Assembly: GCA_903859715.1 (NCBI GenBank)
Contig: CAIONS010000056.1
Span: 186,001 to 250,000 of the forward strand
Source of the DNA: an uncultured Opitutia bacterium
Lineage (GTDB): Bacteria > Verrucomicrobiota > Verrucomicrobiia > Opitutales > Opitutaceae
DNA: 64,000 bases
Direction of reading: 5' to 3'
Numbering within the stretch: the stretch's first letter is position 1; every line of letters starts with the position of its first letter. A program made the position numbers and the translations under genes. The notes below the pieces were generated by a model, which did not search any database, had not been told where the DNA came from, and saw nothing but the letters and a program-made list of their open reading frames with translations. Shown here piece by piece: positions 1 through 64,000 of this stretch.

Positions 1-110
1 AATGAGCAGAGGCGGTTGACAATAAAGGTTACAACACAAATGCAGACAGGCTGCACAATCTAGTAAAGGACCGGCTAGGCTAACCTAGTGAATCCCGCTC
101 CGGCTAATCT

Positions 111-1682
111 CTAAGGGACTTCGTAAACTTCGATAAGAGCAATACCAGTGGTATTACCCACTCCGGAGACCTTGGCGGAATAGATCCCAGGCTGTAATGT
201 GACGAGAATCGCCGCGTCTTTGCTCGTCGGACCAGCCAAGCTAAACGCGCCAACGGCGACACTTGCCGAGGCAATTTGGGTGTCGCCACCCCAATTGTCA
301 TTGCTGGCAACTATCACAGAGGTGCTGCCAACGGTCTGAGTTAGCTGCAATTGCGGATCAGCGAGCACGCCGCCGACCCCGTAGTTGCTCAAAGTTGGGC
401 CAACTGCTCGGACGAGAACTGTGACCGGCGCAGAGCCAGCAATGACAAAACCTGCAATGAGTACACCGTCACCTGTGCCGACCTGCGCACGGGCTGAAAC
501 ATTGATCAGGCGCGGGGTCGATGCCGAGTAAGCCAATCCGGAAGCATCATAGATCTCTGCGAGCGCGATGCCGGTGGTGCCTCCGGCCCCGACGACGTTG
601 GCAGAGTAGGCGCCACTAGCTGGTGTGAGGTATAGCGCAGCGTCCTTGCTGGCATTTGAAACCAAGGGAAAGGCGCCGACAGAATTGCCTGCAGACGAGA
701 TTTGAGTGTCTCCACCCCAATTGTCATTGGTTGCTATGGGCGCAGCAACAGTTTGCCGGAAGAACTCCAACTCAGGATCCGCGAGAACACCGGCTACCCC
801 ATAGCTGCTCAACGTGGGTCCTACTCCGCGGACAAGGAGAGGCATCGTTCCGCCAGTGCCGCTGCCGCCGATCACCACGCCAACGATCAATGTATTGTCT
901 CCTGCGCTGGTACCCGTGCGCACCGAGACATTCGTCAATCGGCTCGGTATTCCAATACTAAGGGTCAGCGGGACGGCATTTGCTCCCGCGGCGTTGGACG
1001 CACTGACCGTAGCTGAAAATGTGCCGGCGATCGTGGGTATTCCTAAAATCGTTCCCGTGGTTGAATCGAAGATGAGTCCGGCGGGTAGCCCGTTCACGCT
1101 GTACTGGCCGACGGAACCGGAAAACACGACAGTGGAGGATAAGTCCGATCCGAGTGATCCTGTCACCGTGGTTGTGCTGGTCAGGGCAGGCGGAGCCAGC
1201 GAACCCCAGTCGATTTTATCCCCAAGTGCTTCCGAGACATAGAGATTGCCCGCGGTGTCCACTGCAATGCCATAGAGACTGTCGAAATGAGCGGCACTCC
1301 CAATGCCGTCGATCGAAAGGAGAGAAGGGAAGGTGTTGATGGAAGAACCGGTAAGTCCGGCGAGGGTTGTCACAACACCGGTTGGAGAAATTTCACGAAT
1401 CGTGTCGATATCCCCCACATAAGCATTGCCCGCAGCATCCGCGGCTATGCTGAACAGGCTGCTAAATCTGGCGGCGCTTCCGGTGCCATCGATTGCCCCT
1501 GGAGTGTTAGGCATTCCCGCCAAGGTCGTGACCATCCCGTCAGGAGTAATTTTTCGAACCGTGAGGGCGTCCGCGACATAGATATTACCCGCCGGATCCA
1601 CGGCCACGCCTTGAGGCCCCTCGAACCTCGCCGCGATGCCGATGCCGTCCGCCCAGCCAAAGCTGCCGGCTGAACCTGCCAA
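111..1682 (-). CDS. C-terminal part of frameshifted secreted NHL-repeat protein
   Basis: This frame continues the gene whose 5' part is at 1688..2278; its first Met is internal and probably not a true start. It carries three further NHL-type blades (cores QGVAVDPAGNIYVAD, FSIAADAAGNAYVGD, YGIAVDTAGNLYVSE), then a putative Ig-like (He_PIG-type) domain with the motif GLPAGLIFDSTTGTILGIPT. Two tandem ~130-residue repeats follow, each beginning RL.NVS.R...G.GD..LI.G.VI.G, passing through LVR.VGPTLS.YGV.GVLADP and NDNWGGDTQI, and ending GIAL.E.Y. Such paired repeats are common in exported proteins of Opitutaceae and relatives (recalled, not searched). No PEP-CTERM or LPXTG tail is visible. A role in surface or extracellular binding is inference; NHL propellers usually mediate binding. 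Confidence 0.75.
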   Translation of the reverse strand: MAGSAGSFGWADGIGIAARFEGPQGVAVDPAGNIYVADALTVRKITPDGMVTTLAGMPNTPGAIDGTGSAARFSSLFSIAADAAGNAYVGDIDTIREISPTGVVTTLAGLTGSSINTFPSLLSIDGIGSAAHFDSLYGIAVDTAGNLYVSEALGDKIDWGSLAPPALTSTTTVTGSLGSDLSSTVVFSGSVGQYSVNGLPAGLIFDSTTGTILGIPTIAGTFSATVSASNAAGANAVPLTLSIGIPSRLTNVSVRTGTSAGDNTLIVGVVIGGSGTGGTMPLLVRGVGPTLSSYGVAGVLADPELEFFRQTVAAPIATNDNWGGDTQISSAGNSVGAFPLVSNASKDAALYLTPASGAYSANVVGAGGTTGIALAEIYDASGLAYSASTPRLINVSARAQVGTGDGVLIAGFVIAGSAPVTVLVRAVGPTLSNYGVGGVLADPQLQLTQTVGSTSVIVASNDNWGGDTQIASASVAVGAFSLAGPTSKDAAILVTLQPGIYSAKVSGVGNTTGIALIEVYEVP

Positions 1683-1687
1683 GGTTG

Positions 1688-2278
1688 TTACGACGCCGGC
1701 GGGAGTGATTTTCGAATCGTATAATTTCCAAGATCGGCAACATAGACATTCCCAGCATCATCTACCGCGACTCCTGACGGCCCGGCAAATTGCGCCGCGC
1801 TCCCGGTGCCATCGGCCGAGCCGTAACTTCCTGCTACGCCGGCAAAGGTCGTCACTACGCCACCGCTGGTAATCTTGCGGATGGTCTGATTCCCGAAGTC
1901 CGCCACATAAAGTATGCCTGTTTTGTCCACCGCCACGCTCTTGGGAAGTCTAAAAAAGGCATTGCTGCCGGTGCCGTCGGCCCAACCCCAACTTCCTGCC
2001 AAACCGGCATAGGTTGTCACCACACCGCCGCTAGTAATCTTGCGGATCGTGGAGTTATTGCAATCTGCCACGTAAATCGTACCTGACCTGTCGACAGCCA
2101 AGCCTTGGGGAGCATTAAACAGCGCGTTTATGCCGGTCCCGTCTCGGGATTCATTTAACCGGTTTTCTCCCGCGAGCGCCTTGAATGTATAGGGCGTAAC
2201 ATAATTGCTCTGGGCGCGGAGGGTTGAGGCGGAGAAAAATACCAGCATCACGGCGGCCAGGCGAAATGAGAGTTTCAT
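1688..2278 (-). CDS. N-terminal part of frameshifted secreted NHL-repeat protein
   Basis: This is the start of the same gene as 111..1682. Residues 1-22 form a clear signal peptide (MKLSFRLAAV, then a hydrophobic stretch ending in LRA). Three NHL blades follow, with cores GLAVDRSGTIYVADCNN, SVAVDKTGILYVADFGN and GVAVDDAGNVYVADLGN, each followed by TIRKITSGGVVTT or its equivalent. The frame ends abruptly in SLPPAS exactly where the next blade should read ITPAGVVTTLAG; that sequence is present one frame over. A run of four A (plus strand T at 1709..1712) in place of five explains the break. Restoring one base would give one protein of about 720 residues. Sequencing error, real pseudogene and slippage-controlled expression cannot be separated from here. 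Confidence 0.8.
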   Translation of the reverse strand: MKLSFRLAAVMLVFFSASTLRAQSNYVTPYTFKALAGENRLNESRDGTGINALFNAPQGLAVDRSGTIYVADCNNSTIRKITSGGVVTTYAGLAGSWGWADGTGSNAFFRLPKSVAVDKTGILYVADFGNQTIRKITSGGVVTTFAGVAGSYGSADGTGSAAQFAGPSGVAVDDAGNVYVADLGNYTIRKSLPPAS

Positions 2279-2532
2279 AGGGGAAGGTGGTCACGATAAT
2301 TCTGTCGTCGTAAGAATAAATTCAGGGTCGTGCTTTTGCGCCGACCCCCTGAACCCAATCTCGATCGAGCGGTGATGCGATCAGATTTATGGTGAATAAA
2401 TTGTCGGAGCCGACCTCTGAGTCCGGAGGTTCCGTGAGCATCCAGAAGTTGGCGTATTTCTTCCTCTGCGCTCAATTTCCATGGCGGTAATGCACCGGAT
2501 GACTCAGGGAAGGGCTGAAATCGTCGCTTCTT

Positions 2533-3438
2533 TTATTTGGCTTGAGCGACGGTACGACGGATGCCCTTGGCGAGATTTACCGTTGGCCGCCAGCTGATCG
2601 CGGTCGAGAGCTTGGTGTTGTCGAGCAGGCTGTCGTGGACATCCCACGAATTGGCCGGGGCGCGCTGAATCGGGATTTTTTTACCCAAGGTCTGCTCAAC
2701 GCATTGAATGACCTCATTGACCGAGTGGGACTCGCCATGGCTGACATTGAAAACGCCATTGGGGCGGACGCGGATGACTTGTTCGAGCGCGGCCGTAAAG
2801 TCCGTGTGATACAGGAAATCCTTGCGCGCGGTGCCGTCGCCCCACAGCGAGAACGGTGTGCCGGTGCGGGCGCTGTTAAGGAGGAAAGGCACGAGGCCCT
2901 GCGGCTTGTGGGTCGGCACGGGAAAGCCGTAGGGATTCGAGATGCGCAGGATGGTGTAGGCGAGTCCGTGGCGCTGGCCGTACTCCTCGATCAGTCGCTC
3001 CGCGGCGAGCTTGGCGTGGCCATACCAGCCGATGGGCGCGCAGGGATCGCTTTCGCGACTGGGCCGGCCCTCACGGGCGTTGCCATAGACGGTGCCGCCC
3101 GAGGAGAAAAATACGAAATGCAGGTTCTCCCGGTTCGGCGAGGCGCAGATGGCCTTGAGCAGCTTGATGAGAAAGGGAATATCCTGCTCCCACTCGAGGC
3201 CGACATGCCGCTCGGAGCTGAGCGGCACCGTGCTCCAGGCGAGGTGCAGCACCGTGTCGGCCTGATCGACGAGGTTGTTGACGAACAGATTTTCCAAGCC
3301 GAGGTGAACGCCACCTTCGGAGCGGGACAAAGACGTGAGCTGGGCGCCGGCTGCAACGAGGGACGGGTGAATGATGCCGGCCAGACGGCTCCTCCCGCCG
3401 GTGAGGATAATGCGTTTGGCTAGGGGCGGGGCGTCCAT
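2533..3438 (-). CDS. NAD-dependent epimerase/dehydratase (extended SDR)
   Basis: This 301-residue protein is an extended short-chain dehydrogenase/reductase of the sugar-nucleotide epimerase/dehydratase type. The N-terminal dinucleotide loop is TGGRSRLAG (13-21), an atypical version of TGxxGxxG. SSGGTVYG (112-119) carries the Ser/Thr part of the active site, and the YxxxK pair is Y139/K143 (YGHAK). The SNPYG motif near residue 165 and GDGTARKDFLYHTD further on match substrate-binding segments of UDP-hexose epimerases and dTDP-sugar dehydratases. It is the last gene of the minus-strand polysaccharide block, 11 bp after the glycosyltransferase at 3450..5426, so it probably makes or modifies an activated sugar for that locus. 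The exact substrate cannot be read from the sequence. Confidence 0.85.
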   Translation of the reverse strand: MDAPPLAKRIILTGGRSRLAGIIHPSLVAAGAQLTSLSRSEGGVHLGLENLFVNNLVDQADTVLHLAWSTVPLSSERHVGLEWEQDIPFLIKLLKAICASPNRENLHFVFFSSGGTVYGNAREGRPSRESDPCAPIGWYGHAKLAAERLIEEYGQRHGLAYTILRISNPYGFPVPTHKPQGLVPFLLNSARTGTPFSLWGDGTARKDFLYHTDFTAALEQVIRVRPNGVFNVSHGESHSVNEVIQCVEQTLGKKIPIQRAPANSWDVHDSLLDNTKLSTAISWRPTVNLAKGIRRTVAQAK

Positions 3439-3449
3439 GCGGGCAGGAC

Positions 3450-5426
3450 TCAGGACGATGGCATTGCCGCCAAGGGCGTCAAGGAACGGTAGAACTCCGC
3501 CAGATGACGCGCGCTGCGCGGCCAGGAAAAATGTTCGGCAGCGAAGGCCAGTGCACCCTGCGAGAGCCGGTCCGCGCGGGCAGGATCGGTGTGCAATCCG
3601 GCAATGGCCGCGGCAATGGCCGCGGCATCGGCCTTGGCCAGCACGCAGGCATGTTCGCCATCGCGCACGAGGTCGCCGAGATTCGTCTGCGGCAGGATCA
3701 CGGGCCGGCCGATGGCGAAGAATTCGGGAAGCTTGGAGGGGAAGCGGTAATTGTTAAACGCCCCGGGCAGGCCCGGCTGCACGAAATAATCTGCCAGGGC
3801 CATCAGCGCGGGCAGATGTTTGGCCCGGCCGATGTGCCCGAGATGGATTAGATGCGAGCGGATCCACGCGTCGCCTTCCGGCAAAAACTCCGGGAAGTCG
3901 CGGCCGGTGCGGATGAGCTGGGTGCGCAGGCCGCGCTGATTGAGCAAAACCACCGCCTCGTACAGGCTGCGGACCTCGGCGGCGTTGGAGGTGTGCACAT
4001 TGCCGTGATAGAACAGCACGATGTCACGCGGGCCGAGGCCGAGAGCGCTTCGCAGTTTTTCATCGCGCGGGCGGGGCTGGAAATAACGGGCGTCTGCCGC
4101 GGGCCAGATCACGGCGGAAGGCCGCCCGGCTGGAACCTGTTCCTTCAATCGCTCGACGATCACCGTGACCCCGGCGGCTTCGCGAAGAAACCGGGGGGCG
4201 CGACGAGGGTGGGAGAGTACGTCCGGGACAAGCTTGTCCAATTCGTCTTCCGGCAGGGCGGCGAGTTCGGCAAAGGAGCGCCCGAGCCGGGTCTCGAGCA
4301 GCTCCTGCTCGTTGTCTTCCAAGTGCACGAACACCGCGCTGCCGTAGTCCGCCACGACGTCGGCACAGAATTTGCGGACATTTTCCCGCGAGGTCCACGC
4401 ATGCACGAGGCAGGGGCCGCGGCCATCCTTGAAGTAGGCGGGCAGATGCGGGAGCTCGGCGAAATGCAGCGCCATGAAGCGGGCCTGCGGCAGGGCACCG
4501 AGCGTTTCCTTGTGGTCGGGCACGGCCACGACGCAGTCATAGCCGGTGGCGATCAGCTCGTTGGCGAGGCTGGCGACGTGCAGCGCGCTGTTGGCGGAAA
4601 AGTCCCCGTAAAGGGCGAAGAGGATGTTTTTGCTGCCGGTGGGGCGACGTTCGCCGGTGGCGAGACGTACTTCGTCCGCTGCGCTCAAGGTAGGTTGAGC
4701 CCAGGCGAGGGTGGACAGATCGTGAATTGGACTGGGCGGCGGCGGTTTGGGAATCCAGCCTTGCTCGATGTTCACTTGATGTTCCGAGCGGACGAAATAG
4801 ACGCGGCCGCACTCGGTGGTGGCGCGGATTTTTACTGGCCCGGCGCCGCGCGGGAGATTTTCCGCCGTGATGAAGCCGGAGCGGGCGGCGGCGGGGTGAT
4901 CGGGAAACCGGGCGGCCACATCCGGGCGGGCCACGCCGTAGTCGCAGGGCACCTCGACATTGCCGAATTGGAGCACGATTTCGCGGACCGTGAATTCGGG
5001 ATGAAAGCACCAGCCCTCGATGCGCACGGGCTGGGTGATGACGGTGCCGGCAGGCGGTTTCTCGATCGCACCCAGGACGGGGTGGGAGCTGACCGGGATG
5101 GCGAGCGGACAGACACGATGCCACGCCTGGCCGTCGGCTGAAACTTCCAGCGAGCCCTCATAAAACCCGAAGGGCAGGTAGCAGATGAATTTGAATCCGC
5201 TGAGGCGGGCGGCGGCTTCGGATGGAAAAGCGGCGGCGGCATCCGGCCGCTCGATGCGCTCGGCCGGGAGAAAAATCCGGTCGCCCACGACGACGCGGAC
5301 TTGGTTGCGGGCTGCGGATCCGGGCAGGAAAGCCCAGCCGATCAGCTGGAAATAATTCTGCGTCGGCTGGAACGGGTGAATCGTCTCCAGGCTGTAGAGC
5401 GGGGCCGGCATGGCGACCGCGCTCAT
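3450..5426 (-). CDS. Glycosyltransferase (GT-B, GT4-like) with duplicated N-terminal accessory domains
   Basis: Of its 658 residues, about the first 240 contain two copies of a beta-rich module of roughly 100 residues (LIGWAFLPG / RIEGWCFHPE, RPDAAAAFP / RPDVAARFP, AARLSGF / AARSGF). A GT-B catalytic region follows from about residue 270: an N-lobe beginning NILFALYGDFSANSALHVASLA and a C-lobe with DIVLFYHGNVHTSNAAEVRSL, HLGHIGRAKHLPALMALADY and PSKLPEFFAIGRPVILP. The last of these is the usual sugar-nucleotide-binding segment of GT4-type enzymes. No signal peptide or membrane helix is evident, so it likely acts in the cytoplasm on a growing lipid-linked glycan. Its start codon overlaps the stop of the upstream coiled-coil gene (ATGA, 5423..5426), suggesting translational coupling. 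Donor and linkage are unknown. Confidence 0.85.
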   Translation of the reverse strand: MSAVAMPAPLYSLETIHPFQPTQNYFQLIGWAFLPGSAARNQVRVVVGDRIFLPAERIERPDAAAAFPSEAAARLSGFKFICYLPFGFYEGSLEVSADGQAWHRVCPLAIPVSSHPVLGAIEKPPAGTVITQPVRIEGWCFHPEFTVREIVLQFGNVEVPCDYGVARPDVAARFPDHPAAARSGFITAENLPRGAGPVKIRATTECGRVYFVRSEHQVNIEQGWIPKPPPPSPIHDLSTLAWAQPTLSAADEVRLATGERRPTGSKNILFALYGDFSANSALHVASLANELIATGYDCVVAVPDHKETLGALPQARFMALHFAELPHLPAYFKDGRGPCLVHAWTSRENVRKFCADVVADYGSAVFVHLEDNEQELLETRLGRSFAELAALPEDELDKLVPDVLSHPRRAPRFLREAAGVTVIVERLKEQVPAGRPSAVIWPAADARYFQPRPRDEKLRSALGLGPRDIVLFYHGNVHTSNAAEVRSLYEAVVLLNQRGLRTQLIRTGRDFPEFLPEGDAWIRSHLIHLGHIGRAKHLPALMALADYFVQPGLPGAFNNYRFPSKLPEFFAIGRPVILPQTNLGDLVRDGEHACVLAKADAAAIAAAIAGLHTDPARADRLSQGALAFAAEHFSWPRSARHLAEFYRSLTPLAAMPSS

Positions 5427-5893
5427 CGGCCCGGTTCCAGGGCCGCGAGCTTGAGCAGGGCCTGCCGGAGCGCTTCCTGCGCCTGGGCGAGATCGCGGGC
5501 GTAGTTTCCGGCGAGTGCATGGGTGGCGCCGATCTCGCGGTTGGCCAGGTCAAGTTTCTGGACGAGGTCCTGGATGATCTGGTCCCGCGCGGCGATTTCG
5601 GGAGCTGCGGCGGTCGCGGCGTTTTGGGCGGCGGCGAGCTTTTCATTGAGCACGCGGTCGAGCTCGACGATATAGTTGATTTTGCCCTCCAGCGCATGCT
5701 CGGCCTGGCCGAGGATGGAGATGGCATCGGCCTTGTCGGTCTCCTTTTGGAGAACGGTGTCCTGCAGTTCCAGCACCGTGATCTGCGACAGGATCAGCTC
5801 CTTGCGGATGTTTTGGATGAGGAGGATGTTCTCCTCCAGCTCACGCTGCAGTCGGGTGATTTCCGGGGAAGGCTGGGGAGGGGACAGGCTCAT
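5423..5893 (-). CDS. Coiled-coil protein coupled to glycosyltransferase
   Basis: This 156-residue protein has no recognised catalytic family. Residues ~10-85 and ~105-150 are strongly helical with heptad spacing of Leu/Ile (for example ITRLQRELEENILLIQNI), so an extended coiled coil is predicted, broken by an Ala-rich linker. There is no signal peptide or membrane helix. Its stop overlaps the start of the glycosyltransferase at 3450..5426 by four bases, so the two are probably made in equal amounts and may bind each other. A similar short helical segment begins the FkbM-GT2 fusion at 30581..32734. A scaffold or oligomerisation role for the polysaccharide machinery is inference. Confidence 0.7.
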   Translation of the reverse strand: MSLSPPQPSPEITRLQRELEENILLIQNIRKELILSQITVLELQDTVLQKETDKADAISILGQAEHALEGKINYIVELDRVLNEKLAAAQNAATAAAPEIAARDQIIQDLVQKLDLANREIGATHALAGNYARDLAQAQEALRQALLKLAALEPGR

Positions 5894-5975
5894 CGGGACG
5901 CTTCAAGCACTGACCCAGTCGTGCCGGACTGTGAAGTCCTTTTCCCGCAGCGGCACGGTCCGGCGGACGTTGGAA

Positions 5976-6695
5976 TCAGAGCTTGAATCCGGCGTCGGTA
6001 GAGTCCTTCAGGAAGGTTTTCACCGTGTCGAGCGAGAGATCAGTGAGATCCATGCCCAGCATTTTGGCGGCCTTGCCAATGATATCGTGGGGAACGGTGA
6101 TGATCTTGCAGCCGGCTTCCTCGGCCTGAAAAAGGTTGAGGACCTCTCGGGTGCTGGCCCAGAGCAATTCAGCCTTGGGATGATCCTCGAGGAGCGGCGC
6201 GCAGGCGCGGATCATCGGCATCGGGTCGACGCCGGTGTCGGCAATGCGTCCGGCAAAAACCGAGACCACCGACGGCACCGCGGGATTCAGGGTGGCCGCG
6301 ACGCTTGCCACCTGTTTCAGGGTGAGAAGGGCCGTGACATTAAGCTTTACGCCTTCCTGGGCCAGATCGCGGATCAGCGGGAGAGAGGATTCACCGCGGG
6401 AGTTGGTGATCGGAATCTTGACGTACACATTCGCACCCCAGGATTTGATCTTGGCGGCCTGCCGGCGCATTTCGGCGAACTCGTCGGAGAACACTTCGAG
6501 TGAGATGGGCTTGGCGGTGACGGTCTGGAGAATGTCCTTGGCGAAGGCCTCGTAGTCCTTGATGCCGGCCTTCTTCATGAGGCTGGGATTGGTGGTCAGG
6601 CCCTTGATGTAGGGCTTGGCGTAGAGGTCGAGGATGCCGGCCTTGTCGGCGCCATCGGCGAAAATTTGGATCTTGAGATCGGTGAGGGATTTCAT
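5976..6695 (-). CDS. Transaldolase / fructose-6-phosphate aldolase-like protein
   Basis: The 239-residue frame matches the short transaldolase/FSA class. It shows the first-strand Asp (FADGAD, D14), the GLTTNPSLM signature (32-40), the Schiff-base Lys K93 in NVYVKIPIT, and TALLTLKQ in the following strand. An ATG at 6693..6695, just after the gmhB stop, fits the family N-terminus better than the in-frame ATG at 6743, which lies inside gmhB. Members transfer or split a dihydroxyacetone unit; a transaldolase would make sedoheptulose-7-phosphate from fructose-6-phosphate and erythrose-4-phosphate. Sedoheptulose-7-phosphate is the substrate of the GmhA two genes upstream, so its place at the end of the heptose cassette suggests precursor supply. 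Transaldolase and aldolase activities cannot be told apart by eye. Confidence 0.85.
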   Translation of the reverse strand: MKSLTDLKIQIFADGADKAGILDLYAKPYIKGLTTNPSLMKKAGIKDYEAFAKDILQTVTAKPISLEVFSDEFAEMRRQAAKIKSWGANVYVKIPITNSRGESSLPLIRDLAQEGVKLNVTALLTLKQVASVAATLNPAVPSVVSVFAGRIADTGVDPMPMIRACAPLLEDHPKAELLWASTREVLNLFQAEEAGCKIITVPHDIIGKAAKMLGMDLTDLSLDTVKTFLKDSTDAGFKL

Positions 6696-6702
6696 CGCGG
6701 GT

Positions 6703-7275
6703 TTAAGTTGAGGGATTGAGCTTCCGGGCTTCCGGCTGGGCAAGGATAATTCGGACGGCCTCGGTGAAGCTCTTCACCGTGAAGTCCGGCTGGGCCGACA
6801 GATGCTCCTCGTAGCCGAAATTGATGAACACCGTGCGCACGCCAGCCCGCTGGCCGCAGTCGACGTCGCGCCAGCGGTCCCCGACCATCCAGGAACGGGT
6901 CAGGTCGAGCCCGAGGTCGTGGGCCGCATCAAGCAGCATGCCGGGCGCGGGCTTGCGGCGAGGATCGGGCGGAGATTCGCCGCGACCCGGTGCATAGCAG
7001 ACCTCAATCCGGGCGATCTCAGGCACGAGGCGGCGCAACTGGTTATGCATGGCCTCGACCACGGCTTGAGACTGCGTGCCGCGGCCCACATCGGGCTGGT
7101 TGGTGGCGACGACGAGGACGTAGCCGGCGGCGTGTAAATTGCGGCAGGCGGCCGGCACGCCCTCGAAAAGCTGGAACTCCTCGACCGTGTGCGGCGGAAA
7201 CGGCTGGCCGGCACGAATGACCTGAAGGTTGAGCGTGCCATCCCGGTCAAGGAATACTGCCGGGCGGAGCTGCAT
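6703..7275 (-). CDS. gmhB: D-glycero-D-manno-heptose 1,7-bisphosphate 7-phosphatase (HAD)
   Basis: This 190-residue HAD hydrolase has the usual length of GmhB. Motif I is VFLDRDGTLN (7-16), with nucleophile and acid/base Asp in DRDG. A TNQPDVGRG motif gives the motif II region, and MVGDRWRDVDCGQRAGV supplies motif IV. The cysteine-containing loop YAPGRGESPPDPRRKPAPGM is shorter in Cys/His than the zinc loop of enterobacterial GmhB; only one Cys is clear here. It removes the 7-phosphate from heptose 1,7-bisphosphate. Its neighbours gmhA, hddC and hddA make the GDP-D-glycero-alpha-D-manno-heptose assignment more likely than a histidinol-phosphatase role. Confidence 0.85.
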   Translation of the reverse strand: MQLRPAVFLDRDGTLNLQVIRAGQPFPPHTVEEFQLFEGVPAACRNLHAAGYVLVVATNQPDVGRGTQSQAVVEAMHNQLRRLVPEIARIEVCYAPGRGESPPDPRRKPAPGMLLDAAHDLGLDLTRSWMVGDRWRDVDCGQRAGVRTVFINFGYEEHLSAQPDFTVKSFTEAVRIILAQPEARKLNPST

Positions 7276-7297
7276 GAAACGCGCAGGCCGGATGGGT

Positions 7298-7906
7298 TCA
7301 GGGCTTTACCGTGACCGATTCCCACTTGGTCTGGTTCACCTTCAGGTCGGGGTGGGAGACCCAGAGATGCCAGATGACGGCTTGGAAGGCTTCACTGTGT
7401 GGCGTGATGTTATTGGGATTGACGGTGGGCACGATCACGCAGGCGTCAGCCACCTTGGCGGTATAGCCGCCATCCTTGCCGACGATCCCGATGATGCGGG
7501 CGCCGACCTGTTTCGCGAGTTGCATGGCCGCGACGAGGTTGGGAGAGACATTTTTCTCCAAATTGCCGCCGCCCACGGAGAGGATGAGCAAGGCGTCCTT
7601 GGCATTAAGTCGTGAACCGCGGAGCCATTCTGCAAACACGCTGGCCCAGCCCTCGTCGTTGGTGCGGGCGGTGAGTTCGGAGACATTGTCCGTGGGCGCG
7701 TACACTTCCAGGCCGGCAATCTTGCGAAAATCGTTCACGGCATGCGAGGCGTTGGCCGCGCTGCCACCGACACCGAGGATGAAAAGCCGGCCGCCCCGGG
7801 CGCGCACACCCACGAGCTCCTTGACGCATTTCTCGCTGTCGTCGGCGTTGATCTTACTGACGATCTCGATGGTTTCCTTCAGGTGCTGGACGGAATAGGA
7901 CGACAT
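7298..7906 (-). CDS. gmhA: Sedoheptulose-7-phosphate isomerase (SIS domain)
   Basis: This 202-residue single SIS-domain protein has the usual GmhA length. The phosphosugar loop reads ILGVGGSAANASHAVNDFRK, and LLILSVGGGNLEKN plus GARIIGIVGKDGG give the second and third strands. It isomerises sedoheptulose-7-phosphate to D-glycero-D-manno-heptose-7-phosphate in the cytoplasm, the first committed step for both ADP- and GDP-heptose. It lies 22 bp before gmhB and 54 bp after hddC. The gap to hddC (7907..7960) is filled by a GA-rich tract of the repeat type seen elsewhere in the window. Confidence 0.88.
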   Translation of the reverse strand: MSSYSVQHLKETIEIVSKINADDSEKCVKELVGVRARGGRLFILGVGGSAANASHAVNDFRKIAGLEVYAPTDNVSELTARTNDEGWASVFAEWLRGSRLNAKDALLILSVGGGNLEKNVSPNLVAAMQLAKQVGARIIGIVGKDGGYTAKVADACVIVPTVNPNNITPHSEAFQAVIWHLWVSHPDLKVNQTKWESVTVKP

Positions 7907-7960
7907 AGGGGAGAAGGGAGCAGGGAGAAAGGAGCAGGGAAAGGGAAAAGAAATCCTCGG

Positions 7961-8674
7961 TCAGATTGGACTTTGTTGCCGGAGGAGGGCGTTGAGTTCG
8001 GCCAGCCCGGCGGGGGAGCCGATTTCGTAGAAGCGCTGCTTGATTTCAAAGCCGGCGAGCTGGTGGCGGGCGACCAAGGTCTGCTGCACCGCGGCGAGGT
8101 CGACCTCGGCATTGCGCGATAAACCGTCGAACGCGGTCGCGCGGAATACGCCGAGACCATAATCGATGTGGTGCATCTGCGGAAGCGGGGCTTTCTTGTC
8201 GTAAGCCTTGATCTCGCCGGCCTCGAACCAGACGTTGCTCCGGTCGTAACGTCCGTGGTTTTCAAACACGGTCATCAACCCGGGCTGGCCGGAATGCTGG
8301 AAGAAATCTCCAACCGCGTGATAGTCGATGGGCAGGTAACTGTCGCCATAGAGCACGTAGAAGGCCTCGCCGAGCCGGGGCAGGGCCTGGATCAAGGCGC
8401 CGCCGGTGCCGAGGAGCTTGGGTCCGTCGAAGGAGTATTCAATTTTGACGCCCCATTTGGCTCCATCGCCATACTGGTCGACGATTTGCTCGCCGAGGTA
8501 CCCGACACAGAGGACAAGATGAGTGAGCCCGGCCTGCTTCAGGAGCTGGATTTGGTGCGAGAAGAACGGTTCGCCCGCGACCTCGACGAGCAACTTGGGG
8601 ATCTTCTCGGTCATCGGACGCAGTCGGGTAGCCATTCCTCCGGCAAGGATCGCGACGGGAATATTAGGAGGCAT
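7961..8674 (-). CDS. hddC: D-glycero-alpha-D-manno-heptose 1-phosphate guanylyltransferase-like nucleotidyltransferase
   Basis: This 237-residue protein is a sugar-1-phosphate nucleotidyltransferase. The N-terminal pyrophosphorylase signature is AILAGGMATRLRPMTEKIPK (from about residue 8), and the metal-binding region is YVLYGDSYLP. The fold ends near residue 230 with no acyltransferase extension. Family members join a sugar-1-phosphate to NTP and release pyrophosphate. The GTP and heptose assignment rests on the neighbours hddA, gmhA and gmhB; the sequence alone would also fit a mannose or glucose-1-phosphate enzyme. Confidence 0.82.
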   Translation of the reverse strand: MPPNIPVAILAGGMATRLRPMTEKIPKLLVEVAGEPFFSHQIQLLKQAGLTHLVLCVGYLGEQIVDQYGDGAKWGVKIEYSFDGPKLLGTGGALIQALPRLGEAFYVLYGDSYLPIDYHAVGDFFQHSGQPGLMTVFENHGRYDRSNVWFEAGEIKAYDKKAPLPQMHHIDYGLGVFRATAFDGLSRNAEVDLAAVQQTLVARHQLAGFEIKQRFYEIGSPAGLAELNALLRQQSPI

Positions 8675-8732
8675 GGGAGAAAGGGATGGCGGGAAAACAA
8701 CCTCGCGGGAATGAAGGCTATTCCTGATAACC

Positions 8733-9716
8733 TCAGTTCTGCGCCACGACCTTCGTGCCTTCGAAATCGAAGCGGAAGCGAACTTCCTGCAGGCCCTTTT
8801 CTCGCATCGCGTGACGCAGCTTTCGTTTGTCGCCGGCGTAGAACATCAGGAAACCGCCGCCGCCGGCACCGATAAGTTTTCCGCCCAAGGCGCCATTCTC
8901 GATGGCATAGTCGTACCACTCGTTGATGCGGGCGTTGCTCATGCCCGAACTGCGGGCCTTCTTGCGCTGCCAGTGGATATCCATCAAGTGGGCAAATTCA
9001 TCGAGGTTGCCGCTTTCCAGCTCCGCCAGCGACTTGTAGCCGAGTTCCTTGGTGAAATGGAGGTTCTCCAGCATGGCCGGATCATTCTGCTTCGACTTGT
9101 CATTCTGATCCTTGAGGATCGAGGACGCGCTGCGGGAGTAGCCGGTGAAAAAGAGCAGGAGGTTGTCCTCGAGGTTGAAGAGGGTCTCCTCGGAGATTTT
9201 GCAGGGGCGGTATTCGACGCGGCCATCCGGATGGAAGGTGAACGCGGTGATGCCGCCGACCGCGGCGATATACTGGTCCTGTTTGCCGATGGGCTCGCCC
9301 AGCTTGTTGAGTTCGATGTCGCAGGCCTGCTCGGCCAGCTCGGCGGGCGAGATGATGTTTTTGTTATGGGCGTGCAGGCTCTTGAGGAGCGCGGTGGTGA
9401 AACTGCCCGATGAACCGAGGCCGGTGCCGCCGGGAATATCCGCCATGGAGGTGAGTTCGAGATGCGGGTCAGTGACCCCGACGAGCTTGAGGGCCTCCCG
9501 CACGATGGGGTGCTCGATCTGGTCGACGGAGTGCACGCGCTCCAGCTTGGAATACTTGATGATGATCTCCTCCTGGAAGGTGCGGTGCTGGGTGATGTAG
9601 ACGTATTTGTCGATGGCGGCGGCGACGAGGAAGCCGCCATGCTCGCGATAATACGAAGGCAGGTCGGTGCCGCCGCCGCCGAGGGAAATGCGAAGAGGGG
9701 AACGGGTGATGATCAT
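8733..9716 (-). CDS. hddA: D-glycero-D-manno-heptose 7-phosphate kinase (GHMP kinase)
   Basis: This 327-residue GHMP-superfamily kinase begins IITRSPLRISLGGGGTDLP, typical of HddA and related sugar kinases. The ATP loop is IPGGTGLGSSGSF (around 94-106), and the C-terminal motif is GGKLIGAGGGGFLMFY. It phosphorylates C1 of heptose-7-phosphate to give the alpha-1,7-bisphosphate used by the GDP branch. HddA is a separate kinase, unlike the bifunctional HldE of the ADP branch. It is the first gene of the heptose cassette. The 171-bp space upstream holds GA-rich repeat sequence. Confidence 0.85.
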   Translation of the reverse strand: MIITRSPLRISLGGGGTDLPSYYREHGGFLVAAAIDKYVYITQHRTFQEEIIIKYSKLERVHSVDQIEHPIVREALKLVGVTDPHLELTSMADIPGGTGLGSSGSFTTALLKSLHAHNKNIISPAELAEQACDIELNKLGEPIGKQDQYIAAVGGITAFTFHPDGRVEYRPCKISEETLFNLEDNLLLFFTGYSRSASSILKDQNDKSKQNDPAMLENLHFTKELGYKSLAELESGNLDEFAHLMDIHWQRKKARSSGMSNARINEWYDYAIENGALGGKLIGAGGGGFLMFYAGDKRKLRHAMREKGLQEVRFRFDFEGTKVVAQN

Positions 9717-9887
9717 GGGCTGAAAAGAAGGAAGCGGGGCAAAGATGAAGGAAGAAACGTCGGAAAGGCGGAAGGCGAAGGGTGGAAGGTGAAAGACTGA
9801 GAAGCTGAAATTGGAAAAGCTGATTACTGAACGCTGAGGGCGGTGGGTCGGAGAATTGAGAAAGCGGGAAAACGATCGGTTGCTGGA
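9717..9887. repeat. GA-rich spacer with CTGAA-type repeats
   Basis: This space between hddA and the oxidoreductase gene has no plausible gene. It is strongly purine-biased on the plus strand (runs of GAAGG, GGAAGGC, GTGGAAGG), then short repeats of the form AGCTGA and CTGAACGCTGAG. A similar CTGAACGCTGAG occurs near 36610, and GA-rich tracts recur at many junctions in the window. No hairpin with a T-run is visible. Confidence 0.5.
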
Positions 9888-10901
9888 TCAGGGTTTGGGG
9901 TACCCGCTTTGACGGTAAATTTGTTCGACGATTTCGAGGGTGCGGATGCCTTCGGCCAGGCCGGGGGTGGACTCGCGATTCAGCCGGATGTCTTCGAGGA
10001 AGGCCTCGCCTTCGAGGCGCCAGGATTCGTCGCCGGCAGGAAATTCGAAGACCGTGGTTTCAGGCGGGCCCATTTGCGGGAGCATTTTATAGAGGGTCAG
10101 CCGTTCGGGTCCATAGCTGCCGCCGAGGCCGTCAATCGCGATCTTTGCATCCCGGCCATAGAGTTCGAGGGAGAAGAGGTTTTTCCATTCCGTGCAGCTC
10201 ACATGGAGCCATGCGGTCTGGCCGGCCGCCGTGCGCAGCGAAAGGAATGCGTTGTCGTCCACCGGCATGTCCCAGAAAGACGTCACGGCATGGCCCTCGA
10301 CCGTGGGGAAGTCGCCGAGAAACCAGCCGGCGAGATCGATCAGGTGCACGCCCTGGTCGATGAGCTCACCGCCACCCGAGAGCTTCGGATCGGCGCGCCA
10401 CTCGCGGTCATAGCCCTTGCGGCCGCCATGGCCGTAGCGGCCGCGCAGGAACATCATCGGTCCGAGTGCGCCAGCATCGATCAGTTCGCGGGCTTTTCGC
10501 AGTGCGGGATGAAAGCGGTGATTATAGCCCAGCCGGACGCGCACTCCGGACTGGGCGGCCGCGGACTGCACTTCGCGCAGCTGGGCGGCAGAGAGGGCGC
10601 CGGGTTTCTCGACCAGCACATGCTTGCCGGCACGCACGGCGGCCAGGGCGAGGGGTGCGAGCGAGGCGTTGAGCGTGGAGATGATAACTGCGTGGACACG
10701 CGGGTCCGCGAACACGGCGGCCGCTTCGGTGACGGCGCGACAGCCGGGTGCCAGCTGGGCGAGATCCGAAGCGCGGGCGGCGTCGAGATCGCACGTGTAG
10801 AGCAACGAGGCGGTCGGGCCGAGGGCAAGGACGCGCTTGCGGCCGATGAGGCCGCAGCCGATGACGGCGAAATTGAGTTGCTCGGGGTGGGCGCGGTTCA
10901 T
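9888..10901 (-). CDS. Gfo/Idh/MocA family NAD(P)-dependent oxidoreductase
   Basis: This 337-residue protein has the N-terminal Rossmann motif FAVIGCGLIGRKR (11-23), the family EKP motif (98-100, in HVLVEKPGALS), and a C-terminal beta-sheet domain with GGGELIDQGVHLIDLAGWFLG, where the His after DQGV is the likely catalytic base region. Members oxidise or reduce sugar-nucleotide or free-sugar hydroxyls. Its position beside the heptose cassette suggests a nucleotide-sugar 3- or 4-oxidoreductase, but the substrate is unknown. Its start codon faces that of gtrA across 12 bp, so the two divergent promoters must lie inside coding sequence. Confidence 0.85.
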   Translation of the reverse strand: MNRAHPEQLNFAVIGCGLIGRKRVLALGPTASLLYTCDLDAARASDLAQLAPGCRAVTEAAAVFADPRVHAVIISTLNASLAPLALAAVRAGKHVLVEKPGALSAAQLREVQSAAAQSGVRVRLGYNHRFHPALRKARELIDAGALGPMMFLRGRYGHGGRKGYDREWRADPKLSGGGELIDQGVHLIDLAGWFLGDFPTVEGHAVTSFWDMPVDDNAFLSLRTAAGQTAWLHVSCTEWKNLFSLELYGRDAKIAIDGLGGSYGPERLTLYKMLPQMGPPETTVFEFPAGDESWRLEGEAFLEDIRLNRESTPGLAEGIRTLEIVEQIYRQSGYPKP

Positions 10902-10913
10902 TCCGTAGCGAGG

Positions 10914-11321
10914 ATGTTCAAGGCGAAGCTAAGCGACCGGCAGACGCAAGTGAGGTTTGCGCGGTTTTTGGTGGTGGGCGCCACGGCGTATGGCGTCCAG
11001 CTCGCGACGATGAAGCTGTTCCTGTTCTGGCTGGGTACGAACCCGGCTTTTACCCTGGCCTTTCTCTGTTCGACCACGACGCACTACGCGTTGAACCGTT
11101 TCTGGGCGTTACCGAGTGTTCGGGCCGATCGGTGGCGGCAGTTCCGCGAGTACGTGCTCACCGTGATGATCAGCTTTGCCATCAACTTCTGGGTCTTTCA
11201 TCTCTGCCTCGACGCGTTTGGGCTTAGCCGGCTCTGGGCCACGGCGCTGGCGGTTCCGCCTTCGACAGTGGTGGTGTTCCTGCTGCTGAACTATCGGGTG
11301 TTCAAGGCGCGGGCGACGTAA
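10914..11321 (+). CDS. GtrA-like flippase protein
   Basis: This 135-residue protein has four predicted membrane helices (roughly 18-36, 46-62, 77-97 and 105-125) and the GtrA signature: RFARFLVVGATAYGVQ at the start, THYALNRFWAL in the middle and LLNYRVFKAR at the end. GtrA-family proteins are thought to flip polyprenyl-phosphate sugars made by GtrB-like GT2 enzymes. Two such GT2 proteins occur in this locus (26796..27737 and the C-terminal half of 16836..18254), and three polytopic GT-C-like proteins could use the flipped donor. It is the only plus-strand gene in the polysaccharide region. The start is the ATG 12 bp from the divergent oxidoreductase start; the frame is open further upstream, but only antisense to that gene. 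Confidence 0.88.
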   Translation: MFKAKLSDRQTQVRFARFLVVGATAYGVQLATMKLFLFWLGTNPAFTLAFLCSTTTHYALNRFWALPSVRADRWRQFREYVLTVMISFAINFWVFHLCLDAFGLSRLWATALAVPPSTVVVFLLLNYRVFKARAT

Positions 11322-11330
11322 CCGGTCCGT

Positions 11331-11474
11331 TTTTTCACCGCAAGGACGCGAAGGGCGCAAAGCTCAAGCCACCGATGTGGGCGGCAGAAAAACCGGGGGG
11401 CCGTGAAGTTTTTTGCCGGGCTCCTCTGTCATCCCGCTCTCGCCTGGGGGCTTCGCGCGCTTTGCGGTTAAAAA
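11331..11474. repeat. Imperfect inverted repeat of the CACCGCAA/GCGAAG type
   Basis: The left arm (11331..11363) reads TTTTTCACCGCAAGGACGCG and onward; the right arm (11451..11474) is its near reverse complement (CTTCGCGCGCTTTGCGGTTA). About 20 of 23 bases pair. It sits between the convergent gtrA and SDR gene ends. Elements of the form CACCGCAAAGGCGC are widespread dispersed repeats in several phyla (recalled knowledge). Related elements lie at 39564..39653 and 59422..59582. Confidence 0.6.
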
Positions 11475-11485
11475 TCCGAATTCGC

Positions 11486-12301
11486 CTATTTTTTGTCGTC
11501 CGGCGTGATGCGGCGGAGCGTGTAGAGGTCGGATTGGGCGAGGGTTTTGCGTTGGGCCGCGAGGCCGCTCCAGTTGTCCCATTGGGCGCTCAGCAACCGT
11601 CCGCTGATGCCATCGCTGGCGGGAGAGAGCAGCCAGTCAATCAGCCCGAGCACTTTTTCGATTGGGGCACCACCCGCGGATTTCTGCTTCAGGGCCGAGG
11701 CATATTCACTCTCGCCGACCACTTGGGGCCCCAGAGCCAGGATCTCATCGGTGAGCCGGGTATTGATCGCGCCGGGCGCGATGGCGTTGATGTCCAAGGC
11801 GCGGTTACGTTCTTCCTCGGCGATGGTCTCGACCAGTCGGACGACTCCGGTCTTGGCAGCACCATAGGCGGAGAAATTGGCCCGGGGCTTGGTGGCGCCA
11901 CCGCCGGAGAAGCAGATGGCCTTCGCGCGGCGCGGCGCCTTCATGAGCAGCGGGTCCAGGGCGCGCAGCGCGAAAAAGGTGCCGTCAAGATTCGCGCGGA
12001 CGGTGGCGCTCCAGTTGACGGGATCGGCGCTGAGCGCGCGGCCGATTTCGCCCTGCAGGCCGGCGCAGGTGATCAGGCCGTCGACATGGGACCACGCGGC
12101 GGTGATCTCGTTGGCGGCATAGGCGACCTGGGCCCAGTGAGCCACATCACAGCGCGAGGCGCGGAAAGCGCCGGCATGCTGGACGGCGAAAGCGGACTGG
12201 TCGGTGCGGGCGAGTCCCCAGACGCGATGCCCGCGGGCGAGCAGGTGCCCGGCAAGGGTGCGGCCGATGCCGGAGCTGGAGCCGGTGAGGACAAGGTTCA
12301 C
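11486..12301 (-). CDS. Short-chain dehydrogenase/reductase
   Basis: This 271-residue classical SDR has the cofactor loop TGSSSGIG (6-13), TCAG (78-81) in place of the common NNAG, and the active-site triad S132, Y146 and K150 (FSAYGAAK). After that it follows the usual PGAINT segment. The C-terminal ~50 residues are less conserved. It is the most distal gene of the minus-strand block that starts with wzm, and it may reduce a sugar or polyketide-type group during polysaccharide assembly; no substrate can be assigned. The 54-bp space upstream holds a short GA-rich stretch. Confidence 0.85.
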   Translation of the reverse strand: MNLVLTGSSSGIGRTLAGHLLARGHRVWGLARTDQSAFAVQHAGAFRASRCDVAHWAQVAYAANEITAAWSHVDGLITCAGLQGEIGRALSADPVNWSATVRANLDGTFFALRALDPLLMKAPRRAKAICFSGGGATKPRANFSAYGAAKTGVVRLVETIAEEERNRALDINAIAPGAINTRLTDEILALGPQVVGESEYASALKQKSAGGAPIEKVLGLIDWLLSPASDGISGRLLSAQWDNWSGLAAQRKTLAQSDLYTLRRITPDDKK

Positions 12302-12355
12302 GGGGAAAAGAAGAAAAGGAAAAGCGGAAAGAAGAAACCGGAAAATGAACTGAAA

Positions 12356-14032
12356 TCAGCGTTGTGCCGGAAGTGTTCGCCGCTGGTAAAGCGAGATTTC
12401 ACGGTCAAAAAGCGGGAAGGTTTCAACCCGCCGGAGATGAGTCTCGCACCATTGCTTCAGCACGGGATAAAGGCGGCGCATCTGCTGGTCATAGGGATAG
12501 TGTCCGTTTCCAACCATCCGGTCGGTGAGCAGGACAAAATCACACTCCCCAAGCCGGTCCAGGATGAGCTCATCCTTTTGACTTACTATCCCGGTTGGCA
12601 ACTCGGTGCTGAACGGCAGCCAGATTTTCTGCCGCTCGTAGCAGAGGACACTCATGGTCCGGGCATCGAGGGTATCGGTCAGTTGGTCGGTGCCCAGGCG
12701 CGGCTGGGTGAGCCCGGCGGTGCGCGCGGTGACGAACAAATAATCCGCGAGCTGGTTGATCCGGGCCGCGCCGGCCACGAATTGATCGCTGAGGGGAGGC
12801 GCGAACTGGCACTCGAGAAAATAACCCTCCCCGGCTGCCACGGCCGCCGCCGCCAGCAGGACAGGGAACCATCGCCCCGCGGGATGTTTCACGCCAAAGC
12901 CGATCCGCGGCCACAGCACGGTCCAAACCCAAAGGATTAGAAGCAAGACCCCGGGGACCAAGATCCCCAGGACAAATGCGGACTTTTGCCGGTGCAGGCA
13001 AAGCACCGCGGCCGGGAGCAGCAGGAAGGCGAGGGCGAAGAACAGTCCGTTGCGATCAACCCCGGAAACCGCCCTGCGGCCGTGGGCAAAAGCAGAGAGC
13101 AGCGCAACGGTCAGGGCGGCGGCGGCCCAGCAGAACCACGGACCGAGCTGATCTGAGCCCAGATGGCCCGCAATGAACTGCAGCGATTCCCCGACATCCA
13201 ATCCGGGGGCGCGGGCGTTGCCCTCGGCGCTGACCATCTGCCCGCCCCAGTAATAATTGTAGATCCCGGCGCGGTTGAGCCAGAACATGGGTCCCGCGAT
13301 CACCACCGCGACGAGGGCGGCTCCCAGCAGATGGCGCAGTCGCAGAATCCGGGACTCACCGCACAGGACCCAGATCCCGGATGCGGCGAAAATCACAGTA
13401 AAGTATGTGCCGGTCAGAAACCGCTCGACGATCGTGAGACCGACCGCGGCACCGAAGGCCGCGGACCAGCCCGCAGAGCGGTATCCCCGGGTGAGCAGGG
13501 CCATTGCGGCTGTCACGCCCATCAGGCACATGGCGCCATGATCGAGCCGGAAATCCACGGCGCTGCCGGCATTGACCGCCCAAGGCCAGGCCAGGCAGGG
13601 CAACAGGCCAAATGCCATCCATCCCAAGGTGCGCGAGCCGGTCACCCGTGGGATGACGGCGAGCAGTGCGGCCTGCCAGGCGAGGAAGGCCAGCAGGTTC
13701 AGGCTCAGGGCAGCGCTGCGCGAAGGCCCGCCCAATACCCAGAAGACCAGCACAGCGAGGACGTCATGCAGTTTACCCTGCGGGACGGAAGCGCTGAGGG
13801 TCGCCTTCAGCCCGTGCCAGAAGCCGGTTGACCGCAGGTTCTCATAGCCGGAGTAGGCGTCGCTGAGATACTGGGTCTGGTCGGTCCAGCGGGGGTAAAC
13901 ATGGGCGTGAAACCGGGCGGTCATCCGGTCAAAGACCAGGAATTCGCCGAGCATCAGGAGTACGGCGACCAGCCACATCCAGCGCGCGGCTCCGCGCGTT
14001 GAAGGTGCGCGGGAGAAGGGAGAAGGGAGCAA
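12356..14032 (-). CDS. Polytopic membrane protein, GT-C-like
   Basis: This 558-residue protein has about 11 hydrophobic helices between residues 15 and 390, then a soluble C-terminal portion of ~150 residues. The first periplasmic loop contains YPRWTDQTQYLSDAYSGYE; an acidic residue in that loop is the hallmark of GT-C glycosyltransferases, which use polyprenyl-phosphate sugars at the outer face of the membrane. No named family was recognised. The first ~15 residues are Pro/Ser/Arg-rich and overlap a GA-rich repeat (the tract at 14010..14040), so the true start may be slightly downstream. With gtrA and GtrB-like genes in the same locus, a side-branch glycosyltransferase is the best guess. Confidence 0.6.
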   Translation of the reverse strand: MLPSPFSRAPSTRGAARWMWLVAVLLMLGEFLVFDRMTARFHAHVYPRWTDQTQYLSDAYSGYENLRSTGFWHGLKATLSASVPQGKLHDVLAVLVFWVLGGPSRSAALSLNLLAFLAWQAALLAVIPRVTGSRTLGWMAFGLLPCLAWPWAVNAGSAVDFRLDHGAMCLMGVTAAMALLTRGYRSAGWSAAFGAAVGLTIVERFLTGTYFTVIFAASGIWVLCGESRILRLRHLLGAALVAVVIAGPMFWLNRAGIYNYYWGGQMVSAEGNARAPGLDVGESLQFIAGHLGSDQLGPWFCWAAAALTVALLSAFAHGRRAVSGVDRNGLFFALAFLLLPAAVLCLHRQKSAFVLGILVPGVLLLILWVWTVLWPRIGFGVKHPAGRWFPVLLAAAAVAAGEGYFLECQFAPPLSDQFVAGAARINQLADYLFVTARTAGLTQPRLGTDQLTDTLDARTMSVLCYERQKIWLPFSTELPTGIVSQKDELILDRLGECDFVLLTDRMVGNGHYPYDQQMRRLYPVLKQWCETHLRRVETFPLFDREISLYQRRTLPAQR

Positions 14033-14100
14033 GGAGAAAGGCGGAATGGGAAGGCGGGAAGCGGGCGGGATGAAAATTCGGCCGCCGGAAACAGCCGGGG

Positions 14101-15075
14101 TTATTTTCGCGTTTCGAAGACCCAGGGATTGGCTTCGAGCCAGCGCAGGGTGCGGAGGATGCCTTCCCGGATGGTGAGCTGTGCCTTCCAGCCGGCGCCC
14201 TGGATTTTTTTGGTCTCGAGGAAGATGAAGGGATTATCCCCGATCCAGCCGCGATTACCGCCGCTGAACTCGAGCCGTGGCTGGAGGTTCAGGGCCTCGC
14301 AGATCCAGCCGATGGAATCCCGCACCTGACAAAATTCCGGCGCGCCGAGATTAAAGACCTCGACCTGATGCGGCGCCTTCGCCGCGAGCCCGAGGCTCGT
14401 GACATGGAGCATCGCCGAGAGGCAGTCCTGGATATAGAGATAGGATTTGCGCTGGGTGCCGTCGCCGAGGACCCGGAGGTGGTCAGGATGCTCCAGCAAC
14501 TGCCGGTAGAAATCGAAGACGTGTCCGTGAGTGTAGCGTTCGCCGAGGATGGAGACGAAACGAAAAATATATCCTTCGAAGCCAAAGCCCTCGCAGTAGG
14601 CTTGGATCAGGCCCTCCCCAGCGACCTTGGATGCGCCATAGAGCGAGGTTTGGACGGGGAAGGGCGCGTCCTCCGGCGTGGGGATGACCTTGGATTCGCC
14701 GTAGGTGGAGCCGGTCGAGGAAAACCCGAGGCGCTTGATCCCGTTGGCGCGCATGGCTTCCAGCACATGGTAGGTGGCAATGGTATTTTGCTGGAGATCC
14801 TTGCCGGGATGGTCGGTGCCGAAGCGAACGTCGGCATTGGCCGCGAGATGAAACACGAAATCACAGCCGGCCATGGCCTTGGTCAGCGCCGGCAGGTCAA
14901 GGTTGTCGCCTTCGACCAGCCGGTAGGCCGGGTGCTGGAGCGCACCGGCGGTGAACGGCCGCTGGCCGGTCGAGAAATTATCCCAGCCGACGACGTTTTT
15001 TCCGTCAGTGAGGAGACGATCAACGAGGCTGCTGCCGATGAAGCCGGCGGCGCCGGTAACGAAAATTTTCTCCAT
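14101..15075 (-). CDS. NAD-dependent epimerase/dehydratase (UDP-glucose 4-epimerase-like)
   Basis: The frame from the ATG at 15073..15075 gives 324 residues, starting MEKIFVTGAAGFIGSSLVDR with the cofactor loop at 7-14. The open frame extends 29 codons upstream, but that part looks like non-coding sequence. Active-site residues are visible as SSTGSTYGE (119-127) and Y146/K150 in LYGASK. The segment RFVSILGERYTHGHVFDFYR and GDGTQRKSYLYIQD correspond to the substrate side. It most resembles NAD-dependent UDP-hexose or UDP-glucuronate epimerases. It lies downstream of two FkbM methyltransferase genes in the polysaccharide block. The exact sugar is not readable. Confidence 0.88.
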   Translation of the reverse strand: MEKIFVTGAAGFIGSSLVDRLLTDGKNVVGWDNFSTGQRPFTAGALQHPAYRLVEGDNLDLPALTKAMAGCDFVFHLAANADVRFGTDHPGKDLQQNTIATYHVLEAMRANGIKRLGFSSTGSTYGESKVIPTPEDAPFPVQTSLYGASKVAGEGLIQAYCEGFGFEGYIFRFVSILGERYTHGHVFDFYRQLLEHPDHLRVLGDGTQRKSYLYIQDCLSAMLHVTSLGLAAKAPHQVEVFNLGAPEFCQVRDSIGWICEALNLQPRLEFSGGNRGWIGDNPFIFLETKKIQGAGWKAQLTIREGILRTLRWLEANPWVFETRK

Positions 15076-15158
15076 GAGAATGTACGGGAAATTGGCTCGG
15101 TGCCGCGGCAGCGTCCATCCAGAAGATGGCGGCACAGGAGCGACCCCCGGGGCGGTGC

Positions 15159-15968
15159 TCAAATCCTGCGGCTGGCAATCAAGTCGGCATGCTTGAGGCC
15201 GGTGAGTTCACCGCTCAGGGCTGCAAGCGCGGCATCGTCGAGCGGCTTGCGATCGTGCGCGCGATACAGGTGGAACCCGCGGTCATGAAGCCAGTGCGCC
15301 AAGTCGCCGGCGGTGCAGCCGGCGCGGTGCAATCCTTGTGGCCATAACTCCAGGTAAATCTCGACCGGTGGATGGCTGCGCACCATGGCGTCCATTCCCT
15401 TCAGAACCTCAAATTCCCAGCCCTGCACGTCGATCTTTACCAGATCCGGGCGCAGGCCGGGCAGAAAATGATCAACGGTCACCACCTCGGTTTCCACGGC
15501 GTGGCGGAACAGGCGGCTTCCGCCTTTGGCGAGATGATTGTCGCCGGCGTTGAAAATCAGCTTTTGGAGCAAAAGCCGGCCAGGCTGGCTGCCAACGGCG
15601 AGATTGTGGGGCTCGACGTTGGCACAGCCATTCAGGGCACAGTTGCGCTGAAGAGTGGCAAAGAGGGCGGGATCGGGTTCGAACGAGATGACCCGCCCGG
15701 CCGGCCCGACGAGCCGGGAAAGCAGCACGGTGTAGAGGCCAAGGTTGCTGCCGATATCGAGGACGGTCATCCCGGGCCGCACGATTTCGGTCAGCGTGGC
15801 CAACTCATCCCGGCCCATCCGGCCGAAGCGGTGCAGGCGCAGGTACAGCCAACGTTCGAACGTGGCGGCGGTCATGGTCTGGCCCCAGACTTTGCAGCGG
15901 CCCCGCCAGAAAGGCGCTTGGTTGAAAGCCGTGAACGTCCGCTCGAGCAGCCGAATGAACGGATTCAT
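15159..15968 (-). CDS. FkbM family methyltransferase
   Basis: This 269-residue SAM-dependent methyltransferase has motif I VLDIGSNLGLYT (69-80), VISFEPDPALFATL as the acidic strand 2, HNLAVGS as motif II-like, and VKIDVQGWEFEVLKGM as the FkbM signature. FkbM-type enzymes methylate hydroxyls of sugars or polyketides. The gene overlaps the next FkbM gene upstream by four bases (ATGA at 15965..15968), so the two enzymes are translationally coupled and probably modify the same glycan at different positions. Confidence 0.87.
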   Translation of the reverse strand: MNPFIRLLERTFTAFNQAPFWRGRCKVWGQTMTAATFERWLYLRLHRFGRMGRDELATLTEIVRPGMTVLDIGSNLGLYTVLLSRLVGPAGRVISFEPDPALFATLQRNCALNGCANVEPHNLAVGSQPGRLLLQKLIFNAGDNHLAKGGSRLFRHAVETEVVTVDHFLPGLRPDLVKIDVQGWEFEVLKGMDAMVRSHPPVEIYLELWPQGLHRAGCTAGDLAHWLHDRGFHLYRAHDRKPLDDAALAALSGELTGLKHADLIASRRI

Positions 15969-16828
15969 GGCTGGTCCGGCCGTGGCATGAGCAGGGCATT
16001 CACGCCTCCGCCGGGTGTGATCAGCTGGCGGAGGGCCGCGGCATCATGAGGCAGGGTATGTCCAGTATTGGCGTCGGTGAAATCATAGCGCAGGGCATCA
16101 AGGAAGCGTACGAATTCCTCGAATTCCCCGGCATTTTCCCCCTCATAAATAAAAGGGGCGATCTCAATGAGAATGAGTGGACGGAAGCGAAGCAGGGACT
16201 GATGAAACCCGCGCAGCACGGGGTACTCGTGGCCATCGACGTCGATTTTCACAAAATCGATCCGGCTAATACCCTCGCGCTGGCAAAAATCATCCGCGGT
16301 CAGAGTGGTGGCGGCGGTGAGGGACTGCGGTTTTCCGAGGTGCTCCAAATTCAGGTCATCGTGCTGATTGGCGACCGGCCAGCTCGAAGGGATCGAACTC
16401 GGCGGCTGGTCGGTCCGGTCGGCCACGAGAAAGCACTGCTGCAGCAATACCCGCGGGACCAAATCGGGGTTGAGACCAAGATTGGAGCGCAGCTTGGCCA
16501 TGGCGAAATCCGTCGGTTCAAAGGCGAACACGCGACCGGCCGGGCCGACCAGGCGGGCAAAATGGAGGGTGTGCGCGCCGATGTTGGCGCCGATGTCGAA
16601 GACCACGGCGCCAGGCCGGATCACCCGCTCGTAGGCGCGCATGGTCCGGGACTCGTAGGCCCCCAGCATATAGATGGAAAGATCTATGCCCTCATTGAGA
16701 TCGAGGTCCCATTTCACGCCACGCCGGCGGCATTGCACCCGCATGTTGCGACCGGTGAGTCCGCGGAGGAAGCCGAGTACCCGGTTCAACAGGCGGGCGA
16801 TCAGGATTTTTTTCTTAACGGAGATCAT
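15965..16828 (-). CDS. FkbM family methyltransferase
   Basis: From the ATG at 16826..16828 the protein is 287 residues; an open extension to 16894 would overlap the upstream gene and is unlikely. Motif I is VVFDIGANIGAHT (75-87), strand 2 is VFAFEPTDFAMAKL, and the FkbM signature is VKIDVDGHEYPVLRGF. A basic N-terminal helix (VKKKILIARLLNRVLGFLRG) may associate with the membrane surface. It differs clearly from the adjacent FkbM protein, so the pair is not a recent duplication. Sugar O-methylation is the expected reaction. Confidence 0.87.
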   Translation of the reverse strand: MISVKKKILIARLLNRVLGFLRGLTGRNMRVQCRRRGVKWDLDLNEGIDLSIYMLGAYESRTMRAYERVIRPGAVVFDIGANIGAHTLHFARLVGPAGRVFAFEPTDFAMAKLRSNLGLNPDLVPRVLLQQCFLVADRTDQPPSSIPSSWPVANQHDDLNLEHLGKPQSLTAATTLTADDFCQREGISRIDFVKIDVDGHEYPVLRGFHQSLLRFRPLILIEIAPFIYEGENAGEFEEFVRFLDALRYDFTDANTGHTLPHDAAALRQLITPGGGVNALLMPRPDQP

Positions 16829-16835
16829 GGGGCAA

Positions 16836-18254
16836 TCAGACGAATTTGATCTTCCGCATGGCGAAGAGCACCATGCGGAGCAGCAGCCATCCATGGCTCC
16901 AGCGCTGGATATTGGTGGTGCCGTAGGTCCGCTCGCGGTAGCGGATGGGCACGTCGGCGATCTTCAGGTTCAGCTTCGCGGCGCCGAAGAGCAGGTCGAA
17001 GTCGCCGAAAGGATCGAAATCGCCGAAGTAGGCCCGGTTGGCAGCGATCCGATCATAATGCGTACGGGACAGCACCTTGGTGCCACAGAGCGTGTCCTTC
17101 ACGGGCTGACCGAGCAGCCAGGTAAAGATGATCCCAAACGTCTTGTTCGCGCACAGATTGAGAAACTGCATCGCCTCCTCGTCCATGGGATAGACGAGCC
17201 GCACGCCGTTCGCGAACTCCGCGTGGCCGCTGGCAATGACGTCATAGAACTTCACCAGTTCCTCGGGTGGCATGGTGAGGTCCGCGTCGAGGATCATCAG
17301 GATGTCGCCCGTCGCGGCCGCAAAACCCATCCGCACGGCATCACCCTTGCCGCGTCCGGTCTGCTGCATGATCTTGATCTTCCGGCCGGGATTTTCCTTT
17401 GCGACCTGCTGAATCCGGACCCAGGTGTCATCCCGGGAGTGACCTTCGACAAAGATGAGCTCGGTGCCGGCTCCCAGTTCGGCGGTGCGTTGCACGGCGG
17501 CCGCGATGTTGCCGGCTTCATTGCGGGCGGGGATGATAACGGAGACCGTGCGGACCCGCGACGCCATCGGGCGCACCGGGCGAGCCACGCAGAAAACGGT
17601 CAGGCAGAACCAGCCGAGCAACGGCGCCAGCCACCGATTGACCAGAGCTTCCAAGCCGAGGCAATTTACCGGGATGAGCAGATGGGGCTGGAAGAGGACG
17701 GGACTCCAGTCGGCCAGCTGCAGGAGGTTGCGCACATCTGCGGTCGTCAGCCAGCTGCTCTGTGGCTGGGCGGATTTCAGTCCGGCCAGCCGGCCGAGGG
17801 AAAGCAACGGGCGCCAAAGGGAGGAGTGATAATTGAGAATCAGCCGGGTATCGGCATGGGAGACCGACTGCAGTTGTTCGAACAGTTGCTGGACATCGGC
17901 GGCGAGGTTCAGCGTGTCGGATACAATGATGTAATCGAAACGACCGTGGAGTTTGAGCTCCTCTCCAGCCTGGACATGGAATTCCGCCCCGGGCACGCGG
18001 GCGCGGGCAGCGGCGACCTGCACGGAGGAGAGATCGACGCCGATCTTGCGAGCGGCGTGCACGCGGGCGAGGAGCTCTCCTGAGCCACAGCCGACTTCCA
18101 GCACGGAGGCACCCGCGGGGATGAGCAGGTTGTAATAGTGGGCCAACAGCCTGCGATAGCTGCGCGCAGCAGCCGTGGGCTCGGTGGGTGCCGCGTCATA
18201 GAAGGCGCGGATCTTCTCGAGATGATCGCGCGTGATCTCTGAAAGGGAGGACAT
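16836..18254 (-). CDS. Methyltransferase-glycosyltransferase (GT2) fusion
   Basis: This 472-residue protein joins two domains. Residues 1-~215 are a class I methyltransferase, with motif I SVLEVGCGSGELLARV near 50-65 and YIIVSDTLN as the post-II strand. Residues ~235-472 are a GT2 domain of the DPM1/GtrB type: VSVIIPARNEAGNIAAAV, then ILDADLTMPPEELVKFYD with the DxD, then GTKVLSRTHY and FGDFDLLFGAAK. The protein ends in a basic, partly hydrophobic segment (HGWLLLRMVLFAMRKIKFV) that could touch the membrane, but there is no two-helix anchor like that of full GtrB. Both halves look intact, so this is a real fusion and not a run-on. A polyprenyl-phosphate sugar product is inferred. Confidence 0.85.
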   Translation of the reverse strand: MSSLSEITRDHLEKIRAFYDAAPTEPTAAARSYRRLLAHYYNLLIPAGASVLEVGCGSGELLARVHAARKIGVDLSSVQVAAARARVPGAEFHVQAGEELKLHGRFDYIIVSDTLNLAADVQQLFEQLQSVSHADTRLILNYHSSLWRPLLSLGRLAGLKSAQPQSSWLTTADVRNLLQLADWSPVLFQPHLLIPVNCLGLEALVNRWLAPLLGWFCLTVFCVARPVRPMASRVRTVSVIIPARNEAGNIAAAVQRTAELGAGTELIFVEGHSRDDTWVRIQQVAKENPGRKIKIMQQTGRGKGDAVRMGFAAATGDILMILDADLTMPPEELVKFYDVIASGHAEFANGVRLVYPMDEEAMQFLNLCANKTFGIIFTWLLGQPVKDTLCGTKVLSRTHYDRIAANRAYFGDFDPFGDFDLLFGAAKLNLKIADVPIRYRERTYGTTNIQRWSHGWLLLRMVLFAMRKIKFV

Positions 18255-18255
18255 T

Positions 18256-19023
18256 TTAGGGGGAATTTTTTTCGAGTACGACCAGCAGGCGGGCGGCGAA
18301 CGCGCGGGGAAAAGGCGCGGTCAGCCAGTCCAGCCCACGCATGAGTCCGTGCAGGAACCGGCCGCCAAGCCGCGGCCCGGAAAATCCGCCCGAAGCGAAG
18401 TACGCGAACGACGCGATGGGCTGCACTTCATCGATCCGCCAGCCGGCGAGCCGGGGACGGGCTTCGCCCCACCAAAACAGGCGCGTGGCCGAGCCCTGCG
18501 CGGCATAGTAATCCGCATCCTTCGCCGAGAAGCCCGCGGGGGCTTCCCAAGTGAGCTCATCGCGCAGTCCCACCGGCTCATGGTGAAAAGTCTGGTAGAT
18601 GAACCGGCCGCTCCAGCTGGCGGCGGGCTCAAAGAGGATCAGCCGTCCGTGCGGCGCGAGCACGCGCCGGAATTCCTGGAGGGCCGTGCCGGGATAACGG
18701 AGGTGATGCCACACATCAAAAAGGATGAGGTGCGAGACACTGCCGTCGGCAAAGCTCAGGCGGTAGGCGTTTTCCTGGCGGTCCAGCCAGGGATTTGGGA
18801 AGAGGTCGGTGGTGATGCACTGCGGGATGATCTCCTTGATGGCTCCCATGCCCGAGCCGAGTTCCACGATGAGGCCGGGCTGGCTGGGATCGATCCGGGC
18901 GGCAATGGTACGGTAGAAATCACGATAGATATCCTGCAGGAGCGGCTTGTGCTGCCAGGCTTGGCGGTTGCGCTGGATCTCGATGTTATGCTGCTCGAGG
19001 GGCAGCGCCTCAGTGGTCTTCAT
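18256..19023 (-). CDS. Class I SAM-dependent methyltransferase
   Basis: From the ATG at 19021..19023 the protein is 255 residues, with motif I LIVELGSGMGAIKEI near 51-65, an acidic strand at CITTDLFPNPWLD and a motif IV-like LILFDVWHHLRYP. A purine-rich GGGG stretch lies about 10 bp before this ATG. A longer form starting from TTG at 19152, which overlaps the stop of the upstream gene (TTGA), would add 43 poorly structured residues; coupling makes it possible. The fold is the Methyltransf_11 type used on small molecules and sugars. The target is unknown. Confidence 0.78.
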   Translation of the reverse strand: MKTTEALPLEQHNIEIQRNRQAWQHKPLLQDIYRDFYRTIAARIDPSQPGLIVELGSGMGAIKEIIPQCITTDLFPNPWLDRQENAYRLSFADGSVSHLILFDVWHHLRYPGTALQEFRRVLAPHGRLILFEPAASWSGRFIYQTFHHEPVGLRDELTWEAPAGFSAKDADYYAAQGSATRLFWWGEARPRLAGWRIDEVQPIASFAYFASGGFSGPRLGGRFLHGLMRGLDWLTAPFPRAFAARLLVVLEKNSP

Positions 19024-19148
19024 GGAGCCAATGCCCCCCGGCTTGGTGTCCGACGACCGCCGGCCGGGCTCGATCCAAGCCGGGCGCAGCACGTCGTTCG
19101 TGAGGTGAAGTGCATGGATAAGGCGGACATCGATGAGGGCACAGCCGG

Positions 19149-21641
19149 TCAATTGGTGAAATCGTCGGCGGTGAGCACAAGCTCATAAACCCACAATGTA
19201 TCACCCGGCTGCAGGCTCTCGCTGGTGAACTGGATCGTCCCGCGGGATTCCCCCAGAGGGATTTCCGCCCACTGGATATCCGCCGGCGGTGCGAGGATGG
19301 ACGTCTGCCAGAGCGGTGGGACCCCGGCTTCCGGCCCGCCCACGAATTTCATGACGCAGGCCGGAGGGCGGGGCGTGCTGCCGGCGGCTGGTTCCCGCAG
19401 TACACCCAGGTGCAGGGTTCTTTGCCCGCGAGCATGGTCCAGGCTGAGGGTGAATCCCACGGTGGCCGGAGCGGAGCCGGCGGGCCGAAGGGCAAAGCGC
19501 CGGGGATATCTTTCCTGACCGGAACTGAGGCTCCACTCGGGTCGGGCGCCGATGAAATTAAGGTCGCCTGCGGCGGTGAGCTGGGTGGCGGACTTGGCCA
19601 ACGGGAAGATCACCTTCTTCCCGAGATCGTAGGCGTGGCCATCGGCGGTCAGGGGAATGAACGCCTGGACCGCGGACACCTCGACATAGTAGGGCAGGTT
19701 GCTCACTTGGGCGGTGTCAGGGAAGGACCGGACGACCCAGGCGCCCTGGCGCCCCATCCACTCCCGCTCCGGCAGGTGCCGGGGAATCTCGACGTCGAAT
19801 CGACGCGGGTTCATGAGCACAGGCCGGACAAAATCCTGCCGGTAAAGGAGCAGGACGCAGCGTTGCTGACCGGGGAGGTTCCAGACGAAACCGGAGCTCA
19901 TGGCCGTGACGACCAACCGGGCGCCGGCATGGGCGTTGAGGTGAATCATCAGGTCATTCTGGTCTTTCACAGGCTGGGCATCGTGGACCGGACCGAGTCC
20001 GGCCAGCGCCGTGAGTGCCGGATAGGCCACGGGCCGGGCGCGGGAGAGCGCGATCATGCGTGAGCCGACGATGACGGCGCCAGTGGCGAGCAGCAGTCCC
20101 AGCGCGAGCCCGGCCCCGCTGAGGAAAATTTTCACGAGCCGGAGCGCCACCGGCGACGAGCGGGTCAGCCAAGTCTGGCTTGCCCCGGCGACGGAAGCCG
20201 GGGCGGGGCGAATTTTTCCTTGGGTGATGGCGCCCAACACGCCGATCACGAGGAGGTCTGAGACAAAGAAGAACTGAAAACCGAGCCGGTAACCGAGTGC
20301 ATTGAGGTCAAGCACAGGGCCGAGCGGAGGCCCCCAGGTACCGCCGATCAGATAAAGCGCCGCGACGCCCACCCACCAAAATGCTGCCCAGAGGAAACCC
20401 GCGCGGCGGTTGAAAAACAACGCCAGGAAGCCGACGGCACTGGCTCCGATGACGGCCCAAGGTTGAAGTTCGGGATGCGCCGCCCAAACCCAGCCGAGCC
20501 CGCCGACCACGACGGCTGCGGCCCAGCGCCTTCGCCACAGGGCGACGGCGAACAAGACGAGGACCAGGGCCCATTTCGCGTGGGTCCGGGCGATCTTGGT
20601 TTCCCCCATGGAATAAGTGCAACGATCCGAAGTGTACCCGGCAAGCTGGACCGAATGGGGCCACAGTCGCGCAAGATGATAGCGCCAGTAGCGGCGGTAG
20701 TTTTCCTGTGTCAGGATCCAGAATTCGGCGTTCATCTGCCGGGCATCGGGGTTGGCGACATGGAAGTGTTCCTGGGCCGATATTTGAACCTTGGTAAACA
20801 TGTCACCCCGCCAGACTTGGATCTGCGGATCGCTGGCGGCATAAAAAGTCGAAGCATCCTGACTGGCACCGGTCAGGGCGAAATTTCCCGTGGTGGCGGC
20901 CATCACACCCATCCACGCGAGCGTCGGGACCATGAAGGCGACGAGCATCACGCTGACGCCCAGCGCGGCTTGCCGCCATTTTCCCCACGACGCGGCGATC
21001 ACCGCGATGACCGCCGGCACGATGAAAGGCGTCACCAGCGGGCGGGTGAGCGAGCCGCAGGAAAACAACAGGCCGAACAGGATGATCCATCCCGGTTTCA
21101 GCTGGCCGCGGACTCCGGCGATGAGCGCCAGCAGGGCGGCAAGATTGAGGATCATCCCGAGACCGTCGGACGTGGACACTGCGATCCACTCGGCGGTGAA
21201 GGGATTGAACACGAGGAACAGTCCGGTGGCCGCAGCGGCGATGCGCCCCACGGTGTCGCGCAGGGAAAGATAAAGACCGCCGGCGGTGATCAAAAACAAC
21301 CCGAGCAGGATCTGGTGAAAGACGTGGTAGTCCGGGCCGCAGACCGCCGCCACCAGCCCGCCAAAAACGGCATACCCCATGCGATAAGTCAGGTTGGGGT
21401 TCTCGGCGATGATCCCGTGGGAGAAATGCAATGCGCCATTCCACCAGAATTCAGCGTCACCATACTGGGCGTTGCCCACATAGGTATTGCGGGCCCAGTG
21501 AGGGGCGTCGCGCAGGTAGAAAAATCCGGCGATGATCAGCGCGGCGCAAAAGAGAAAATCGACCCAGCTGACCTCCAGCCACGGCTGACGACTCGGGTCG
21601 GATGCCTGCCCGGGCGGGGATGTCAGGCTGGCATCCGACAT
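19149..21641 (-). CDS. Large polytopic membrane protein with soluble C-terminus, GT-C-like
   Basis: This 830-residue protein has about 12 hydrophobic helices between residues ~28 and ~560, then a soluble region of ~270 residues with beta-rich character, probably periplasmic. The first loop has WARNTYVGNAQYGDAEFWWN, with acidic residues where GT-C enzymes hold theirs. No named family was recognised. Its ATG lies inside the decayed copy of a duplicated microprotein gene (repeat 21615..21730), and its first codons (MSDASLTSP) have a counterpart, MSDSNLTSP, at the intact copy near 22987. The start therefore appears inherited from an older gene arrangement. A membrane glycosyltransferase for polysaccharide side chains is inferred. 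Confidence 0.6.
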   Translation of the reverse strand: MSDASLTSPPGQASDPSRQPWLEVSWVDFLFCAALIIAGFFYLRDAPHWARNTYVGNAQYGDAEFWWNGALHFSHGIIAENPNLTYRMGYAVFGGLVAAVCGPDYHVFHQILLGLFLITAGGLYLSLRDTVGRIAAAATGLFLVFNPFTAEWIAVSTSDGLGMILNLAALLALIAGVRGQLKPGWIILFGLLFSCGSLTRPLVTPFIVPAVIAVIAASWGKWRQAALGVSVMLVAFMVPTLAWMGVMAATTGNFALTGASQDASTFYAASDPQIQVWRGDMFTKVQISAQEHFHVANPDARQMNAEFWILTQENYRRYWRYHLARLWPHSVQLAGYTSDRCTYSMGETKIARTHAKWALVLVLFAVALWRRRWAAAVVVGGLGWVWAAHPELQPWAVIGASAVGFLALFFNRRAGFLWAAFWWVGVAALYLIGGTWGPPLGPVLDLNALGYRLGFQFFFVSDLLVIGVLGAITQGKIRPAPASVAGASQTWLTRSSPVALRLVKIFLSGAGLALGLLLATGAVIVGSRMIALSRARPVAYPALTALAGLGPVHDAQPVKDQNDLMIHLNAHAGARLVVTAMSSGFVWNLPGQQRCVLLLYRQDFVRPVLMNPRRFDVEIPRHLPEREWMGRQGAWVVRSFPDTAQVSNLPYYVEVSAVQAFIPLTADGHAYDLGKKVIFPLAKSATQLTAAGDLNFIGARPEWSLSSGQERYPRRFALRPAGSAPATVGFTLSLDHARGQRTLHLGVLREPAAGSTPRPPACVMKFVGGPEAGVPPLWQTSILAPPADIQWAEIPLGESRGTIQFTSESLQPGDTLWVYELVLTADDFTN

Positions 21642-21730
21642 AGACGAAGGGAATGGCGGACAGGGTGAGGCAAGGGAGATTTACACTGCATCCGATGCCT
21701 GGGGGCATGCCGAGGCAAAATTTCAAGGAA
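21615..21730. repeat. Direct repeat copy A (decayed microprotein gene)
   Basis: This copy matches the copy at 22961..23075 in the same orientation. The core 21615..21673 matches 54 of 59 bases, counted by eye, and a second block at 21705..21730 matches GCATGCCGAGGCA..ATTT..AAGGAA. On the minus strand it still encodes LKFCLGM and IPFVYVG of the 40-residue microprotein, but it lacks a usable start, has an indel near 21724 and has lost the stop codon. The two copies bracket the acyltransferase-3 gene. Confidence 0.8.
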
Positions 21731-21798
21731 GGCTTTCACTTGGCTGCAGCATTTGGCCGGGCAGCCGGCGGGCCTTCGTTTCGCTTCAATCACCATTC

Positions 21799-22881
21799 TT
21801 ATCTGGCATAGAATCGCCGGATGCCGGCATTCAAGGGCTCGGTGACGAAACGGGAGAGCGCAGCGCCGAACGAATAAAGCAGCGCCAGCATGATGACCGA
21901 TGTTGTCAAATGCGCCAAGCCTTCGGGTGCACCCAGCGTTCTCAGCAAGCTGAGACCGGCTGGCATCAGGGCAAGAATCAGGGCGACATGAAAAACATAG
22001 ATCTCGTAGCTCACTCGGCCGAGGGCGGTGATGGGCCATCCGACCCGATTGGGGCGATGAACGGGCTTGGCACTCGCCGCGCCGATCAGAAACAGGGCGG
22101 TCCCCAGCCCGAGCCCGGTGGGTGCCAGCGTAAAATTTTGCCGGACTTGGAAATGGACGAAAATATACAGGATGATCGCACCCCCGGCGGCCCGGAGCGG
22201 CCAGCTGAAGGCGGAGAGTTGCGCCCGGCAATGATCGAGCGCGAGCGCGGCCAGACATCCCATGGCCAGCAGGTCAGCGGCGCCCCAGAAGCTGAAAATA
22301 CCGGCGAAGCCTTCCCGTTCGAACGGTCCACCGATAATGAGGCCCGCGAGCACCGTTAGGAGCACGGTTCGGCGTCGCGTCAGGAAGCAAACCAGAGGGA
22401 AGGTCAGATAGAATATTTCCTCGATGGAAAGGGACCACAATGGAGCCCAGTGGGTTAAGCCCGGAGCGTTCGCGACAAAGTAGTAGGAGTTGTAGTGAAA
22501 TGTCAGCGCGGCGTAGACACTGCCCCAGAGCAGTTCCTTGCTCGGCGGGGTAAAGCTTGGAAGCCCAGCGTAACCGAGGGGGACCATGATCGCGATGAAG
22601 AGCAGGAGGCACGGTAAAATGCGGGCCACTCGCATGGCGTAGAACTGGCCAAAGTCGATCCGGGCCGGCTCACCATAACGCCGCAACGCATTGCCCGTGA
22701 TGAGAAATCCCGAGATGACAAAAAACATGGCGACACCGAAATAGCCCTTGTCGAGGACGGCTGACGAAAACCAGTTTGCGGTCGGGCCGGCCGAGGGAAC
22801 CTGAAACAGGCCGTGCGTGCATAAGACGGAAAAAATACAGACGCCACGGAGGCCGTCGATCCACGCATTCCGATGCGCCAT
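21799..22881 (-). CDS. Acyltransferase 3 family membrane protein
   Basis: About 360 residues from the ATG at 22879..22881; an ATG eight codons upstream (22905) is an alternative. About ten hydrophobic helices are present. The family signature is at the N-terminus: WIDGLRGVCIFSVLCTHGLF, with the DGLRG arginine and the His about 13 residues later, then FFVISGFLI and the SIEEIFYL segment. Such proteins acylate sugars using acyl-CoA from the cytoplasm. It lies between two direct repeats that carry an intact and a decayed copy of a microprotein gene, so it may be a late insertion in the polysaccharide locus. O-acetylation of the exported glycan is likely. Confidence 0.87.
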   Translation of the reverse strand: MAHRNAWIDGLRGVCIFSVLCTHGLFQVPSAGPTANWFSSAVLDKGYFGVAMFFVISGFLITGNALRRYGEPARIDFGQFYAMRVARILPCLLLFIAIMVPLGYAGLPSFTPPSKELLWGSVYAALTFHYNSYYFVANAPGLTHWAPLWSLSIEEIFYLTFPLVCFLTRRRTVLLTVLAGLIIGGPFEREGFAGIFSFWGAADLLAMGCLAALALDHCRAQLSAFSWPLRAAGGAIILYIFVHFQVRQNFTLAPTGLGLGTALFLIGAASAKPVHRPNRVGWPITALGRVSYEIYVFHVALILALMPAGLSLLRTLGAPEGLAHLTTSVIMLALLYSFGAALSRFVTEPLNAGIRRFYAR

Positions 22882-22960
22882 GGATACTGCTTCAGTTTCT
22901 TGCATCGAACGCCAATGGCTCCCTTCTGGTGCAGCTGGAGCACACCCTGACGCGGCCGGA

Positions 22961-23075
22961 CGGGGATGTCAGGTTAGAATCCGACATAGACGAAGGGAAT
23001 GGCGGGCAGGGTGATGCAATAAATGATGAAGATGCAGCCGAAGCCGACCAGCATGCCGAGGCAGAATTTAAGGAA
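22961..23075. repeat. Direct repeat copy B (overlaps intact microprotein gene)
   Basis: This is the partner of the repeat at 21615..21730, in the same orientation, with a 59-base core at 22961..23019. The start-to-start distance between copies is 1346 bp. This copy contains most of the intact 40-codon gene at 22974..23096 and, overlapping its 3' end, an ATG at 22985..22987 opening MSDSNLTSPSG, the equivalent of the start of the membrane protein at 19149..21641. Confidence 0.8.
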
Positions 23076-23096
23076 AAGCTGACGGAATTGTTTCAT
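22974..23096 (-). CDS. 40-residue membrane microprotein
   Basis: This short frame runs from ATG at 23094..23096 to TAA at 22974..22976, 9 bp after the SGNH-type gene. The product begins MKQFRQLFLKFCLGMLVGFG and ends LPAIPFVYVGF, with one hydrophobic segment of ~25 residues. No family was recognised. Two things support it as a real gene: the tight spacing after the AlgJ-like gene, and a second, decayed copy at 21615..21730 that keeps the same residues in the LKFCLGM and IPFVYVG motifs. A small partner of the MBOAT/SGNH acylation pair is a guess from context. Confidence 0.65.
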   Translation of the reverse strand: MKQFRQLFLKFCLGMLVGFGCIFIIYCITLPAIPFVYVGF

Positions 23097-23105
23097 GAGC
23101 GAGGA

Positions 23106-24785
23106 CTATTGGATGGTCAGCGGGCCCAGATAAACCCAGTCACGGTTGCTCTGTCCGCTTTTCCCCGGGCCGACGAATACCTCGATTTCGGCACCCGGGG
23201 AAACATCGAACGCGACCTCAACCGGCAGGATGACGCGGTCGGCGGGCCGGTTCAGCGGGTCGATGGTGCGGTCATAGACGACGGACCGGTGGCCGTCTGT
23301 ACTGAGCAGGGCGACTTCCAGCTGAACGCCGTCGGTGGCCTCGACGGCTGGAAGATGCTCGTAGGCGGCGGGATTGAAATGCGCGGACGTGCGCAGCACA
23401 TGATGGCCGGCGGTGACTTGGAAGCGCAGCCGGGTATCGGGATGGGCGAAGTAGAATTCTCCGTAAAGGGCGGGACCATAGGTGGAATAAAACCGCGATG
23501 GCCGGGGGGCCATGAGCCGGAAGGGTTCCATTTGGTAGGGCCGGAGTGAACGGGTCTCACACCATCTGCCGGCCATGATCTCGGGCAATTTCTCCGCACC
23601 CGGGTTCGCCGGATCAAACCAGCCGCCCTTGCCCAGTAAATTTCCCGCCACGGCCTCGGCCACGCGCTGCTGGCCGTGGGGCGTCATATGGCCGAGATCA
23701 ATGAAGTCCTCGACCTGCATCAGTCCATTGGATCCCGAATAAGATACCCAGCGCAGGTTGGGGATCCGGGCCATGTCCGCGCGCAGCTGATCCCAGATGG
23801 TCCGCCAAATGTTCATGGCAGTGGCATCCTGATGGGGAGCGTAATAGGGATTGAAATCGCCACTCAGCACGAGCAAGTGGCTCCGGAGGCGGGAAGGATA
23901 CATTTCCTCAAAGTATGCGGCGCGCTCCTGCCACGGCCGTTGAATGTAAGTGTGGCGTGCCCCGAGGTGGGCGAGAAAAAAACCACTCATCTGGTCGGCC
24001 GTCCCGGCGGTGGTGGGCGGGATGAATTTATCCATCGTGACATCGGACTCGGCGGCCTCGCTCAGCGGCTGAATTTCGACCTGGCGGTTTGAGTTCACCA
24101 ACGGCCGGCCCAGCCAGCGATAACGGATCCAGTTTCCGGCATCGAGATAGTGGGTCAGGATATCGAGGCCGGCCAACACGAAGGTATAGCGTTCCTCCGG
24201 CGACGTGACGGGAACGATTTTAAAGGAGTGATGGACCGCGGGATTATTGTCCCCGTCGCGCAGGGCGATTTCCGAGGTCAGCCACATGTGAAATGGATGA
24301 CGCACGCCCACCTCGCTGGAAAAATGCCACTGCACGATATAGTAGGCGGCCGGAAATTTTGCCTGCAGATGATGAAAGAGAAAAGGTCCCATGAGGTCGC
24401 CGGCGTTTTGGGCGTAATTTACCACGCGTACGCGGGCATTCACGGCTTGAAGGCGTTGCTCAAGCTGCCGGGTCCAGACGGCGTCGCCCACTGCGCCGGT
24501 GCCGCGGATGGAGGAGTCGCCAAAGACCACGATGGGAATATAACCGTCCCTCAAGAGATCGTGGATGGGCTGCTCATAGGCGCGCAGGGAGGCAAAGTAA
24601 GCGGACTCGTATGACTGCCAGTAATTGGCCCGGCGCAGCTGGGGGGAGAAGACCGGTGCCGGCGGAATCTGCCGGACCAGGAGAATCGCGGACACGAAGC
24701 CGGCAAGAAACACCGTGGTCGAAAGCCTGGCCCAATTCCGCGTGGCGCGGGTGGCGGAAGAGGAGGAAGGGCCGGCGGGGTTCAT
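23106..24785 (-). CDS. SGNH hydrolase-like protein of the AlgJ/AlgX type
   Basis: From the ATG at 24783..24785, overlapping the MBOAT stop by four bases, the protein is 559 residues. An N-terminal membrane anchor (TTVFLAGFVSAILLV) precedes a periplasmic SGNH domain: the Ser block is VVFGDSSIRG (near 87-96), an Asn block is NYAQNAGDL, and the Asp/His block is FIDLGHMTPHGQQRVAEAV. The C-terminal ~150 residues look beta-rich and may bind carbohydrate. Pairs of MBOAT and SGNH proteins O-acetylate exopolysaccharides, as in alginate and cellulose modification. A frame extending to 24851 exists, but the overlapped ATG is the more natural start. Confidence 0.8.
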   Translation of the reverse strand: MNPAGPSSSSATRATRNWARLSTTVFLAGFVSAILLVRQIPPAPVFSPQLRRANYWQSYESAYFASLRAYEQPIHDLLRDGYIPIVVFGDSSIRGTGAVGDAVWTRQLEQRLQAVNARVRVVNYAQNAGDLMGPFLFHHLQAKFPAAYYIVQWHFSSEVGVRHPFHMWLTSEIALRDGDNNPAVHHSFKIVPVTSPEERYTFVLAGLDILTHYLDAGNWIRYRWLGRPLVNSNRQVEIQPLSEAAESDVTMDKFIPPTTAGTADQMSGFFLAHLGARHTYIQRPWQERAAYFEEMYPSRLRSHLLVLSGDFNPYYAPHQDATAMNIWRTIWDQLRADMARIPNLRWVSYSGSNGLMQVEDFIDLGHMTPHGQQRVAEAVAGNLLGKGGWFDPANPGAEKLPEIMAGRWCETRSLRPYQMEPFRLMAPRPSRFYSTYGPALYGEFYFAHPDTRLRFQVTAGHHVLRTSAHFNPAAYEHLPAVEATDGVQLEVALLSTDGHRSVVYDRTIDPLNRPADRVILPVEVAFDVSPGAEIEVFVGPGKSGQSNRDWVYLGPLTIQ

Positions 24786-26041
24786 AGCCAGTGCCCCAAG
24801 CGGCCGAGGATTTTCCAAGTGTCGCTCGCGGAACAGAAAAAGAGAATCCAAGTGACACTGACGAAGGCCTGGGTCAGCACCCAGCCTACCGCGGTCATGG
24901 CCAGTCCGCCCACCTGCCGCACCCTGCCGCCGACGGGGCTGGCGGGGGCGATCCGTTCACCAAGGGCTGACATGCCGTGCCCGACCTGAAGCGCGACGCC
25001 GTGCAGTGCGCCCCAGAGCACGAAATTCCAGGCGGAACCGTGCCAGAGTCCGCAGAGGGCCATCGCAAAGAGCAGGTTCAATCCCTTGCGCCACGCAGGA
25101 ACGCGACCGCCACCCAGCGGGATGTAGATGTAATCACGGATCCAGGTGGAGAGGGTGATATGCCACCGTCGCCAGAAAGCGGAAGGGGACGACGCGATAA
25201 AGGGGAAATGGAAATTTTCCGGGAGCCGGATGCCCCACAACCGCGCGAGCCCGATGGCCATGTCGCAGTACCCGCCGAAATCCATGTAGATCCGGATATA
25301 CAGTAGCAGGCAGAGCCAGAGTACGTCGGTACCCACCAGGATATTTCCAGGCTGAAATGTCGTGGCCACCAGATGCGCGGCCGGATCGGCCAGGAGGAAC
25401 TTCTTGGCGAAGCCGGTGGAAATCCGGAGCAGACCGTACGCCACGTCCGTGTGCGTGACCGGCGGCAGGTCGGCCAGCTGCGGCACGATCTGTTGGAAGC
25501 GCACGATGGGGCCGGAGGCCAGCCGGGGATAGAACAGCGCGAAAATCCCAAAATGTAGCGGGTTGCGCACCGGGTCGGCGCCATGATACAGGTCGATCAG
25601 ATAGTGGCAGAATTCGAAGGCGAAAAACGAAATGCCCAGTGGCACAAATACCGGCTTCGCCTGCTGGACGAGTGACCAGGCCGAGGGTGCGGCCGATACG
25701 CCCAGCTGAGCCAGGCCCTGGGCCAGCGAGTCGGTCAGGAATCCATAATAGCGGAAATAAACCAGGGCCAGTGCCGCCGGTGCGAGACATGCGGCCAGGA
25801 GAAGTTTGGGCGGATGGGAGGAGCCCTGGGCGCACCGATGAATCCATCCCCCGGCAAAATAGGTGAAGGTGGCGAGCAGCGCGATCACCAGAAATCCGCC
25901 CAAGCCGGCGAAGTGCCAGTAGAAGACCGTGGATGCCGCGAGGATCAGGAGCAGCCGGGTGAAACGCCAGGGCCGGACTGCCAGGTAGAGTCCAGCCGCC
26001 GCCAGGCTGAACAGCAGAAACCAAGGCGTGCAGAAAATCAC
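24782..26041 (-). CDS. MBOAT family O-acyltransferase (AlgI-like)
   Basis: The GTG at 26039..26041, two bases after the upstream stop, gives 419 residues beginning with a hydrophobic helix (VIFCTPWFLLFSLAAAGLYL). A longer ATG form (26119) would add 26 residues translated from within the upstream gene. About ten membrane helices are present. MBOAT motifs are clear: PLGISFFAFEFCHYLIDLY, YPRLASGPIVRF, IYMDFGGYCDMAIGLARLWG, FPFIASSPSAFWRRWHITLS, and LCGLWHGSAWNFVLWGALHG with the catalytic His. It moves an acetyl group across the membrane to the SGNH partner encoded next, for acetylation of the polysaccharide in the periplasm. Confidence 0.92.
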   Translation of the reverse strand: MIFCTPWFLLFSLAAAGLYLAVRPWRFTRLLLILAASTVFYWHFAGLGGFLVIALLATFTYFAGGWIHRCAQGSSHPPKLLLAACLAPAALALVYFRYYGFLTDSLAQGLAQLGVSAAPSAWSLVQQAKPVFVPLGISFFAFEFCHYLIDLYHGADPVRNPLHFGIFALFYPRLASGPIVRFQQIVPQLADLPPVTHTDVAYGLLRISTGFAKKFLLADPAAHLVATTFQPGNILVGTDVLWLCLLLYIRIYMDFGGYCDMAIGLARLWGIRLPENFHFPFIASSPSAFWRRWHITLSTWIRDYIYIPLGGGRVPAWRKGLNLLFAMALCGLWHGSAWNFVLWGALHGVALQVGHGMSALGERIAPASPVGGRVRQVGGLAMTAVGWVLTQAFVSVTWILFFCSASDTWKILGRLGHWL

Positions 26042-26043
26042 GG

Positions 26044-26790
26044 TTAGGGACCCGCGCCCGGCCGGCGGGCCGGGCGCGGCACGAGGCTGAGACCAATGCA
26101 AAGATTGCAGAAGACCCACGGCACACCCAACGGGAAGAAGCTGCGGGCCGTGATCGTGAAATAGGGATCGAGTTCCTCCAGGATCTCATGCGGCAGGTTG
26201 ATGTGCTCGCGCTGGTAGAATTCCTCGTAGCCGCCACCGAAGCGCCGGTTCCAGACCCGCTGGGCGGAAATCCGGCGGGCGAGCGAATAGGCGGGGCTCC
26301 CTTCCGTGGGGATGACCACTAAAAACCGACCGCGCTCCGGATTGAGCAGGCGATGGGCTTCACGGATCGCCGCGGGCAGGTTCGGCAGGTGCTCGAGCAC
26401 ATGCACGGCGATGACGCGGTCGAAAAAGCCGTCGGCAAAACCAAGGTGCTGCTGGCAGTCGCCGACGACCGTCTGCACGCGCGGGTGGCGCCGGCGGATT
26501 TCCGCGGCCATGTTCTCGCGGTATTCATTGCAGTGATAGTTGCTTTCCTGCTCCGGCGTGAGCCGTTCGTACTCGAGGTGCTCGCCGAGGCCGGCGCCGA
26601 TTTCCAGCGTGGTCGTGAAACCAGGCGGTGAGTTTCGGACCGGGAACTGGTGGTTGAAGCGCTCGACGAGGCCGAAGCGCCGCGGCAGCACCTCGTGCCA
26701 CAGCTTCATGAACTCGTCGCTGCGCTGCTGCTGCGCGGGCGTGAGCGCGGGCAGCACCTTGGGCCATTTGGAGGCGGAGGCGGTGGACAT
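26044..26790 (-). CDS. Class I SAM-dependent methyltransferase
   Basis: This 248-residue protein has motif I TTLEIGAGLGEHLEYERL near 58-75, DCQQHLGFADGFFDRVIAVHVLEHLPNL around motifs II-IV (split over strand 4 and the helix after), and RGRFLVVIPTEGSPAYSLAR in strand 5. It is a Methyltransf_11-like enzyme. It lies between the GtrB-like GT2 gene (5 bp upstream) and the MBOAT gene (2 bp downstream), so it is clearly part of the polysaccharide operon. The substrate is unknown; a sugar or lipid-linked intermediate is likely. Confidence 0.85.
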   Translation of the reverse strand: MSTASASKWPKVLPALTPAQQQRSDEFMKLWHEVLPRRFGLVERFNHQFPVRNSPPGFTTTLEIGAGLGEHLEYERLTPEQESNYHCNEYRENMAAEIRRRHPRVQTVVGDCQQHLGFADGFFDRVIAVHVLEHLPNLPAAIREAHRLLNPERGRFLVVIPTEGSPAYSLARRISAQRVWNRRFGGGYEEFYQREHINLPHEILEELDPYFTITARSFFPLGVPWVFCNLCIGLSLVPRPARRPGAGP

Positions 26791-26795
26791 GCGCT

Positions 26796-27737
26796 TCAGG
26801 ATTTAAAGCCTTCGGCCCGGTCGACAATGAATTTTGGCCGCGCGCGGACCTCCTCGTAAATCCGGCCGATGTATTCGCCGAGAATGCCGACGCTGATCAG
26901 CTGGATGCCGCCCATGAAGAGCACGAGGATGACAATCGTGGGATTGCCGAGCGGGAAGGGGAACCCCGCGAGCTTCATGATCAGGTACGTGATCGCGATC
27001 AGGAAGGAGCACGAGGCGATGGCAAATCCGGCCATGGTGCTGAGCGTCAGCGCATAGGTGGAGAAGCAGAAGATGCCGTTGAAGCCGATGCGCAGGGAGC
27101 CGAAGAAACGGTTGTAGTTGGTCTCGCCGGCGAACCGGGGCGGGCGGTCAAACGGAATCAGGCACTGCCGGAAACCCACCACGGCCACCATGCCGCGCAG
27201 GAAGCCGTGGCTTTCCTTCAGGCGCACAATCTCCCGGACCACGCGGCGCGACATCAGCCGAAAATCGCCCGTATTGGGTGGGATCCGGACGTCGGCGATC
27301 TTGTTGATCACATCATAACCGGTGCGCGCCACGAGCTTCTTGATCCAGGGTTCGCCGGTGCGGGCCCGGCGCTGGGGCAGCACCACGTCGAAGCCTTCGC
27401 GCCACTTCGCGACCATTTCCCCGATCAGCTCAGGCGGGTCCTGCAGGTCGACGTCGATGGCGATGACGGCTTCCCCCCGGGAGTATTCCAACCCCGCCAG
27501 GGTGGCCATGGGCTGGCCGAAGCGGCGGGAGAATTTCAGGAGCTTGATCCGGTCGTCCAGGGCCCGGGCGGCGAGAATGACTTCCTCGGTCTGGTCGGGC
27601 GAGGGATCGAGCGAGAAAATAATCTCATAGTCCTCCGTGAGGGCGGCGAGCACCGGGCGGATTTGCCGGAGAAACTCGGGAATATTTTTTTCCTCCCGGT
27701 AAACCGGAACGACGATGGACAGGAGAAGGGCGCTCAT
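26796..27737 (-). CDS. GtrB/ArnC-like GT2 polyprenyl-phosphate glycosyltransferase
   Basis: This 313-residue protein has a GT2 catalytic domain, LSIVVPVYREEKNIPEFLRQ at the start and IAIDVDLQDPPELIGEMV with the DxD near residue 95, then NTGDFRLMSRRVV. Two C-terminal membrane helices (about 235-255 and 270-290) and a basic tail (GRIYEEVRARPKF) complete the GtrB/DPMS architecture. The reaction loads a sugar on undecaprenyl phosphate on the cytoplasmic face. GtrA (10914..11321) would flip the product, and a GT-C protein such as the adjacent 27734..30574 would use it. It overlaps that upstream gene by four bases. Confidence 0.9.
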   Translation of the reverse strand: MSALLLSIVVPVYREEKNIPEFLRQIRPVLAALTEDYEIIFSLDPSPDQTEEVILAARALDDRIKLLKFSRRFGQPMATLAGLEYSRGEAVIAIDVDLQDPPELIGEMVAKWREGFDVVLPQRRARTGEPWIKKLVARTGYDVINKIADVRIPPNTGDFRLMSRRVVREIVRLKESHGFLRGMVAVVGFRQCLIPFDRPPRFAGETNYNRFFGSLRIGFNGIFCFSTYALTLSTMAGFAIASCSFLIAITYLIMKLAGFPFPLGNPTIVILVLFMGGIQLISVGILGEYIGRIYEEVRARPKFIVDRAEGFKS

Positions 27738-30574
27738 GGGGCGGGCAGGATCTGGATGGCTTTCAGGAGCACGGAAACCGGGCGGTTATCCGGTGCGGGC
27801 AGAGTATCGGTAGAGGCGAAGCGCAGTTCAACCCTTACGAAGGGAGCCGCGTGCGGCAACGGCGCTTGCAGCGTGAAGGTGCCGGGAGTGAGCTCGCGGG
27901 AGAGCAGCGAGACTCCGTCGGCCAACAGCTCGACCCGGCGAGAGGAGGAGGCCGCCCCGGGAATCTGCGGCAGCATGGCGGTGACCACGACGCGGTCCCC
28001 GGCTTTGACGGGGCCGAGCACGGCGAAGGCGTGGTTCGAGACCCAGCCATCTTCGTAGAGGCCGGAGTACTCGACGGCCTCCGGTCCGGTCAGGTCGGCG
28101 GGAAATGACCGGAGTTCCCGTTTGCGCGGGAGCTGGGCGTAGCGTTCCTCGCTAATCACGGAAATGTCGCGGCAATAGCCCAGGCCGAGGCGGGTATCGA
28201 GCGCGAGATTGCGATTGTACATTCCCTGCAGACCCGTGGCAGGCCGGCCGATGGTCAAGGGCGCCTCGCCCAGATCCAAGGCAACGTAGGCCGCACCGTT
28301 GAGAAAAAAGGGCTGCAGAGACTGGGAGAAAACATTGGCGCTGCCGCCGCCGATTAAGCCGAGCCCCGTCTGCTTCAGGGCAGCCCCTTGCACACTGGCC
28401 GCTGCCGGCAGGGTGGTGCGGCCTTCGCCAAGGATCGAGGCGGTCACGCTGAGCCGGAGCCTGACTGTGGCCGTGGGATTGATTACCCGGAACAACAGGT
28501 GGCGTCCCATCACGAAGAAATAATTTCCCGGGGCATAGAGATCGGGCTCGGGCTTGTAGACGGCAATGTCACCCGCGTCTCCGAGGTAATAATGCTGGCC
28601 TTGATTGGTCCGGATGAAGGCCAGGTGATTTTCCAGCCGCGAGACCGGGGCGTAGTCAAACAGGCCATGCATCCCGGCAAATTCTCCGGGAGAGAGTTTG
28701 TTGAACGACCGGACCTCACCCCGGGAAGTCACGAGGATCGTCGCCGGGTTGCCCACCGCATCTTCGGTGGCCGACCGGCGCAGGAAATCCAAGCCCTCGG
28801 CCTTTCCAGGCCGGTAGACCTCAGCCCGGAGGTAATGGACGAACCTGGCGGCGGTCGTATCGTCCACCCGGGGCCCGGGCAGCAGGCGGTAGATCCAGTT
28901 GGGCCAGGGGCGACTGGCGATGCCCATGAATTCTTCCCCGTAAAGCTTGCTGAGAAAAACCGGATGGAGATCGGCGCCCTTGAGCATGAGCAGTTTGGCC
29001 ACGGGCGAACTGGCGATATCCGACCACACCGGAGCCGGCCCCGCGAAAGGCAGCCGGCCCAGCGAGTCCGAGGCATCGAAGAGCTCGCCGACGCGGCTGG
29101 TGGTTTCCACGAGGGAGGCCTGCGTATAGCGGAGGGTGCCGGCAAGCCAGAGCGGGAGGAGCAGAAGGAAGGCCACCCGGATGAAAGACCGGCCGCGTTT
29201 GAACTCAAACAAGCGGCTCAGCTCGAGGGCCACGAAGGGCAACGCATACATCGCCAGCTTGAAGAGGCCGAATCCGTTGTCGGAACTGAACAGTTTCACG
29301 CCGACGAAAAACATGCCGGCCAGCACAGCGGCCGAGCTGGAGCGTTGCCCCAGACCCCGGGTCCAGAGGGCGATCACAATGGCCAGGATAAGAAACCCGC
29401 CGATCAGAGCGGGGGTGGCCCATGGATTGGCATAGCTGGCGACGATCACATCGGTCCCGAGCAGGAACGCCGGGCCCAACGGCATCAGGAAATACGGGAA
29501 AAGGGCGATGCGGGCGGATACAGCCGTCGCACTCAAGCCATCCTGGGCCTGCCCCAGCAGGGTGAGTGCGGTGGTGAGCACGTTATGCCTCAGCAACACG
29601 AAGATGCCCGCGGCTGCCAGGCCGGTCGTGGGCAGGAGCCGTGGCAGTTCGCGCCACAGGCGGCGCGGCCGGAGCAGCTGGTAAAGTCCCCAACCGATGA
29701 CATAAAAGGGGATCACCTCCGGATAATAGATGCACAATCCGGAAAGAAGCAGTGCGCAGGCGAGGGCGAGCCGCAACTGTCCGGTCCACCGGCGGGGAAA
29801 ATGACTTCGGGCGGTGAGCGCCATTGCGGCCAGGAGGAGGGCCAGCCCGCTGACTTGGGCGATCAGCTGGCTCATTGTCCCGAAATACCACAAGGGCGAC
29901 GCCGTCAAAATCACCCCGGCCATCAGGGCGGCAGTCCGGCGACGCGGGCAGGTGAACGCCAGCGCCATCACCGACCACAGCTGGATCATCGCGAGGCCCA
30001 GGATCACCGGCATGAAAACCTGCACGGGGTCCAGTCCCGTGACGCCGGCAACGAAAGCGATGAGGTGCTCGCTGCCAAACCGGATGAAGCCGGCGATGTT
30101 CATCAGCCAGAAAAGCTGGGAGTAATCGCCGCCGGCCAGATCCCAAGGCGTGGGCTGGGCATAGAAGCCGTGGGTCAGGAACCGACCGGCGCTCAGGCAG
30201 TAGTTGGTCATATCGTCATTGCCATAACCCACCCAACCGAAGCCATGCACGAGGGCCGGCCAGCCGCCCAGGATCAGCGCGGCCAGGGCGACGGCGCCAA
30301 ACGGCCACAGCGCCCGCGGCACCGGTACCCGGGTGCGGATCAGCACCAGCGCCGATCCCAGCAAAGTGGCAAGGAGGAGCGGGAGGGCGAAGACCCGCAC
30401 TGGCAGACCCGCCTGATTCAGTCCCATGACGAAGAGTCCGATGACGGCCAGCCCGAGGGCCGGCGCGAGCAGCCAGGTGCGGACCTGGCCGAGGCGGATG
30501 CCGAGCAGGCAAAACACGGCGCGCCCGCCCAGGGCCAGGTACGCCACGAAGGCCAGCGAGAGCAGCAGCGGCAT
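27734..30574 (-). CDS. Large polytopic membrane protein with periplasmic C-terminus, GT-C-like
   Basis: This 946-residue protein has ~13 hydrophobic helices in residues 1-480, then about 460 soluble residues, beta-rich, likely outside the cytoplasm. A loop after the third or fourth helix reads WVGYGNDDMTNYCLSAGRF; the NDD pair resembles the catalytic acidic motif of GT-C glycosyltransferases. No named family was recognised. Its stop overlaps the start of the GtrB-like GT2 by four bases, which argues that the GT2 makes the lipid-linked donor it consumes. This is one of three such proteins in the locus (also 12356..14032 and 19149..21641). Confidence 0.65.
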   Translation of the reverse strand: MPLLLSLAFVAYLALGGRAVFCLLGIRLGQVRTWLLAPALGLAVIGLFVMGLNQAGLPVRVFALPLLLATLLGSALVLIRTRVPVPRALWPFGAVALAALILGGWPALVHGFGWVGYGNDDMTNYCLSAGRFLTHGFYAQPTPWDLAGGDYSQLFWLMNIAGFIRFGSEHLIAFVAGVTGLDPVQVFMPVILGLAMIQLWSVMALAFTCPRRRTAALMAGVILTASPLWYFGTMSQLIAQVSGLALLLAAMALTARSHFPRRWTGQLRLALACALLLSGLCIYYPEVIPFYVIGWGLYQLLRPRRLWRELPRLLPTTGLAAAGIFVLLRHNVLTTALTLLGQAQDGLSATAVSARIALFPYFLMPLGPAFLLGTDVIVASYANPWATPALIGGFLILAIVIALWTRGLGQRSSSAAVLAGMFFVGVKLFSSDNGFGLFKLAMYALPFVALELSRLFEFKRGRSFIRVAFLLLLPLWLAGTLRYTQASLVETTSRVGELFDASDSLGRLPFAGPAPVWSDIASSPVAKLLMLKGADLHPVFLSKLYGEEFMGIASRPWPNWIYRLLPGPRVDDTTAARFVHYLRAEVYRPGKAEGLDFLRRSATEDAVGNPATILVTSRGEVRSFNKLSPGEFAGMHGLFDYAPVSRLENHLAFIRTNQGQHYYLGDAGDIAVYKPEPDLYAPGNYFFVMGRHLLFRVINPTATVRLRLSVTASILGEGRTTLPAAASVQGAALKQTGLGLIGGGSANVFSQSLQPFFLNGAAYVALDLGEAPLTIGRPATGLQGMYNRNLALDTRLGLGYCRDISVISEERYAQLPRKRELRSFPADLTGPEAVEYSGLYEDGWVSNHAFAVLGPVKAGDRVVVTAMLPQIPGAASSSRRVELLADGVSLLSRELTPGTFTLQAPLPHAAPFVRVELRFASTDTLPAPDNRPVSVLLKAIQILPAP

Positions 30575-30580
30575 GGCGGG

Positions 30581-32734
30581 TCAGTAGCGCACCCCGAAGC
30601 GGTGCAGCCACGCGATGAACGCGCTGCGCCGGATTTCCTCATCGTGGTGCTTCAGGATCTCCCAGTGCTTGAGGTCCTCGCCATGGACCCGACTCCGCAG
30701 GCGCCGCATCTCTTCCTCGCCGAGCGTCTCGATCTTGGCGCTGGTCTTCTGGTGGGCATGCACCCGGAAGCAGCCGAGGAACCAAGGCAGCCGCTCGATG
30801 ATGCAGCCGGCCTGCTCAAACCGCAGCAACAGGTCCCAATCCATCGCGAAGTGAAACGAGGGATCCACGCCTTCGATCTCATTGTAGCAGCGTGCGCGCC
30901 AGAACAGCGTCTCCTGAGGGACGAAGTCCACCCAGCGCAGGGTGTGCTCATGATGGCGGGGCAGGTACCACCGGCCGACCTCGCGATCCTCATCGTCGAT
31001 GATGATCCGGTGGCCATAGACCACATCGACCTCGGGGTGACGGCGGAAATAATCGCCGACGAAGGCCAAGGTGCCGGGCGCCAGCACGTCGTCAGAGTTA
31101 AGCCAGCCCATGATATCGTCGTTCTCCGGATAGAGTTTTTTAAATCCGCGCACGATCGCTGTCGCCTGGCCGTCATCCGGAGCGCTTTCCGCATGGGCGA
31201 GCCTGGGCAGGTAGCGGCCGATCAGCTCTGCGCTGCCATCGGTCGAGCCACCATCCTGTACGCCATAGGCGAGCTTCGGATAATTCTGGTTCAGCACGCT
31301 GCGGATCGTGCGTTCGAGGAACTGCACCTGCTGGTACGAGGGGGTGATTAGGCAGATGCGAGGCCAGTCCGAGCGCGGGGTCGGCCGGGGCAGTTTGTCC
31401 AGTCGAACGGGGCGGGGCGCATATTGGACCAATTTGCCGAGTTTGTGCGGGGTGGTCTTTGCCAGCTTTTCGAGCCAGTCGCGCCGGACGCGATCCCAGC
31501 GTCGTCGCAGGGGGGAAGGATAGAGTGGGGCGCCATCCGGGGTGCGGAGCCGGCCGGCTTTGCCATGCCAGATTTCCTGAATCACGGCGTCGCGTTCGTT
31601 GCAGGCCTGTTTCAGTTCCTGGATCATAGTTTCCTTCGCCAGCAATTCGCCCTGCTGTCGCTGGCTGGCGGCATGGATGTCGGCCAGTTCTTGGCGGAGA
31701 TCGTCAGTGGCGACTATTTGGGAGCGTAGGTTGGCACCCGTTGCATTCAGCTGCTGGATCAAGGCGAGGCGCTCGTCGCTGATGTGCCGCAGCGAGGCGC
31801 ATTCGGCTGACATCGTCTCATAGGTGGCGCCCGTCGCGGCGTCGCATTTCTTCACCAGCTCCAGCCAGAGAGGCAGGCAGGCGGTCCAGAGTTCCGCCCG
31901 GACGAAGATGAAGTTTCCCCAAGTCAGCGGCGCAAAGGTCGTGGGGCCGAGGGCCAGCCCGGTCATGCCAGCCCGGCGCTTGGTCACGATGTAGTGCTCG
32001 AAGCCCAGCTGGCGGGCGAGTTCAAGGATCACGCGGGGGTGGCTCTGGTTCCAGCCGGCATAGAGCCCCTCGGTGAAATATTCGCAGCACACGGCTTCGC
32101 AATAGTTCACCGGCATGCCGCGCAGGACCGCGGCATCGTTGCCCTCGGTATCGGTTTTCACGAGTCCCACGGCGGGCGGGATGGCTCCGGCGGCCACGAG
32201 GCTGCGGAGCGAGCGGCACTCGACGGGCTGGATGGTTTGCTGGCTGATGCGCAGGTCGTCGTGGGTGAGCTTGTGGAGGGAATTGAATTCGGGGATGACG
32301 TTGCCTTCGGGATCGGTGGCGATCTGCAGTTCGGCGCGCCGGTCCTGGTCGTCGATGGCGATCGGGTGAAAGACGCTGGGGGTGCCCGCGACGAGGGCCT
32401 TCAGAGTGGCCTCATGCTGGGCAAACGGCTCGAACAGATGGCCGGTCAGTCCCGCGGTGATGAAAAAGCGGCTCAGGCTTCCCTGCTCGGCGCCGATGTC
32501 GAGGAAGGTCCGGCTCTGCAAGTTCGGGATCAGCCGGTTGAGCAGTTCCAGCTCCACTTCCTGCGAGTGCATAATGGCGCCCGATGGGACCAAGGTGGAT
32601 CCGCCGCCGGCCGGCGCTTCAGGCGCCGGCGTCCGAGGTGAGGTATGCGTAAGCTGCTGGGTCAGATTGCGAATCGTGGCTTCACGGGCCTCGATGATCT
32701 TCCAGAGCGCGTTGTCCGGGTCAGTGGGTGTCAT
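30581..32734 (-). CDS. FkbM methyltransferase-coiled coil-GT2 fusion
   Basis: From the ATG at 32732..32734 (14 bp inside the sulfotransferase end) the protein is 717 residues. A short helical N-terminus is followed by an FkbM-type methyltransferase at ~60-260 (RTFLDIGAEQGSLSRFF; VGLVKTDTEGNDAAVLRGM). A ~90-residue region with coiled-coil character lies at ~300-395 (DLRQELADIHAASQRQQGEL and similar), and a GT2 domain at ~460-700 (ICLITPSYQQVQFLERTIRS; DGGSTDGS; WLNSDDVLAPG; AMDWDLLLRFEQAG). The order methyltransferase-coiled coil-transferase beside a Wzt with a C-terminal binding domain recalls chain-terminating capping proteins such as WbdD, where a coiled coil sets chain length. That functional parallel is inference. 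Confidence 0.85.
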   Translation of the reverse strand: MTPTDPDNALWKIIEAREATIRNLTQQLTHTSPRTPAPEAPAGGGSTLVPSGAIMHSQEVELELLNRLIPNLQSRTFLDIGAEQGSLSRFFITAGLTGHLFEPFAQHEATLKALVAGTPSVFHPIAIDDQDRRAELQIATDPEGNVIPEFNSLHKLTHDDLRISQQTIQPVECRSLRSLVAAGAIPPAVGLVKTDTEGNDAAVLRGMPVNYCEAVCCEYFTEGLYAGWNQSHPRVILELARQLGFEHYIVTKRRAGMTGLALGPTTFAPLTWGNFIFVRAELWTACLPLWLELVKKCDAATGATYETMSAECASLRHISDERLALIQQLNATGANLRSQIVATDDLRQELADIHAASQRQQGELLAKETMIQELKQACNERDAVIQEIWHGKAGRLRTPDGAPLYPSPLRRRWDRVRRDWLEKLAKTTPHKLGKLVQYAPRPVRLDKLPRPTPRSDWPRICLITPSYQQVQFLERTIRSVLNQNYPKLAYGVQDGGSTDGSAELIGRYLPRLAHAESAPDDGQATAIVRGFKKLYPENDDIMGWLNSDDVLAPGTLAFVGDYFRRHPEVDVVYGHRIIIDDEDREVGRWYLPRHHEHTLRWVDFVPQETLFWRARCYNEIEGVDPSFHFAMDWDLLLRFEQAGCIIERLPWFLGCFRVHAHQKTSAKIETLGEEEMRRLRSRVHGEDLKHWEILKHHDEEIRRSAFIAWLHRFGVRY

Positions 32735-33494
32735 AACCGAGAAGTTTGTCCGCCTCCTCGAAGAGGGGATGGGAAGGTGCGCCGTCGGGCGGAAGCACTT
32801 GGGCGATCTCGCGCTGGGTGCTGGAAAAAGTCTCGACCGCCAGTGTCGTGTTGCCCGTGCAGAAACTGTATTCGGAAAACTTGTCCGGGAAGTCATCCTC
32901 GTAGGCCGCGTCCAGCAGGTCGCAAATCCGCCGCATCCGCGGCTTCGGGTCGGAGGTGAAATCCGTGAGATGCACGACGGGATAGTTGCAGACCGCCTGG
33001 GCGTAGGCGAGGTAAGCTTGTCCGAAGGTTTCCGCGTCGAGCTTTAGAAACTGGGGAATGCGCGCCCGCAGGGAGTGGAAGACGCTCTCGGCCCGCCGGC
33101 TGAGCACGACCCGGCGGAGGCCCAGGCCGGTGCGGGCGAGATAATGTTCCTGTTCGAGTACTCCGCTGGGCTCGATGCCCTTCATCACGTCGATCAGAAA
33201 ATTCAGTGCGGTCCAATCGCGCACGATCAGCCGGCGTCCGGCCTTCGTACTTAGCCGGGCCAGGGCCGCGACCTGTCCGTCGTAGGGCAGCGGCTCGATC
33301 GCGTTCTTGTTTCCTTTGTTTAGCAGGCCGAGCCAGTGCTCGGCTTGCCATAGGGCGTCGAAGTAGCTGCCCGCGGGATTGATCTCGGAAAGCACGGCAT
33401 TGGTCGGATGGCAGCCGAGGCACTGGTTGAGCAGGGTGCCCCCGGAGCGGGCGAAGCAATAGATGACACCAAGCGTGGAGGGCGGCTGATCCAT
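32721..33494 (-). CDS. PAPS-dependent sulfotransferase family protein
   Basis: This 257-residue cytoplasmic protein has the 5'-phosphosulfate loop FARSGGTLLNQCLGCHP (14-30) at the start, followed by VLSEINP, typical of bacterial sulfotransferases. RVVLSRRAESVFHSL corresponds to the 3'-phosphate-binding region (the RxxxxSxxS type segment), and HLTDFTSDPKPRMRRICDLL follows. An APS kinase gene (34851..35450) lies two genes upstream and can provide the PAPS donor, so sulfation of the exported glycan or its lipid-linked precursor is well supported by context. The acceptor sugar is unknown. Confidence 0.82.
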   Translation of the reverse strand: MDQPPSTLGVIYCFARSGGTLLNQCLGCHPTNAVLSEINPAGSYFDALWQAEHWLGLLNKGNKNAIEPLPYDGQVAALARLSTKAGRRLIVRDWTALNFLIDVMKGIEPSGVLEQEHYLARTGLGLRRVVLSRRAESVFHSLRARIPQFLKLDAETFGQAYLAYAQAVCNYPVVHLTDFTSDPKPRMRRICDLLDAAYEDDFPDKFSEYSFCTGNTTLAVETFSSTQREIAQVLPPDGAPSHPLFEEADKLLGYDTH

Positions 33495-33502
33495 GGGGTG
33501 AA

Positions 33503-34858
33503 TCAGGCGGAAATCCGGGTGTGTACCGTCACCGGCGGCCCGAACATGCCGAGAAAGGGCGCGCTCCGGTTTTCATAGTCCCAGTCCACCTTGATTGGCC
33601 CGGCCCAAGGGGTGGCGTCGCTGCGAATCCCGCGGTTGGGTTTGGCGCTGGGCAGGCCGATGACGCCGCAGACGGTGTACAGGCCGGCCTCGAAATTAAA
33701 CGTGATCTCGAAATCGATCCGGGCGAGCTGCCCGGCGGTCAGGACCACCGGTTCCTGACCGCAGCCGATGGTGCTGAGCGAGCAGGCGACCTGATCGTGG
33801 CGGTTCTTCATTTCGACGGCCACGTTGAACGCCGCGTCGGTCCGGGCCTCGATGAGCAGGCTGAGCACCGCGGTTTGCCCGAGGCCGACCTTGGCCAAGG
33901 CCTTGCCCTCGCCATCCAGCAACGCCATCCCGAGGATGATGGCTCCGGCGTCGGGCAGCGCGATCCCGGTGGCATCCGCCCGCCAGAAGGCCTCATCGAG
34001 CAGCGCCCGCGCATCGGGGGTCTCAGGTTTTGCGACTGCGGTGTCCGTCACGCTGGGAGCGGAGACGGTGGGGGCGGACGGCTTCTCCTGAAAATAGAGC
34101 GAGACTGCGTGCTGGGTTTCGCCAAAGAACACGGCGCGGCCTTCCTGGAGCAGGAGGGCGCGGGACGTGACGTCGCGGACGCTGGCCATGTCGTGGGAGA
34201 CGAAGAGGAGGGTGGTGCCCATGGCGCGCAGTTCCTGCATGCGGCGCATGCAGCGCTGGGAGAAGAAGAAGTCGCCCACGCTGAGCGCCTCGTCGACGAT
34301 GAGGATGTCCGGCTCGACGGCCGTCTGCACGGCAAAGGCCAGACGGAGGGCCATGCCGCTGCTGTAGGTCTTCACGGGATCCTCCATGAACTCGCCGATT
34401 TCCGCGAACGCGGCGATGCCGTCGAACTTGGCCTCCATTTCCGCGGCGGTAAACCCGAGGATCGTGCCGTTGAGGATGACATTTTCGTGGCCGGTGAATT
34501 CCGGGTTGAAGCCGCTGCCGAGCTCGAGGAGGGCGGCCACACGCCCCTTCACGTCGACCGATCCGTCGGACGGTTGGAGGGTGCCGGCGATGATCTGGAG
34601 GAGGGTGGACTTGCCGGAGCCGTTGCGGCCGATGATGCCGACGGCCTCGCCCTTGAGGACGTCAAAGTTGATGTCACGCAGAGCGAAGAAGTCCCGGTAG
34701 CCACTCTGGGCTTTTTGTCTGAGTCGTTCGCCGGCGGCACCGGGCATGAGCCGGGCGGCGGCCGCATAGCCCGGGCTGAACAACCGCTGCGAAGGCGACT
34801 CCCAGATCCGGTAGGCCTTACTGACATTTTGAACGGAGATGACGGGAGCGTCAGGCAT
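33503..34858 (-). CDS. wzt: O-antigen/capsule ABC exporter ATPase with C-terminal binding domain
   Basis: This 451-residue ATPase has Walker A GRNGSGKST (77-85), signature YSSGM (165-169), Walker B ILIVDE (185-190) and switch His H222 (SHDMAS). A linker is followed by a ~160-residue beta-rich C-terminal domain (from about 285) matching the Wzt carbohydrate-binding module position and size. In characterised systems this module recognises a modified non-reducing end of the glycan before export. The start overlaps the end of the APS kinase gene by eight bases. With the permease at 35605..36438 it forms the exporter for the polysaccharide built by this locus. Confidence 0.92.
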   Translation of the reverse strand: MPDAPVISVQNVSKAYRIWESPSQRLFSPGYAAAARLMPGAAGERLRQKAQSGYRDFFALRDINFDVLKGEAVGIIGRNGSGKSTLLQIIAGTLQPSDGSVDVKGRVAALLELGSGFNPEFTGHENVILNGTILGFTAAEMEAKFDGIAAFAEIGEFMEDPVKTYSSGMALRLAFAVQTAVEPDILIVDEALSVGDFFFSQRCMRRMQELRAMGTTLLFVSHDMASVRDVTSRALLLQEGRAVFFGETQHAVSLYFQEKPSAPTVSAPSVTDTAVAKPETPDARALLDEAFWRADATGIALPDAGAIILGMALLDGEGKALAKVGLGQTAVLSLLIEARTDAAFNVAVEMKNRHDQVACSLSTIGCGQEPVVLTAGQLARIDFEITFNFEAGLYTVCGVIGLPSAKPNRGIRSDATPWAGPIKVDWDYENRSAPFLGMFGPPVTVHTRISA

Positions 34859-35450
34859 TACAAAGCGCGGAAATAGGGCTCGGGGTAATGCAGGAGTGTG
34901 ATGGGAAAAGAAAACGAGTGTGAGAGCCTAGGCGGGCGAGGGCGAACTCCAGCAGCTTGGTCGCCGATGTTTCGGCCGACTCCGCCCCGGTATGCAGCAC
35001 TAAGTCGGCGTGGGTCGGCGGTTCGAAAGAATCTGTCAGCCCCGTGAAGTGGGGCACATGGCCGCTGGCGGCCCGGGCGTAGAGGCCTTTCACGTCGCGT
35101 TGCCGGCAAATGGCGTAGGAGGCGTCCATGTAGATGAGAGAGACATGATCTGCTCCCACCACTTTGCGGACCAATTGACGGTGAACTTCCAGCGGAGTGA
35201 TGAACGATGCTACCGTACACAGGCCGGATTGTGCCCCGATTTGAGCGATGCAGGCGGCGCGGCGCAGGTTTTCCAACCGGTCTTCGGCGGAGAATCCCAA
35301 GCCTTGGCTGACCCCGGCGCGCAGCGCGTCACCATCCAGTTCCAAGACGGGGATACCTTTGTCGCGCAACGATGCTGTCAGGGTGGCGGCCAGGGTGGAT
35401 TTGCCGGCGCCGGACAGACCGCAGAGCCAGAAGGTGTGGGAGGGGGGCAT
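34851..35450 (-). CDS. cysC: Adenylylsulfate (APS) kinase
   Basis: This 199-residue kinase has the P-loop GLSGAGKST (11-19) and the diagnostic block ELDGDALRAGVSQGLGFSAE followed by DRLENLRR (about 37-64), which binds APS. The motif FITPLEVHRQ corresponds to the phosphoenzyme loop FISPYRADR in other CysC proteins, with Thr in place of the Ser. It makes PAPS from APS and ATP. No ATP sulfurylase is adjacent, so this copy appears dedicated to sulfation and not to assimilation. It sits between wzm and wzt, splitting the usual exporter pair, and two genes from the sulfotransferase. Confidence 0.92.
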   Translation of the reverse strand: MPPSHTFWLCGLSGAGKSTLAATLTASLRDKGIPVLELDGDALRAGVSQGLGFSAEDRLENLRRAACIAQIGAQSGLCTVASFITPLEVHRQLVRKVVGADHVSLIYMDASYAICRQRDVKGLYARAASGHVPHFTGLTDSFEPPTHADLVLHTGAESAETSATKLLEFALARLGSHTRFLFPSHSCITPSPISALCNA

Positions 35451-35604
35451 ATGCTATGCAGGAGAACCGCGACGGTGTCGCGTGGGAGCAAGGTGAATGG
35501 AGAAAGGAGAAGGGTAAACGCGACAGAGTCGCGTGGGAGAAGGGGAGATGGGAGATTGAAGATGGCGGCTGGAGATTTAAAGCCTACCGCCTATCGCTTA
35601 TTTC
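35451..35604. repeat. GA-rich spacer with two perfect TCGCG hairpins
   Basis: Between wzm and cysC lie two palindromes, CGCGACGGTGTCGCG at 35468..35482 and CGCGACAGAGTCGCG at 35519..35533, each with 6-bp perfect arms and a 3-base loop. They are embedded in GGAGAAAGGAGAAGGG-type sequence. The same module occurs at 36866..36882, 42124..42138 and 42155..42169. No T-run follows, so they are not typical terminators. Confidence 0.7.
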
Positions 35605-36438
35605 CTACAACACATCCGCGAAGGCGGGCTTGAGGCGGCGGAAGATCATGTGCCCGAAGTAGCAGGCGGCGAACCCCACAACATAGAGATAGCCCACGTG
35701 CAGGAGGTTGACGGGCTGGTTCCAGAGCACAGCGTTCCGGGCTTCTGTCACGGAGAGCAACAGGGGATTGAAGCGCAGGATCTGCCAGACCGAGTGGGGG
35801 ATCTTGCGGATCGGATAGAACACGGCGCTTGCATACATGAGCGCCAGCGTGAGGAAGGAGGTCAGCTGGCTGAGGTCGCGGAGAAAGACCCCCAGGGCTG
35901 CGATCGTCCACGACATACCCAAGGCCAGCAATGCGACGGGCAGCGCGAGCACGGGCATCCACAACACGCCCGCGGTGAGGCCGTTCCCGAAAAGAGCGGC
36001 CCCGATCAAGACGAGTCCCAGGCTGATCAGCAGGTGAAACACCGCTGCACTCACGCTGGCGGCTGACAGCACCTCCAGCGGGAACACCACTTTTTTCACA
36101 AAATTGGGGTTCACAACGATCAGGTTGGGCGCAATTGCCATCGTCTCGGCCAAGAACTGGAAAATTGCCAGCCCCAGGAAAATCCCGAGCGCGTAATCCA
36201 CCTTGGTTTCGTGCGGCAGCACGCCGAAGCTGCCCCCGAAGATGTACCCGAAGACAAAGACGTAGAGGCTCAACATCAGGAGCGGATTCAGGAACGACCA
36301 GATCAAGCCGAGATGGCTGCCCTTGTGGCGCAATTCTACTTCACGGAGGCTGAACTGCCAGAGCAGTTCGCGGTTTTTCCAAAGACCGGTGGCGAAGGCG
36401 AACGGTGAACGGCTGGGTTTGGCGGTATCCCGACTCAT
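35605..36438 (-). CDS. wzm: O-antigen/capsule ABC exporter permease
   Basis: This 277-residue ABC-2 type permease has six hydrophobic helices from about residue 45 to 265. Typical Wzm features are the N-terminal cytoplasmic segment LLWQFSLREVELRHKGSHLGLIWSFL, the PNFVKKVVFPLEVLS segment between helices 2 and 3, and FFxD-like VFLRDLSQLTSFLTLALMYASAVFYP, which precedes the last helices. With Wzt it exports the lipid-linked polysaccharide across the inner membrane. It is the first gene of the minus-strand polysaccharide block; the ~600-bp space upstream separates it from the divergent TolC operon. Confidence 0.92.
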   Translation of the reverse strand: MSRDTAKPSRSPFAFATGLWKNRELLWQFSLREVELRHKGSHLGLIWSFLNPLLMLSLYVFVFGYIFGGSFGVLPHETKVDYALGIFLGLAIFQFLAETMAIAPNLIVVNPNFVKKVVFPLEVLSAASVSAAVFHLLISLGLVLIGAALFGNGLTAGVLWMPVLALPVALLALGMSWTIAALGVFLRDLSQLTSFLTLALMYASAVFYPIRKIPHSVWQILRFNPLLLSVTEARNAVLWNQPVNLLHVGYLYVVGFAACYFGHMIFRRLKPAFADVL

Positions 36439-37044
36439 AGAGTCAAAATGGCGCGTGAGGCGAAAAGGGGCAAGGAGAAAGGCGCAGCGCAGCGCGACGC
36501 GCAGGAGAAGGGGAATGGAGAAAGGAGAAGGGCGGACGCGGCGAAGGCGCGTGGCAGCAGGGAGAATGGAGGGCTGAAAGGCGGAGGACGAAAGCTGAGG
36601 GCTGATAGCTGAACGCTGAGAGCATAGGTGTTTCCGGATTCAACAAGAAGACAGACACCCGACCCAATCAGAACCGCTATTCCCTGATTGAGAGTCAGTT
36701 TCCCTTCTCTTTTCCTCCTGCTGCTTATTTCAGCGCTTGGCGCACGCAGATAGCGGTTTGAGCTCAACGAATTGTCATTCGCCCCATCGCGAGTATGCGT
36801 CTAGCGGCGATTCCTTTCCAGCGCACGTTGATTTCCATCCTCCGTGCTCCTTTCTCCCTTCTCCTCCGCGACATCGTCGCGGTGCCTCCCTTCTCCAGTC
36901 CCTCCCGCGCACCCGCGCGGAAGGGACTTTGGGCTTGCGTTGACTGATGTTCGCGATGGCCTCAGGTTTTCTTTGCGGAACCGATGCGCCCTTACGGCGT
37001 CCATCTAAACTCCTCCCGCTCAGCGCAAAATCAATCCGGGCTGA
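36439..37044. other. Divergent intergenic region with GA-rich tracts and hairpins
   Basis: This ~600-bp space separates wzm (minus) from the TolC-family gene (plus). The wzm-proximal half (36450..36620) is GA-rich with CGCAGCGCAGCGCGACGCGC-like and CTGAACGCTGAG repeats. A palindrome CCGCGACATCGTCGCGG lies at 36866..36882, flanked by CTTCTCC runs (the same family in the other orientation). Both promoters must be here, but no convincing -35/-10 pair could be picked. Short open frames in the region have no family features. Confidence 0.6.
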
Positions 37045-38439
37045 ATGCCTCAAGCCACCTACTTAATGCTCCGCTTATCCCGTCTCCTCGCCCTCGGCCT
37101 CATGTTGGGCAGCGTCATCACCAGCGCCCGAGCCCAGGCTCCCGAACCGGTCTCCCTGCCTTTGCCGGAGACTTTTTTCCCCGGCCTGAAGCAGATCATT
37201 GCCGATGCGATCAAGCAGTCGCCGAGCATGGTCAGCCGGAATACCGAGAATGCCATTGCCGAGCAGGACCGCATCGCCGCCCGGGCCGGCCAGCTGCCTT
37301 CGCTCGGTGGCAATTTGCAGTACAATCCGTTGGAGCGCGACTACCGGGCGGATCATGCCGGTTACCTGAAAACGCAGCAGTTGACCTACAGCGTGACCTT
37401 GAATCAGCCGCTGTTTCACTGGGGTGAACTGAAAGCCAACACGCGGATCGGCGAGCTGAGGCTCAAGATGGCGCGGGGCCAGACGGCGGAGGCCTACCGG
37501 CTGCTCGTGCAGGAAATCCGCAGCCGGTACATGGCTGTGATCATGAGCAAGGTGATCGTGGCCCGTGGGCAGCTCGGGTTGGCCATCGCCCGGGACCAGC
37601 TCGCGGTCGCCCAGCAGAAGTACGACAAGAAGGTGTTCTCCGACGCTGACATGTTCCTGCCGCGCTTGACCTGCGACCAGGCGACCCTGACGGCCGACCG
37701 GACGGCTGAGGATTATCGGACCGCGAAGCTCACCCTGGCCAAGTTGTCCGGGGCCCCGGTACTGGATGACAGCCAGATCCCCGACGAGATTCCCAGCGTG
37801 CCGGGCGCGCAGGACCAGCTGCAGTCCCTGGTGAATGCGTACTCCTCCGAGAAGGACCTCAAGTCCTATGCCCTCGACAACCTCCGCACCCAGATCGAGG
37901 TCGAGAAGCTGAATTACACGGTCGCGACCACGCGCCTGAAGCCCAAACTCAACATGGTACTGGGCGCCACCCAGGATCAGCAGAGTTACACGGCCGACAT
38001 TTCAACGCGGTATGAGCTTCAGACCTATTATGCCGGGATCCAGGTCAGCTGGTCCATTTTCGACGGCTTTGCGGCACGCAGCGCCATTAACAGCTCCCTC
38101 TTGCGCCGCCGGCAGATGGAACAGGGCTTTCAGGACGCGACCACCAACCAGCTGGACACTGTGCGCAACGAATTGAAGCAACTGGGCTTCTCCGCGCGCG
38201 CCATGGAACTCTCCGAACGTTTGCTCGGGTCGGCCGAGGCGGGCCTGCACATGAAGCAGGATGACCTGAAGCGCGGTCTGGCGTCCGACGCGGAAGTCAG
38301 CTCGGCCAAGCTCGACTACTCCTTCGCCCAGGTCGCGGCGTTCAATGCCCGCGCCGATTACCTCACGCGGATCAGCGGGCTCCTTTCGGACATGGTGGAG
38401 GATCCCGCCCTTGCGAGTCTGCCTGCCTATACCCCATGA
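37045..38439 (+). CDS. TolC family outer-membrane efflux protein
   Basis: This 464-residue protein has a signal peptide (MLRLSRLLALGLMLGSVITS, then ARAQA); an alternative start is the ATG seven codons in, at 37066. Two halves with long alpha-helical, Ala/Gln/Leu-rich segments and the repeated motif of TolC beta-barrel strands (LTYSVTLNQPLFHWGELKAN and YYAGIQVSWSIFDGFAARSA) are visible. It forms the outer-membrane channel of the export system whose adaptor, permease and ATPase follow. It overlaps the adaptor start by four bases (ATGA). Confidence 0.9.
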   Translation: MPQATYLMLRLSRLLALGLMLGSVITSARAQAPEPVSLPLPETFFPGLKQIIADAIKQSPSMVSRNTENAIAEQDRIAARAGQLPSLGGNLQYNPLERDYRADHAGYLKTQQLTYSVTLNQPLFHWGELKANTRIGELRLKMARGQTAEAYRLLVQEIRSRYMAVIMSKVIVARGQLGLAIARDQLAVAQQKYDKKVFSDADMFLPRLTCDQATLTADRTAEDYRTAKLTLAKLSGAPVLDDSQIPDEIPSVPGAQDQLQSLVNAYSSEKDLKSYALDNLRTQIEVEKLNYTVATTRLKPKLNMVLGATQDQQSYTADISTRYELQTYYAGIQVSWSIFDGFAARSAINSSLLRRRQMEQGFQDATTNQLDTVRNELKQLGFSARAMELSERLLGSAEAGLHMKQDDLKRGLASDAEVSSAKLDYSFAQVAAFNARADYLTRISGLLSDMVEDPALASLPAYTP

Positions 38440-39533
38440 AAAAAGCCCTGATTGCCGTGGTCGTGCTGGTCGCGGCCGTTTTCGGACTGATGATGTTTCT
38501 TAAGCCGGTGGCGAAAGTCGTCGCCGTCGTTCCGGGGATCGCCGTCAAGAGCGTGCCCGGCAGCGTGACGATCGAGGCGGAGTACCAGATGGACATGAAA
38601 AGCGAGATCAGCGGCCGGCTCGTGAAGTCTGACCTTGATCCCGGCAAGCCCGTCACCGCCGGCATGGTCCTGGCCCAGATCGATACCGGAGACCTGGCAC
38701 TTGAAATCGAGCGGATCCAGAGTGACTACGAAGCCCGTAAACAGAGTATTGCGGTGGGGTCCGCCATCAAGCTCGACCTCGAGTCCGCCAAGGAAAGCCT
38801 GGAGAATTTCGAGCGCCTGACCAAGACCGGCAATTATCCCGTCGGCGAACTGGAAAAGCAGCGCCGGCTGGTGAAGCAGATCGAGCAGAAGCTTGCGCTG
38901 GAGGGCGTGACCCAGAAGCAGGACATCGCCAACTTTGAAAACACCCTGCGGACCAAGCGCCGTCAGCTCGACAAGATGACCATCACCGCGCCTTTCGATG
39001 GCGTGGTCTCGGCGGTCTTTGCGCGGCCGGGTGACCTGATCAACGCGAATGCCCCCATTGCCACGATTATCACGACCAGCCGGGCGGTGGAGGCGAAGAT
39101 CAGCCAGGAGGACTTTGCCGACATCCGTCTCGATCAGAAAGCCCGCGTCCGGTTTCTCGGCCGCGATAACGACACCTATGATGCCACCGTGGTCAAAATC
39201 CTGCCTACTGCCGAGGCCGAGACCCAGCGCTACCTGATCCATCTCGACGTCAAGTGCCCGGTCGACGTGCTTGTGCCCGGCCTGACCGGGGAAGTGAACA
39301 TCATCGTGGGCCAGCGGGCGGCTAAGGCGCTGATCCCGCGCCGTGCGCTGTTCGGCAATAATGTCTATGTCGTGCAGGACGGCCGCGTGCAGCTGCGCAA
39401 GGTGGAAGTCGGCTACGTCAGCCTCAACATTGCCGAAGTCACCAAGGGCCTCGAAGCCGGTGACCAGGTGATCGTCGAGGAGCTCGACAAATTCCGCGAC
39501 GGCGACCGCGTGAGCACGGAAACCGTCAAATAG
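38436..39533 (+). CDS. HlyD/MacA-type periplasmic adaptor
   Basis: This 365-residue membrane-fusion protein has one N-terminal helix (ALIAVVVLVAAVFGLMMFL), a lipoyl-like half (SEISGRLVKSDLDPGKPVTAGMV and ITAPFDGVVSAVFARPGDLI), a coiled-coil hairpin between them (~90-165), and C-terminal beta-barrel and membrane-proximal domains (ALIPRRALFGNNVYVVQDGRV). It joins an inner-membrane ABC transporter to the TolC protein. The gene pairs with the FtsX-type permease at 39690..40931. Substrates are unknown. Confidence 0.9.
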   Translation: MKKALIAVVVLVAAVFGLMMFLKPVAKVVAVVPGIAVKSVPGSVTIEAEYQMDMKSEISGRLVKSDLDPGKPVTAGMVLAQIDTGDLALEIERIQSDYEARKQSIAVGSAIKLDLESAKESLENFERLTKTGNYPVGELEKQRRLVKQIEQKLALEGVTQKQDIANFENTLRTKRRQLDKMTITAPFDGVVSAVFARPGDLINANAPIATIITTSRAVEAKISQEDFADIRLDQKARVRFLGRDNDTYDATVVKILPTAEAETQRYLIHLDVKCPVDVLVPGLTGEVNIIVGQRAAKALIPRRALFGNNVYVVQDGRVQLRKVEVGYVSLNIAEVTKGLEAGDQVIVEELDKFRDGDRVSTETVK

Positions 39534-39563
39534 CCGGCTGGCTGCCACTCTTTCCGAGGAGCT

Positions 39564-39653
39564 ACCACGAAATACCCCAAAGACACGAAAGTGGGTCAGG
39601 AGAGTGATCCGGGGCTTTCAATTTCCTTTCGTGTCCTTCGTGTTTTTCGTGGT
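39564..39653. repeat. Inverted repeat of the ACCACGAAA type
   Basis: The left arm 39564..39590 (starts ACCACGAAATACCCCAAAGA) and the right arm 39627..39653 (ends GTGTTTTTCGTGGT) pair over 23 of 27 bases with a 36-base centre. It fills the 156-bp space between adaptor and permease. Tandem CACGAAA-type units are common dispersed repeats in Verrucomicrobiota, Planctomycetota and other phyla (recalled). It might also act as an RNA hairpin within the operon. Confidence 0.75.
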
Positions 39654-39689
39654 GACCATTATCTGATCTCCGCCTAGCCCTGCGTTTAC

Positions 39690-40931
39690 ATGTCGCCGAA
39701 TTTCCACATCGCCTTCCGGTTCCTCACCGCGAAGAAGCGCGCCATGCTGATGAGCCTGTCCTGCACCGTGCTGGGCGTCGGCCTGTTCATCGTGACGCAG
39801 GCGACCACGAGCGGGTTTGAGGAGTTTTTCATCAAGACGATCCTCGGCACCAACGGCGCCCTGCGTATCGACGATAAGATCCAGGACACGATGCGCAGCA
39901 TGAACGCGGGCGGCGGCTCAGACTTCCTGGTCAGCCATCGCGAGGGTGTGAAATACATCCAGGGTGTCGAGGAGCCTAAACGGGTCATTGCTGGGCTGAA
40001 CGATTTTGCGAACGTCTCCGGCACCTCCGCGGTGCTACAGGGCAATGTGCTGGTGCGCAGTTCGTTCAAGAACGAGACCGCCCAGGTCTTCGGCATCAAC
40101 CTCGACGAGCACCTGAAGGTGTCCGATCTGCGCTCGCAGATTGTCCAGGGTGACATCTCTACTTTTCGCGAGGCGCCCACCGGGGCACTGATGGGCAAGG
40201 TGTTGGCCGAGCGCCTGCAGCTGGACGTGGGGAATTCTTTTATTCTCGATTACCAAGGCGAGTTGCGCCGCTACCGGGTGAGCGCGATCTATGAGACCGG
40301 GGTGACGGACATCGACAAGGTCCGCGTCTACGTGCACATGAACGAGGCCCGGTCGCTGCTGAAAAAACCGATCGGCGTGACATTTATTCAGGTCAATCTC
40401 TTTAACAAGGACCGCGCGGTGGAGGATGCCTTCCAAATGCAGGAGGTCCTCAAACACAGTGCCCAAGCGTGGCAGGACCGCGAGAAATCGTGGCTCTCGG
40501 CGTTTCATGCGCTGAGTGTTTCCTCGGCGATCACGGTGTCGGTCTTCACGCTCATTGCCGGCTTGGCGATGTTCAACACGCTTGCGATGATCGTCCTCGA
40601 GAAGACCAAGGACATCGCGATCTTGCGCTCCATGGGTTATGAGCGGCGCGACATCACCCGGATTTTCCTCTGGCAGGCGGCAATCGTTCTCGCGATCGGT
40701 GCGATCGTCGGCGCGCTGATCGGTGTCGTGGGCACGTTTGCGGTGTCCAAGATTCCGCTGCCGATCAACGGCATCTTCAAGACGGAGACGTTTCAAGTCT
40801 CCTGGAACGGCTGGCACTACGTCGAGGCCGTGCTGACCGCCGCCATCATGGTGATGGCCGCCAGCATCATCCCCGCCCGCCGCGCCGCCCGCCTTGAGCC
40901 GGGTGATATCGTGCGCGGGACCGCGCAGTAG
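39690..40931 (+). CDS. ABC transporter permease (FtsX/MacB/LolCE family)
   Basis: This 413-residue protein has four membrane helices in the 1+3 pattern: one at ~20-40, a large periplasmic domain (MacB_PCD type) to ~265, then three helices. Conserved segments are IAFRFLTAKKRAMLMSLSCT at the N-terminus and LEKTKDIAILRSMGYERRDITRIFLWQ, the coupling region of this family, with PARRAARLEPGDIVRG at the C-terminus. The ATPase partner is at 41372..42112, displaced by ~440 bp of repeat sequence and a broken four-helix-bundle gene. Expected substrates are lipoproteins, peptides or other small molecules. Confidence 0.9.
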   Translation: MSPNFHIAFRFLTAKKRAMLMSLSCTVLGVGLFIVTQATTSGFEEFFIKTILGTNGALRIDDKIQDTMRSMNAGGGSDFLVSHREGVKYIQGVEEPKRVIAGLNDFANVSGTSAVLQGNVLVRSSFKNETAQVFGINLDEHLKVSDLRSQIVQGDISTFREAPTGALMGKVLAERLQLDVGNSFILDYQGELRRYRVSAIYETGVTDIDKVRVYVHMNEARSLLKKPIGVTFIQVNLFNKDRAVEDAFQMQEVLKHSAQAWQDREKSWLSAFHALSVSSAITVSVFTLIAGLAMFNTLAMIVLEKTKDIAILRSMGYERRDITRIFLWQAAIVLAIGAIVGALIGVVGTFAVSKIPLPINGIFKTETFQVSWNGWHYVEAVLTAAIMVMAASIIPARRAARLEPGDIVRGTAQ

Positions 40932-41004
40932 CGCGGCGGAGCCGCGCTACGGGAGAAGGGAGTAGGGAGAAAGGAGAAGGGACGGAAACAAACCGGGACG
41001 AAAA
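40928..41004. repeat. Hairpin plus GA-rich tract
   Basis: A perfect inverted repeat GTAGCGCGGC / GCCGCGCTAC (40928..40937 and 40941..40950, loop GGA) begins at the end of the permease gene and includes its stop codon. It is followed by GGGAGAAGGGAGTAGGGAGA and related purine sequence up to the four-helix-bundle gene. Same repeat class as at 35451..35604 and 42113..42579. Confidence 0.7.
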
Positions 41005-41375
41005 ATGGAGAAGGGGAGCAAAATTGAAGGGTTCGAGGATCTGGTGGTTTGGCAGTTGGCGATTGAGCTGGCGGCGGAGATCTACCGTCATTTTGAACCG
41101 ACGCGGGATTTCACCCTGAAAAACCAGATTCAACGGGCGGCCATTTCGATTTCATCTAATATCGCCGAAGGCTATGAACGGGGTTCGAACAAGGAGTTTG
41201 TGCAGTTCCTTTATTACGCCAAGGGCTCGTGCGGTGAGGTTCGCTCTCAAGCCCAGTTGGCCATGCGGGTCAAATTGCTGACAGAAGCACGGCTCAACCG
41301 ATTATTGCCGCATCCAAGACACTTTCCGCCAAGCTAGGCGCCTATATCAACGTCAGGGTCACCCAATTCACGTGA
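41005..41375 (+). pseudogene. Four-helix bundle (IVS-type) protein, frameshifted
   Basis: The first ~100 codons encode a typical four-helix bundle / 23S rRNA intervening-sequence protein: FEDLVVWQLAIELAAEIYRH, then LKNQIQRAAISISSNIAEGYERGSNKEF, then FLYYAKGSCGEVRSQ. The annotated frame then ends in RLLPHPRHFPPS (stop at 41337), whereas the family should continue with a last helix. That helix is present one frame over (IAASKTLSAKLGAYI, ending at the TGA 41373..41375). Loss of one base near 41304..41309 (GATTATTG for an expected GATTAATTG) explains it. The function of these small proteins is unknown. This one separates an ABC permease from its ATPase. Confidence 0.75.
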
Positions 41376-42112
41376 GCACCGTTCCCCCTTCTCCTTCCTC
41401 CCTTCTCCCTTCTCCTGCCGGCGGCAGCGCCGCCGGCGCCGGCATCGTGCTGCGCTGTTCCGACCTGAACCGTTATCTTGGGCAGGGGGAAGGACGCGTG
41501 CATGTGCTCAAAGGGGTGTCCTTCGAGGCCCGACGGGGGCAGGTCTATGCGATCGTTGGCCCTTCGGGCTGCGGCAAAAGCACGCTGCTCTACTTGCTCG
41601 GCCTGCTTGACCAGCCGGATGGCGGCGAGATCGCGATCAATGGCCAGGTCATGTCCAACAATGACGACGCGGCCCGCACTGCCGCCCGCGGGGCGCACAT
41701 CGGGTTCGTTTTCCAGTTCCACTTCCTGATGCTCGAGTTCAGCGCCTTGGAAAACGTGATGATGCCGATGCGGAAGCTCGCCAAGCTTACGCCCGCCGAA
41801 ATGACAGCGCGGGCCCACGAGCTGCTGACTTCGGTCGGGCTGGGGGACAAGACCCACCGTCTCGGGACGCAGCTATCGGGCGGCGAACAGCAACGCGTGG
41901 CCGTGGCCCGGGCCCTGGCGAACGAGCCCTCGATCATCCTCGCGGACGAGCCCACCGGCAATCTGGACGTCAAGAACTCCACCATGGTGTTCGACCTGCT
42001 CACGCGGCTGGCGAAAGACCATGGCCAGGCGGTCGTGCTGGTCACGCACAACCCCGAGATCGCGAACCGCTGCGACTCGGTTCGGCCGATGCGCGACGGG
42101 CTGTTTGTCTGA
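41372..42112 (+). CDS. ABC transporter ATPase (LolD/MacB type)
   Basis: The ATPase is 246 residues from the GTG at 41372, with Walker A GPSGCGKST (63-71), Q-loop FVFQFHFLMLEF, signature LSGGEQQRVAVARAL, Walker B IILADEPTGNLD and H-loop LVTHN. It matches LolD/MacB ATPases that pair with FtsX-type permeases, here 39690..40931. The first ~25 residues are Pro/Ser/Gly/Ala-rich because they are translated from a repeat: CTTCTCC runs and a hairpin (GCCGGCGG/CCGCCGGC, 41417..41437). The conserved domain begins at IVLRCSDLNRYL, so a GTG at 41447 may be the true start, giving ~221 residues. Confidence 0.88.
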   Translation: MSTVPPSPSSLLPSPAGGSAAGAGIVLRCSDLNRYLGQGEGRVHVLKGVSFEARRGQVYAIVGPSGCGKSTLLYLLGLLDQPDGGEIAINGQVMSNNDDAARTAARGAHIGFVFQFHFLMLEFSALENVMMPMRKLAKLTPAEMTARAHELLTSVGLGDKTHRLGTQLSGGEQQRVAVARALANEPSIILADEPTGNLDVKNSTMVFDLLTRLAKDHGQAVVLVTHNPEIANRCDSVRPMRDGLFV

Positions 42113-42579
42113 CGCCGCGCGACCGCGACGTTGTCGCGCAGGAGAAAGGAGAACCGCGACGGAGTCGCGTAGGAGAAGGGAGAAAGGAGAGGGGGCAGGA
42201 AAAGGATTAATGCGCCGAGGGTGGAACGCATTGCCCTCAATGCGTTGCTTTTGGGAGCGCATTTGATGGAGCCGCGGCGCCCTCGCCGCGGTGGGACACA
42301 GAACGCGGCGAGGGCGCCGCATCTCCAAAATCAGGCGTGTCAAGAAGTCCGCCCCACCTCCCGGTCCATATGTCACGGATCGTTCCTGCTCCCTTCTCCA
42401 TCCTCCTTTCTCCTGCGCGGCTGCGCCGCGCCGCCGCGCCGCCGCGATAAGCCCGGACGCGCCGGCTGAAAGGCGATGCTAATGATTTCGGCAATAAAAA
42501 TTACGCCGGAAATTTTGGTTTACAACGGAAACGCCGCCTCCTTCCTTCGACCGCGAGTCCAACCATTCAACGACGAACC
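42113..42579. repeat. Cluster of perfect hairpins and GA-rich tracts before the act operon
   Basis: This space carries palindromes CGCGACGTTGTCGCG (42124..42138) and CGCGACGGAGTCGCG (42155..42169), GA-rich linkers, and a long perfect inverted repeat with 17-bp arms (42274..42290 and 42304..42320, GCGGCGCCCTCGCCGCG on the left). CTTCTCC runs and a GCC/GCG-rich stretch follow near 42400..42440. The last ~90 bp before 42580 are AT-richer (GGCAATAAAAATTACGCC) and most likely hold the promoter of the act operon; no clear -35/-10 pair was identified. Confidence 0.7.
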
Positions 42580-42765
42580 GTGAGCCACGACCCATCGCGA
42601 AAACACTTTCTTGCCAAATTGATCGGGCTTTTTGCCGTCGCTGGCATCGCTCCGAGATTGCTCGCGAAATCCGCCGCGCTTCCGCCGGCCCCGACTCCGG
42701 CCGCCGCCACGATTGCTCTGCGCCCTGATTCCCGCGCCGTCGCCCGCCGCGGCGAGGCGGCCTGA
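42580..42765 (+). CDS. Small leader-type protein upstream of actA
   Basis: This 61-residue product of a GTG start (42580) has a basic N-terminus followed by a hydrophobic helix, SRKHFLAKLIGLFAVAGIAP, which resembles a Tat-like or ordinary signal sequence with RK in place of RR. A Pro/Ala-rich tail follows. It ends 28 bp before actA. It looks like the isolated N-terminus of an exported protein or a small membrane-attached subunit. No family was recognised. The position at the head of the complex III operon is the only hint to its role. Confidence 0.5.
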   Translation: MSHDPSRKHFLAKLIGLFAVAGIAPRLLAKSAALPPAPTPAAATIALRPDSRAVARRGEAA

Positions 42766-42793
42766 GGCCCGTTAAACGGACCTAACCCGGACC

Positions 42794-43447
42794 ATGTCGA
42801 ACATCTTTCCCAAGTCGGCGAACAAGCTTCCGCTCCAGATCATCACCTATCTGGTGGTCCTCGGCGGGGTGGTCACGGCGGGCGCGACCTATTACATGAC
42901 GCCGAAGTACACGCGCGTCGGCTATGCGCCGGTCCAACCGGTGCCTTACAGCCATGCCCTGCACGCCGGCCAGCTCGGCATCGATTGCCGCTACTGCCAT
43001 AGCAATATCGAGAAATCGGGCGTGGCGAACCTGCCTACGGCGCAGACGTGCATGAACTGCCACAACCAGGTGAAGAAAGACAGCCCCCTGCTCGCCGTGG
43101 TGCGCCACAGTTTCGAGACCGGCGAGGCGGTGCCGTGGGTGAAGATCCACCAGACTCCGGATTACGTCTATTTCAACCACGCCATCCACGTGAACCGCGG
43201 CGTCAGCTGCGTGGAGTGCCACGGCAAGATCAACGAGATGGACGTCGTGGCGCATGCGAAGCCGCTGAGCATGGGTTTCTGCCTCGATTGCCACCGGGAT
43301 CCCGCGAGCCACGTCCGCGAAAAGGCCGACATCTATAACCTCGACTCACAGACGATCGCCGAGAAGTCCGGCTTCGCCGCGGCGCACAAATTCCTGACCG
43401 ACCGGAACATCAAACCTCCGCAAAGCTGCTCCGGCTGCCATCGATGA
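42794..43447 (+). CDS. actA: Alternative complex III subunit ActA, pentaheme cytochrome c
   Basis: This 217-residue protein has an N-terminal membrane helix (IITYLVVLGGVVTAGATYY) and five CxxCH heme motifs: CRYCH, CMNCH, CVECH, CLDCH and CSGCH, the last at the C-terminus. Extra histidines in SHALHAG and NHAIHVN are placed to be distal ligands. ActA is the multiheme cytochrome of the quinol:cytochrome c (or oxidase) oxidoreductase that replaces the bc1 complex. It carries electrons from the ActB iron-sulfur domain at the periplasmic face. It overlaps actB by four bases (ATGA). Confidence 0.95.
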   Translation: MSNIFPKSANKLPLQIITYLVVLGGVVTAGATYYMTPKYTRVGYAPVQPVPYSHALHAGQLGIDCRYCHSNIEKSGVANLPTAQTCMNCHNQVKKDSPLLAVVRHSFETGEAVPWVKIHQTPDYVYFNHAIHVNRGVSCVECHGKINEMDVVAHAKPLSMGFCLDCHRDPASHVREKADIYNLDSQTIAEKSGFAAAHKFLTDRNIKPPQSCSGCHR

Positions 43448-46400
43448 AACGCAAATTTCACCATCCCGAACCGTCTGAACGCGAGCTGTCCGGCCCGAAG
43501 TACTGGCGCAGCCTCGACGAACTGGCGGCGACGCCCGGTTTCAAGGCGCAGCTGGCGCGCGAATTTCCCGAGGGTTCCTCCTCGATCGAGGGCGTGGATC
43601 GCCGGCAGTTCACCAAGATCATGGCGGCGTCCTTTGCGCTCGGCGGCCTCGGTCTCGCCGGCTGCCGCCGGCCGGAGCAATACGTGCTGCCCTACGGCAA
43701 GTCGGTCGAGGGTGTGATCCAGGGCCTGCCGCGGTATTTCGCCACGGCGATGCCGCTGCGCGGTTCGGCCATCCCGCTGCTCGCGGAAACCCATCAGGGC
43801 CGCCCGACCAAGCTGGAAGGCAATCCGTCCTACGCGCCCCACGGCGGTGCCAGCTCGTTGATCGCGCAGGCCTCGGTGCTCGACCTCTACGATCCGGATC
43901 GTGCGACGACGCACACGCTCAAGGGTCAGGCCGCCACGTCGGCCCAGATCGCCGCGCTGCTGGCGGATCTCAGCAAGAAGTACGTTGCCGCGGGTGGGGA
44001 AGGGCTCGCCTTCCTCGCGGAGGAATCCAGTTCCCCCACGCGCGCCCGCCTGCTGGGTCAGCTGAAGGATAAACTTCCGCGCGCCATCTGGGCCGAATAC
44101 GAGCCCGTGCAGGACGAGCCGCCGGTCGCCGCGGCGCGCGCGAGCTTCGGCCAGGACGTCAAGCCGCTCTACCAGTTCGCCAAGGCCAAGCGCATCGTCA
44201 GCATCGATGCCGATTTCTTCCACGCCGAGGCCGGCAGCCTGTTTTACTCGCGCGAATTCGCCAAGGGCCGCCGCGTGACGAAGAAGGAAGACCCGATGAA
44301 CCGCCTCTACGTCGTGGAGAGCGGCCTGAGCCTGACGGGCAGCATGGCGGACCACCGCCTGCGTCTGGCGAGCAGCCACATGCTGGCCTTCGCGGCCGCG
44401 CTGGCGAACAAGGTCATGGGCGCGTCCCCGCTGGATGCGCTGAGCCAGGGGCTCGATTTCAAGGACAAGGACAAATGGCTCGAGGCCTGTGCGCAGGACC
44501 TGCTCGCCCATCGCGGCGAGTGTGTCGTGGTCGCCGGGGCTCAGCAGCCCGCGGCCGTGCACGCCATCGTGTATGCGCTGAACGCCTTCCTCGGCAACGT
44601 CGGCTCGACGATCGATTTTGTTTCCGTCCCGGCCGCGACGGCTTCCGGCATCGTGGCCCTGGCCGCCGCCATCAAGGGCGGTTCGGTCAAGACGCTCATC
44701 GTGCTCGGCGGCAATCCGGTTTACAACGCGCCGGCCGATCTTGACTGGAGTGCGCTGCAGAAGTCCGTGCCCGAGGTCATCCGCTACGGCTACTATGCCG
44801 ACGAGACGTCCGCGCTGGCCGGCACGCAGATCGCCGCCACGCACTATCTCGAATCCTGGGGCGATGCGCGCACGGTGGATGGCACGATTGTGCCGGTGCA
44901 GCCGATGATTCTGCCGCTGTTCAACGGCCTGACAGAGATGGAAGTCCTGGCCCGCCTGCTCGGCGAAACCCAGACGGATCCTTACGCGCAGGTTTATACC
45001 ACGATCACCGCACTCAGCGCCGGGGAGGATGCAGCGAAGTTCTTCCGCCAGTTCCTGCACGACGGTTTGATCGCGGGTTCCGCCTACGCGAAGGTGGCGG
45101 TCGGTTACGATCCCAGCGGTGCCAACGCGCTGTTCAAGACGACGCCGAAGTTCGAGGCGCTGTCCGGCAGCAAGCTCGAGGTCCGCTTTGTCACCGACCA
45201 CAAGATGGACGACGGCCGGTTCGCCAACAACGGCTGGCTGCAGGAAGTCCCTGATCCGGTGACCAAGATTTCGTGGGACAATGCGATCCTGATCAGCCCG
45301 CGCCTCGCGCGCGAACTGGGGATTTATCCAAAGGGGTCGTTGCTGCAGATCGCGCGCGTCGAGAATGACGCCGATGCCGCCGGCAAGGAAGACGCCCACA
45401 TCGCCGAAATTTCGATCGGTGGCCGCAAGATTCGCGGCCCGGTGCATATCCAGCCCGGCCTGTCCAATTACACGCTCATCCTCCCGCTGGGCTACGGCCG
45501 CACGGTTTCGGGCCGCGTGGGCAAGGATGGTGGCTTCAGCGCCTATCCGCTCCGGACGAGCGAGGCTCCGCATTTTACCACGGGTGCGACCATTACGCTG
45601 ACCGGTGAGCGCATGCTGCTCGCCAGCACCCAGGTGCATTGGTCCATGGAAGGCCGCGACATCATCCGCGAAGCCAATTTCGAGGGCCCGGAGAGCTACC
45701 GGGAGAACCCGGCCTTCGTGAAGGAAGTCGGCATGGAGGCGGAGACGCCTTCCGTTCTGGGTGAAGTCGGCGAGGCGATGACGCCGGCCGAGCGCGCCAA
45801 GGAAATCCCGCGCGGTGAGTCGCTGTACTCGACCCCGAAATTCGACGGCGTGCACCAATGGGGCATGTCAATCGACCTCAACACCTGCACCGGTTGCAAC
45901 GCGTGTGTCATTGCCTGCCAGGCGGAGAACAACATTCCGATCGTCGGCAAGGACCAGGCGCTCCGCGGCCGTGAGATGCACTGGATCCGGCTCGACCGCT
46001 ACTATTCCGACGGCCTGGCCGACGGCGCCGCCTTTGGCGGTGAGGGCAACCACCAGCTGCCCGAGGATCCGCAGGTTTCGCTGCAGCCCGTGGCCTGCCA
46101 GCAGTGCGAACTCGCCCCATGCGAGACGGTCTGCCCGGTCAATGCCACCGTCCATGACGACGAAGGCCTCAACGTGATGGCCTACAACCGCTGCATCGGC
46201 ACCCGGTACTGCGCGAACAACTGCCCGTACAAGGTCCGCCGGTTCAATTTCTTCGACTTCAACCAGCGCCAGCTCGACAGCCTGTACCTCGGACCGCTCG
46301 GTCCGCACGGCATGCCGGAGCTCGTGCAGATGGTGAAGAATCCCGAGGTCACCGTGCGCATGCGCGGCGTGATGGAGAAGTGCACCTATTGCGTGCAACG

Positions 46401-46805
46401 CATCCAGAACGGGAAGATCGAGCACAAGGTGAAGATGGCGCAGGCCGGCCAGCCCGGCGACGTCGTCGTCCCCGACGGCACGATCAAGACCGCCTGCCAG
46501 CAGGTGTGCGCGGTCGAGGCCATCGTCTTTGGCAACATCCTCGACGACCGGAGCGCGGTTTCGCAGGCCAAGCTCCGGGAGCAGGACTACCAGCTGCTCG
46601 GCTATCTCAACACCCGCCCGCGGACGTCGTACCTCGGCAAGTTGCGCAATCCCAATCCCAAGATGCCTGATTACTCCGCGCTGCCGCTCAGCCGCATCGA
46701 GCATAACAACAAGAACCATGTGCCGAGCTCCGGCGGGAAGGAAGAGAAGGGCGAGCCGGGCCACGCCCTGCTGGATGCCGCCCAACGTTTTGGAGGACTT
46801 AGCTA

Positions 46806-46806
<1 letters not shown>
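43444..46806 (+). CDS. actB: Alternative complex III subunit ActB, molybdopterin-like/iron-sulfur protein
   Basis: This 1120-residue protein has an internal Tat motif RRQFTKIM (53-60) followed by a hydrophobic stretch and AGCRRP. Residues ~80-780 resemble molybdopterin oxidoreductases; in characterised complexes this half binds no Mo cofactor. Residues ~800-1050 form the ferredoxin-like half, with cysteine clusters [11 protein letters not shown] (from C815), [31 protein letters not shown] and CTYCVQRI...CQQVC, enough for three 4Fe-4S and one 3Fe-4S cluster as in the family. It passes electrons from the quinol site in ActC to ActA/ActE. The protein has the fused full length, not the split form. 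Confidence 0.95.
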
Positions 46807-48239
<1,433 letters not shown>

Positions 48240-48245
48240 TCCGCC

Positions 48246-48779
48246 ATGGCCACACCCAATTACGGATTGATTGCCACGTTCGACTCCACGCCGGACCTGT
48301 ACCATGCGGCGGAGAAGGTGCGCGATGCCGGCTACAAGAACTGGGACTGCATCACGCCGTTCCCGGTCCACGGCCTGGACAAGGCGATGGGCTTGCGCCG
48401 TTCCACCGTGCCGCGCATCTCGCTCGCGGGCGGCATCACGGGCTTTTGCACCGGCATGTCGATGATCTGGTGGACGGGCGCTTACGACTACCAGATCACG
48501 GTGGGCGGCAAGCCGCTCTTCAGCCCGATGTTCGCCTTCCCGGTCAGCTACGAGCTCACGATTCTCTTCACGGCCTTCGCGACGATCGGCGGCATGTTCT
48601 TCCTGAACGGCCTGCCGATGCACTATCACCCCGTGCTCAAATACGACCAGATCAAGCGCGGCATGGACGACACCTTCTTCATCGTCATCGAGGCGCGCGA
48701 CCCGCGCTTCAACCTCGCCAACACCAAGGCCCTTCTCGAGCAGGCCGGTGGCAAGGAAATCAAGGAGCTGGAAGCCTGA
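48246..48779 (+). CDS. actD: Alternative complex III subunit ActD (DUF3341)
   Basis: This 177-residue protein with two membrane helices at ~60-82 and ~100-125 has the DUF3341 layout: a soluble N-terminal part (LIATFDSTPDLYHAAEKVRDAG, WDCITPFPVHGLDKAMGLRRST), the helices with ITGFCTGMSMIWWTG, and YHPVLKYDQIKRGMDDTFF before a helical tail. ActD anchors the peripheral subunits to the membrane part of complex III. It follows actC by 6 bp and precedes actE by 3 bp. Confidence 0.95.
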   Translation: MATPNYGLIATFDSTPDLYHAAEKVRDAGYKNWDCITPFPVHGLDKAMGLRRSTVPRISLAGGITGFCTGMSMIWWTGAYDYQITVGGKPLFSPMFAFPVSYELTILFTAFATIGGMFFLNGLPMHYHPVLKYDQIKRGMDDTFFIVIEARDPRFNLANTKALLEQAGGKEIKELEA

Positions 48780-48782
48780 GCC

Positions 48783-49418
48783 ATGCGCAACGTCTACTTA
48801 GTCACCGCGTTTCTGGTTGTGCTCACGGTTTCCGTGTTCGGGCTCCGGGGCACGAAATTCACGCATCCGCCGATGGACGTTTTCCCCGAGTGGGCGTTCC
48901 CCGGCATGAAGCGCCAGCCGAAGCCGCGTCCGCAGGGTGAGAGCACCTTCTTTGCCGACGGCCGTGCCGACCGTCCGATTCCCGCCGGGGTCGTGTCGCG
49001 CGATCCGCTGCGCAACGATTCCGCCCTCTACGAAGGCAAAGCCGCCGACGGCACCTTTCTCCGCGGGTTTCCCGCGGCCATCACCGTGGACGCAAAACTC
49101 ATGGTGCGCGGCAAGGAGCGTTACACGATCTATTGCTCGCCGTGTCACGGTGGAGTGGGGGATGGCAACGGCATCACAAAACAGTACGGCATGGGCGCGA
49201 CGCCCACCTATCATGACCCGCGCCTGCGCGCCATGGCCGAGGGCGAGATCTTCAACACCATCACCAACGGCAAGGGCAATATGCAGTCTTACGCGGACAA
49301 GGTCCTGCCCGAGGACCGCTGGGCCGTGATCCTTTATGTCCGCGCCCTCCAGCGCGCACAGACCGGCACCGTGGCGGACGTTCCCGAGGCCCATAAATCG
49401 GAGCTTGGCATCAAATGA
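48783..49418 (+). CDS. actE: Alternative complex III subunit ActE, monoheme cytochrome c
   Basis: This 211-residue protein has an N-terminal hydrophobic anchor (YLVTAFLVVLTVSVFGL) and one heme motif, CSPCH, in YTIYCSPCHGGVGDGNG, with a likely Met ligand in GNMQSYADKV. It lacks the lipobox of some ActE proteins; here the helix likely anchors it. It receives electrons from ActB/ActA and hands them to an oxidase. The MDVFPEWAFPGMKRQPKPR segment after the anchor is characteristic of the family. Overlap with actF is four bases. Confidence 0.93.
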   Translation: MRNVYLVTAFLVVLTVSVFGLRGTKFTHPPMDVFPEWAFPGMKRQPKPRPQGESTFFADGRADRPIPAGVVSRDPLRNDSALYEGKAADGTFLRGFPAAITVDAKLMVRGKERYTIYCSPCHGGVGDGNGITKQYGMGATPTYHDPRLRAMAEGEIFNTITNGKGNMQSYADKVLPEDRWAVILYVRALQRAQTGTVADVPEAHKSELGIK

Positions 49419-50689
49419 GCACTCACGCTGCAACCGCTCCCGCCGCCTTGGCCACCGATTCGACTTCATCGTCCGCGGCCACCAAGGCCCTCATCATCGG
49501 CATCGCGGGCCTTGTCCTGACCGGCGCCGGCATCGCGCTTTCGCCCAACAAGCACGGCCCGGTGATGTCCTATCTGGTCGGCGTCACCTATTGGACCGCC
49601 ATTGCGATCGGCATGCTGATGATGGTGATGATCCACCACATCGTCGACGCCTCCTGGTCGGTCGTCATCCGCCGCCAGTGGGAACACGGCCTGGCGGCCT
49701 TCAAGTGGCTGTTTGTGCTGTTCCTTCCCCTGTTGGTTCTGTCCTTGCTCAAGCCTGGCTACATCTGGCCGTGGATGGACCTGAATCATGTGCTGCACGG
49801 GCACGAGACGGTCGGCTCTGACGTGCTCTACCAGAAGAAGTCCGGCTTTCTAAATACGCCCTTGTTCATGGGCATGACAGTAGGATTTTTCATCATCTGG
49901 GTCTGGCTGTCCGCCCGCCTCCGCAAGGCCTCGTTCACGCAGGACTCCGATGGCAATGCCGCCTGGACGAAGACCAACCGCGTTAACTCGGCCATGGGCC
50001 TGCCGCTCGGCGCGCTCACGCTGACCTTTGCCGCCGTCTACTGGGTAAAGAGCCTGGAGTACCACTGGTTTTCCACGATGTACGGCGTCTGGTTCTTCGC
50101 GAACTGCATGCGCGGCGCGCTTTGCTGCGGCGTTGTGATCATGGTCTGGCTTTACCGCCGCGGGGATTACAAGGGCATCCTCAACACGAATCACTTTCAC
50201 AGTATCGGCCAGCTGATGCTCGCCTTCACGGTGTTCTGGGCCTACGTGACATTCTCCCAGTATTTCCTGATCTGGAACGCCAACGTCCCCGAGGAAACCT
50301 TCTGGTACAACCTGCGCGAGCTGAACCATGACGGCACGACGAACCAGTGGTGGTATGTCGGTCTCGTCCTGGTCTTCGGCCACTTCGTGATCCCGTTCTG
50401 CGCACTGCTGTCATATCGCTTCAAGGTCACGCAGCACATCATCCGCCGCATCGCCTTCTGGGTGCTGACGGTGATCCTGGTCGACATGTGCTACAACATC
50501 CTGCCGGCGCTGAAGGATGTGCACGGTGACTCGCTGCCGTTCCTCTCGATCAATCTCCTGTGGGTGCTCACCTCCGTCATCGGTGTCGGCGGTGTGTGCA
50601 TCTGGGCCTATCTCCGGAGCCTCCCGACCACCAAGCTGATCCCGATCCGCGATCCGCGCATCCGCGAATGCCTGACTCACCATGAGTGA
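49415..50689 (+). CDS. actF: Alternative complex III subunit ActF, NrfD-like
   Basis: This 424-residue membrane protein with ten predicted helices is shorter than but related to ActC. Family features include GVTYWTAIAIGMLMMVMIHH, WSVVIRRQWEHGLAAFKW and FTVFWAYVTFSQYFLIWNAN. A conserved acidic/His pattern in the HHIVDASW region may be part of the proton path proposed for ActF. The N-terminal ~25 residues are Ala/Ser/Thr-rich and variable. It overlaps the 98-residue gene by eight bases. Confidence 0.93.
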   Translation: MSTHAATAPAALATDSTSSSAATKALIIGIAGLVLTGAGIALSPNKHGPVMSYLVGVTYWTAIAIGMLMMVMIHHIVDASWSVVIRRQWEHGLAAFKWLFVLFLPLLVLSLLKPGYIWPWMDLNHVLHGHETVGSDVLYQKKSGFLNTPLFMGMTVGFFIIWVWLSARLRKASFTQDSDGNAAWTKTNRVNSAMGLPLGALTLTFAAVYWVKSLEYHWFSTMYGVWFFANCMRGALCCGVVIMVWLYRRGDYKGILNTNHFHSIGQLMLAFTVFWAYVTFSQYFLIWNANVPEETFWYNLRELNHDGTTNQWWYVGLVLVFGHFVIPFCALLSYRFKVTQHIIRRIAFWVLTVILVDMCYNILPALKDVHGDSLPFLSINLLWVLTSVIGVGGVCIWAYLRSLPTTKLIPIRDPRIRECLTHHE

Positions 50690-50978
50690 TTCTCCCTCCA
50701 AGTCCGCTCCGCTCGTGACGATCCTGACCGTGCTGGCCGGCTTCGCGCTGTTCCTGCTGGTTGTCTACTATCTCTACGTGCCGCTGCAGACCGGCCCTTA
50801 TACCGATGACGGCATCCACACGGCCGCGGTGCGGAAGGAAAACCTGGCCAAGCTGCGGGAAAAGCAGGCGAAGCAGGCGGCGAGCTACGGTTGGGTCGAC
50901 CAGAAGACCGGCGTCGTCCAGATCCCGCTGGAGCAGGCGATGGACCTCACCGTGAAGAACTACGCGTCGAAGCACTAA
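50682..50978 (+). CDS. Small single-helix membrane protein between actF and the CcoN-like gene
   Basis: This 98-residue protein has one helix (VTILTVLAGFALFLLVVYYL) and a soluble tail of ~65 residues containing GWVDQKTGVVQIPLEQAMDL. Proteins with this WVDxxxGxVxIPxxxAM tail are often found near complex III or SCO/cytochrome oxidase genes in several phyla (recalled, not searched). It overlaps actF by eight bases and precedes the CcoN-like gene by 19 bp, so it is co-expressed with both. It may be a small structural subunit of the complex III or of the downstream module. No cofactor motif is present. Confidence 0.75.
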   Translation: MSDSPSKSAPLVTILTVLAGFALFLLVVYYLYVPLQTGPYTDDGIHTAAVRKENLAKLREKQAKQAASYGWVDQKTGVVQIPLEQAMDLTVKNYASKH

Positions 50979-50997
50979 CCGGCCCAACCCTTTTGAG

Positions 50998-52422
50998 ATG
51001 ACCACCGCACCCTCCGCCGCCACGCCGGCCGAAGTCACCGAGATCGACGCCTCCGCGCGCTGCTCGCTGCTTCTGTTGCTCGGTTCCGCGCTCCTCTGGC
51101 TCGTCGTGAGCGGCGCGCTGGCGCTCGTGAACCTCGTGCAACTGCACACGCCGTCGTTTTTGGCGGACTGCCCGCTGCTGACATTCGGCCGCACGCAGGC
51201 CCTGCAGGAGACGACCTTCATCTACGGCTGGGCCGCCAATGCCGGCCTCGCGGTCGCGCTCTGGATTCTGGCCCGCCTCGGTGGTTCGCCGCTGCGCTCG
51301 CTGAACTGGGTTAGTGCCGGTACCGTATTCTGGAATCTCGCGCTGACGCTCGGCCTCGTGGGGATCGCCACGGGTGACGCGATGTCGAATGCCTGGCTGC
51401 ACCTGCCGCGCTACGTCCTCCCGATGATGCTCGTCGCCTACGGCACCATCGCTGTGGCGGGCGTGCTGGCCTGGACCGGCCGCCGTCAACAAATGACCTT
51501 TGCCTCGCAATGGTATGCGGTGGCCGCGCTGTTTCTCTTTCCGTGGATTTTTTCCGCCGCCCAGGTGATGCTCGTCTTCACGCCGGAGCGCGGTGTCCTG
51601 CAGGCCTTGGTGGCCGGCTGGTTTGTGCAGGGAGCCTGGACGCTCTGGCTGGCGCCGCTGGCCCTGGCCTCGGCCTATTACCTCGTGCCAAAAGTCAGCG
51701 GCCGGGCGATCCCGAGCTATGATTTTGCCGCGCTCAGTTTCTGGACGCTGCTGGTGGTCGGAGCCTGGACGGGTGGCCGTCATTTCATCGGCGGTCCGAT
51801 TCCGGCCTGGGTCGCCTCGATTGCCGGCGTCTCCTGTGCGCTACTGCTGTTCCATTACATTGTCGTGGGTATCAACCTCCGCGGGGCGTTCTCCGGCGGT
51901 GGCAGCACGGTACTGAAGTTCGTCGCTTTCGGGCTCGGCGCCTACGTGCTGGGCGGCTTCCTGGACGCGCTGACCGCGATCCGGGGTGTGGCCCTGATCA
52001 CGCAGTTCACCTATTTCAGCACCGCCCAGTCGCAGCTCGCGCTGAACGGGGCGTATTCGATGATGATGTTCGGCGCGATTTACTTCCTGGTACCCCGCAT
52101 TACGGGTCAGGCGTGGGCCTCCTCGGCCCTGATCCGCGCCCACTATCTGGCGGCGATCATCGGCACCATCGGTCTTGTCGTCGCGCTGGCGATGGCGGGC
52201 TGGGTTCAGGGCCATGACTTGAACGACCCGGCGGTGACATTCGCGGCGATCGCGACGCATACCAAAACCTGGCTGCAGATCGCGACGGCGGCGCAGGCAC
52301 TGCTGTTGCTCGGCAATCTTCTCCTGCTCGGCCACCTGCTCAAATCGGCCGCCTCCAGTTACCTCGCGCCGGCGAACGCGACCTTCCGCCAGCCTCCGAC
52401 GATGGAGGCGTCTGTGTCATGA
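50998..52422 (+). CDS. CcoN-like protein (cbb3 oxidase subunit I homologue) lacking heme and copper ligands
   Basis: This 474-residue protein with ~12 membrane helices has clear subunit I landmarks: LTFGRTQALQ after helix 1, GWFVQGAWTLWLAPLALASA, YYLVPKVSGR, WTGGRHFIGGPIPAWV, and IYFLVPRITGQAW. Aligned by eye to cbb3 CcoN, the residues that should be ligands are changed: Q70 (low-spin heme His), Q211 (CuB His of YGHN), R261 (CuB His), Q344 (heme b3 His) and Q346 (second heme b His). Only H262 is kept, and the cross-linked Tyr is G255. It should bind no heme or copper and cannot reduce oxygen. The c-type subunits encoded next keep their heme motifs. It is intact, with no frameshift, so selection for a structural or transport role is implied. 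Confidence 0.88.
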   Translation: MTTAPSAATPAEVTEIDASARCSLLLLLGSALLWLVVSGALALVNLVQLHTPSFLADCPLLTFGRTQALQETTFIYGWAANAGLAVALWILARLGGSPLRSLNWVSAGTVFWNLALTLGLVGIATGDAMSNAWLHLPRYVLPMMLVAYGTIAVAGVLAWTGRRQQMTFASQWYAVAALFLFPWIFSAAQVMLVFTPERGVLQALVAGWFVQGAWTLWLAPLALASAYYLVPKVSGRAIPSYDFAALSFWTLLVVGAWTGGRHFIGGPIPAWVASIAGVSCALLLFHYIVVGINLRGAFSGGGSTVLKFVAFGLGAYVLGGFLDALTAIRGVALITQFTYFSTAQSQLALNGAYSMMMFGAIYFLVPRITGQAWASSALIRAHYLAAIIGTIGLVVALAMAGWVQGHDLNDPAVTFAAIATHTKTWLQIATAAQALLLLGNLLLLGHLLKSAASSYLAPANATFRQPPTMEASVS

Positions 52423-53051
52423 AAAACGGCTTCACTTTCTTCCTCGGCCTTTTCCTGGCCCTCGCGATGGCGTGGGCGGGCATCGTGCTGGGCTCCCATG
52501 CCCAGCTCGGCCACCTCGCCCCTTATTTCGATGAGAACGAGGGCAAGGCCTTCCCGGAACGCCTCCCCGGCATCGCTGCGCGCGGCCAGCTGGTTTACCA
52601 GGACTTGGGTTGCGCGGCCTGCCATACGCAGCAGGTGCGCCGGCCCGACTTCGGCAGCGACAAGGCCCGGGGTTGGGGCGACCGCCAGAGCGTGGCCCGC
52701 GACTATGTGAGCCAGCCGCATGTGCAGCTCGGCGAGAGCCGCATCGGCCCGGATCTGGCCAACTTCGGCGCCCGCCCGCATGCGGTGGATGCCGATCGCC
52801 TGACGCAGTATCTCTACGAGCAGCACGGCGGCATGCCGTCCTACCGCTTCCTTTTTGAAACGCGCAAGATTACGGGTGAGCGTTCCGCCATCGCGCTCAA
52901 GGTCCCGGTATCCGCGGGCATGGAGGTTGTGCCCACGCATCGCGTGCAGGCCTTGGTGGCCTATCTGCAGAGCTTGAACAACGTGTACGAATATCCCGAG
53001 GCCCGCCCGGTCGCACCGGTGGCTGAGAAGAAGGAGGGTGCGTCCAAATGA
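52419..53051 (+). CDS. CcoO-like monoheme cytochrome c
   Basis: This 210-residue protein has an N-terminal membrane helix (FFLGLFLALAMAWAGIVL) and a CcoO-type domain: LVYQDLGCAACHTQQVRRP (heme motif C65/C68/H69), GESRIGPDLANFGAR, and GGMPSYRF with the likely axial M139. The CHTQQVR sequence is diagnostic for cbb3 subunit II. It overlaps both neighbours by four bases (ATGA). It is the redox-active partner of the ligand-free CcoN-like protein, so electrons may enter it from ActE or ActA. Confidence 0.9.
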   Translation: MKNGFTFFLGLFLALAMAWAGIVLGSHAQLGHLAPYFDENEGKAFPERLPGIAARGQLVYQDLGCAACHTQQVRRPDFGSDKARGWGDRQSVARDYVSQPHVQLGESRIGPDLANFGARPHAVDADRLTQYLYEQHGGMPSYRFLFETRKITGERSAIALKVPVSAGMEVVPTHRVQALVAYLQSLNNVYEYPEARPVAPVAEKKEGASK

Positions 53052-53713
53052 GCGACCAGAACCCCATCGACCCGCGTCAGGAGCAAGCCGGCGCCTCGGA
53101 CGAGAGCCTGCTGGCCGCGCATGAGAAGCTGCTCGGCAAGAAGCCGGAGGACGGTGCGCATTACAAGCTGCTCCCGCTCGCGCTGCTCTTCGTGTTCAGC
53201 GGCCTGATTTTCTACGCCGGCACCTACCTCAATCACTATTCCGGCCACTACGATGCGAGCATCTTCAACGAGAATGCCCATCCCAGCAACGCTGCGGCTG
53301 AGACGGTGAAGATCGACCCGATGGTGCTGGGCAAAAAGAATTTCGAGCTGGTCTGCGCCACCTGCCATCAAGTCACGGGTCTGGGCGTGCCGGGAGTTTA
53401 TCCCCCGCTGGCCGGTTCCGAGTGGGTGAACGGCTCCGAGGAGCGCGTCATTCGCATCGTGATCTACGGCCTCAAGGGCGACGTGAAGGTCGAGGGCACC
53501 AATTATAATGCGGCGGCGATGCCGGTCATCGGCAAGGTCACCGGCTCAGGCTACAACTGGAGCGATGAAAAGATCGCGGCGGTCCTGACGTACGTGCGGG
53601 CTTCGTTCGGCAACAAGGCCCCGGCGATCACCGCCGAGAAGGTGGCCGAGATCCACGCCAAGGAAGGCGACCGCAAGGAGTGGTCGCAGGAAGAGCTGCT
53701 CAAGATCCATTGA
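53048..53713 (+). CDS. Membrane-anchored monoheme cytochrome c, CcoP-like position
   Basis: This 221-residue protein has a soluble N-terminal segment, one helix (~40-60, KLLPLALLFVFSGLIFYAGTY), then a cytochrome c domain with CATCH (C103/C106/H107) in NFELVCATCHQVTGLGVPG, PPLAGSEWV, and Met ligand candidate AAAMPVIGK. It occupies the place of CcoP but has one heme where true CcoP has two, and the PPLAGSEWV segment is typical of monoheme oxidase-linked domains. It is the last gene of the act operon, followed by a terminator at 53734..53761. Confidence 0.88.
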   Translation: MSDQNPIDPRQEQAGASDESLLAAHEKLLGKKPEDGAHYKLLPLALLFVFSGLIFYAGTYLNHYSGHYDASIFNENAHPSNAAAETVKIDPMVLGKKNFELVCATCHQVTGLGVPGVYPPLAGSEWVNGSEERVIRIVIYGLKGDVKVEGTNYNAAAMPVIGKVTGSGYNWSDEKIAAVLTYVRASFGNKAPAITAEKVAEIHAKEGDRKEWSQEELLKIH

Positions 53714-53733
53714 GTTCGCTCGGGTTGATTTCC

Positions 53734-53761
53734 AAGCCGCCCTCCTGAGGGCGGCTTTTTT
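53734..53761 (+). terminator. Rho-independent terminator of the act operon
   Basis: GCCGCCCTC / GAGGGCGGC arms (within 53736..53755, loop CT) form a GC-rich stem followed by a run of six T starting at 53756. It lies 20 bp after the stop of the last cytochrome gene and in the plus orientation, so it ends the actA-to-cytochrome operon. Confidence 0.92.
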
Positions 53762-53794
53762 ATTGGACGCTTTTCCGAAACCCCAATTCGAACC

Positions 53795-53823
53795 GTCATC
53801 CCTTCGGCTTCGCTCAGGATGAC
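53795..53823. repeat. GTCATCC...GGATGAC palindromic repeat
   Basis: GTCATCCCTTCGGCTTCGCT and its continuation CAGGATGAC form a near-perfect 29-bp palindrome (GTCATCC at 53795..53801, GGATGAC at 53817..53823, inner GAAGCCGAAG-like arms). Palindromes of the form GTCATCCTGAGCGAAGC are known as dispersed repeats in many bacterial phyla (recalled knowledge). It lies between two convergent genes. Confidence 0.7.
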
Positions 53824-53828
53824 GGGTG

Positions 53829-53858
53829 AAAAGAAAATGCGGGCACAGGACGTGCCGT
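53829..53858 (-). terminator. Possible terminator after hldD
   Basis: On the minus strand, just after the hldD stop, a short stem CGGCAC / GTGCCCG is followed by CATTTTCTTTT. The stem is only six pairs and the T-run is interrupted, so this is a weak candidate. Confidence 0.4.
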
Positions 53859-53864
53859 ATTTCC

Positions 53865-54863
53865 TTACTCCCCGAGCTTCTTGCCGGGCACGAGGTAGCC
53901 CTGCACGTAATCCTTCACCGCCTCGTTCAGCGGAGTCATCGCCCGGGCGTAGCCCGTGGCGCGCAATTTGGCGACGTCTGCCTGGGTGTAATACTGATAT
54001 TTGCCGCGGAGCACCTCGGGCATCTCGATGAAGTCGATCTTCGGTTCCCGGCCCAACGCGGTGAAAATCGCTCGCGTCAGGGTGAGCCATGTGTTGGCCT
54101 GGCCGGAACCGAGGTTGTAGAGGCCGCCGGCCTGGGGCGCTTTCTCTGCAAAATGCAGGGTCATCTCGATCGCATCCTTCACGTAGAGGAAGTCGCGCAT
54201 CTGCTCGCCATCCTTGAACTCGGGCTTGTGACTTTTGAAGAGCTGCACCCGGCCGGTCGCGAGAATCTGCTGGTAGGCCTTGTTCACGAGCGACCGCATG
54301 TCGGCCTTGTGGTCCTCGTTCGGGCCGAAGACGTTGAAATACTTCACGCCGACAATCTGGCTGAGCCAGCCGTTCTGCTGCGCATACAGGTCGAAGAGGT
54401 GTTTCGAGTAGCCATACATGTTGAGCGGCCGAAGGCGGCCCAGATCATCGCTCCGGTCATCCATTCCCTCGGCACCGTCACCGTAGGTGGCGGCGGAAGA
54501 GGCGTAGATGAAGCGGGCGCCTTGCGTGAGTGACCAGGCGGCGAGCTCCTTCGTGACGTTGTAATTATTGTCGATCAGGTAGCCGGCGTTTTTCTCGGTC
54601 GTCGAGGAGCAGGCCCCGAGATGGAACACGGCCGAGAACTGGCCGAACGCCCCGGGATTGGCCGCCAGCTGACGCCGGAAGGAATCAGCCTCCACATAAT
54701 CCGCGAATTTCAGCGGCGTGAGGTTCTTCCATTTCTCGTCGGACCCCAGCACATCGGTCACCACGATGTTGGTATGGCCGCGTTGATTGAGGGCCCAGAC
54801 CAGGGCGCTGCCGATGAAACCGGCGCCACCGGTGACGAGGATGCGGCCGGAAAGGGTGCTCAT
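53865..54863 (-). CDS. hldD: ADP-L-glycero-D-manno-heptose 6-epimerase
   Basis: This 332-residue extended SDR has cofactor loop GGAGFIGSALV (12-22), HLGACSSTTE (81-90, characteristic of HldD), ASSAATYG (121-128) and Y150/K154 in MYGYSKHLFD. VGVKYFNVFGPNEDHKADM and KDGEQMRDFLYVKD are strongly typical of HldD. It converts ADP-D,D-heptose to ADP-L,D-heptose for the LPS inner core. The window's heptose cassette at 5976..9716 makes the GDP form, so the organism appears to run both nucleotide-heptose branches, sharing the GmhA and GmhB steps or using paralogues. It overlaps the proC start region by four bases. Confidence 0.92.
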   Translation of the reverse strand: MSTLSGRILVTGGAGFIGSALVWALNQRGHTNIVVTDVLGSDEKWKNLTPLKFADYVEADSFRRQLAANPGAFGQFSAVFHLGACSSTTEKNAGYLIDNNYNVTKELAAWSLTQGARFIYASSAATYGDGAEGMDDRSDDLGRLRPLNMYGYSKHLFDLYAQQNGWLSQIVGVKYFNVFGPNEDHKADMRSLVNKAYQQILATGRVQLFKSHKPEFKDGEQMRDFLYVKDAIEMTLHFAEKAPQAGGLYNLGSGQANTWLTLTRAIFTALGREPKIDFIEMPEVLRGKYQYYTQADVAKLRATGYARAMTPLNEAVKDYVQGYLVPGKKLGE

Positions 54864-55666
54864 GAATCCTTGGACATTTCCTCAGACCTCGCCTTGGCGG
54901 CAAGCACGGTTTCGCGCAGTGTGCCGCGAAAATCCCGCGCTTCCATCCGGTTCAGGCCGGCGAGGGTCATGCCCTTGGGCGAGGTGACCTGGCGGCGCAA
55001 TTCCTCGGGATCGGTGCCCGTGCGCGCGAGCAGGCGGGCGGCGCCGAGCACGGTTTCGACGGCGAGGGTTTTCGCCGTTTCCGGGGGCAAGCCCCCGGCC
55101 ACGCCGCCGTCCCGGAGCGCGGCGGCGAACTCGAAGAGAAACGCAGGGCCGCTGGCGCTGACCGCCGCGGCCGTATCCATCAATGCCTCGTCGATCTCAA
55201 TGGCGCGGCCGAGCGCCGCCAGGAGCGTGTCCACCGTGGCGCGATCCGGCGGCGTGAGCGGGGCGAGGCTGCACCACGGGGTCATGCCGGCGCCGATGCG
55301 GGCGGGGGTGTTGGGCATGGCCCAGACGAGGGCGCGGGCCTGCGGGAAGGTCTGCGCGAGACGCGCAGGGCGTTTGCCGGCCAGGACGGAGATGACGAGT
55401 TTGCCGACGGTCAGGGCGGCGAGCTGTGGATCGGCGCCGGCGAGCTGCTGTGGCTTGAACGCGACAACGAGGGTGTCGGCGCTGGCCGTGAGCCCGGCGA
55501 GTGAGGCGGCCAGGGTAATGCCGGTGCGGCGGGCGAGGGTGGCTGCCGTCTGACCGCTACCGCCGAGGCAACTGAGATCGGACGGGCTGACCGTGCCTTG
55601 GGCGAGCAGGCCATCCACCATCGCGGAGGCCATATTCCCGGCACCGAGAAAGGCGAATTTAGGCAT
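54860..55666 (-). CDS. proC: Pyrroline-5-carboxylate reductase
   Basis: The start at the ATG 55664..55666 gives 268 residues beginning FAFLGAGNMASAMVDGLL, the Rossmann loop of ProC; an upstream in-frame start at 55714 lies inside the preceding gene. LVVAFKPQQLA, VISVLAGK, RALVWAMPNTPARIGAGMTP and SASGPAFLFEFAAAL are family landmarks, the last two being the PNxP and SGSGPAY-like motifs. It reduces pyrroline-5-carboxylate to proline with NAD(P)H. It overlaps the upstream receiver-kinase gene by eight bases. Confidence 0.93.
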   Translation of the reverse strand: MPKFAFLGAGNMASAMVDGLLAQGTVSPSDLSCLGGSGQTAATLARRTGITLAASLAGLTASADTLVVAFKPQQLAGADPQLAALTVGKLVISVLAGKRPARLAQTFPQARALVWAMPNTPARIGAGMTPWCSLAPLTPPDRATVDTLLAALGRAIEIDEALMDTAAAVSASGPAFLFEFAAALRDGGVAGGLPPETAKTLAVETVLGAARLLARTGTDPEELRRQVTSPKGMTLAGLNRMEARDFRGTLRETVLAAKARSEEMSKDS

Positions 55667-56789
55667 CGCCGATTCTGCGCATTCTCTGCTCGAGCGGGTG
55701 GAGGAGCGTGGCACTCGCGCCGCCGCCGTCGCGGTCGGTGAGGGTCACTTCGCCATCCAGGTTGCGCAGCGCATGCCGCGCGATGGTCAGGCCCATGCCC
55801 ACGCCGACCGTATGCTTGGAGCTGATGAAAGGTTCAAACACGCGGTCGCGGATTTCCGCGTCGACGCCGCGGCCCTGGTCATCGATGCGGATCTGGAGGA
55901 ACCGGCGGTTGCCGGATCTTTCCACGACCTCGGTGTTGATCGAAATCGGCCGGGTGGTGGCGTCGGCGGCGTAGGCTTCCCAGGCGTTGATCAGGACCTT
56001 GGCCACCACTTCCTCGAAGATCTCGTAGTTCGTATCGAACGAAAAATCGCCGAGCGGATTGTTGATGGTCACCGGAGCAGTGAGGTTGTTCTCGATGTGG
56101 AAGCGCAGGACGCTGCCCTCGAGGAGGCGCTGCAGGTTGCCCTTGGCGAGGGGCGGGTTTGTCTTCACCAGCAGCAGGCTGAGCTGCTTGATGATCGAGA
56201 CGATGCGCCCGATGGCCTCCTCGACATGGTGGGCATTCTTTTTCACCTGCTCCGGCTTGTCGTAGTAGGCCTTGATGAGATCGAGGTGCCCCATCACGAC
56301 GCCGAGAAGATTATTGAGATTGTGGGCGATGCCCTGGGTCACAGCGCCGATGGTCGAGGCGCGGCGGGCGTCCACGAGCCGGCGCTGCAGGTCCAGCATC
56401 TCGCGGTTGATCGAGACGAAGCGAAGCTGCGTCTGGACACGGGCGAGGGTTTCGTCGAGATCGATGGGCTTGGTGATGTAATCGACCGCGCCGACATTGA
56501 GGCCCTCGATCTTGCCTTCCTTCGACGTGCGAGCAGTGACGAAAATTACGGGAATGGAACGGGTGTCATCCGAGGCCTGCAGGCGCTGGCAGACCTCGAT
56601 GCCGTCCATGTCGGGCATCATTACGTCGAGGAGAATCAGGTCGGGCTTGTCCTTCCGGACCATGTCCATGGCCTCGATGCCGCTGTAGGCCGCCATCACG
56701 CGCATGCCCTCACGCTCCAATTTGCGCTTGAGCAGCTGGACGTTGATGGGCTGATCGTCGACGATCAGGATAGTGGGGGCGGCACTCAT
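55659..56789 (-). CDS. Receiver domain-histidine kinase protein
   Basis: This 376-residue protein has an N-terminal CheY-like receiver (ILIVDDQPINVQLLKRKLE; phospho-acceptor D55 in LILLDVMMPD; K107 in YITKPID), then a kinase region: dimerisation helix with H156 in TQGIAHNLNNLLG, and an ATPase domain with N-box VLINAWEAY, G1 RIDDQGRGVD and G2 GVGMGLTIARHAL. The receiver precedes the kinase, so an upstream kinase may act on D55 and tune this kinase. No membrane helix or sensor domain is visible. Input and output are unknown; the proC and folD neighbours give no clear clue. Confidence 0.88.
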   Translation of the reverse strand: MSAAPTILIVDDQPINVQLLKRKLEREGMRVMAAYSGIEAMDMVRKDKPDLILLDVMMPDMDGIEVCQRLQASDDTRSIPVIFVTARTSKEGKIEGLNVGAVDYITKPIDLDETLARVQTQLRFVSINREMLDLQRRLVDARRASTIGAVTQGIAHNLNNLLGVVMGHLDLIKAYYDKPEQVKKNAHHVEEAIGRIVSIIKQLSLLLVKTNPPLAKGNLQRLLEGSVLRFHIENNLTAPVTINNPLGDFSFDTNYEIFEEVVAKVLINAWEAYAADATTRPISINTEVVERSGNRRFLQIRIDDQGRGVDAEIRDRVFEPFISSKHTVGVGMGLTIARHALRNLDGEVTLTDRDGGGASATLLHPLEQRMRRIGDA

Positions 56790-56828
56790 TTCCCGGTGAG
56801 CAAAACGACTGCGGGGCCGGAGCGCAAG

Positions 56829-57704
56829 CTACTGCGCAGTGTGCAGGCGGAAGGCCTTGACCGTGTTTTTCATCAACATGGCGACCGTCATGGGGCCGAC
56901 GCCGCCCGGGACCGGGGTGATTTTGCTGGCGAGAAGCGACACTGAAGGGAAGTGCACATCCCCGGTGAGACGATACCCGGTCTTCCGGGTCGGATCCGGC
57001 ACGCGGTTGATGCCGACGTCGATCACCACGGCACCCGGCTTGACCATGTCGGCCGTGACGAACTCGGCGCGACCGATGGCGGCGATGAGCACATCGGCCT
57101 GCCGGGTGTAGGCCGGCAGGTTGGTGGTACCGGAGTGGCAGACGGTCACGGTACCGTTGGCGCCGGCTTTTTTCTGGAGCGCGAGCAGGGCGACGGGTTT
57201 GCCCACGAGCAGGCTGCGGCCGAGCACGACGACATGTTTGCCCTTCAAATCCACGCCGCTGCGCGCCAGCAGTTCCATGATCCCGAGCGGCGTGCAGGAC
57301 ACAAAGCCGCTGTCATCGTCCTGGGCGACCTTGCCGAGATTCATGGTGCCGAGGCCGTCGACGTCCTTGTCGGGGGAAAGGCGCCGGAAGATTTTCAGTT
57401 CATCGAGCTGACGCGGCATGGGCGATTGGACCAAAATCGCGTCGACCGCCGGGTCGGCGTTGAGCTGGTCGATGATTCCTTCGAGTGCGGCCTGCGTGAT
57501 ATCGGCCGGGGGCAGAATGACCCGCCCGGCAATGCCGACCTCGGCGGCGGTCTTCTCCTTCTTCTTCACGTAGGAGACCGAGGCGGGATCCTCGCCGACG
57601 CGGACCAAGGCGATGCAGGGCTGGCGGCCGGTGAGTCCGGCGACCTCGGCCTTGAGTTCGGCGATGATGGCGGCGGCTACCTGGTTTCCGTCGATGAGTT
57701 CCAT
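56829..57704 (-). CDS. folD: Methylenetetrahydrofolate dehydrogenase/cyclohydrolase
   Basis: From the ATG at 57702..57704 the protein is 291 residues. FolD features include [20 protein letters not shown] (catalytic K49 after Y45), [45 protein letters not shown] as the NADP loop, and [19 protein letters not shown] at the C-terminus. It interconverts methylene-, methenyl- and formyl-tetrahydrofolate in the cytoplasm. In most FolD proteins the second signature reads GRSxxVGxP; here it is GRSLLVGKP, a normal variant. Confidence 0.95.
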
Positions 57705-57710
57705 GAGGCG

Positions 57711-57744
57711 AAAAGAAAGGCCGGCCATCGGGTGATGGCCGGCC
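57711..57744 (-). terminator. Rho-independent terminator after the SH3-like gene
   Basis: On the minus strand, GGCCGGCCATC / GATGGCCGGCC perfect 11-bp arms (57719..57729 and 57734..57744, 4-base loop) are followed by TTTCTTTT (57711..57718). It lies 12 bp beyond the SH3-like gene and 7 bp before the folD start, so it stops upstream transcription before folD or acts as a regulated leader. Confidence 0.85.
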
Positions 57745-57755
57745 GGGAGAAAAGA

Positions 57756-58574
57756 TTACCTCAGTTGCAGGCTTTCGACCTCGATCACGATGTCCTTGGT
57801 GCCCGGCACGGACTTGCCGGATCCGTAGACGACGACGACGTGGCCGATGTACTTGTCGATCTGCTCGGTGAGCAGAAGCTTGCTGATGTCGACGTACGCG
57901 TAGCGGTCGCCGGAGTCATCGGCGAGCGCCCAGTCGTAGGGCCGGCGCGGCTTGAATGCACTGCGGGTGGAAACGAATTTCCCTTGGAACAGCCGCGGCA
58001 GCGTGCTCGAGCCGCCATCGCCGAGATTGACCATCGGCGCAGGCCGGCCGGCGGTGGTGACGCCATAGGCGACCGGGGTGACCGGCGAGGGATCGAGGGG
58101 CGCGCTCGCGGCGGACGTGGCAGCGGCGGTGGCGATCGGCGGGAGATAGCCGGGAGTGCCGCCGATATGGATGTAGCCGGTCAGTTTTTTCTGGAGACGG
58201 ATCTGGGTCCACTTGCCGTGCAACCCGGTGATGTCGGTCTTGTCGGCCAGCTCGATTTTCGTCAGTTCCGCGGCCCCGATCTTGGGAGCGGCATAAACGG
58301 ACGCGCCAATGCGGGCGTCCAGGTTCTTCATGATGTCGCCATTCTTCACGTACCCGTCGAAGGGGCCGGCGAGTTCGACGGCCAGCCAGCCGGCGGGCGT
58401 AGTGGCGAGGGCGCCGGGGGCCACGACGGGCTCGCTGCCCGCATTGAGCACGGCGAGGGTGGGCGACGATTCGTCGGGCTGGGTGTGGACGGCGGTGGTC
58501 GCGTTCAGGGGCGCGGCGACCGCGGGGAGGGCGGTGGCAAGCAACAGGGCGGCGAGACGGAGGTTAGTCTTCAT
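57756..58574 (-). CDS. Exported SH3-like domain protein
   Basis: From the ATG at 58572..58574 the protein is 272 residues with a signal peptide (LRLAALLLATALPAVAAP). A bacterial SH3-like region covers ~28-90 (TAVHTQPDESSPTLAVLNAG, GWLAVELAGPFDGYV), and another near 100-150 (ASVYAAPKIGAAELTKIE, WTQIRLQKKLTGYIHIGG). The last ~80 residues form a separate small domain (LFQGKFVSTR to IVIEVESLQLR). Such proteins bind peptidoglycan or other periplasmic ligands; the specific role is unknown. It overlaps the end of the pseudouridine synthase gene by 11 bases. Confidence 0.75.
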   Translation of the reverse strand: MKTNLRLAALLLATALPAVAAPLNATTAVHTQPDESSPTLAVLNAGSEPVVAPGALATTPAGWLAVELAGPFDGYVKNGDIMKNLDARIGASVYAAPKIGAAELTKIELADKTDITGLHGKWTQIRLQKKLTGYIHIGGTPGYLPPIATAAATSAASAPLDPSPVTPVAYGVTTAGRPAPMVNLGDGGSSTLPRLFQGKFVSTRSAFKPRRPYDWALADDSGDRYAYVDISKLLLTEQIDKYIGHVVVVYGSGKSVPGTKDIVIEVESLQLR

Positions 58575-59364
58575 TGTCAAAATCAGGCGGAGTGGCGGAG
58601 GCTTCGAGCGCCGCATGCGGTGTGCGCGGCGACTGAAACAGCAGTTCGATCTCCTTGGTAGAAAGTTGTTTCATGGCGTGCAACGGGATTCCTTTCAGCC
58701 GCAACGCCCCGATCTGGTAGCGGCGGAGGCGCTTCACGTCGTACCCGAGGGTCGTGAATAGCAGGCGGATCTCGCGCTTCTTGCCATGGTGCATGTGCAC
58801 ATCGAGATGAGTCGACCCGTTGCCGGCGCCGGGGTTGACGAGCGCGGCGCGTTCGACCTTGAGGCGCTCGCCTTCCAGTACGATGCCCTTCACCAGCAGG
58901 GGCAAGCGGCCGGCGGGGAAGGGTTGCTTGAGGATGACGTAGTAGCGCTTCACGACCACGTTGGACGGGTGCATGAGGCGGTGGGCCAGATCGCCGTCGG
59001 TGGTCAGAATGACGAGGCCCTCGCTGTCCATGTCGAGCCGGCCGGCGCAGAAGAAGCGGTACTTGGCGAACTCGCGCGGGAGCACACTGAAGATGGTGTC
59101 GGCGTGGTGCGGGTCGTCGTTGGAGCAGAGGAGCCCGCGGGGCTTGTTCATGGCGAGCGTGATGCGCGGCTGCGCGACGGTGCGCACGGACTTGCCGCTG
59201 ACCGTGACCTTGTCGACGCCGGGGGAGATTTTCTGGCCGAGCGCGGCCTTCTTCCCGTTCACCCAGACCTCGCCCTGCGCAATGAGTGCCTCGGCGGAAC
59301 GCCGGGAGCACACGCCGGCGTCGGCGATGTATTTTTGCAGGCGGATGGGTTCGGCGGTGCTCAT
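58564..59364 (-). CDS. rRNA pseudouridine synthase (RsuA/RluB family)
   Basis: This 266-residue protein has an N-terminal S4 RNA-binding domain (IRLQKYIADAGVCSRRSAEA, IAQGEVWVNGKKA) and a catalytic domain with D111 in FFCAGRLDMDSEGLVILTTDG. LAMNKPRGLLCS and RKREIRLLF-like KKREIRLLFTTLGYDVKRLRR match the family. It isomerises a uridine in rRNA; RluB- and RsuA-type targets cannot be separated by eye. A short acidic C-terminal tail (PPDFDNED) follows the domain. Confidence 0.92.
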   Translation of the reverse strand: MSTAEPIRLQKYIADAGVCSRRSAEALIAQGEVWVNGKKAALGQKISPGVDKVTVSGKSVRTVAQPRITLAMNKPRGLLCSNDDPHHADTIFSVLPREFAKYRFFCAGRLDMDSEGLVILTTDGDLAHRLMHPSNVVVKRYYVILKQPFPAGRLPLLVKGIVLEGERLKVERAALVNPGAGNGSTHLDVHMHHGKKREIRLLFTTLGYDVKRLRRYQIGALRLKGIPLHAMKQLSTKEIELLFQSPRTPHAALEASATPPDFDNED

Positions 59365-59661
59365 GAAAGTCGGGCCAGTTGGCGGAAGATTTCAAGTCGT
59401 AGCAAGCCTGCGACCGGAAGTTTGCCACAAAAAGGCACAAGGGCCTTGGGGCTGCGAAAGAGCCTCCATTGCGCCTATAGGCGCGCGAGAGATCCGGGCC
59501 GGAGCCCCAGAAATTCTTGTGCCTCTTTGTGGCCAACCTCCGTGGCTTGGCCTTCGTGAGCTTCGTACTCTTCGTGGTGAAATCGAAATCGTGACCTCAC
59601 CGGTTGGCAGCGCAGTGGTGGACGAAACCGTGCTTGCCAGCGCGGATGGCGCGCCGTTTTC
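59365..59661. other. Intergenic region with CACAAAAAGG and CACGAAG inverted repeats
   Basis: Between the divergent pseudouridine synthase and flavoreductase genes lies an imperfect inverted repeat: TTGCCACAAAAAGGCACAAG (59422..59441) pairs with CTTGTGCCTCTTTGTGGCCA (59516..59535), with a second inner pair around GGGGCT / AGCCCC. CTTCGTGAGCTTCGTACTCT followed by TCGTGGTGAAA ends near 59582 and resembles the right arm of the repeat at 39627..39653. No gene is evident; both divergent promoters must lie here. Confidence 0.65.
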
Positions 59662-60843
59662 ATGCGCTCAGCCATGTCTGCTGTCGTTGACGCCTCCGCC
59701 TACTCGAAAGACCACCCGTTTCCCGCCCGCGTGACGGAAAGCCGGCTGTTGAACAAGCCCGGCTCCGCCAAGGAGACCCGGCACTTCGCCGTCGGCCTCG
59801 CGGGCAGCGGCCTGCATTACAAGGCGGGCGATTCTCTGGGCGTGTTTGCCGAGAACCGGCCGTCGGACGTCGCGGAGATCCTGACGCTGCTCGGGGCGAC
59901 CGGCGACGAGCCGGTCTCGCCGGCGATGCTCCGGCTGCCGGCGCCGCTGCCCCTCCGCGAAGTGCTGGCCTCGCGGGTGGCGCTCGCCGGCCCGACGCGG
60001 AAGCTCATCGAAACCCTCGCGGGCAAGGCGACCAACGCCGACGAGCAGGCCAGGCTCGCGGGCTTGCTCCTGCCGGAGTCGAAGGAAGTACTCACGGCCT
60101 ACCTCGACGACCGCGAATATGTCGACCTGCTGGCGGAATTTCCCAGCGCGAAGCTCACCCCGCAGGAATTGACGGACCACATGCGGAAACTCATGCCGCG
60201 GCTTTATTCGATCGCCTCGTCGCCGAAGGTTTATCCCAACGAGATCCATCTCACGGTCGCGGTGGTGCGCTATGAAACCAACCACCGCGAGCGGGTGGGG
60301 GTCTGCACGACATTCCTGGCGGACCGCGTGCAGGTCGGCACGACGCCGGTGCCGGTGTTTGTGTCGCACTCCCATTTCGGGCTGCCGGAGGACGGCACGA
60401 AGGATGTCATCATGGTCGGGCCGGGCACGGGGATCGCGCCCTTCCGGGCGTTTGTGCAGGACCGGGTGGCGAGCGGCGCGACGGGCCGCAACTGGGTCTT
60501 TTTCGGCGACCAGCATCGCGCGACGGATTTCCTCTATGAGGAGGACTGGAACCACTGGCTCGCGCAGGGGCAGGTGGCGCGGCTCGACACGGCTTTTTCC
60601 CGGGATCAGACGATGAAGGTCTACGTGCAGGACAAGATGCGTGAAAACGCCGCCGAGCTCTGGTCGTGGATTCAGGGCGGCGCTTATTTTTATGTGTGCG
60701 GCGACGCCAAGCGGATGGCCAAGGATGTGGACACGGCGTTGCTGGACATCATCGCGCAGCAGGGCGGCCTCGCGGCGCCGGCGGCGGCGGACTACGTGAA
60801 GCAGTTGAAAAAGGACAAGCGCTACCAGCGCGACGTTTACTGA
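59662..60843 (+). CDS. Sulfite reductase-type flavoprotein reductase lacking the FMN domain
   Basis: This 393-residue protein (an ATG four codons in, at 59674, is an alternative) has the FNR-like part of CysJ/cytochrome P450 reductase. It starts with an FAD-binding connection domain (YKAGDSLGVFAENRPSDVAEIL), FAD motif PRLYSIASSP, VGVCTTFL, NADPH motifs VGPGTGIAPFRAFVQDR and FFGDQHRATDFLYEE, and YFYVCGDAKRMAKDVDTALL. The C-terminus ends KDKRYQRDVY. The N-terminal flavodoxin (FMN) domain of full CysJ is absent, so electrons must leave directly from FAD or through a separate protein. Automatic annotation will probably call it sulfite reductase subunit alpha. No sulfite reductase hemoprotein gene is adjacent. 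Confidence 0.88.
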   Translation: MRSAMSAVVDASAYSKDHPFPARVTESRLLNKPGSAKETRHFAVGLAGSGLHYKAGDSLGVFAENRPSDVAEILTLLGATGDEPVSPAMLRLPAPLPLREVLASRVALAGPTRKLIETLAGKATNADEQARLAGLLLPESKEVLTAYLDDREYVDLLAEFPSAKLTPQELTDHMRKLMPRLYSIASSPKVYPNEIHLTVAVVRYETNHRERVGVCTTFLADRVQVGTTPVPVFVSHSHFGLPEDGTKDVIMVGPGTGIAPFRAFVQDRVASGATGRNWVFFGDQHRATDFLYEEDWNHWLAQGQVARLDTAFSRDQTMKVYVQDKMRENAAELWSWIQGGAYFYVCGDAKRMAKDVDTALLDIIAQQGGLAAPAAADYVKQLKKDKRYQRDVY

Positions 60844-60919
60844 CCCGGCATTTCAGGATGGAGCCGAGAAAGGGGTTCCCTTCCTCCCGCCGATCTCTTC
60901 ATACTTTTCCTCTCCAATC

Positions 60920-61669
60920 ATGATCACGTTCAATCAACGCACCGCCCTGGTCACCGGCGCGGGTCGCGGCATCGGCAAGGCGATTGCCGAGACCCTGGCC
61001 CAGCATGGCGTGACCGTCATCTGTGTCTCCAAGTCCGCTGATTCCTGCGGAGCCACGGCCGCGGCGATCGTCGCGGCCGGCGGCAAGGCGAAGGCTTTGG
61101 CCGTGGACGTGGCCGATGGGGCCGCGGTTGCCAAGGCCGCCGAAACGCTCCTCGCGGAATTCCCCGTGATCGACATCCTCGTGAATAACGCGGGCATCAC
61201 GAAGGACGGCCTGCTTTTCCGGATGAGCGAGGCCGACTGGAACGACGTCATCTCCACCAATCTCACGAGCTGCTTCCACTGGACCAAGCACCTCGGCCGG
61301 CCGATGACGCGTGCACGCTGGGGCCGCATCGTGAACATCACGTCGGTCAGCGGCATCATGGGCAACGCCGGCCAGGCCAATTACTCGGCGGCGAAGGCCG
61401 GCATGATCGGCCTGACCAAGACGCTGGCCCGGGAGTTCGCCGGCCGCAATGTAACCGTCAACGCGGTCGCTCCCGGCTTCATCAAGACCGACATGACGAC
61501 CGAGTTCGTCAACAACCCGGAGATTTCCGCCAAAGTCCTCGAAGCCGTGCCTTTAAAGCGCTTCGGCGAGGCGGCGGACATCGCCCACATGACGGCTTAT
61601 CTCTGTTCTGAACAGGCCAACTACATCACCGGGCAAGTTTTTGCCGTTGACGGCGGCATGGCGATGTGA
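60920..61669 (+). CDS. fabG: 3-oxoacyl-ACP reductase
   Basis: This 249-residue classical SDR has [15 protein letters not shown] at 12-26, [34 protein letters not shown] with the Ser-Tyr-Lys triad, and [15 protein letters not shown]. The C-terminus [12 protein letters not shown] is the usual FabG ending. It reduces beta-ketoacyl-ACP in fatty-acid elongation. It is followed by acpP (28 bp) and fabF, so this is the fatty-acid synthesis cluster. Confidence 0.95.
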
Positions 61670-61697
61670 ACCCTCCAAACCACTCGAATTTACCAAC

Positions 61698-61961
61698 ATG
61701 GCTGACCAAAAAACTATCGAACAGCGCGTCAAAGAAATCATCGTTAATCAGCTCAACGTGAACGAGGAGCAGATTACCCCGACGGCTTCTTTCCTTGACG
61801 ATCTTGGCGCTGATTCGCTCGACACCGTCGAGCTGATCATGGCCTTCGAGGAGGAATTCAAGGACGAGATCAAGGGGGAAATCCCTGAATCCGACGCCGA
61901 GAAGCTCCAGACGGTCGGCCAGGTGATCGAGTACATCAAAGGCAAAGCGGGCAAAGCCTAA
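61698..61961 (+). CDS. acpP: Acyl carrier protein
   Basis: This 87-residue acidic protein starts [20 protein letters not shown]; the in-frame upstream extension to 61641 belongs to the fabG end. The phosphopantetheine-bearing Ser lies in [36 protein letters not shown] and the helix [13 protein letters not shown] follow. It carries the growing acyl chain between FabG, FabF and other enzymes. A terminator-like hairpin after it (61984..62032) may limit fabF expression relative to acpP. Confidence 0.97.
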
Positions 61962-61983
61962 GCTTCCCTTCGTTTAAACTTTT

Positions 61984-62032
61984 GGCGTTCTGCCCGTTTC
62001 CCCCGCGGAAATTACTGGCAGGACGCCTTTTT
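61984..62032 (+). terminator. Terminator-like hairpin between acpP and fabF
   Basis: GGCGTTCTGCC (61984..61994) pairs with GGCAGGACGCC (62017..62027) with one G-U pair and a 22-base loop, followed by TTTTTGTTT. Placed after acpP, it could give more acpP than fabF transcripts, as often seen for this cluster. Confidence 0.8.
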
Positions 62033-62064
62033 GTTTCCTGAACTTGGCGCCGACCTCATTGCCC

Positions 62065-63315
62065 ATGGAAAATTCCTTCACGCCGCGTCGGGTCGTCGTC
62101 ACGGGTCTGGGCGCGGTGGTCTCCATCGGTCACACCGTCGACGCCTTTTGGGCGAGCCTGCTGGCCGGCCGTTGCGGGATTGAACGGGTGACGCACTTCG
62201 ATCCCACGGCCTTTGCCAGCCAGATCGGCGCCGAAGTGCGCGACTGGGATGCGGCGCAGCACATGGATCCGAAGGAAGCCCGCCGCAACGACCGCTATAC
62301 TCATTTTGCCTTCGCCGCCGCCCGCCAGGCCGTGACGGATGCGAAACTGGACGTCACGCATGAGAACGGCGACCGGGTCGGCGTGATCATCGGTTCCGGC
62401 ATCGGGGGAATGCAGACCATCGAGACGCAGCATGACGTGATGCGCGCGCGCGGCCCGCGCCGGGTTTCACCGTTCATGATTCCCGCGCTGATCGGCAACA
62501 TGGCCAGCGGGCTCATTGCCATCGAGCTGGGGGCCCGCGGGCCGAATTTCGGCATCGTCTCGGCCTGCGCGACGGGCACGCATGCGATCGGCGAGGCGGC
62601 CCATGCCATCCGCCGGGGCGATGCGGACGTGATGGTCGCCGGGGGCAGCGAGGCCGCGATCACGGAGCAATCGTACGCGGGCTTCTGTTCGATGAAGGCG
62701 ATGAGCACGCGCAACGATGCCCCGCAGAAAGCCTGCCGGCCCTTCGACCGGAACCGCGACGGCTTTATCATGGGTGAAGGCTCCGGCATCCTCGTCCTCG
62801 AGTCTCTGGAGCACGCCCAGGCGCGCGGCGCACGCATCTACTGCGAACTGGCCGGCTACGCTGCCACGTGCGACGCGTTCCATATCACCCAGCCGGATCC
62901 GGAAGGGCGGGGGCTTTCCCTGGCCATGACACGGGCATTGGCGCACGGCGGCGTGCGGCCGGACCAGGTGGACTACATCAACGCCCACGGCACCTCCACG
63001 CCCTACAACGACAAATTTGAGACCCTCGCCATCAAGAAGGTGTTCGGCGATCACGCCCGCAAGGTCGCGATCAGTTCGACGAAGTCCATGACCGGGCACC
63101 TGCTTGGCGCCGCGGGTGGCATCGAGTCGGTCATTGCGGTCAAAACGATCCAGACCGGCATGATCGCCCCGACGATCAACCTGGACGACCCGGACCCGGA
63201 CTGTGATCTCGATTATGTGCCCAACGTGGCGCGGGCCGCCACCGTGCGCACGGTGCTGAGCAACAACCTCGGCTTCGGTGGACAAAACGCCGCCGTGGTT
63301 TTCCGGGCGTTGTAG
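62065..63315 (+). CDS. fabF: Beta-ketoacyl-ACP synthase II
   Basis: From the ATG at 62065 the protein is 416 residues (an upstream TTG at 62044 would add seven). It begins PRRVVVTGLGAVVSIGHTVD. The catalytic Cys168 is in VSACATGTHAIGEA, the first His in YINAHGTSTPYND and the second in SMTGHLLGAAGGIESV. NNLGFGGQNAAVVFR ends the protein. It condenses malonyl-ACP with acyl-ACP in the cytoplasm. It lies after acpP as in many genomes. Confidence 0.97.
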   Translation: MENSFTPRRVVVTGLGAVVSIGHTVDAFWASLLAGRCGIERVTHFDPTAFASQIGAEVRDWDAAQHMDPKEARRNDRYTHFAFAAARQAVTDAKLDVTHENGDRVGVIIGSGIGGMQTIETQHDVMRARGPRRVSPFMIPALIGNMASGLIAIELGARGPNFGIVSACATGTHAIGEAAHAIRRGDADVMVAGGSEAAITEQSYAGFCSMKAMSTRNDAPQKACRPFDRNRDGFIMGEGSGILVLESLEHAQARGARIYCELAGYAATCDAFHITQPDPEGRGLSLAMTRALAHGGVRPDQVDYINAHGTSTPYNDKFETLAIKKVFGDHARKVAISSTKSMTGHLLGAAGGIESVIAVKTIQTGMIAPTINLDDPDPDCDLDYVPNVARAATVRTVLSNNLGFGGQNAAVVFRAL

Positions 63316-63327
63316 CGGAGGGTGCGC

Positions 63328-63843
63328 ATGAGAGCGATCTGTGCCGTTCTGATCGCCCTCATGCTTGGTCTCGCAGCCTGCAAGCGGCGTCCCGCTGCTG
63401 AGTTGGCAGTGCCACCAACCCGCAGTGAAATCTGGGGCGCCATCCAGCCCATGGCCGAACGGTACCGGATGTCACCGGCGTTCATTTATGCACTGGTGGC
63501 TGCCGAGTCGAATTTCGACGCGATGGCACACAACGGCGAGGCCCGGGGCCTTTTGCAGCTCAAACCGCGAGCGTGGCGTGTGGTGTCGGCGTTGCCCTAT
63601 GACCCGGCGGTATGGAACTGGCGGACGAACCTGGAAGTGGGGATCGACTACCTCGCTTACTCGCGGTCGTACCTGCACAGGAAAAACGCATTTTCCTATC
63701 CGCTGCTCCTCGCGGCGTTTCACTATGGCTTGGACTACGTCGATGAGCGTGATTTCGCCATCGGGCGCATCCCGACTCCGAACAGCCCGATTTATCGAGA
63801 GCTCTGGTCAGGCAATCTCGCGCCGGTGGCGCCACCGCATTAG
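63328..63843 (+). CDS. Lipoprotein lytic transglycosylase (SLT domain)
   Basis: The ATG at 63328 is preceded by GGAGGG at a 5-base spacing, so it is preferred over the GTG at 63322. The protein is 171 residues, starting with a lipoprotein signal ([13 protein letters not shown], lipobox LAAC). The SLT domain has the catalytic Glu in [20 protein letters not shown] followed by [12 protein letters not shown]. The middle is short of the usual GLMQ (reads GLLQL). It cleaves peptidoglycan glycan strands in the periplasm with a 1,6-anhydro product. Its stop overlaps that of the kinase gene on the other strand. Confidence 0.88.
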
Positions 63844-64000
63844 CCCGCCCGGGTGGCGAGAACAGTCCCGAGCCATTTTTCCAGGCAGGCATGCAGTTCC
63901 TCGCGACGCACGGGCTTGGCGAGGAAGTCATCCATGCCGGCGGCGGTGCACGCGGCGCGGTCCTCGGTCATGGCATTGGCGGTCAGCGCGATGATCGGAA
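63840..64000 (-). CDS. C-terminal end of a hybrid histidine kinase or response regulator (partial)
   Basis: The gene enters from beyond the window's right edge. The last 52 codons encode the end of a CheY-like receiver: [20 protein letters not shown], then [15 protein letters not shown] with the conserved Lys of the KP motif. The [10 protein letters not shown] and GMDDFLAKP patterns are typical of receiver domains at the C-terminus of hybrid histidine kinases. The stop (TAA) is at 63840..63842, overlapping the transglycosylase stop. The upstream part is not available. Confidence 0.85.

Follow-up and report, generated by a model that had tools for sequence, protein, structure and literature searches.

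In the window analysed here, a 64,000-nucleotide stretch of DNA from an uncultured Opitutia bacterium, a cbb3-like oxidase linked to alternative complex III (ACIII) has probably been turned into a redox-dead scaffold for two c-type hemes that relay ACIII electrons to another oxidase. In textbooks, subunit I of the heme-copper oxidases is the catalytic core of respiration, and the homologue encoded here, named NL, has six of the seven canonical cofactor residues replaced. Within this reading, we infer that intact relatives of NL are oxidases, that NL docks physically on ACIII, the path taken by the electrons, and that NL binds no other cofactor.

The window carries actABCDEF in order, all on the + strand. 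The pentaheme cytochrome c of ACIII is encoded by actA (42794..43447; Pfam multiheme families, five CxxCH motifs) and the molybdoenzyme-like plus 4Fe-4S subunit by actB (43444..46806), which phmmer matched to chain B of the ACIII entries 8k9e (E 9e-260) and 6f0k (E 9e-225). These are followed by actC, for an NrfD-like membrane subunit (46806..48239; Pfam NrfD, 2e-27), actD (48246..48779; Pfam ActD, 9e-65), actE, for a monoheme cytochrome c (48783..49418; Pfam Cytochrome_CBB3, 4e-11, one CxxCH), and actF (49415..50689; phmmer to ActF of 6f0k, E 6e-55). A 98-aa ORF without a family match, orfX (50682..50978, +), fills the interval between actF and NL and is recognisable in many related loci, though not in all. 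Next on the + strand are NL (50998..52422), identified by phmmer and MAFFT alignments, Pfam and its predicted fold, then OL, a CcoO/FixO-like monoheme cytochrome c (52419..53051; Pfam FixO, 6e-10, with matches to CcoO chains in the PDB), and PL, a monoheme cytochrome c in the place of the diheme CcoP (53048..53713; Pfam Cytochrom_C, 1e-9). Adjacent genes overlap at actF/orfX, NL/OL and OL/PL. A first-pass annotation had placed the NL/OL/PL trio in one operon with actABCDEF, and this was borne out; its coordinates, frames and residues for the ORFs of the window were also reproduced, including C65/C68/H69 in OL and the CATCH motif in PL.

Alignment of NL with five CcoN chains by phmmer gave E-values of 1e-17 to 3e-12. 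The predicted structure (pLDDT 94) has the CcoN subunit I fold, superimposing on 3mk7 with Z 48.6 (VIA) and 1.8 Å over 441 residues and returning a Foldseek E of 1e-18 and a TM of 0.88 to the CcoN fold. This superposition covers the overall model, and single ligand residues were placed via the sequence alignment, in which H60, H207, Y251, H257, H258, H347 and H349 of 3mk7, which we take to be its heme and copper positions, correspond to Q70, Q211, G255, R261, H262, Q344 and Q346 of NL. The His pair of low-spin heme b (Q70, Q346) and the His of heme b3 (Q344) are therefore absent, and of the three CuB His and the cross-linked Tyr (Q211, R261, G255) only H262 remains. This agrees with the earlier description of a cbb3 subunit I framework stripped of all ligands except H262, and, with its ligands gone, NL cannot be a terminal oxidase of known chemistry, as that description also held. 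The accompanying remark that automatic annotation would miscall the gene holds in part: Pfam COX1 matches it (130 bits against a cut-off of 34.8), and papers on verrucomicrobial methanotrophs refer to the gene beside ACIII as a cbb3 oxidase, but its score with the NCBIfam ccoN model is 89, the cut-off being 583.

We gathered 100 NL loci. The same stretch includes actF and a monoheme CcoO-like OL in all 100 and PL in 98, and the complete set of actA-F, OL and PL is present in 83. NL is present in 92 of the 94 genomes of the class whose ActD match exceeds 140 bits. At most four candidates were scored per genome (E <= 1e-20), and one profile scan of the genome contigs returned matches from Verrucomicrobiota only. 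Two loci were dropped before counting, L043, which shares a contig with L004, and L066 (G313), which lies on a truncated contig and has all seven residues; L012 and L013 duplicate the window. As nine of the ten rows of search profile A1 are ligand-poor, counting L009 among them, the survey may favour ligand-poor NLs. In three genomes (L088, L090 and L091) actA-D are separated from actE-F-NL, which shows that a single operon is not essential.

All seven residues are kept in 28 of the 100 NLs, which share the operon context of the ligand-poor ones, while the other 72, also adjoining act genes, have lost between one and seven in differing patterns. The first-pass annotation had proposed to collect homologues with the same His-to-Gln pattern next to act genes; homologues with ligand loss in that position exist in number. 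L009 is missing one CuB ligand, L063 and L081 retain the low-spin heme site only, and the remaining 69 have lost nearly all or all; in L141_CcoN the first site is missing from the main alignment. These living intermediates suggest an order of dismantling, from intact through loss of one CuB ligand and retention of only the low-spin site to loss of nearly everything. The His-to-Gln signature noted earlier characterises the window's own clade (17 rows), but at the same sites other clades have Ala, Ser, Phe, Arg, Lys, Ile, Trp and further residues. Ligand loss is thus repeated, with varied replacements, and not a single event marked by Gln.

There is a negligible chance that assembly error, misalignment or pseudogenes lie behind the ligand loss. 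Loci L001-L009 come from metagenome-assembled genomes, and L009, which departs from intact at one site only, could be an error. However, related genomes show similar patterns, some of them in single contigs, and at least four of the window's seven letters are common to 15 of the 16 other rows of its clade, which makes a sequencing error in the window unlikely. Together with the recurrence of the gene set in 100 loci, the likeness of those 15 rows also places the window's pattern beyond chance. Misalignment was ruled out because four MAFFT settings (localpair, auto, globalpair and genafpair) gave identical site letters in every NL. In a register-shift control that counted a His within three residues of an emptied site in 71 ligand-poor NLs (L009 excluded), one was found in 0/47 cases for H60, 3/61 for H207, 23/71 for H257, 1/49 for H258, 6/70 for H347 and 6/68 for H349; at H257, the neighbouring H258 is itself kept in 23 of the 72 ligand-poor NLs. 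Open frames and dN/dS values that indicate purifying selection rule out pseudogenes and frameshifts.

The dN/dS ratio ranged from 0.025 to 0.287 across 13 pairs of ligand-poor NLs, with dS saturated in two of them (L007/L008 and L115/L116), and from 0.046 to 0.135 across the four computable ones of eight intact pairs. With frames open and ratios of 0.03-0.29, the loss looks conserved and not decaying, as first proposed from the letters of the window. Of the columns conserved among intact NLs, 34 persist in at least 90% of the 71 ligand-poor NLs, and 48 others are kept in less than 40%, including the ligands, R67, W207, N212, T219, R429 and G433. Retention of the predicted fold would also suit a cofactor-free proton channel, another role put forward in the first-pass annotation, but the polar T219, S244, Y255 and S280 of the intact family are kept in only 0-30% of the same 71, and we regard a channel as very improbable. 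It is unlikely, though less so, that NL has been rewired and holds either another cofactor or just one heme on newly acquired ligands. H286, a new membrane-helix His that replaces a Pro of intact NLs, is fixed in the window's clade (17/17), where H262 is kept in 14 of 17 rows, and L063 and L081 retain exactly the two low-spin heme ligands; against this, no ligand pair common to the ligand-poor clades was seen at the canonical sites.

The partners of NL have kept their heme motifs, as the first-pass annotation stated. The window OL belongs to the FixO family and has a CxxCH and a distal Met, as in a monoheme CcoO, and the window PL has one CxxCH and so is not a diheme CcoP. Whatever the state of NL, CxxCH is present in OL in 100 of 100 loci and in PL in all 98 loci that have it. 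The distal Met of PL is found in 97 of 98 loci overall and in 71 of 72 ligand-poor loci. That of OL is present in 28 of 28 intact loci versus 46 of 72 lost loci, the others having Cys (15), His (4), Lys (3), Arg (3) or Ala (1), which suggests that the OL heme has been retuned or is less constrained in some clades. This last observation would fit a structural ratchet, in which ACIII began to need NL for its assembly or stability when NL was still an oxidase, and the ligands then decayed wherever a different oxidase replaced it; NL would stand outside electron transfer, and the hemes of OL and PL would be leftovers. Different replacement residues in each lineage, as relaxed constraint predicts, and dN/dS values that reach higher in the 13 ligand-poor pairs than in the four intact pairs also point that way. 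However, leftovers would not need the CxxCH motifs of OL and PL or the distal Met of PL that ligand-poor loci retain, and we consider a ratchet possible but distinctly less probable than a c-heme scaffold.

In the NL tree, window-type NLs form one clade of 17 rows. With regain excluded, this tree requires four losses, or three without L009, and its starred branches force three changes. A single clade of all 72 lost NLs was rejected on the NL gene (AU test, p 0.009), and a single lost clade was also rejected on a reduced NL set (p 4e-6) of 37 rows, which included 14 of the 71 lost rows (L009 excluded); these tests rule out one single loss. On the evidence of the trees, ligand loss is an event that occurred more than once, at least three times on the NL tree without regain, and most simply from a working ACIII-linked oxidase. 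The ACIII tree, built without L008 (too little sequence), requires at least nine changes, eight of them forced, and 14 losses when regain is excluded and the root is chosen on the methanotrophs. Unlike in the NL tree, L047, L059, L069, L082 and L119 fall among intact loci, and a clade of nine lost rows of the window's family (a thinned set) was rejected on the ACIII genes (p 0.003). This conflict inside the window's family points either to additional losses or to an exchange of the NL gene. Long branches, known to cause spurious groupings, are common among the ligand-poor NLs.

A further heme-copper oxidase, which the first-pass annotation had suggested looking for, is present in the window's genome as a caa3-type oxidase (contig 37) and as a fused CcoNO (contig 18). 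A second COX1 match above 300 bits, judged by score and not by ligand residues, was found in all 64 surveyed genomes with a ligand-poor NL and in 26 of 28 with an intact NL, so this census barely separates the two states. A coxA on the same strand within the examined stretch accompanies 28 of 72 lost loci versus 1 of 28 intact loci, but because the loci are related, it does not count as independent evidence. Two nearly complete genomes yielded no heme-copper oxidase gene besides the intact NL and no bd oxidase, and the 28 intact NLs are thus probably working oxidases.

NL resembles CcoN of the cbb3 oxidases in fold, in the N-O-P gene order and in its monoheme CcoO-like partner, and differs in lacking six of seven cofactor residues, in a PL with one CxxCH instead of a diheme CcoP, and in its position inside an ACIII operon. 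A megablast of an intact NL stretch against plasmids gave no match, and tblastn returned 382 records, all below 60% identity. Five of the nine top matches were examined (L163-L167), and among these the nearest outside relatives are free-standing cbb3-like N-O-P cassettes on proteobacterial plasmids from Paraburkholderia, Cupriavidus, Azoarcus, Paracoccus and Indioceanicola, 46-49% identical to the intact NL of L060. Like the ACIII-linked loci, they have a one-CxxCH OL (5/5) and mostly a one-CxxCH PL (4/5); unlike the window NL, all five have the seven residues complete. No act genes were found in their 19-kb stretches, and they are sister to the ACIII-linked NL group, not inside it.

In the ACIII-(c)aa3 supercomplexes of Rhodothermus marinus and Flavobacterium johnsoniae, electrons pass directly from ACIII to the oxidase over a c-type heme bridge. 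According to the consulted parts of two papers (PMC5928083, PMC8552683), ActE is the direct donor to caa3 in R. marinus, whereas in F. johnsoniae ActE is dispensable for feeding the oxidase and an extra ActA c-domain is thought to bridge to aa3. The bridges described there are ActE, subunit IIc or an ActA domain, those parts do not mention a CcoN-like subunit, and ACIII in other phyla is said to feed oxidases without an NL-like module. A physical association of NL with ACIII is suggested by the conservation of the gene cluster. Among titles and abstract openings, we found no ligandless CcoN in an ACIII operon.

A membrane scaffold that would dock c-hemes, also raised in the first-pass annotation, is the best-supported reading. 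The module would have started as a cbb3-like oxidase with a catalytic NL and two c-type cytochromes, and its incorporation into the ACIII operon would date to an ancestor from the same class of Verrucomicrobiota as the window. NL then shed its heme and copper ligands and the adjoining pocket residues in several lineages, including that of the window, while being kept as a folded membrane subunit, most likely as a redox-inert scaffold that is docked to ACIII and carries the hemes of OL and PL. Quinol electrons would pass from ActB to ActA (ActE), then to OL/PL and on to the cytochrome c domain of a separate caa3, or alternatively to soluble cytochrome c and the fused cbb3. We give an even chance to the wider proposal that ACIII in this class of Verrucomicrobiota absorbed a whole cbb3-like oxidase as a permanent module, and that a working III-IV supercomplex became, several times independently, a scaffold that is free of cofactors and has c-hemes bridging to an A-type oxidase. 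A subunit I family retained after ligand loss would be a natural experiment on the non-chemical roles of the fold, and repeated loss beside relatives that keep the ligands would inform the evolution of respiratory supercomplexes.

In the consulted parts of papers on verrucomicrobial methanotrophs, the ACIII-adjacent 'cbb3-type oxidase' is treated as complex IV (PMC6688271, PMC8498564) and regarded as high-affinity (PMC6688271). If the gene is counted among the high-affinity cbb3 oxidases, O2 affinity may be misjudged. Five genomes of verrucomicrobial methanotrophs, marked as such by pmoA-like genes (G042, G054, G072, G152 and G265), have a ligand-poor NL in the same ACIII neighbourhood; its sites, read in these genomes rather than in the strains named in the papers, are SESSHFV or ADAAHQT.

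All three ORFs, like the act genes, lie in the window where the first-pass annotation had placed them. The CcoN-like protein (50998-52422) aligns to CcoN chains from solved cbb3 oxidases, matches Pfam COX1 with 130 bits and has a predicted fold (pLDDT 94.3) whose top structural matches are cbb3 subunits I, while ActF and ActB match chains of the solved alternative complex III (ACIII). In the alignment to 3mk7, from which the residue correspondence was taken, the seven canonical sites of cbb3 subunit I (H60, H207, Y251, H257, H258, H347 and H349) are occupied by Q, Q, G, R, H, Q and Q. The window protein fails the tests that define an oxidase, yet has the CcoN fold. The loss of heme and copper ligands claimed by the first-pass annotation is confirmed, and is more widespread than that reading could know, extending to 72 of 100 loci. 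A 98-aa ORF (50682-50978) between actF and the CcoN-like gene gave no match in family profile searches and recurs in many related loci. Elsewhere in the window (41005-41337), an ORF belonging to PF05635, the family of 23S rRNA intervening-sequence proteins, is flanked by FtsX-like permease and ABC ATPase genes.

A scan of genome contigs returned nine relatives. When 387 genomes of the phylum were searched with a profile, 122 matched at E ≤ 1e-20, CcoN-like proteins and ordinary CcoNs being mixed; 100 matches (92 CcoN-like, 8 CcoN) were taken with their neighbourhoods, plus 20 comparison regions. The final 100 CcoN-like loci include the window and the nine relatives, with L043 (a duplicate) and L066 (a truncated locus) left out. 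At all 100, actF and the gene for the CcoO-like protein share the stretch with the CcoN-like gene, and the terminal monoheme cytochrome c is found at 98, with no match at L078 and L079. The complete set, actA-F and both cytochromes, is present at 83 loci, and 11 of the other 17 end at contig or stretch limits. At L130, ActD was found by Pfam and not by the ActD query sequence. In one genus (L088, L090 and L091, from G187, G190 and G199), actE, actF, the CcoN-, CcoO- and cytochrome c-type genes and cox are together without actA-D; as ActD is on another contig, the ACIII operon is split there. A second monoheme cytochrome c resembling the terminal one lies between actF and the CcoN-like gene at 13 loci (L095, L096, L098, L100-L102, L106, L113-L116, L127 and L129).

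ActD is present in 135 of the 387 genomes. In the window's class, 92 of the 94 genomes with an ActD match above 140 bits have the CcoN-like protein, the exceptions being G008 and G366, whose ActD is near a contig end. It was not found at E ≤ 1e-20 in 28 ActD-bearing genomes outside the class, nor in 13 genomes of one genus (g37, family f10) with weak ActD matches (37-71 bits).

All seven residues (HHYHHHH) are intact at 28 of the 100 loci. The 72 ligand-poor proteins, with at least one replaced, keep none (20), one (44), two (5), three (2) or six (1), and every CcoN-like protein gave the same letters in four alignments. The protein keeping six, L009, has Arg for H207, which may be a first step of loss or a sequencing error. 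Those of L063 and L081 retain both low-spin heme His and have lost the other five residues, a possible one-heme intermediate. The patterns are clade-specific and include QQGRHQQ (the window), AHSSRRW, HSAQKFI, SESSHFV, FEAADVQ and others.

ACIII-linked CcoN-like proteins form a single clade that excludes the 29 ordinary CcoNs sampled from the phylum. Their sisters, and the closest relatives found outside the group, are five proteins from free-standing N-O-P cassettes on proteobacterial plasmids (L163-L167), with no act gene found within the examined stretch. As all five have the seven residues, the intact state would most simply be ancestral. The tree, to be read with caution because ligand-poor proteins sit on long branches, needs four changes between intact and lost, three forced by starred branches; without L009 (37 rows), three are needed and three forced. 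Holding all ligand-poor proteins as one group was rejected (p 0.009; p 4e-6 for the 37 rows), and with it a single common loss. Because regain of seven residues is implausible, we set it aside and read these sequences as recording at least three losses. The ACIII tree (99 rows) needs nine changes, eight of them forced. Within the window's family the ACIII tree conflicts with that of the CcoN-like protein, so exchange of the CcoN-like gene is possible there. Three genomes of this family also encode an additional CcoN that branches deeply and has the seven residues intact (L143-L145).

The dN/dS values were 0.025-0.287 for 13 ligand-poor pairs and 0.046-0.135 for intact pairs (4 computable of 8). 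Columns at least 95% conserved among intact proteins were scored in 71 ligand-poor ones. Thirty-four are kept in at least 90%, including G77, W89, N113, P137, P182, W183, L216, F337 and W373, where the commonest residue differs in ordinary CcoN. Another 48, which include the ligands and nearby residues (e.g. R67, W207, N212, T219, R429 and G433), are kept in fewer than 40%, and 63 are intermediate. Judged from these alignments, ligand-poor proteins keep the fold and family features, not the pocket.

The window genome (97.8% complete) has two other COX1 genes, a coxA on contig 37 that adjoins a CoxB with CxxCH and a fused CcoNO on contig 18 with all seven residues; no bd oxidase was found in it. 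Each of the 64 surveyed genomes encoding a ligand-poor protein, the window's included, has another COX1 match above 300 bits (a contig-end fragment in the case of G381). Another COX1 was found in 26 of 28 genomes with an intact protein. In the remaining two, G001 and G146 (99% and 98% complete), the intact protein is the only COX1 found and no bd oxidase was found, which suggests that the intact form is a working oxidase.

The CcoO-like protein has CxxCH at all 100 loci. Its distal Met is present at 28/28 intact versus 46/72 lost loci, and Cys replaces it at 15 lost loci (L095, L096, L098, L100-L104, L106, L109, L110 and L113-L116), suggesting a changed heme ligand. The terminal cytochrome has CxxCH in 98/98 and the distal Met at 26/26 intact and 71/72 lost loci. 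A same-strand coxA lies within the examined stretch at no fewer than 28/72 lost versus at least 1/28 intact loci (opposite strand in one intact), lower bounds because some stretches are short, from loci related to one another. Passages of two papers describe direct donation from ActE to caa3 in R. marinus, whereas the proposed bridge to aa3 in F. johnsoniae, where ActE is dispensable, is an additional c-domain carried by ActA (PMC5928083, PMC8552683). By analogy with these bridges, the CcoO-like protein and terminal cytochrome could form a c-type bridge from ACIII to an oxidase, with the CcoN-like protein as their membrane mount; the docking and electron path we infer. We propose that, in its ligand-poor form, the CcoN-like protein is a formerly catalytic subunit that now has a structural role. 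Proteins that keep the active site and proteins that lack it share one gene context, and the two kinds can be compared.

Five methanotroph-type genomes (G042, G054, G072, G152 and G265) contain pmoA-like genes, and their CcoN-like proteins read SESSHFV or ADAAHQT. In passages of two papers, the gene adjoining ACIII is described as a cbb3 complex IV (PMC6688271, PMC8498564), tied in one to high O2 affinity (PMC6688271); in contrast, the protein is ligand-poor here, as read in these five genomes rather than in the strains those papers name. A COX1 gene considered as a second C-type oxidase in G042 and G265 was ruled out, as it is NorB. One of two 250-267-bit COX1 genes of G042 (L171) gave no ccoN match on scanning, and L169, among the remaining COX1 genes, gave no NCBIfam match. 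In G072, a nos cluster separates actF from the CcoN-like gene (nosD and nosZ, L140:12893-17133), an arrangement resembling that of Methylacidiphilum caldifontis IT6, whose ACIII cluster contains nos genes according to a passage of PMC11102522.
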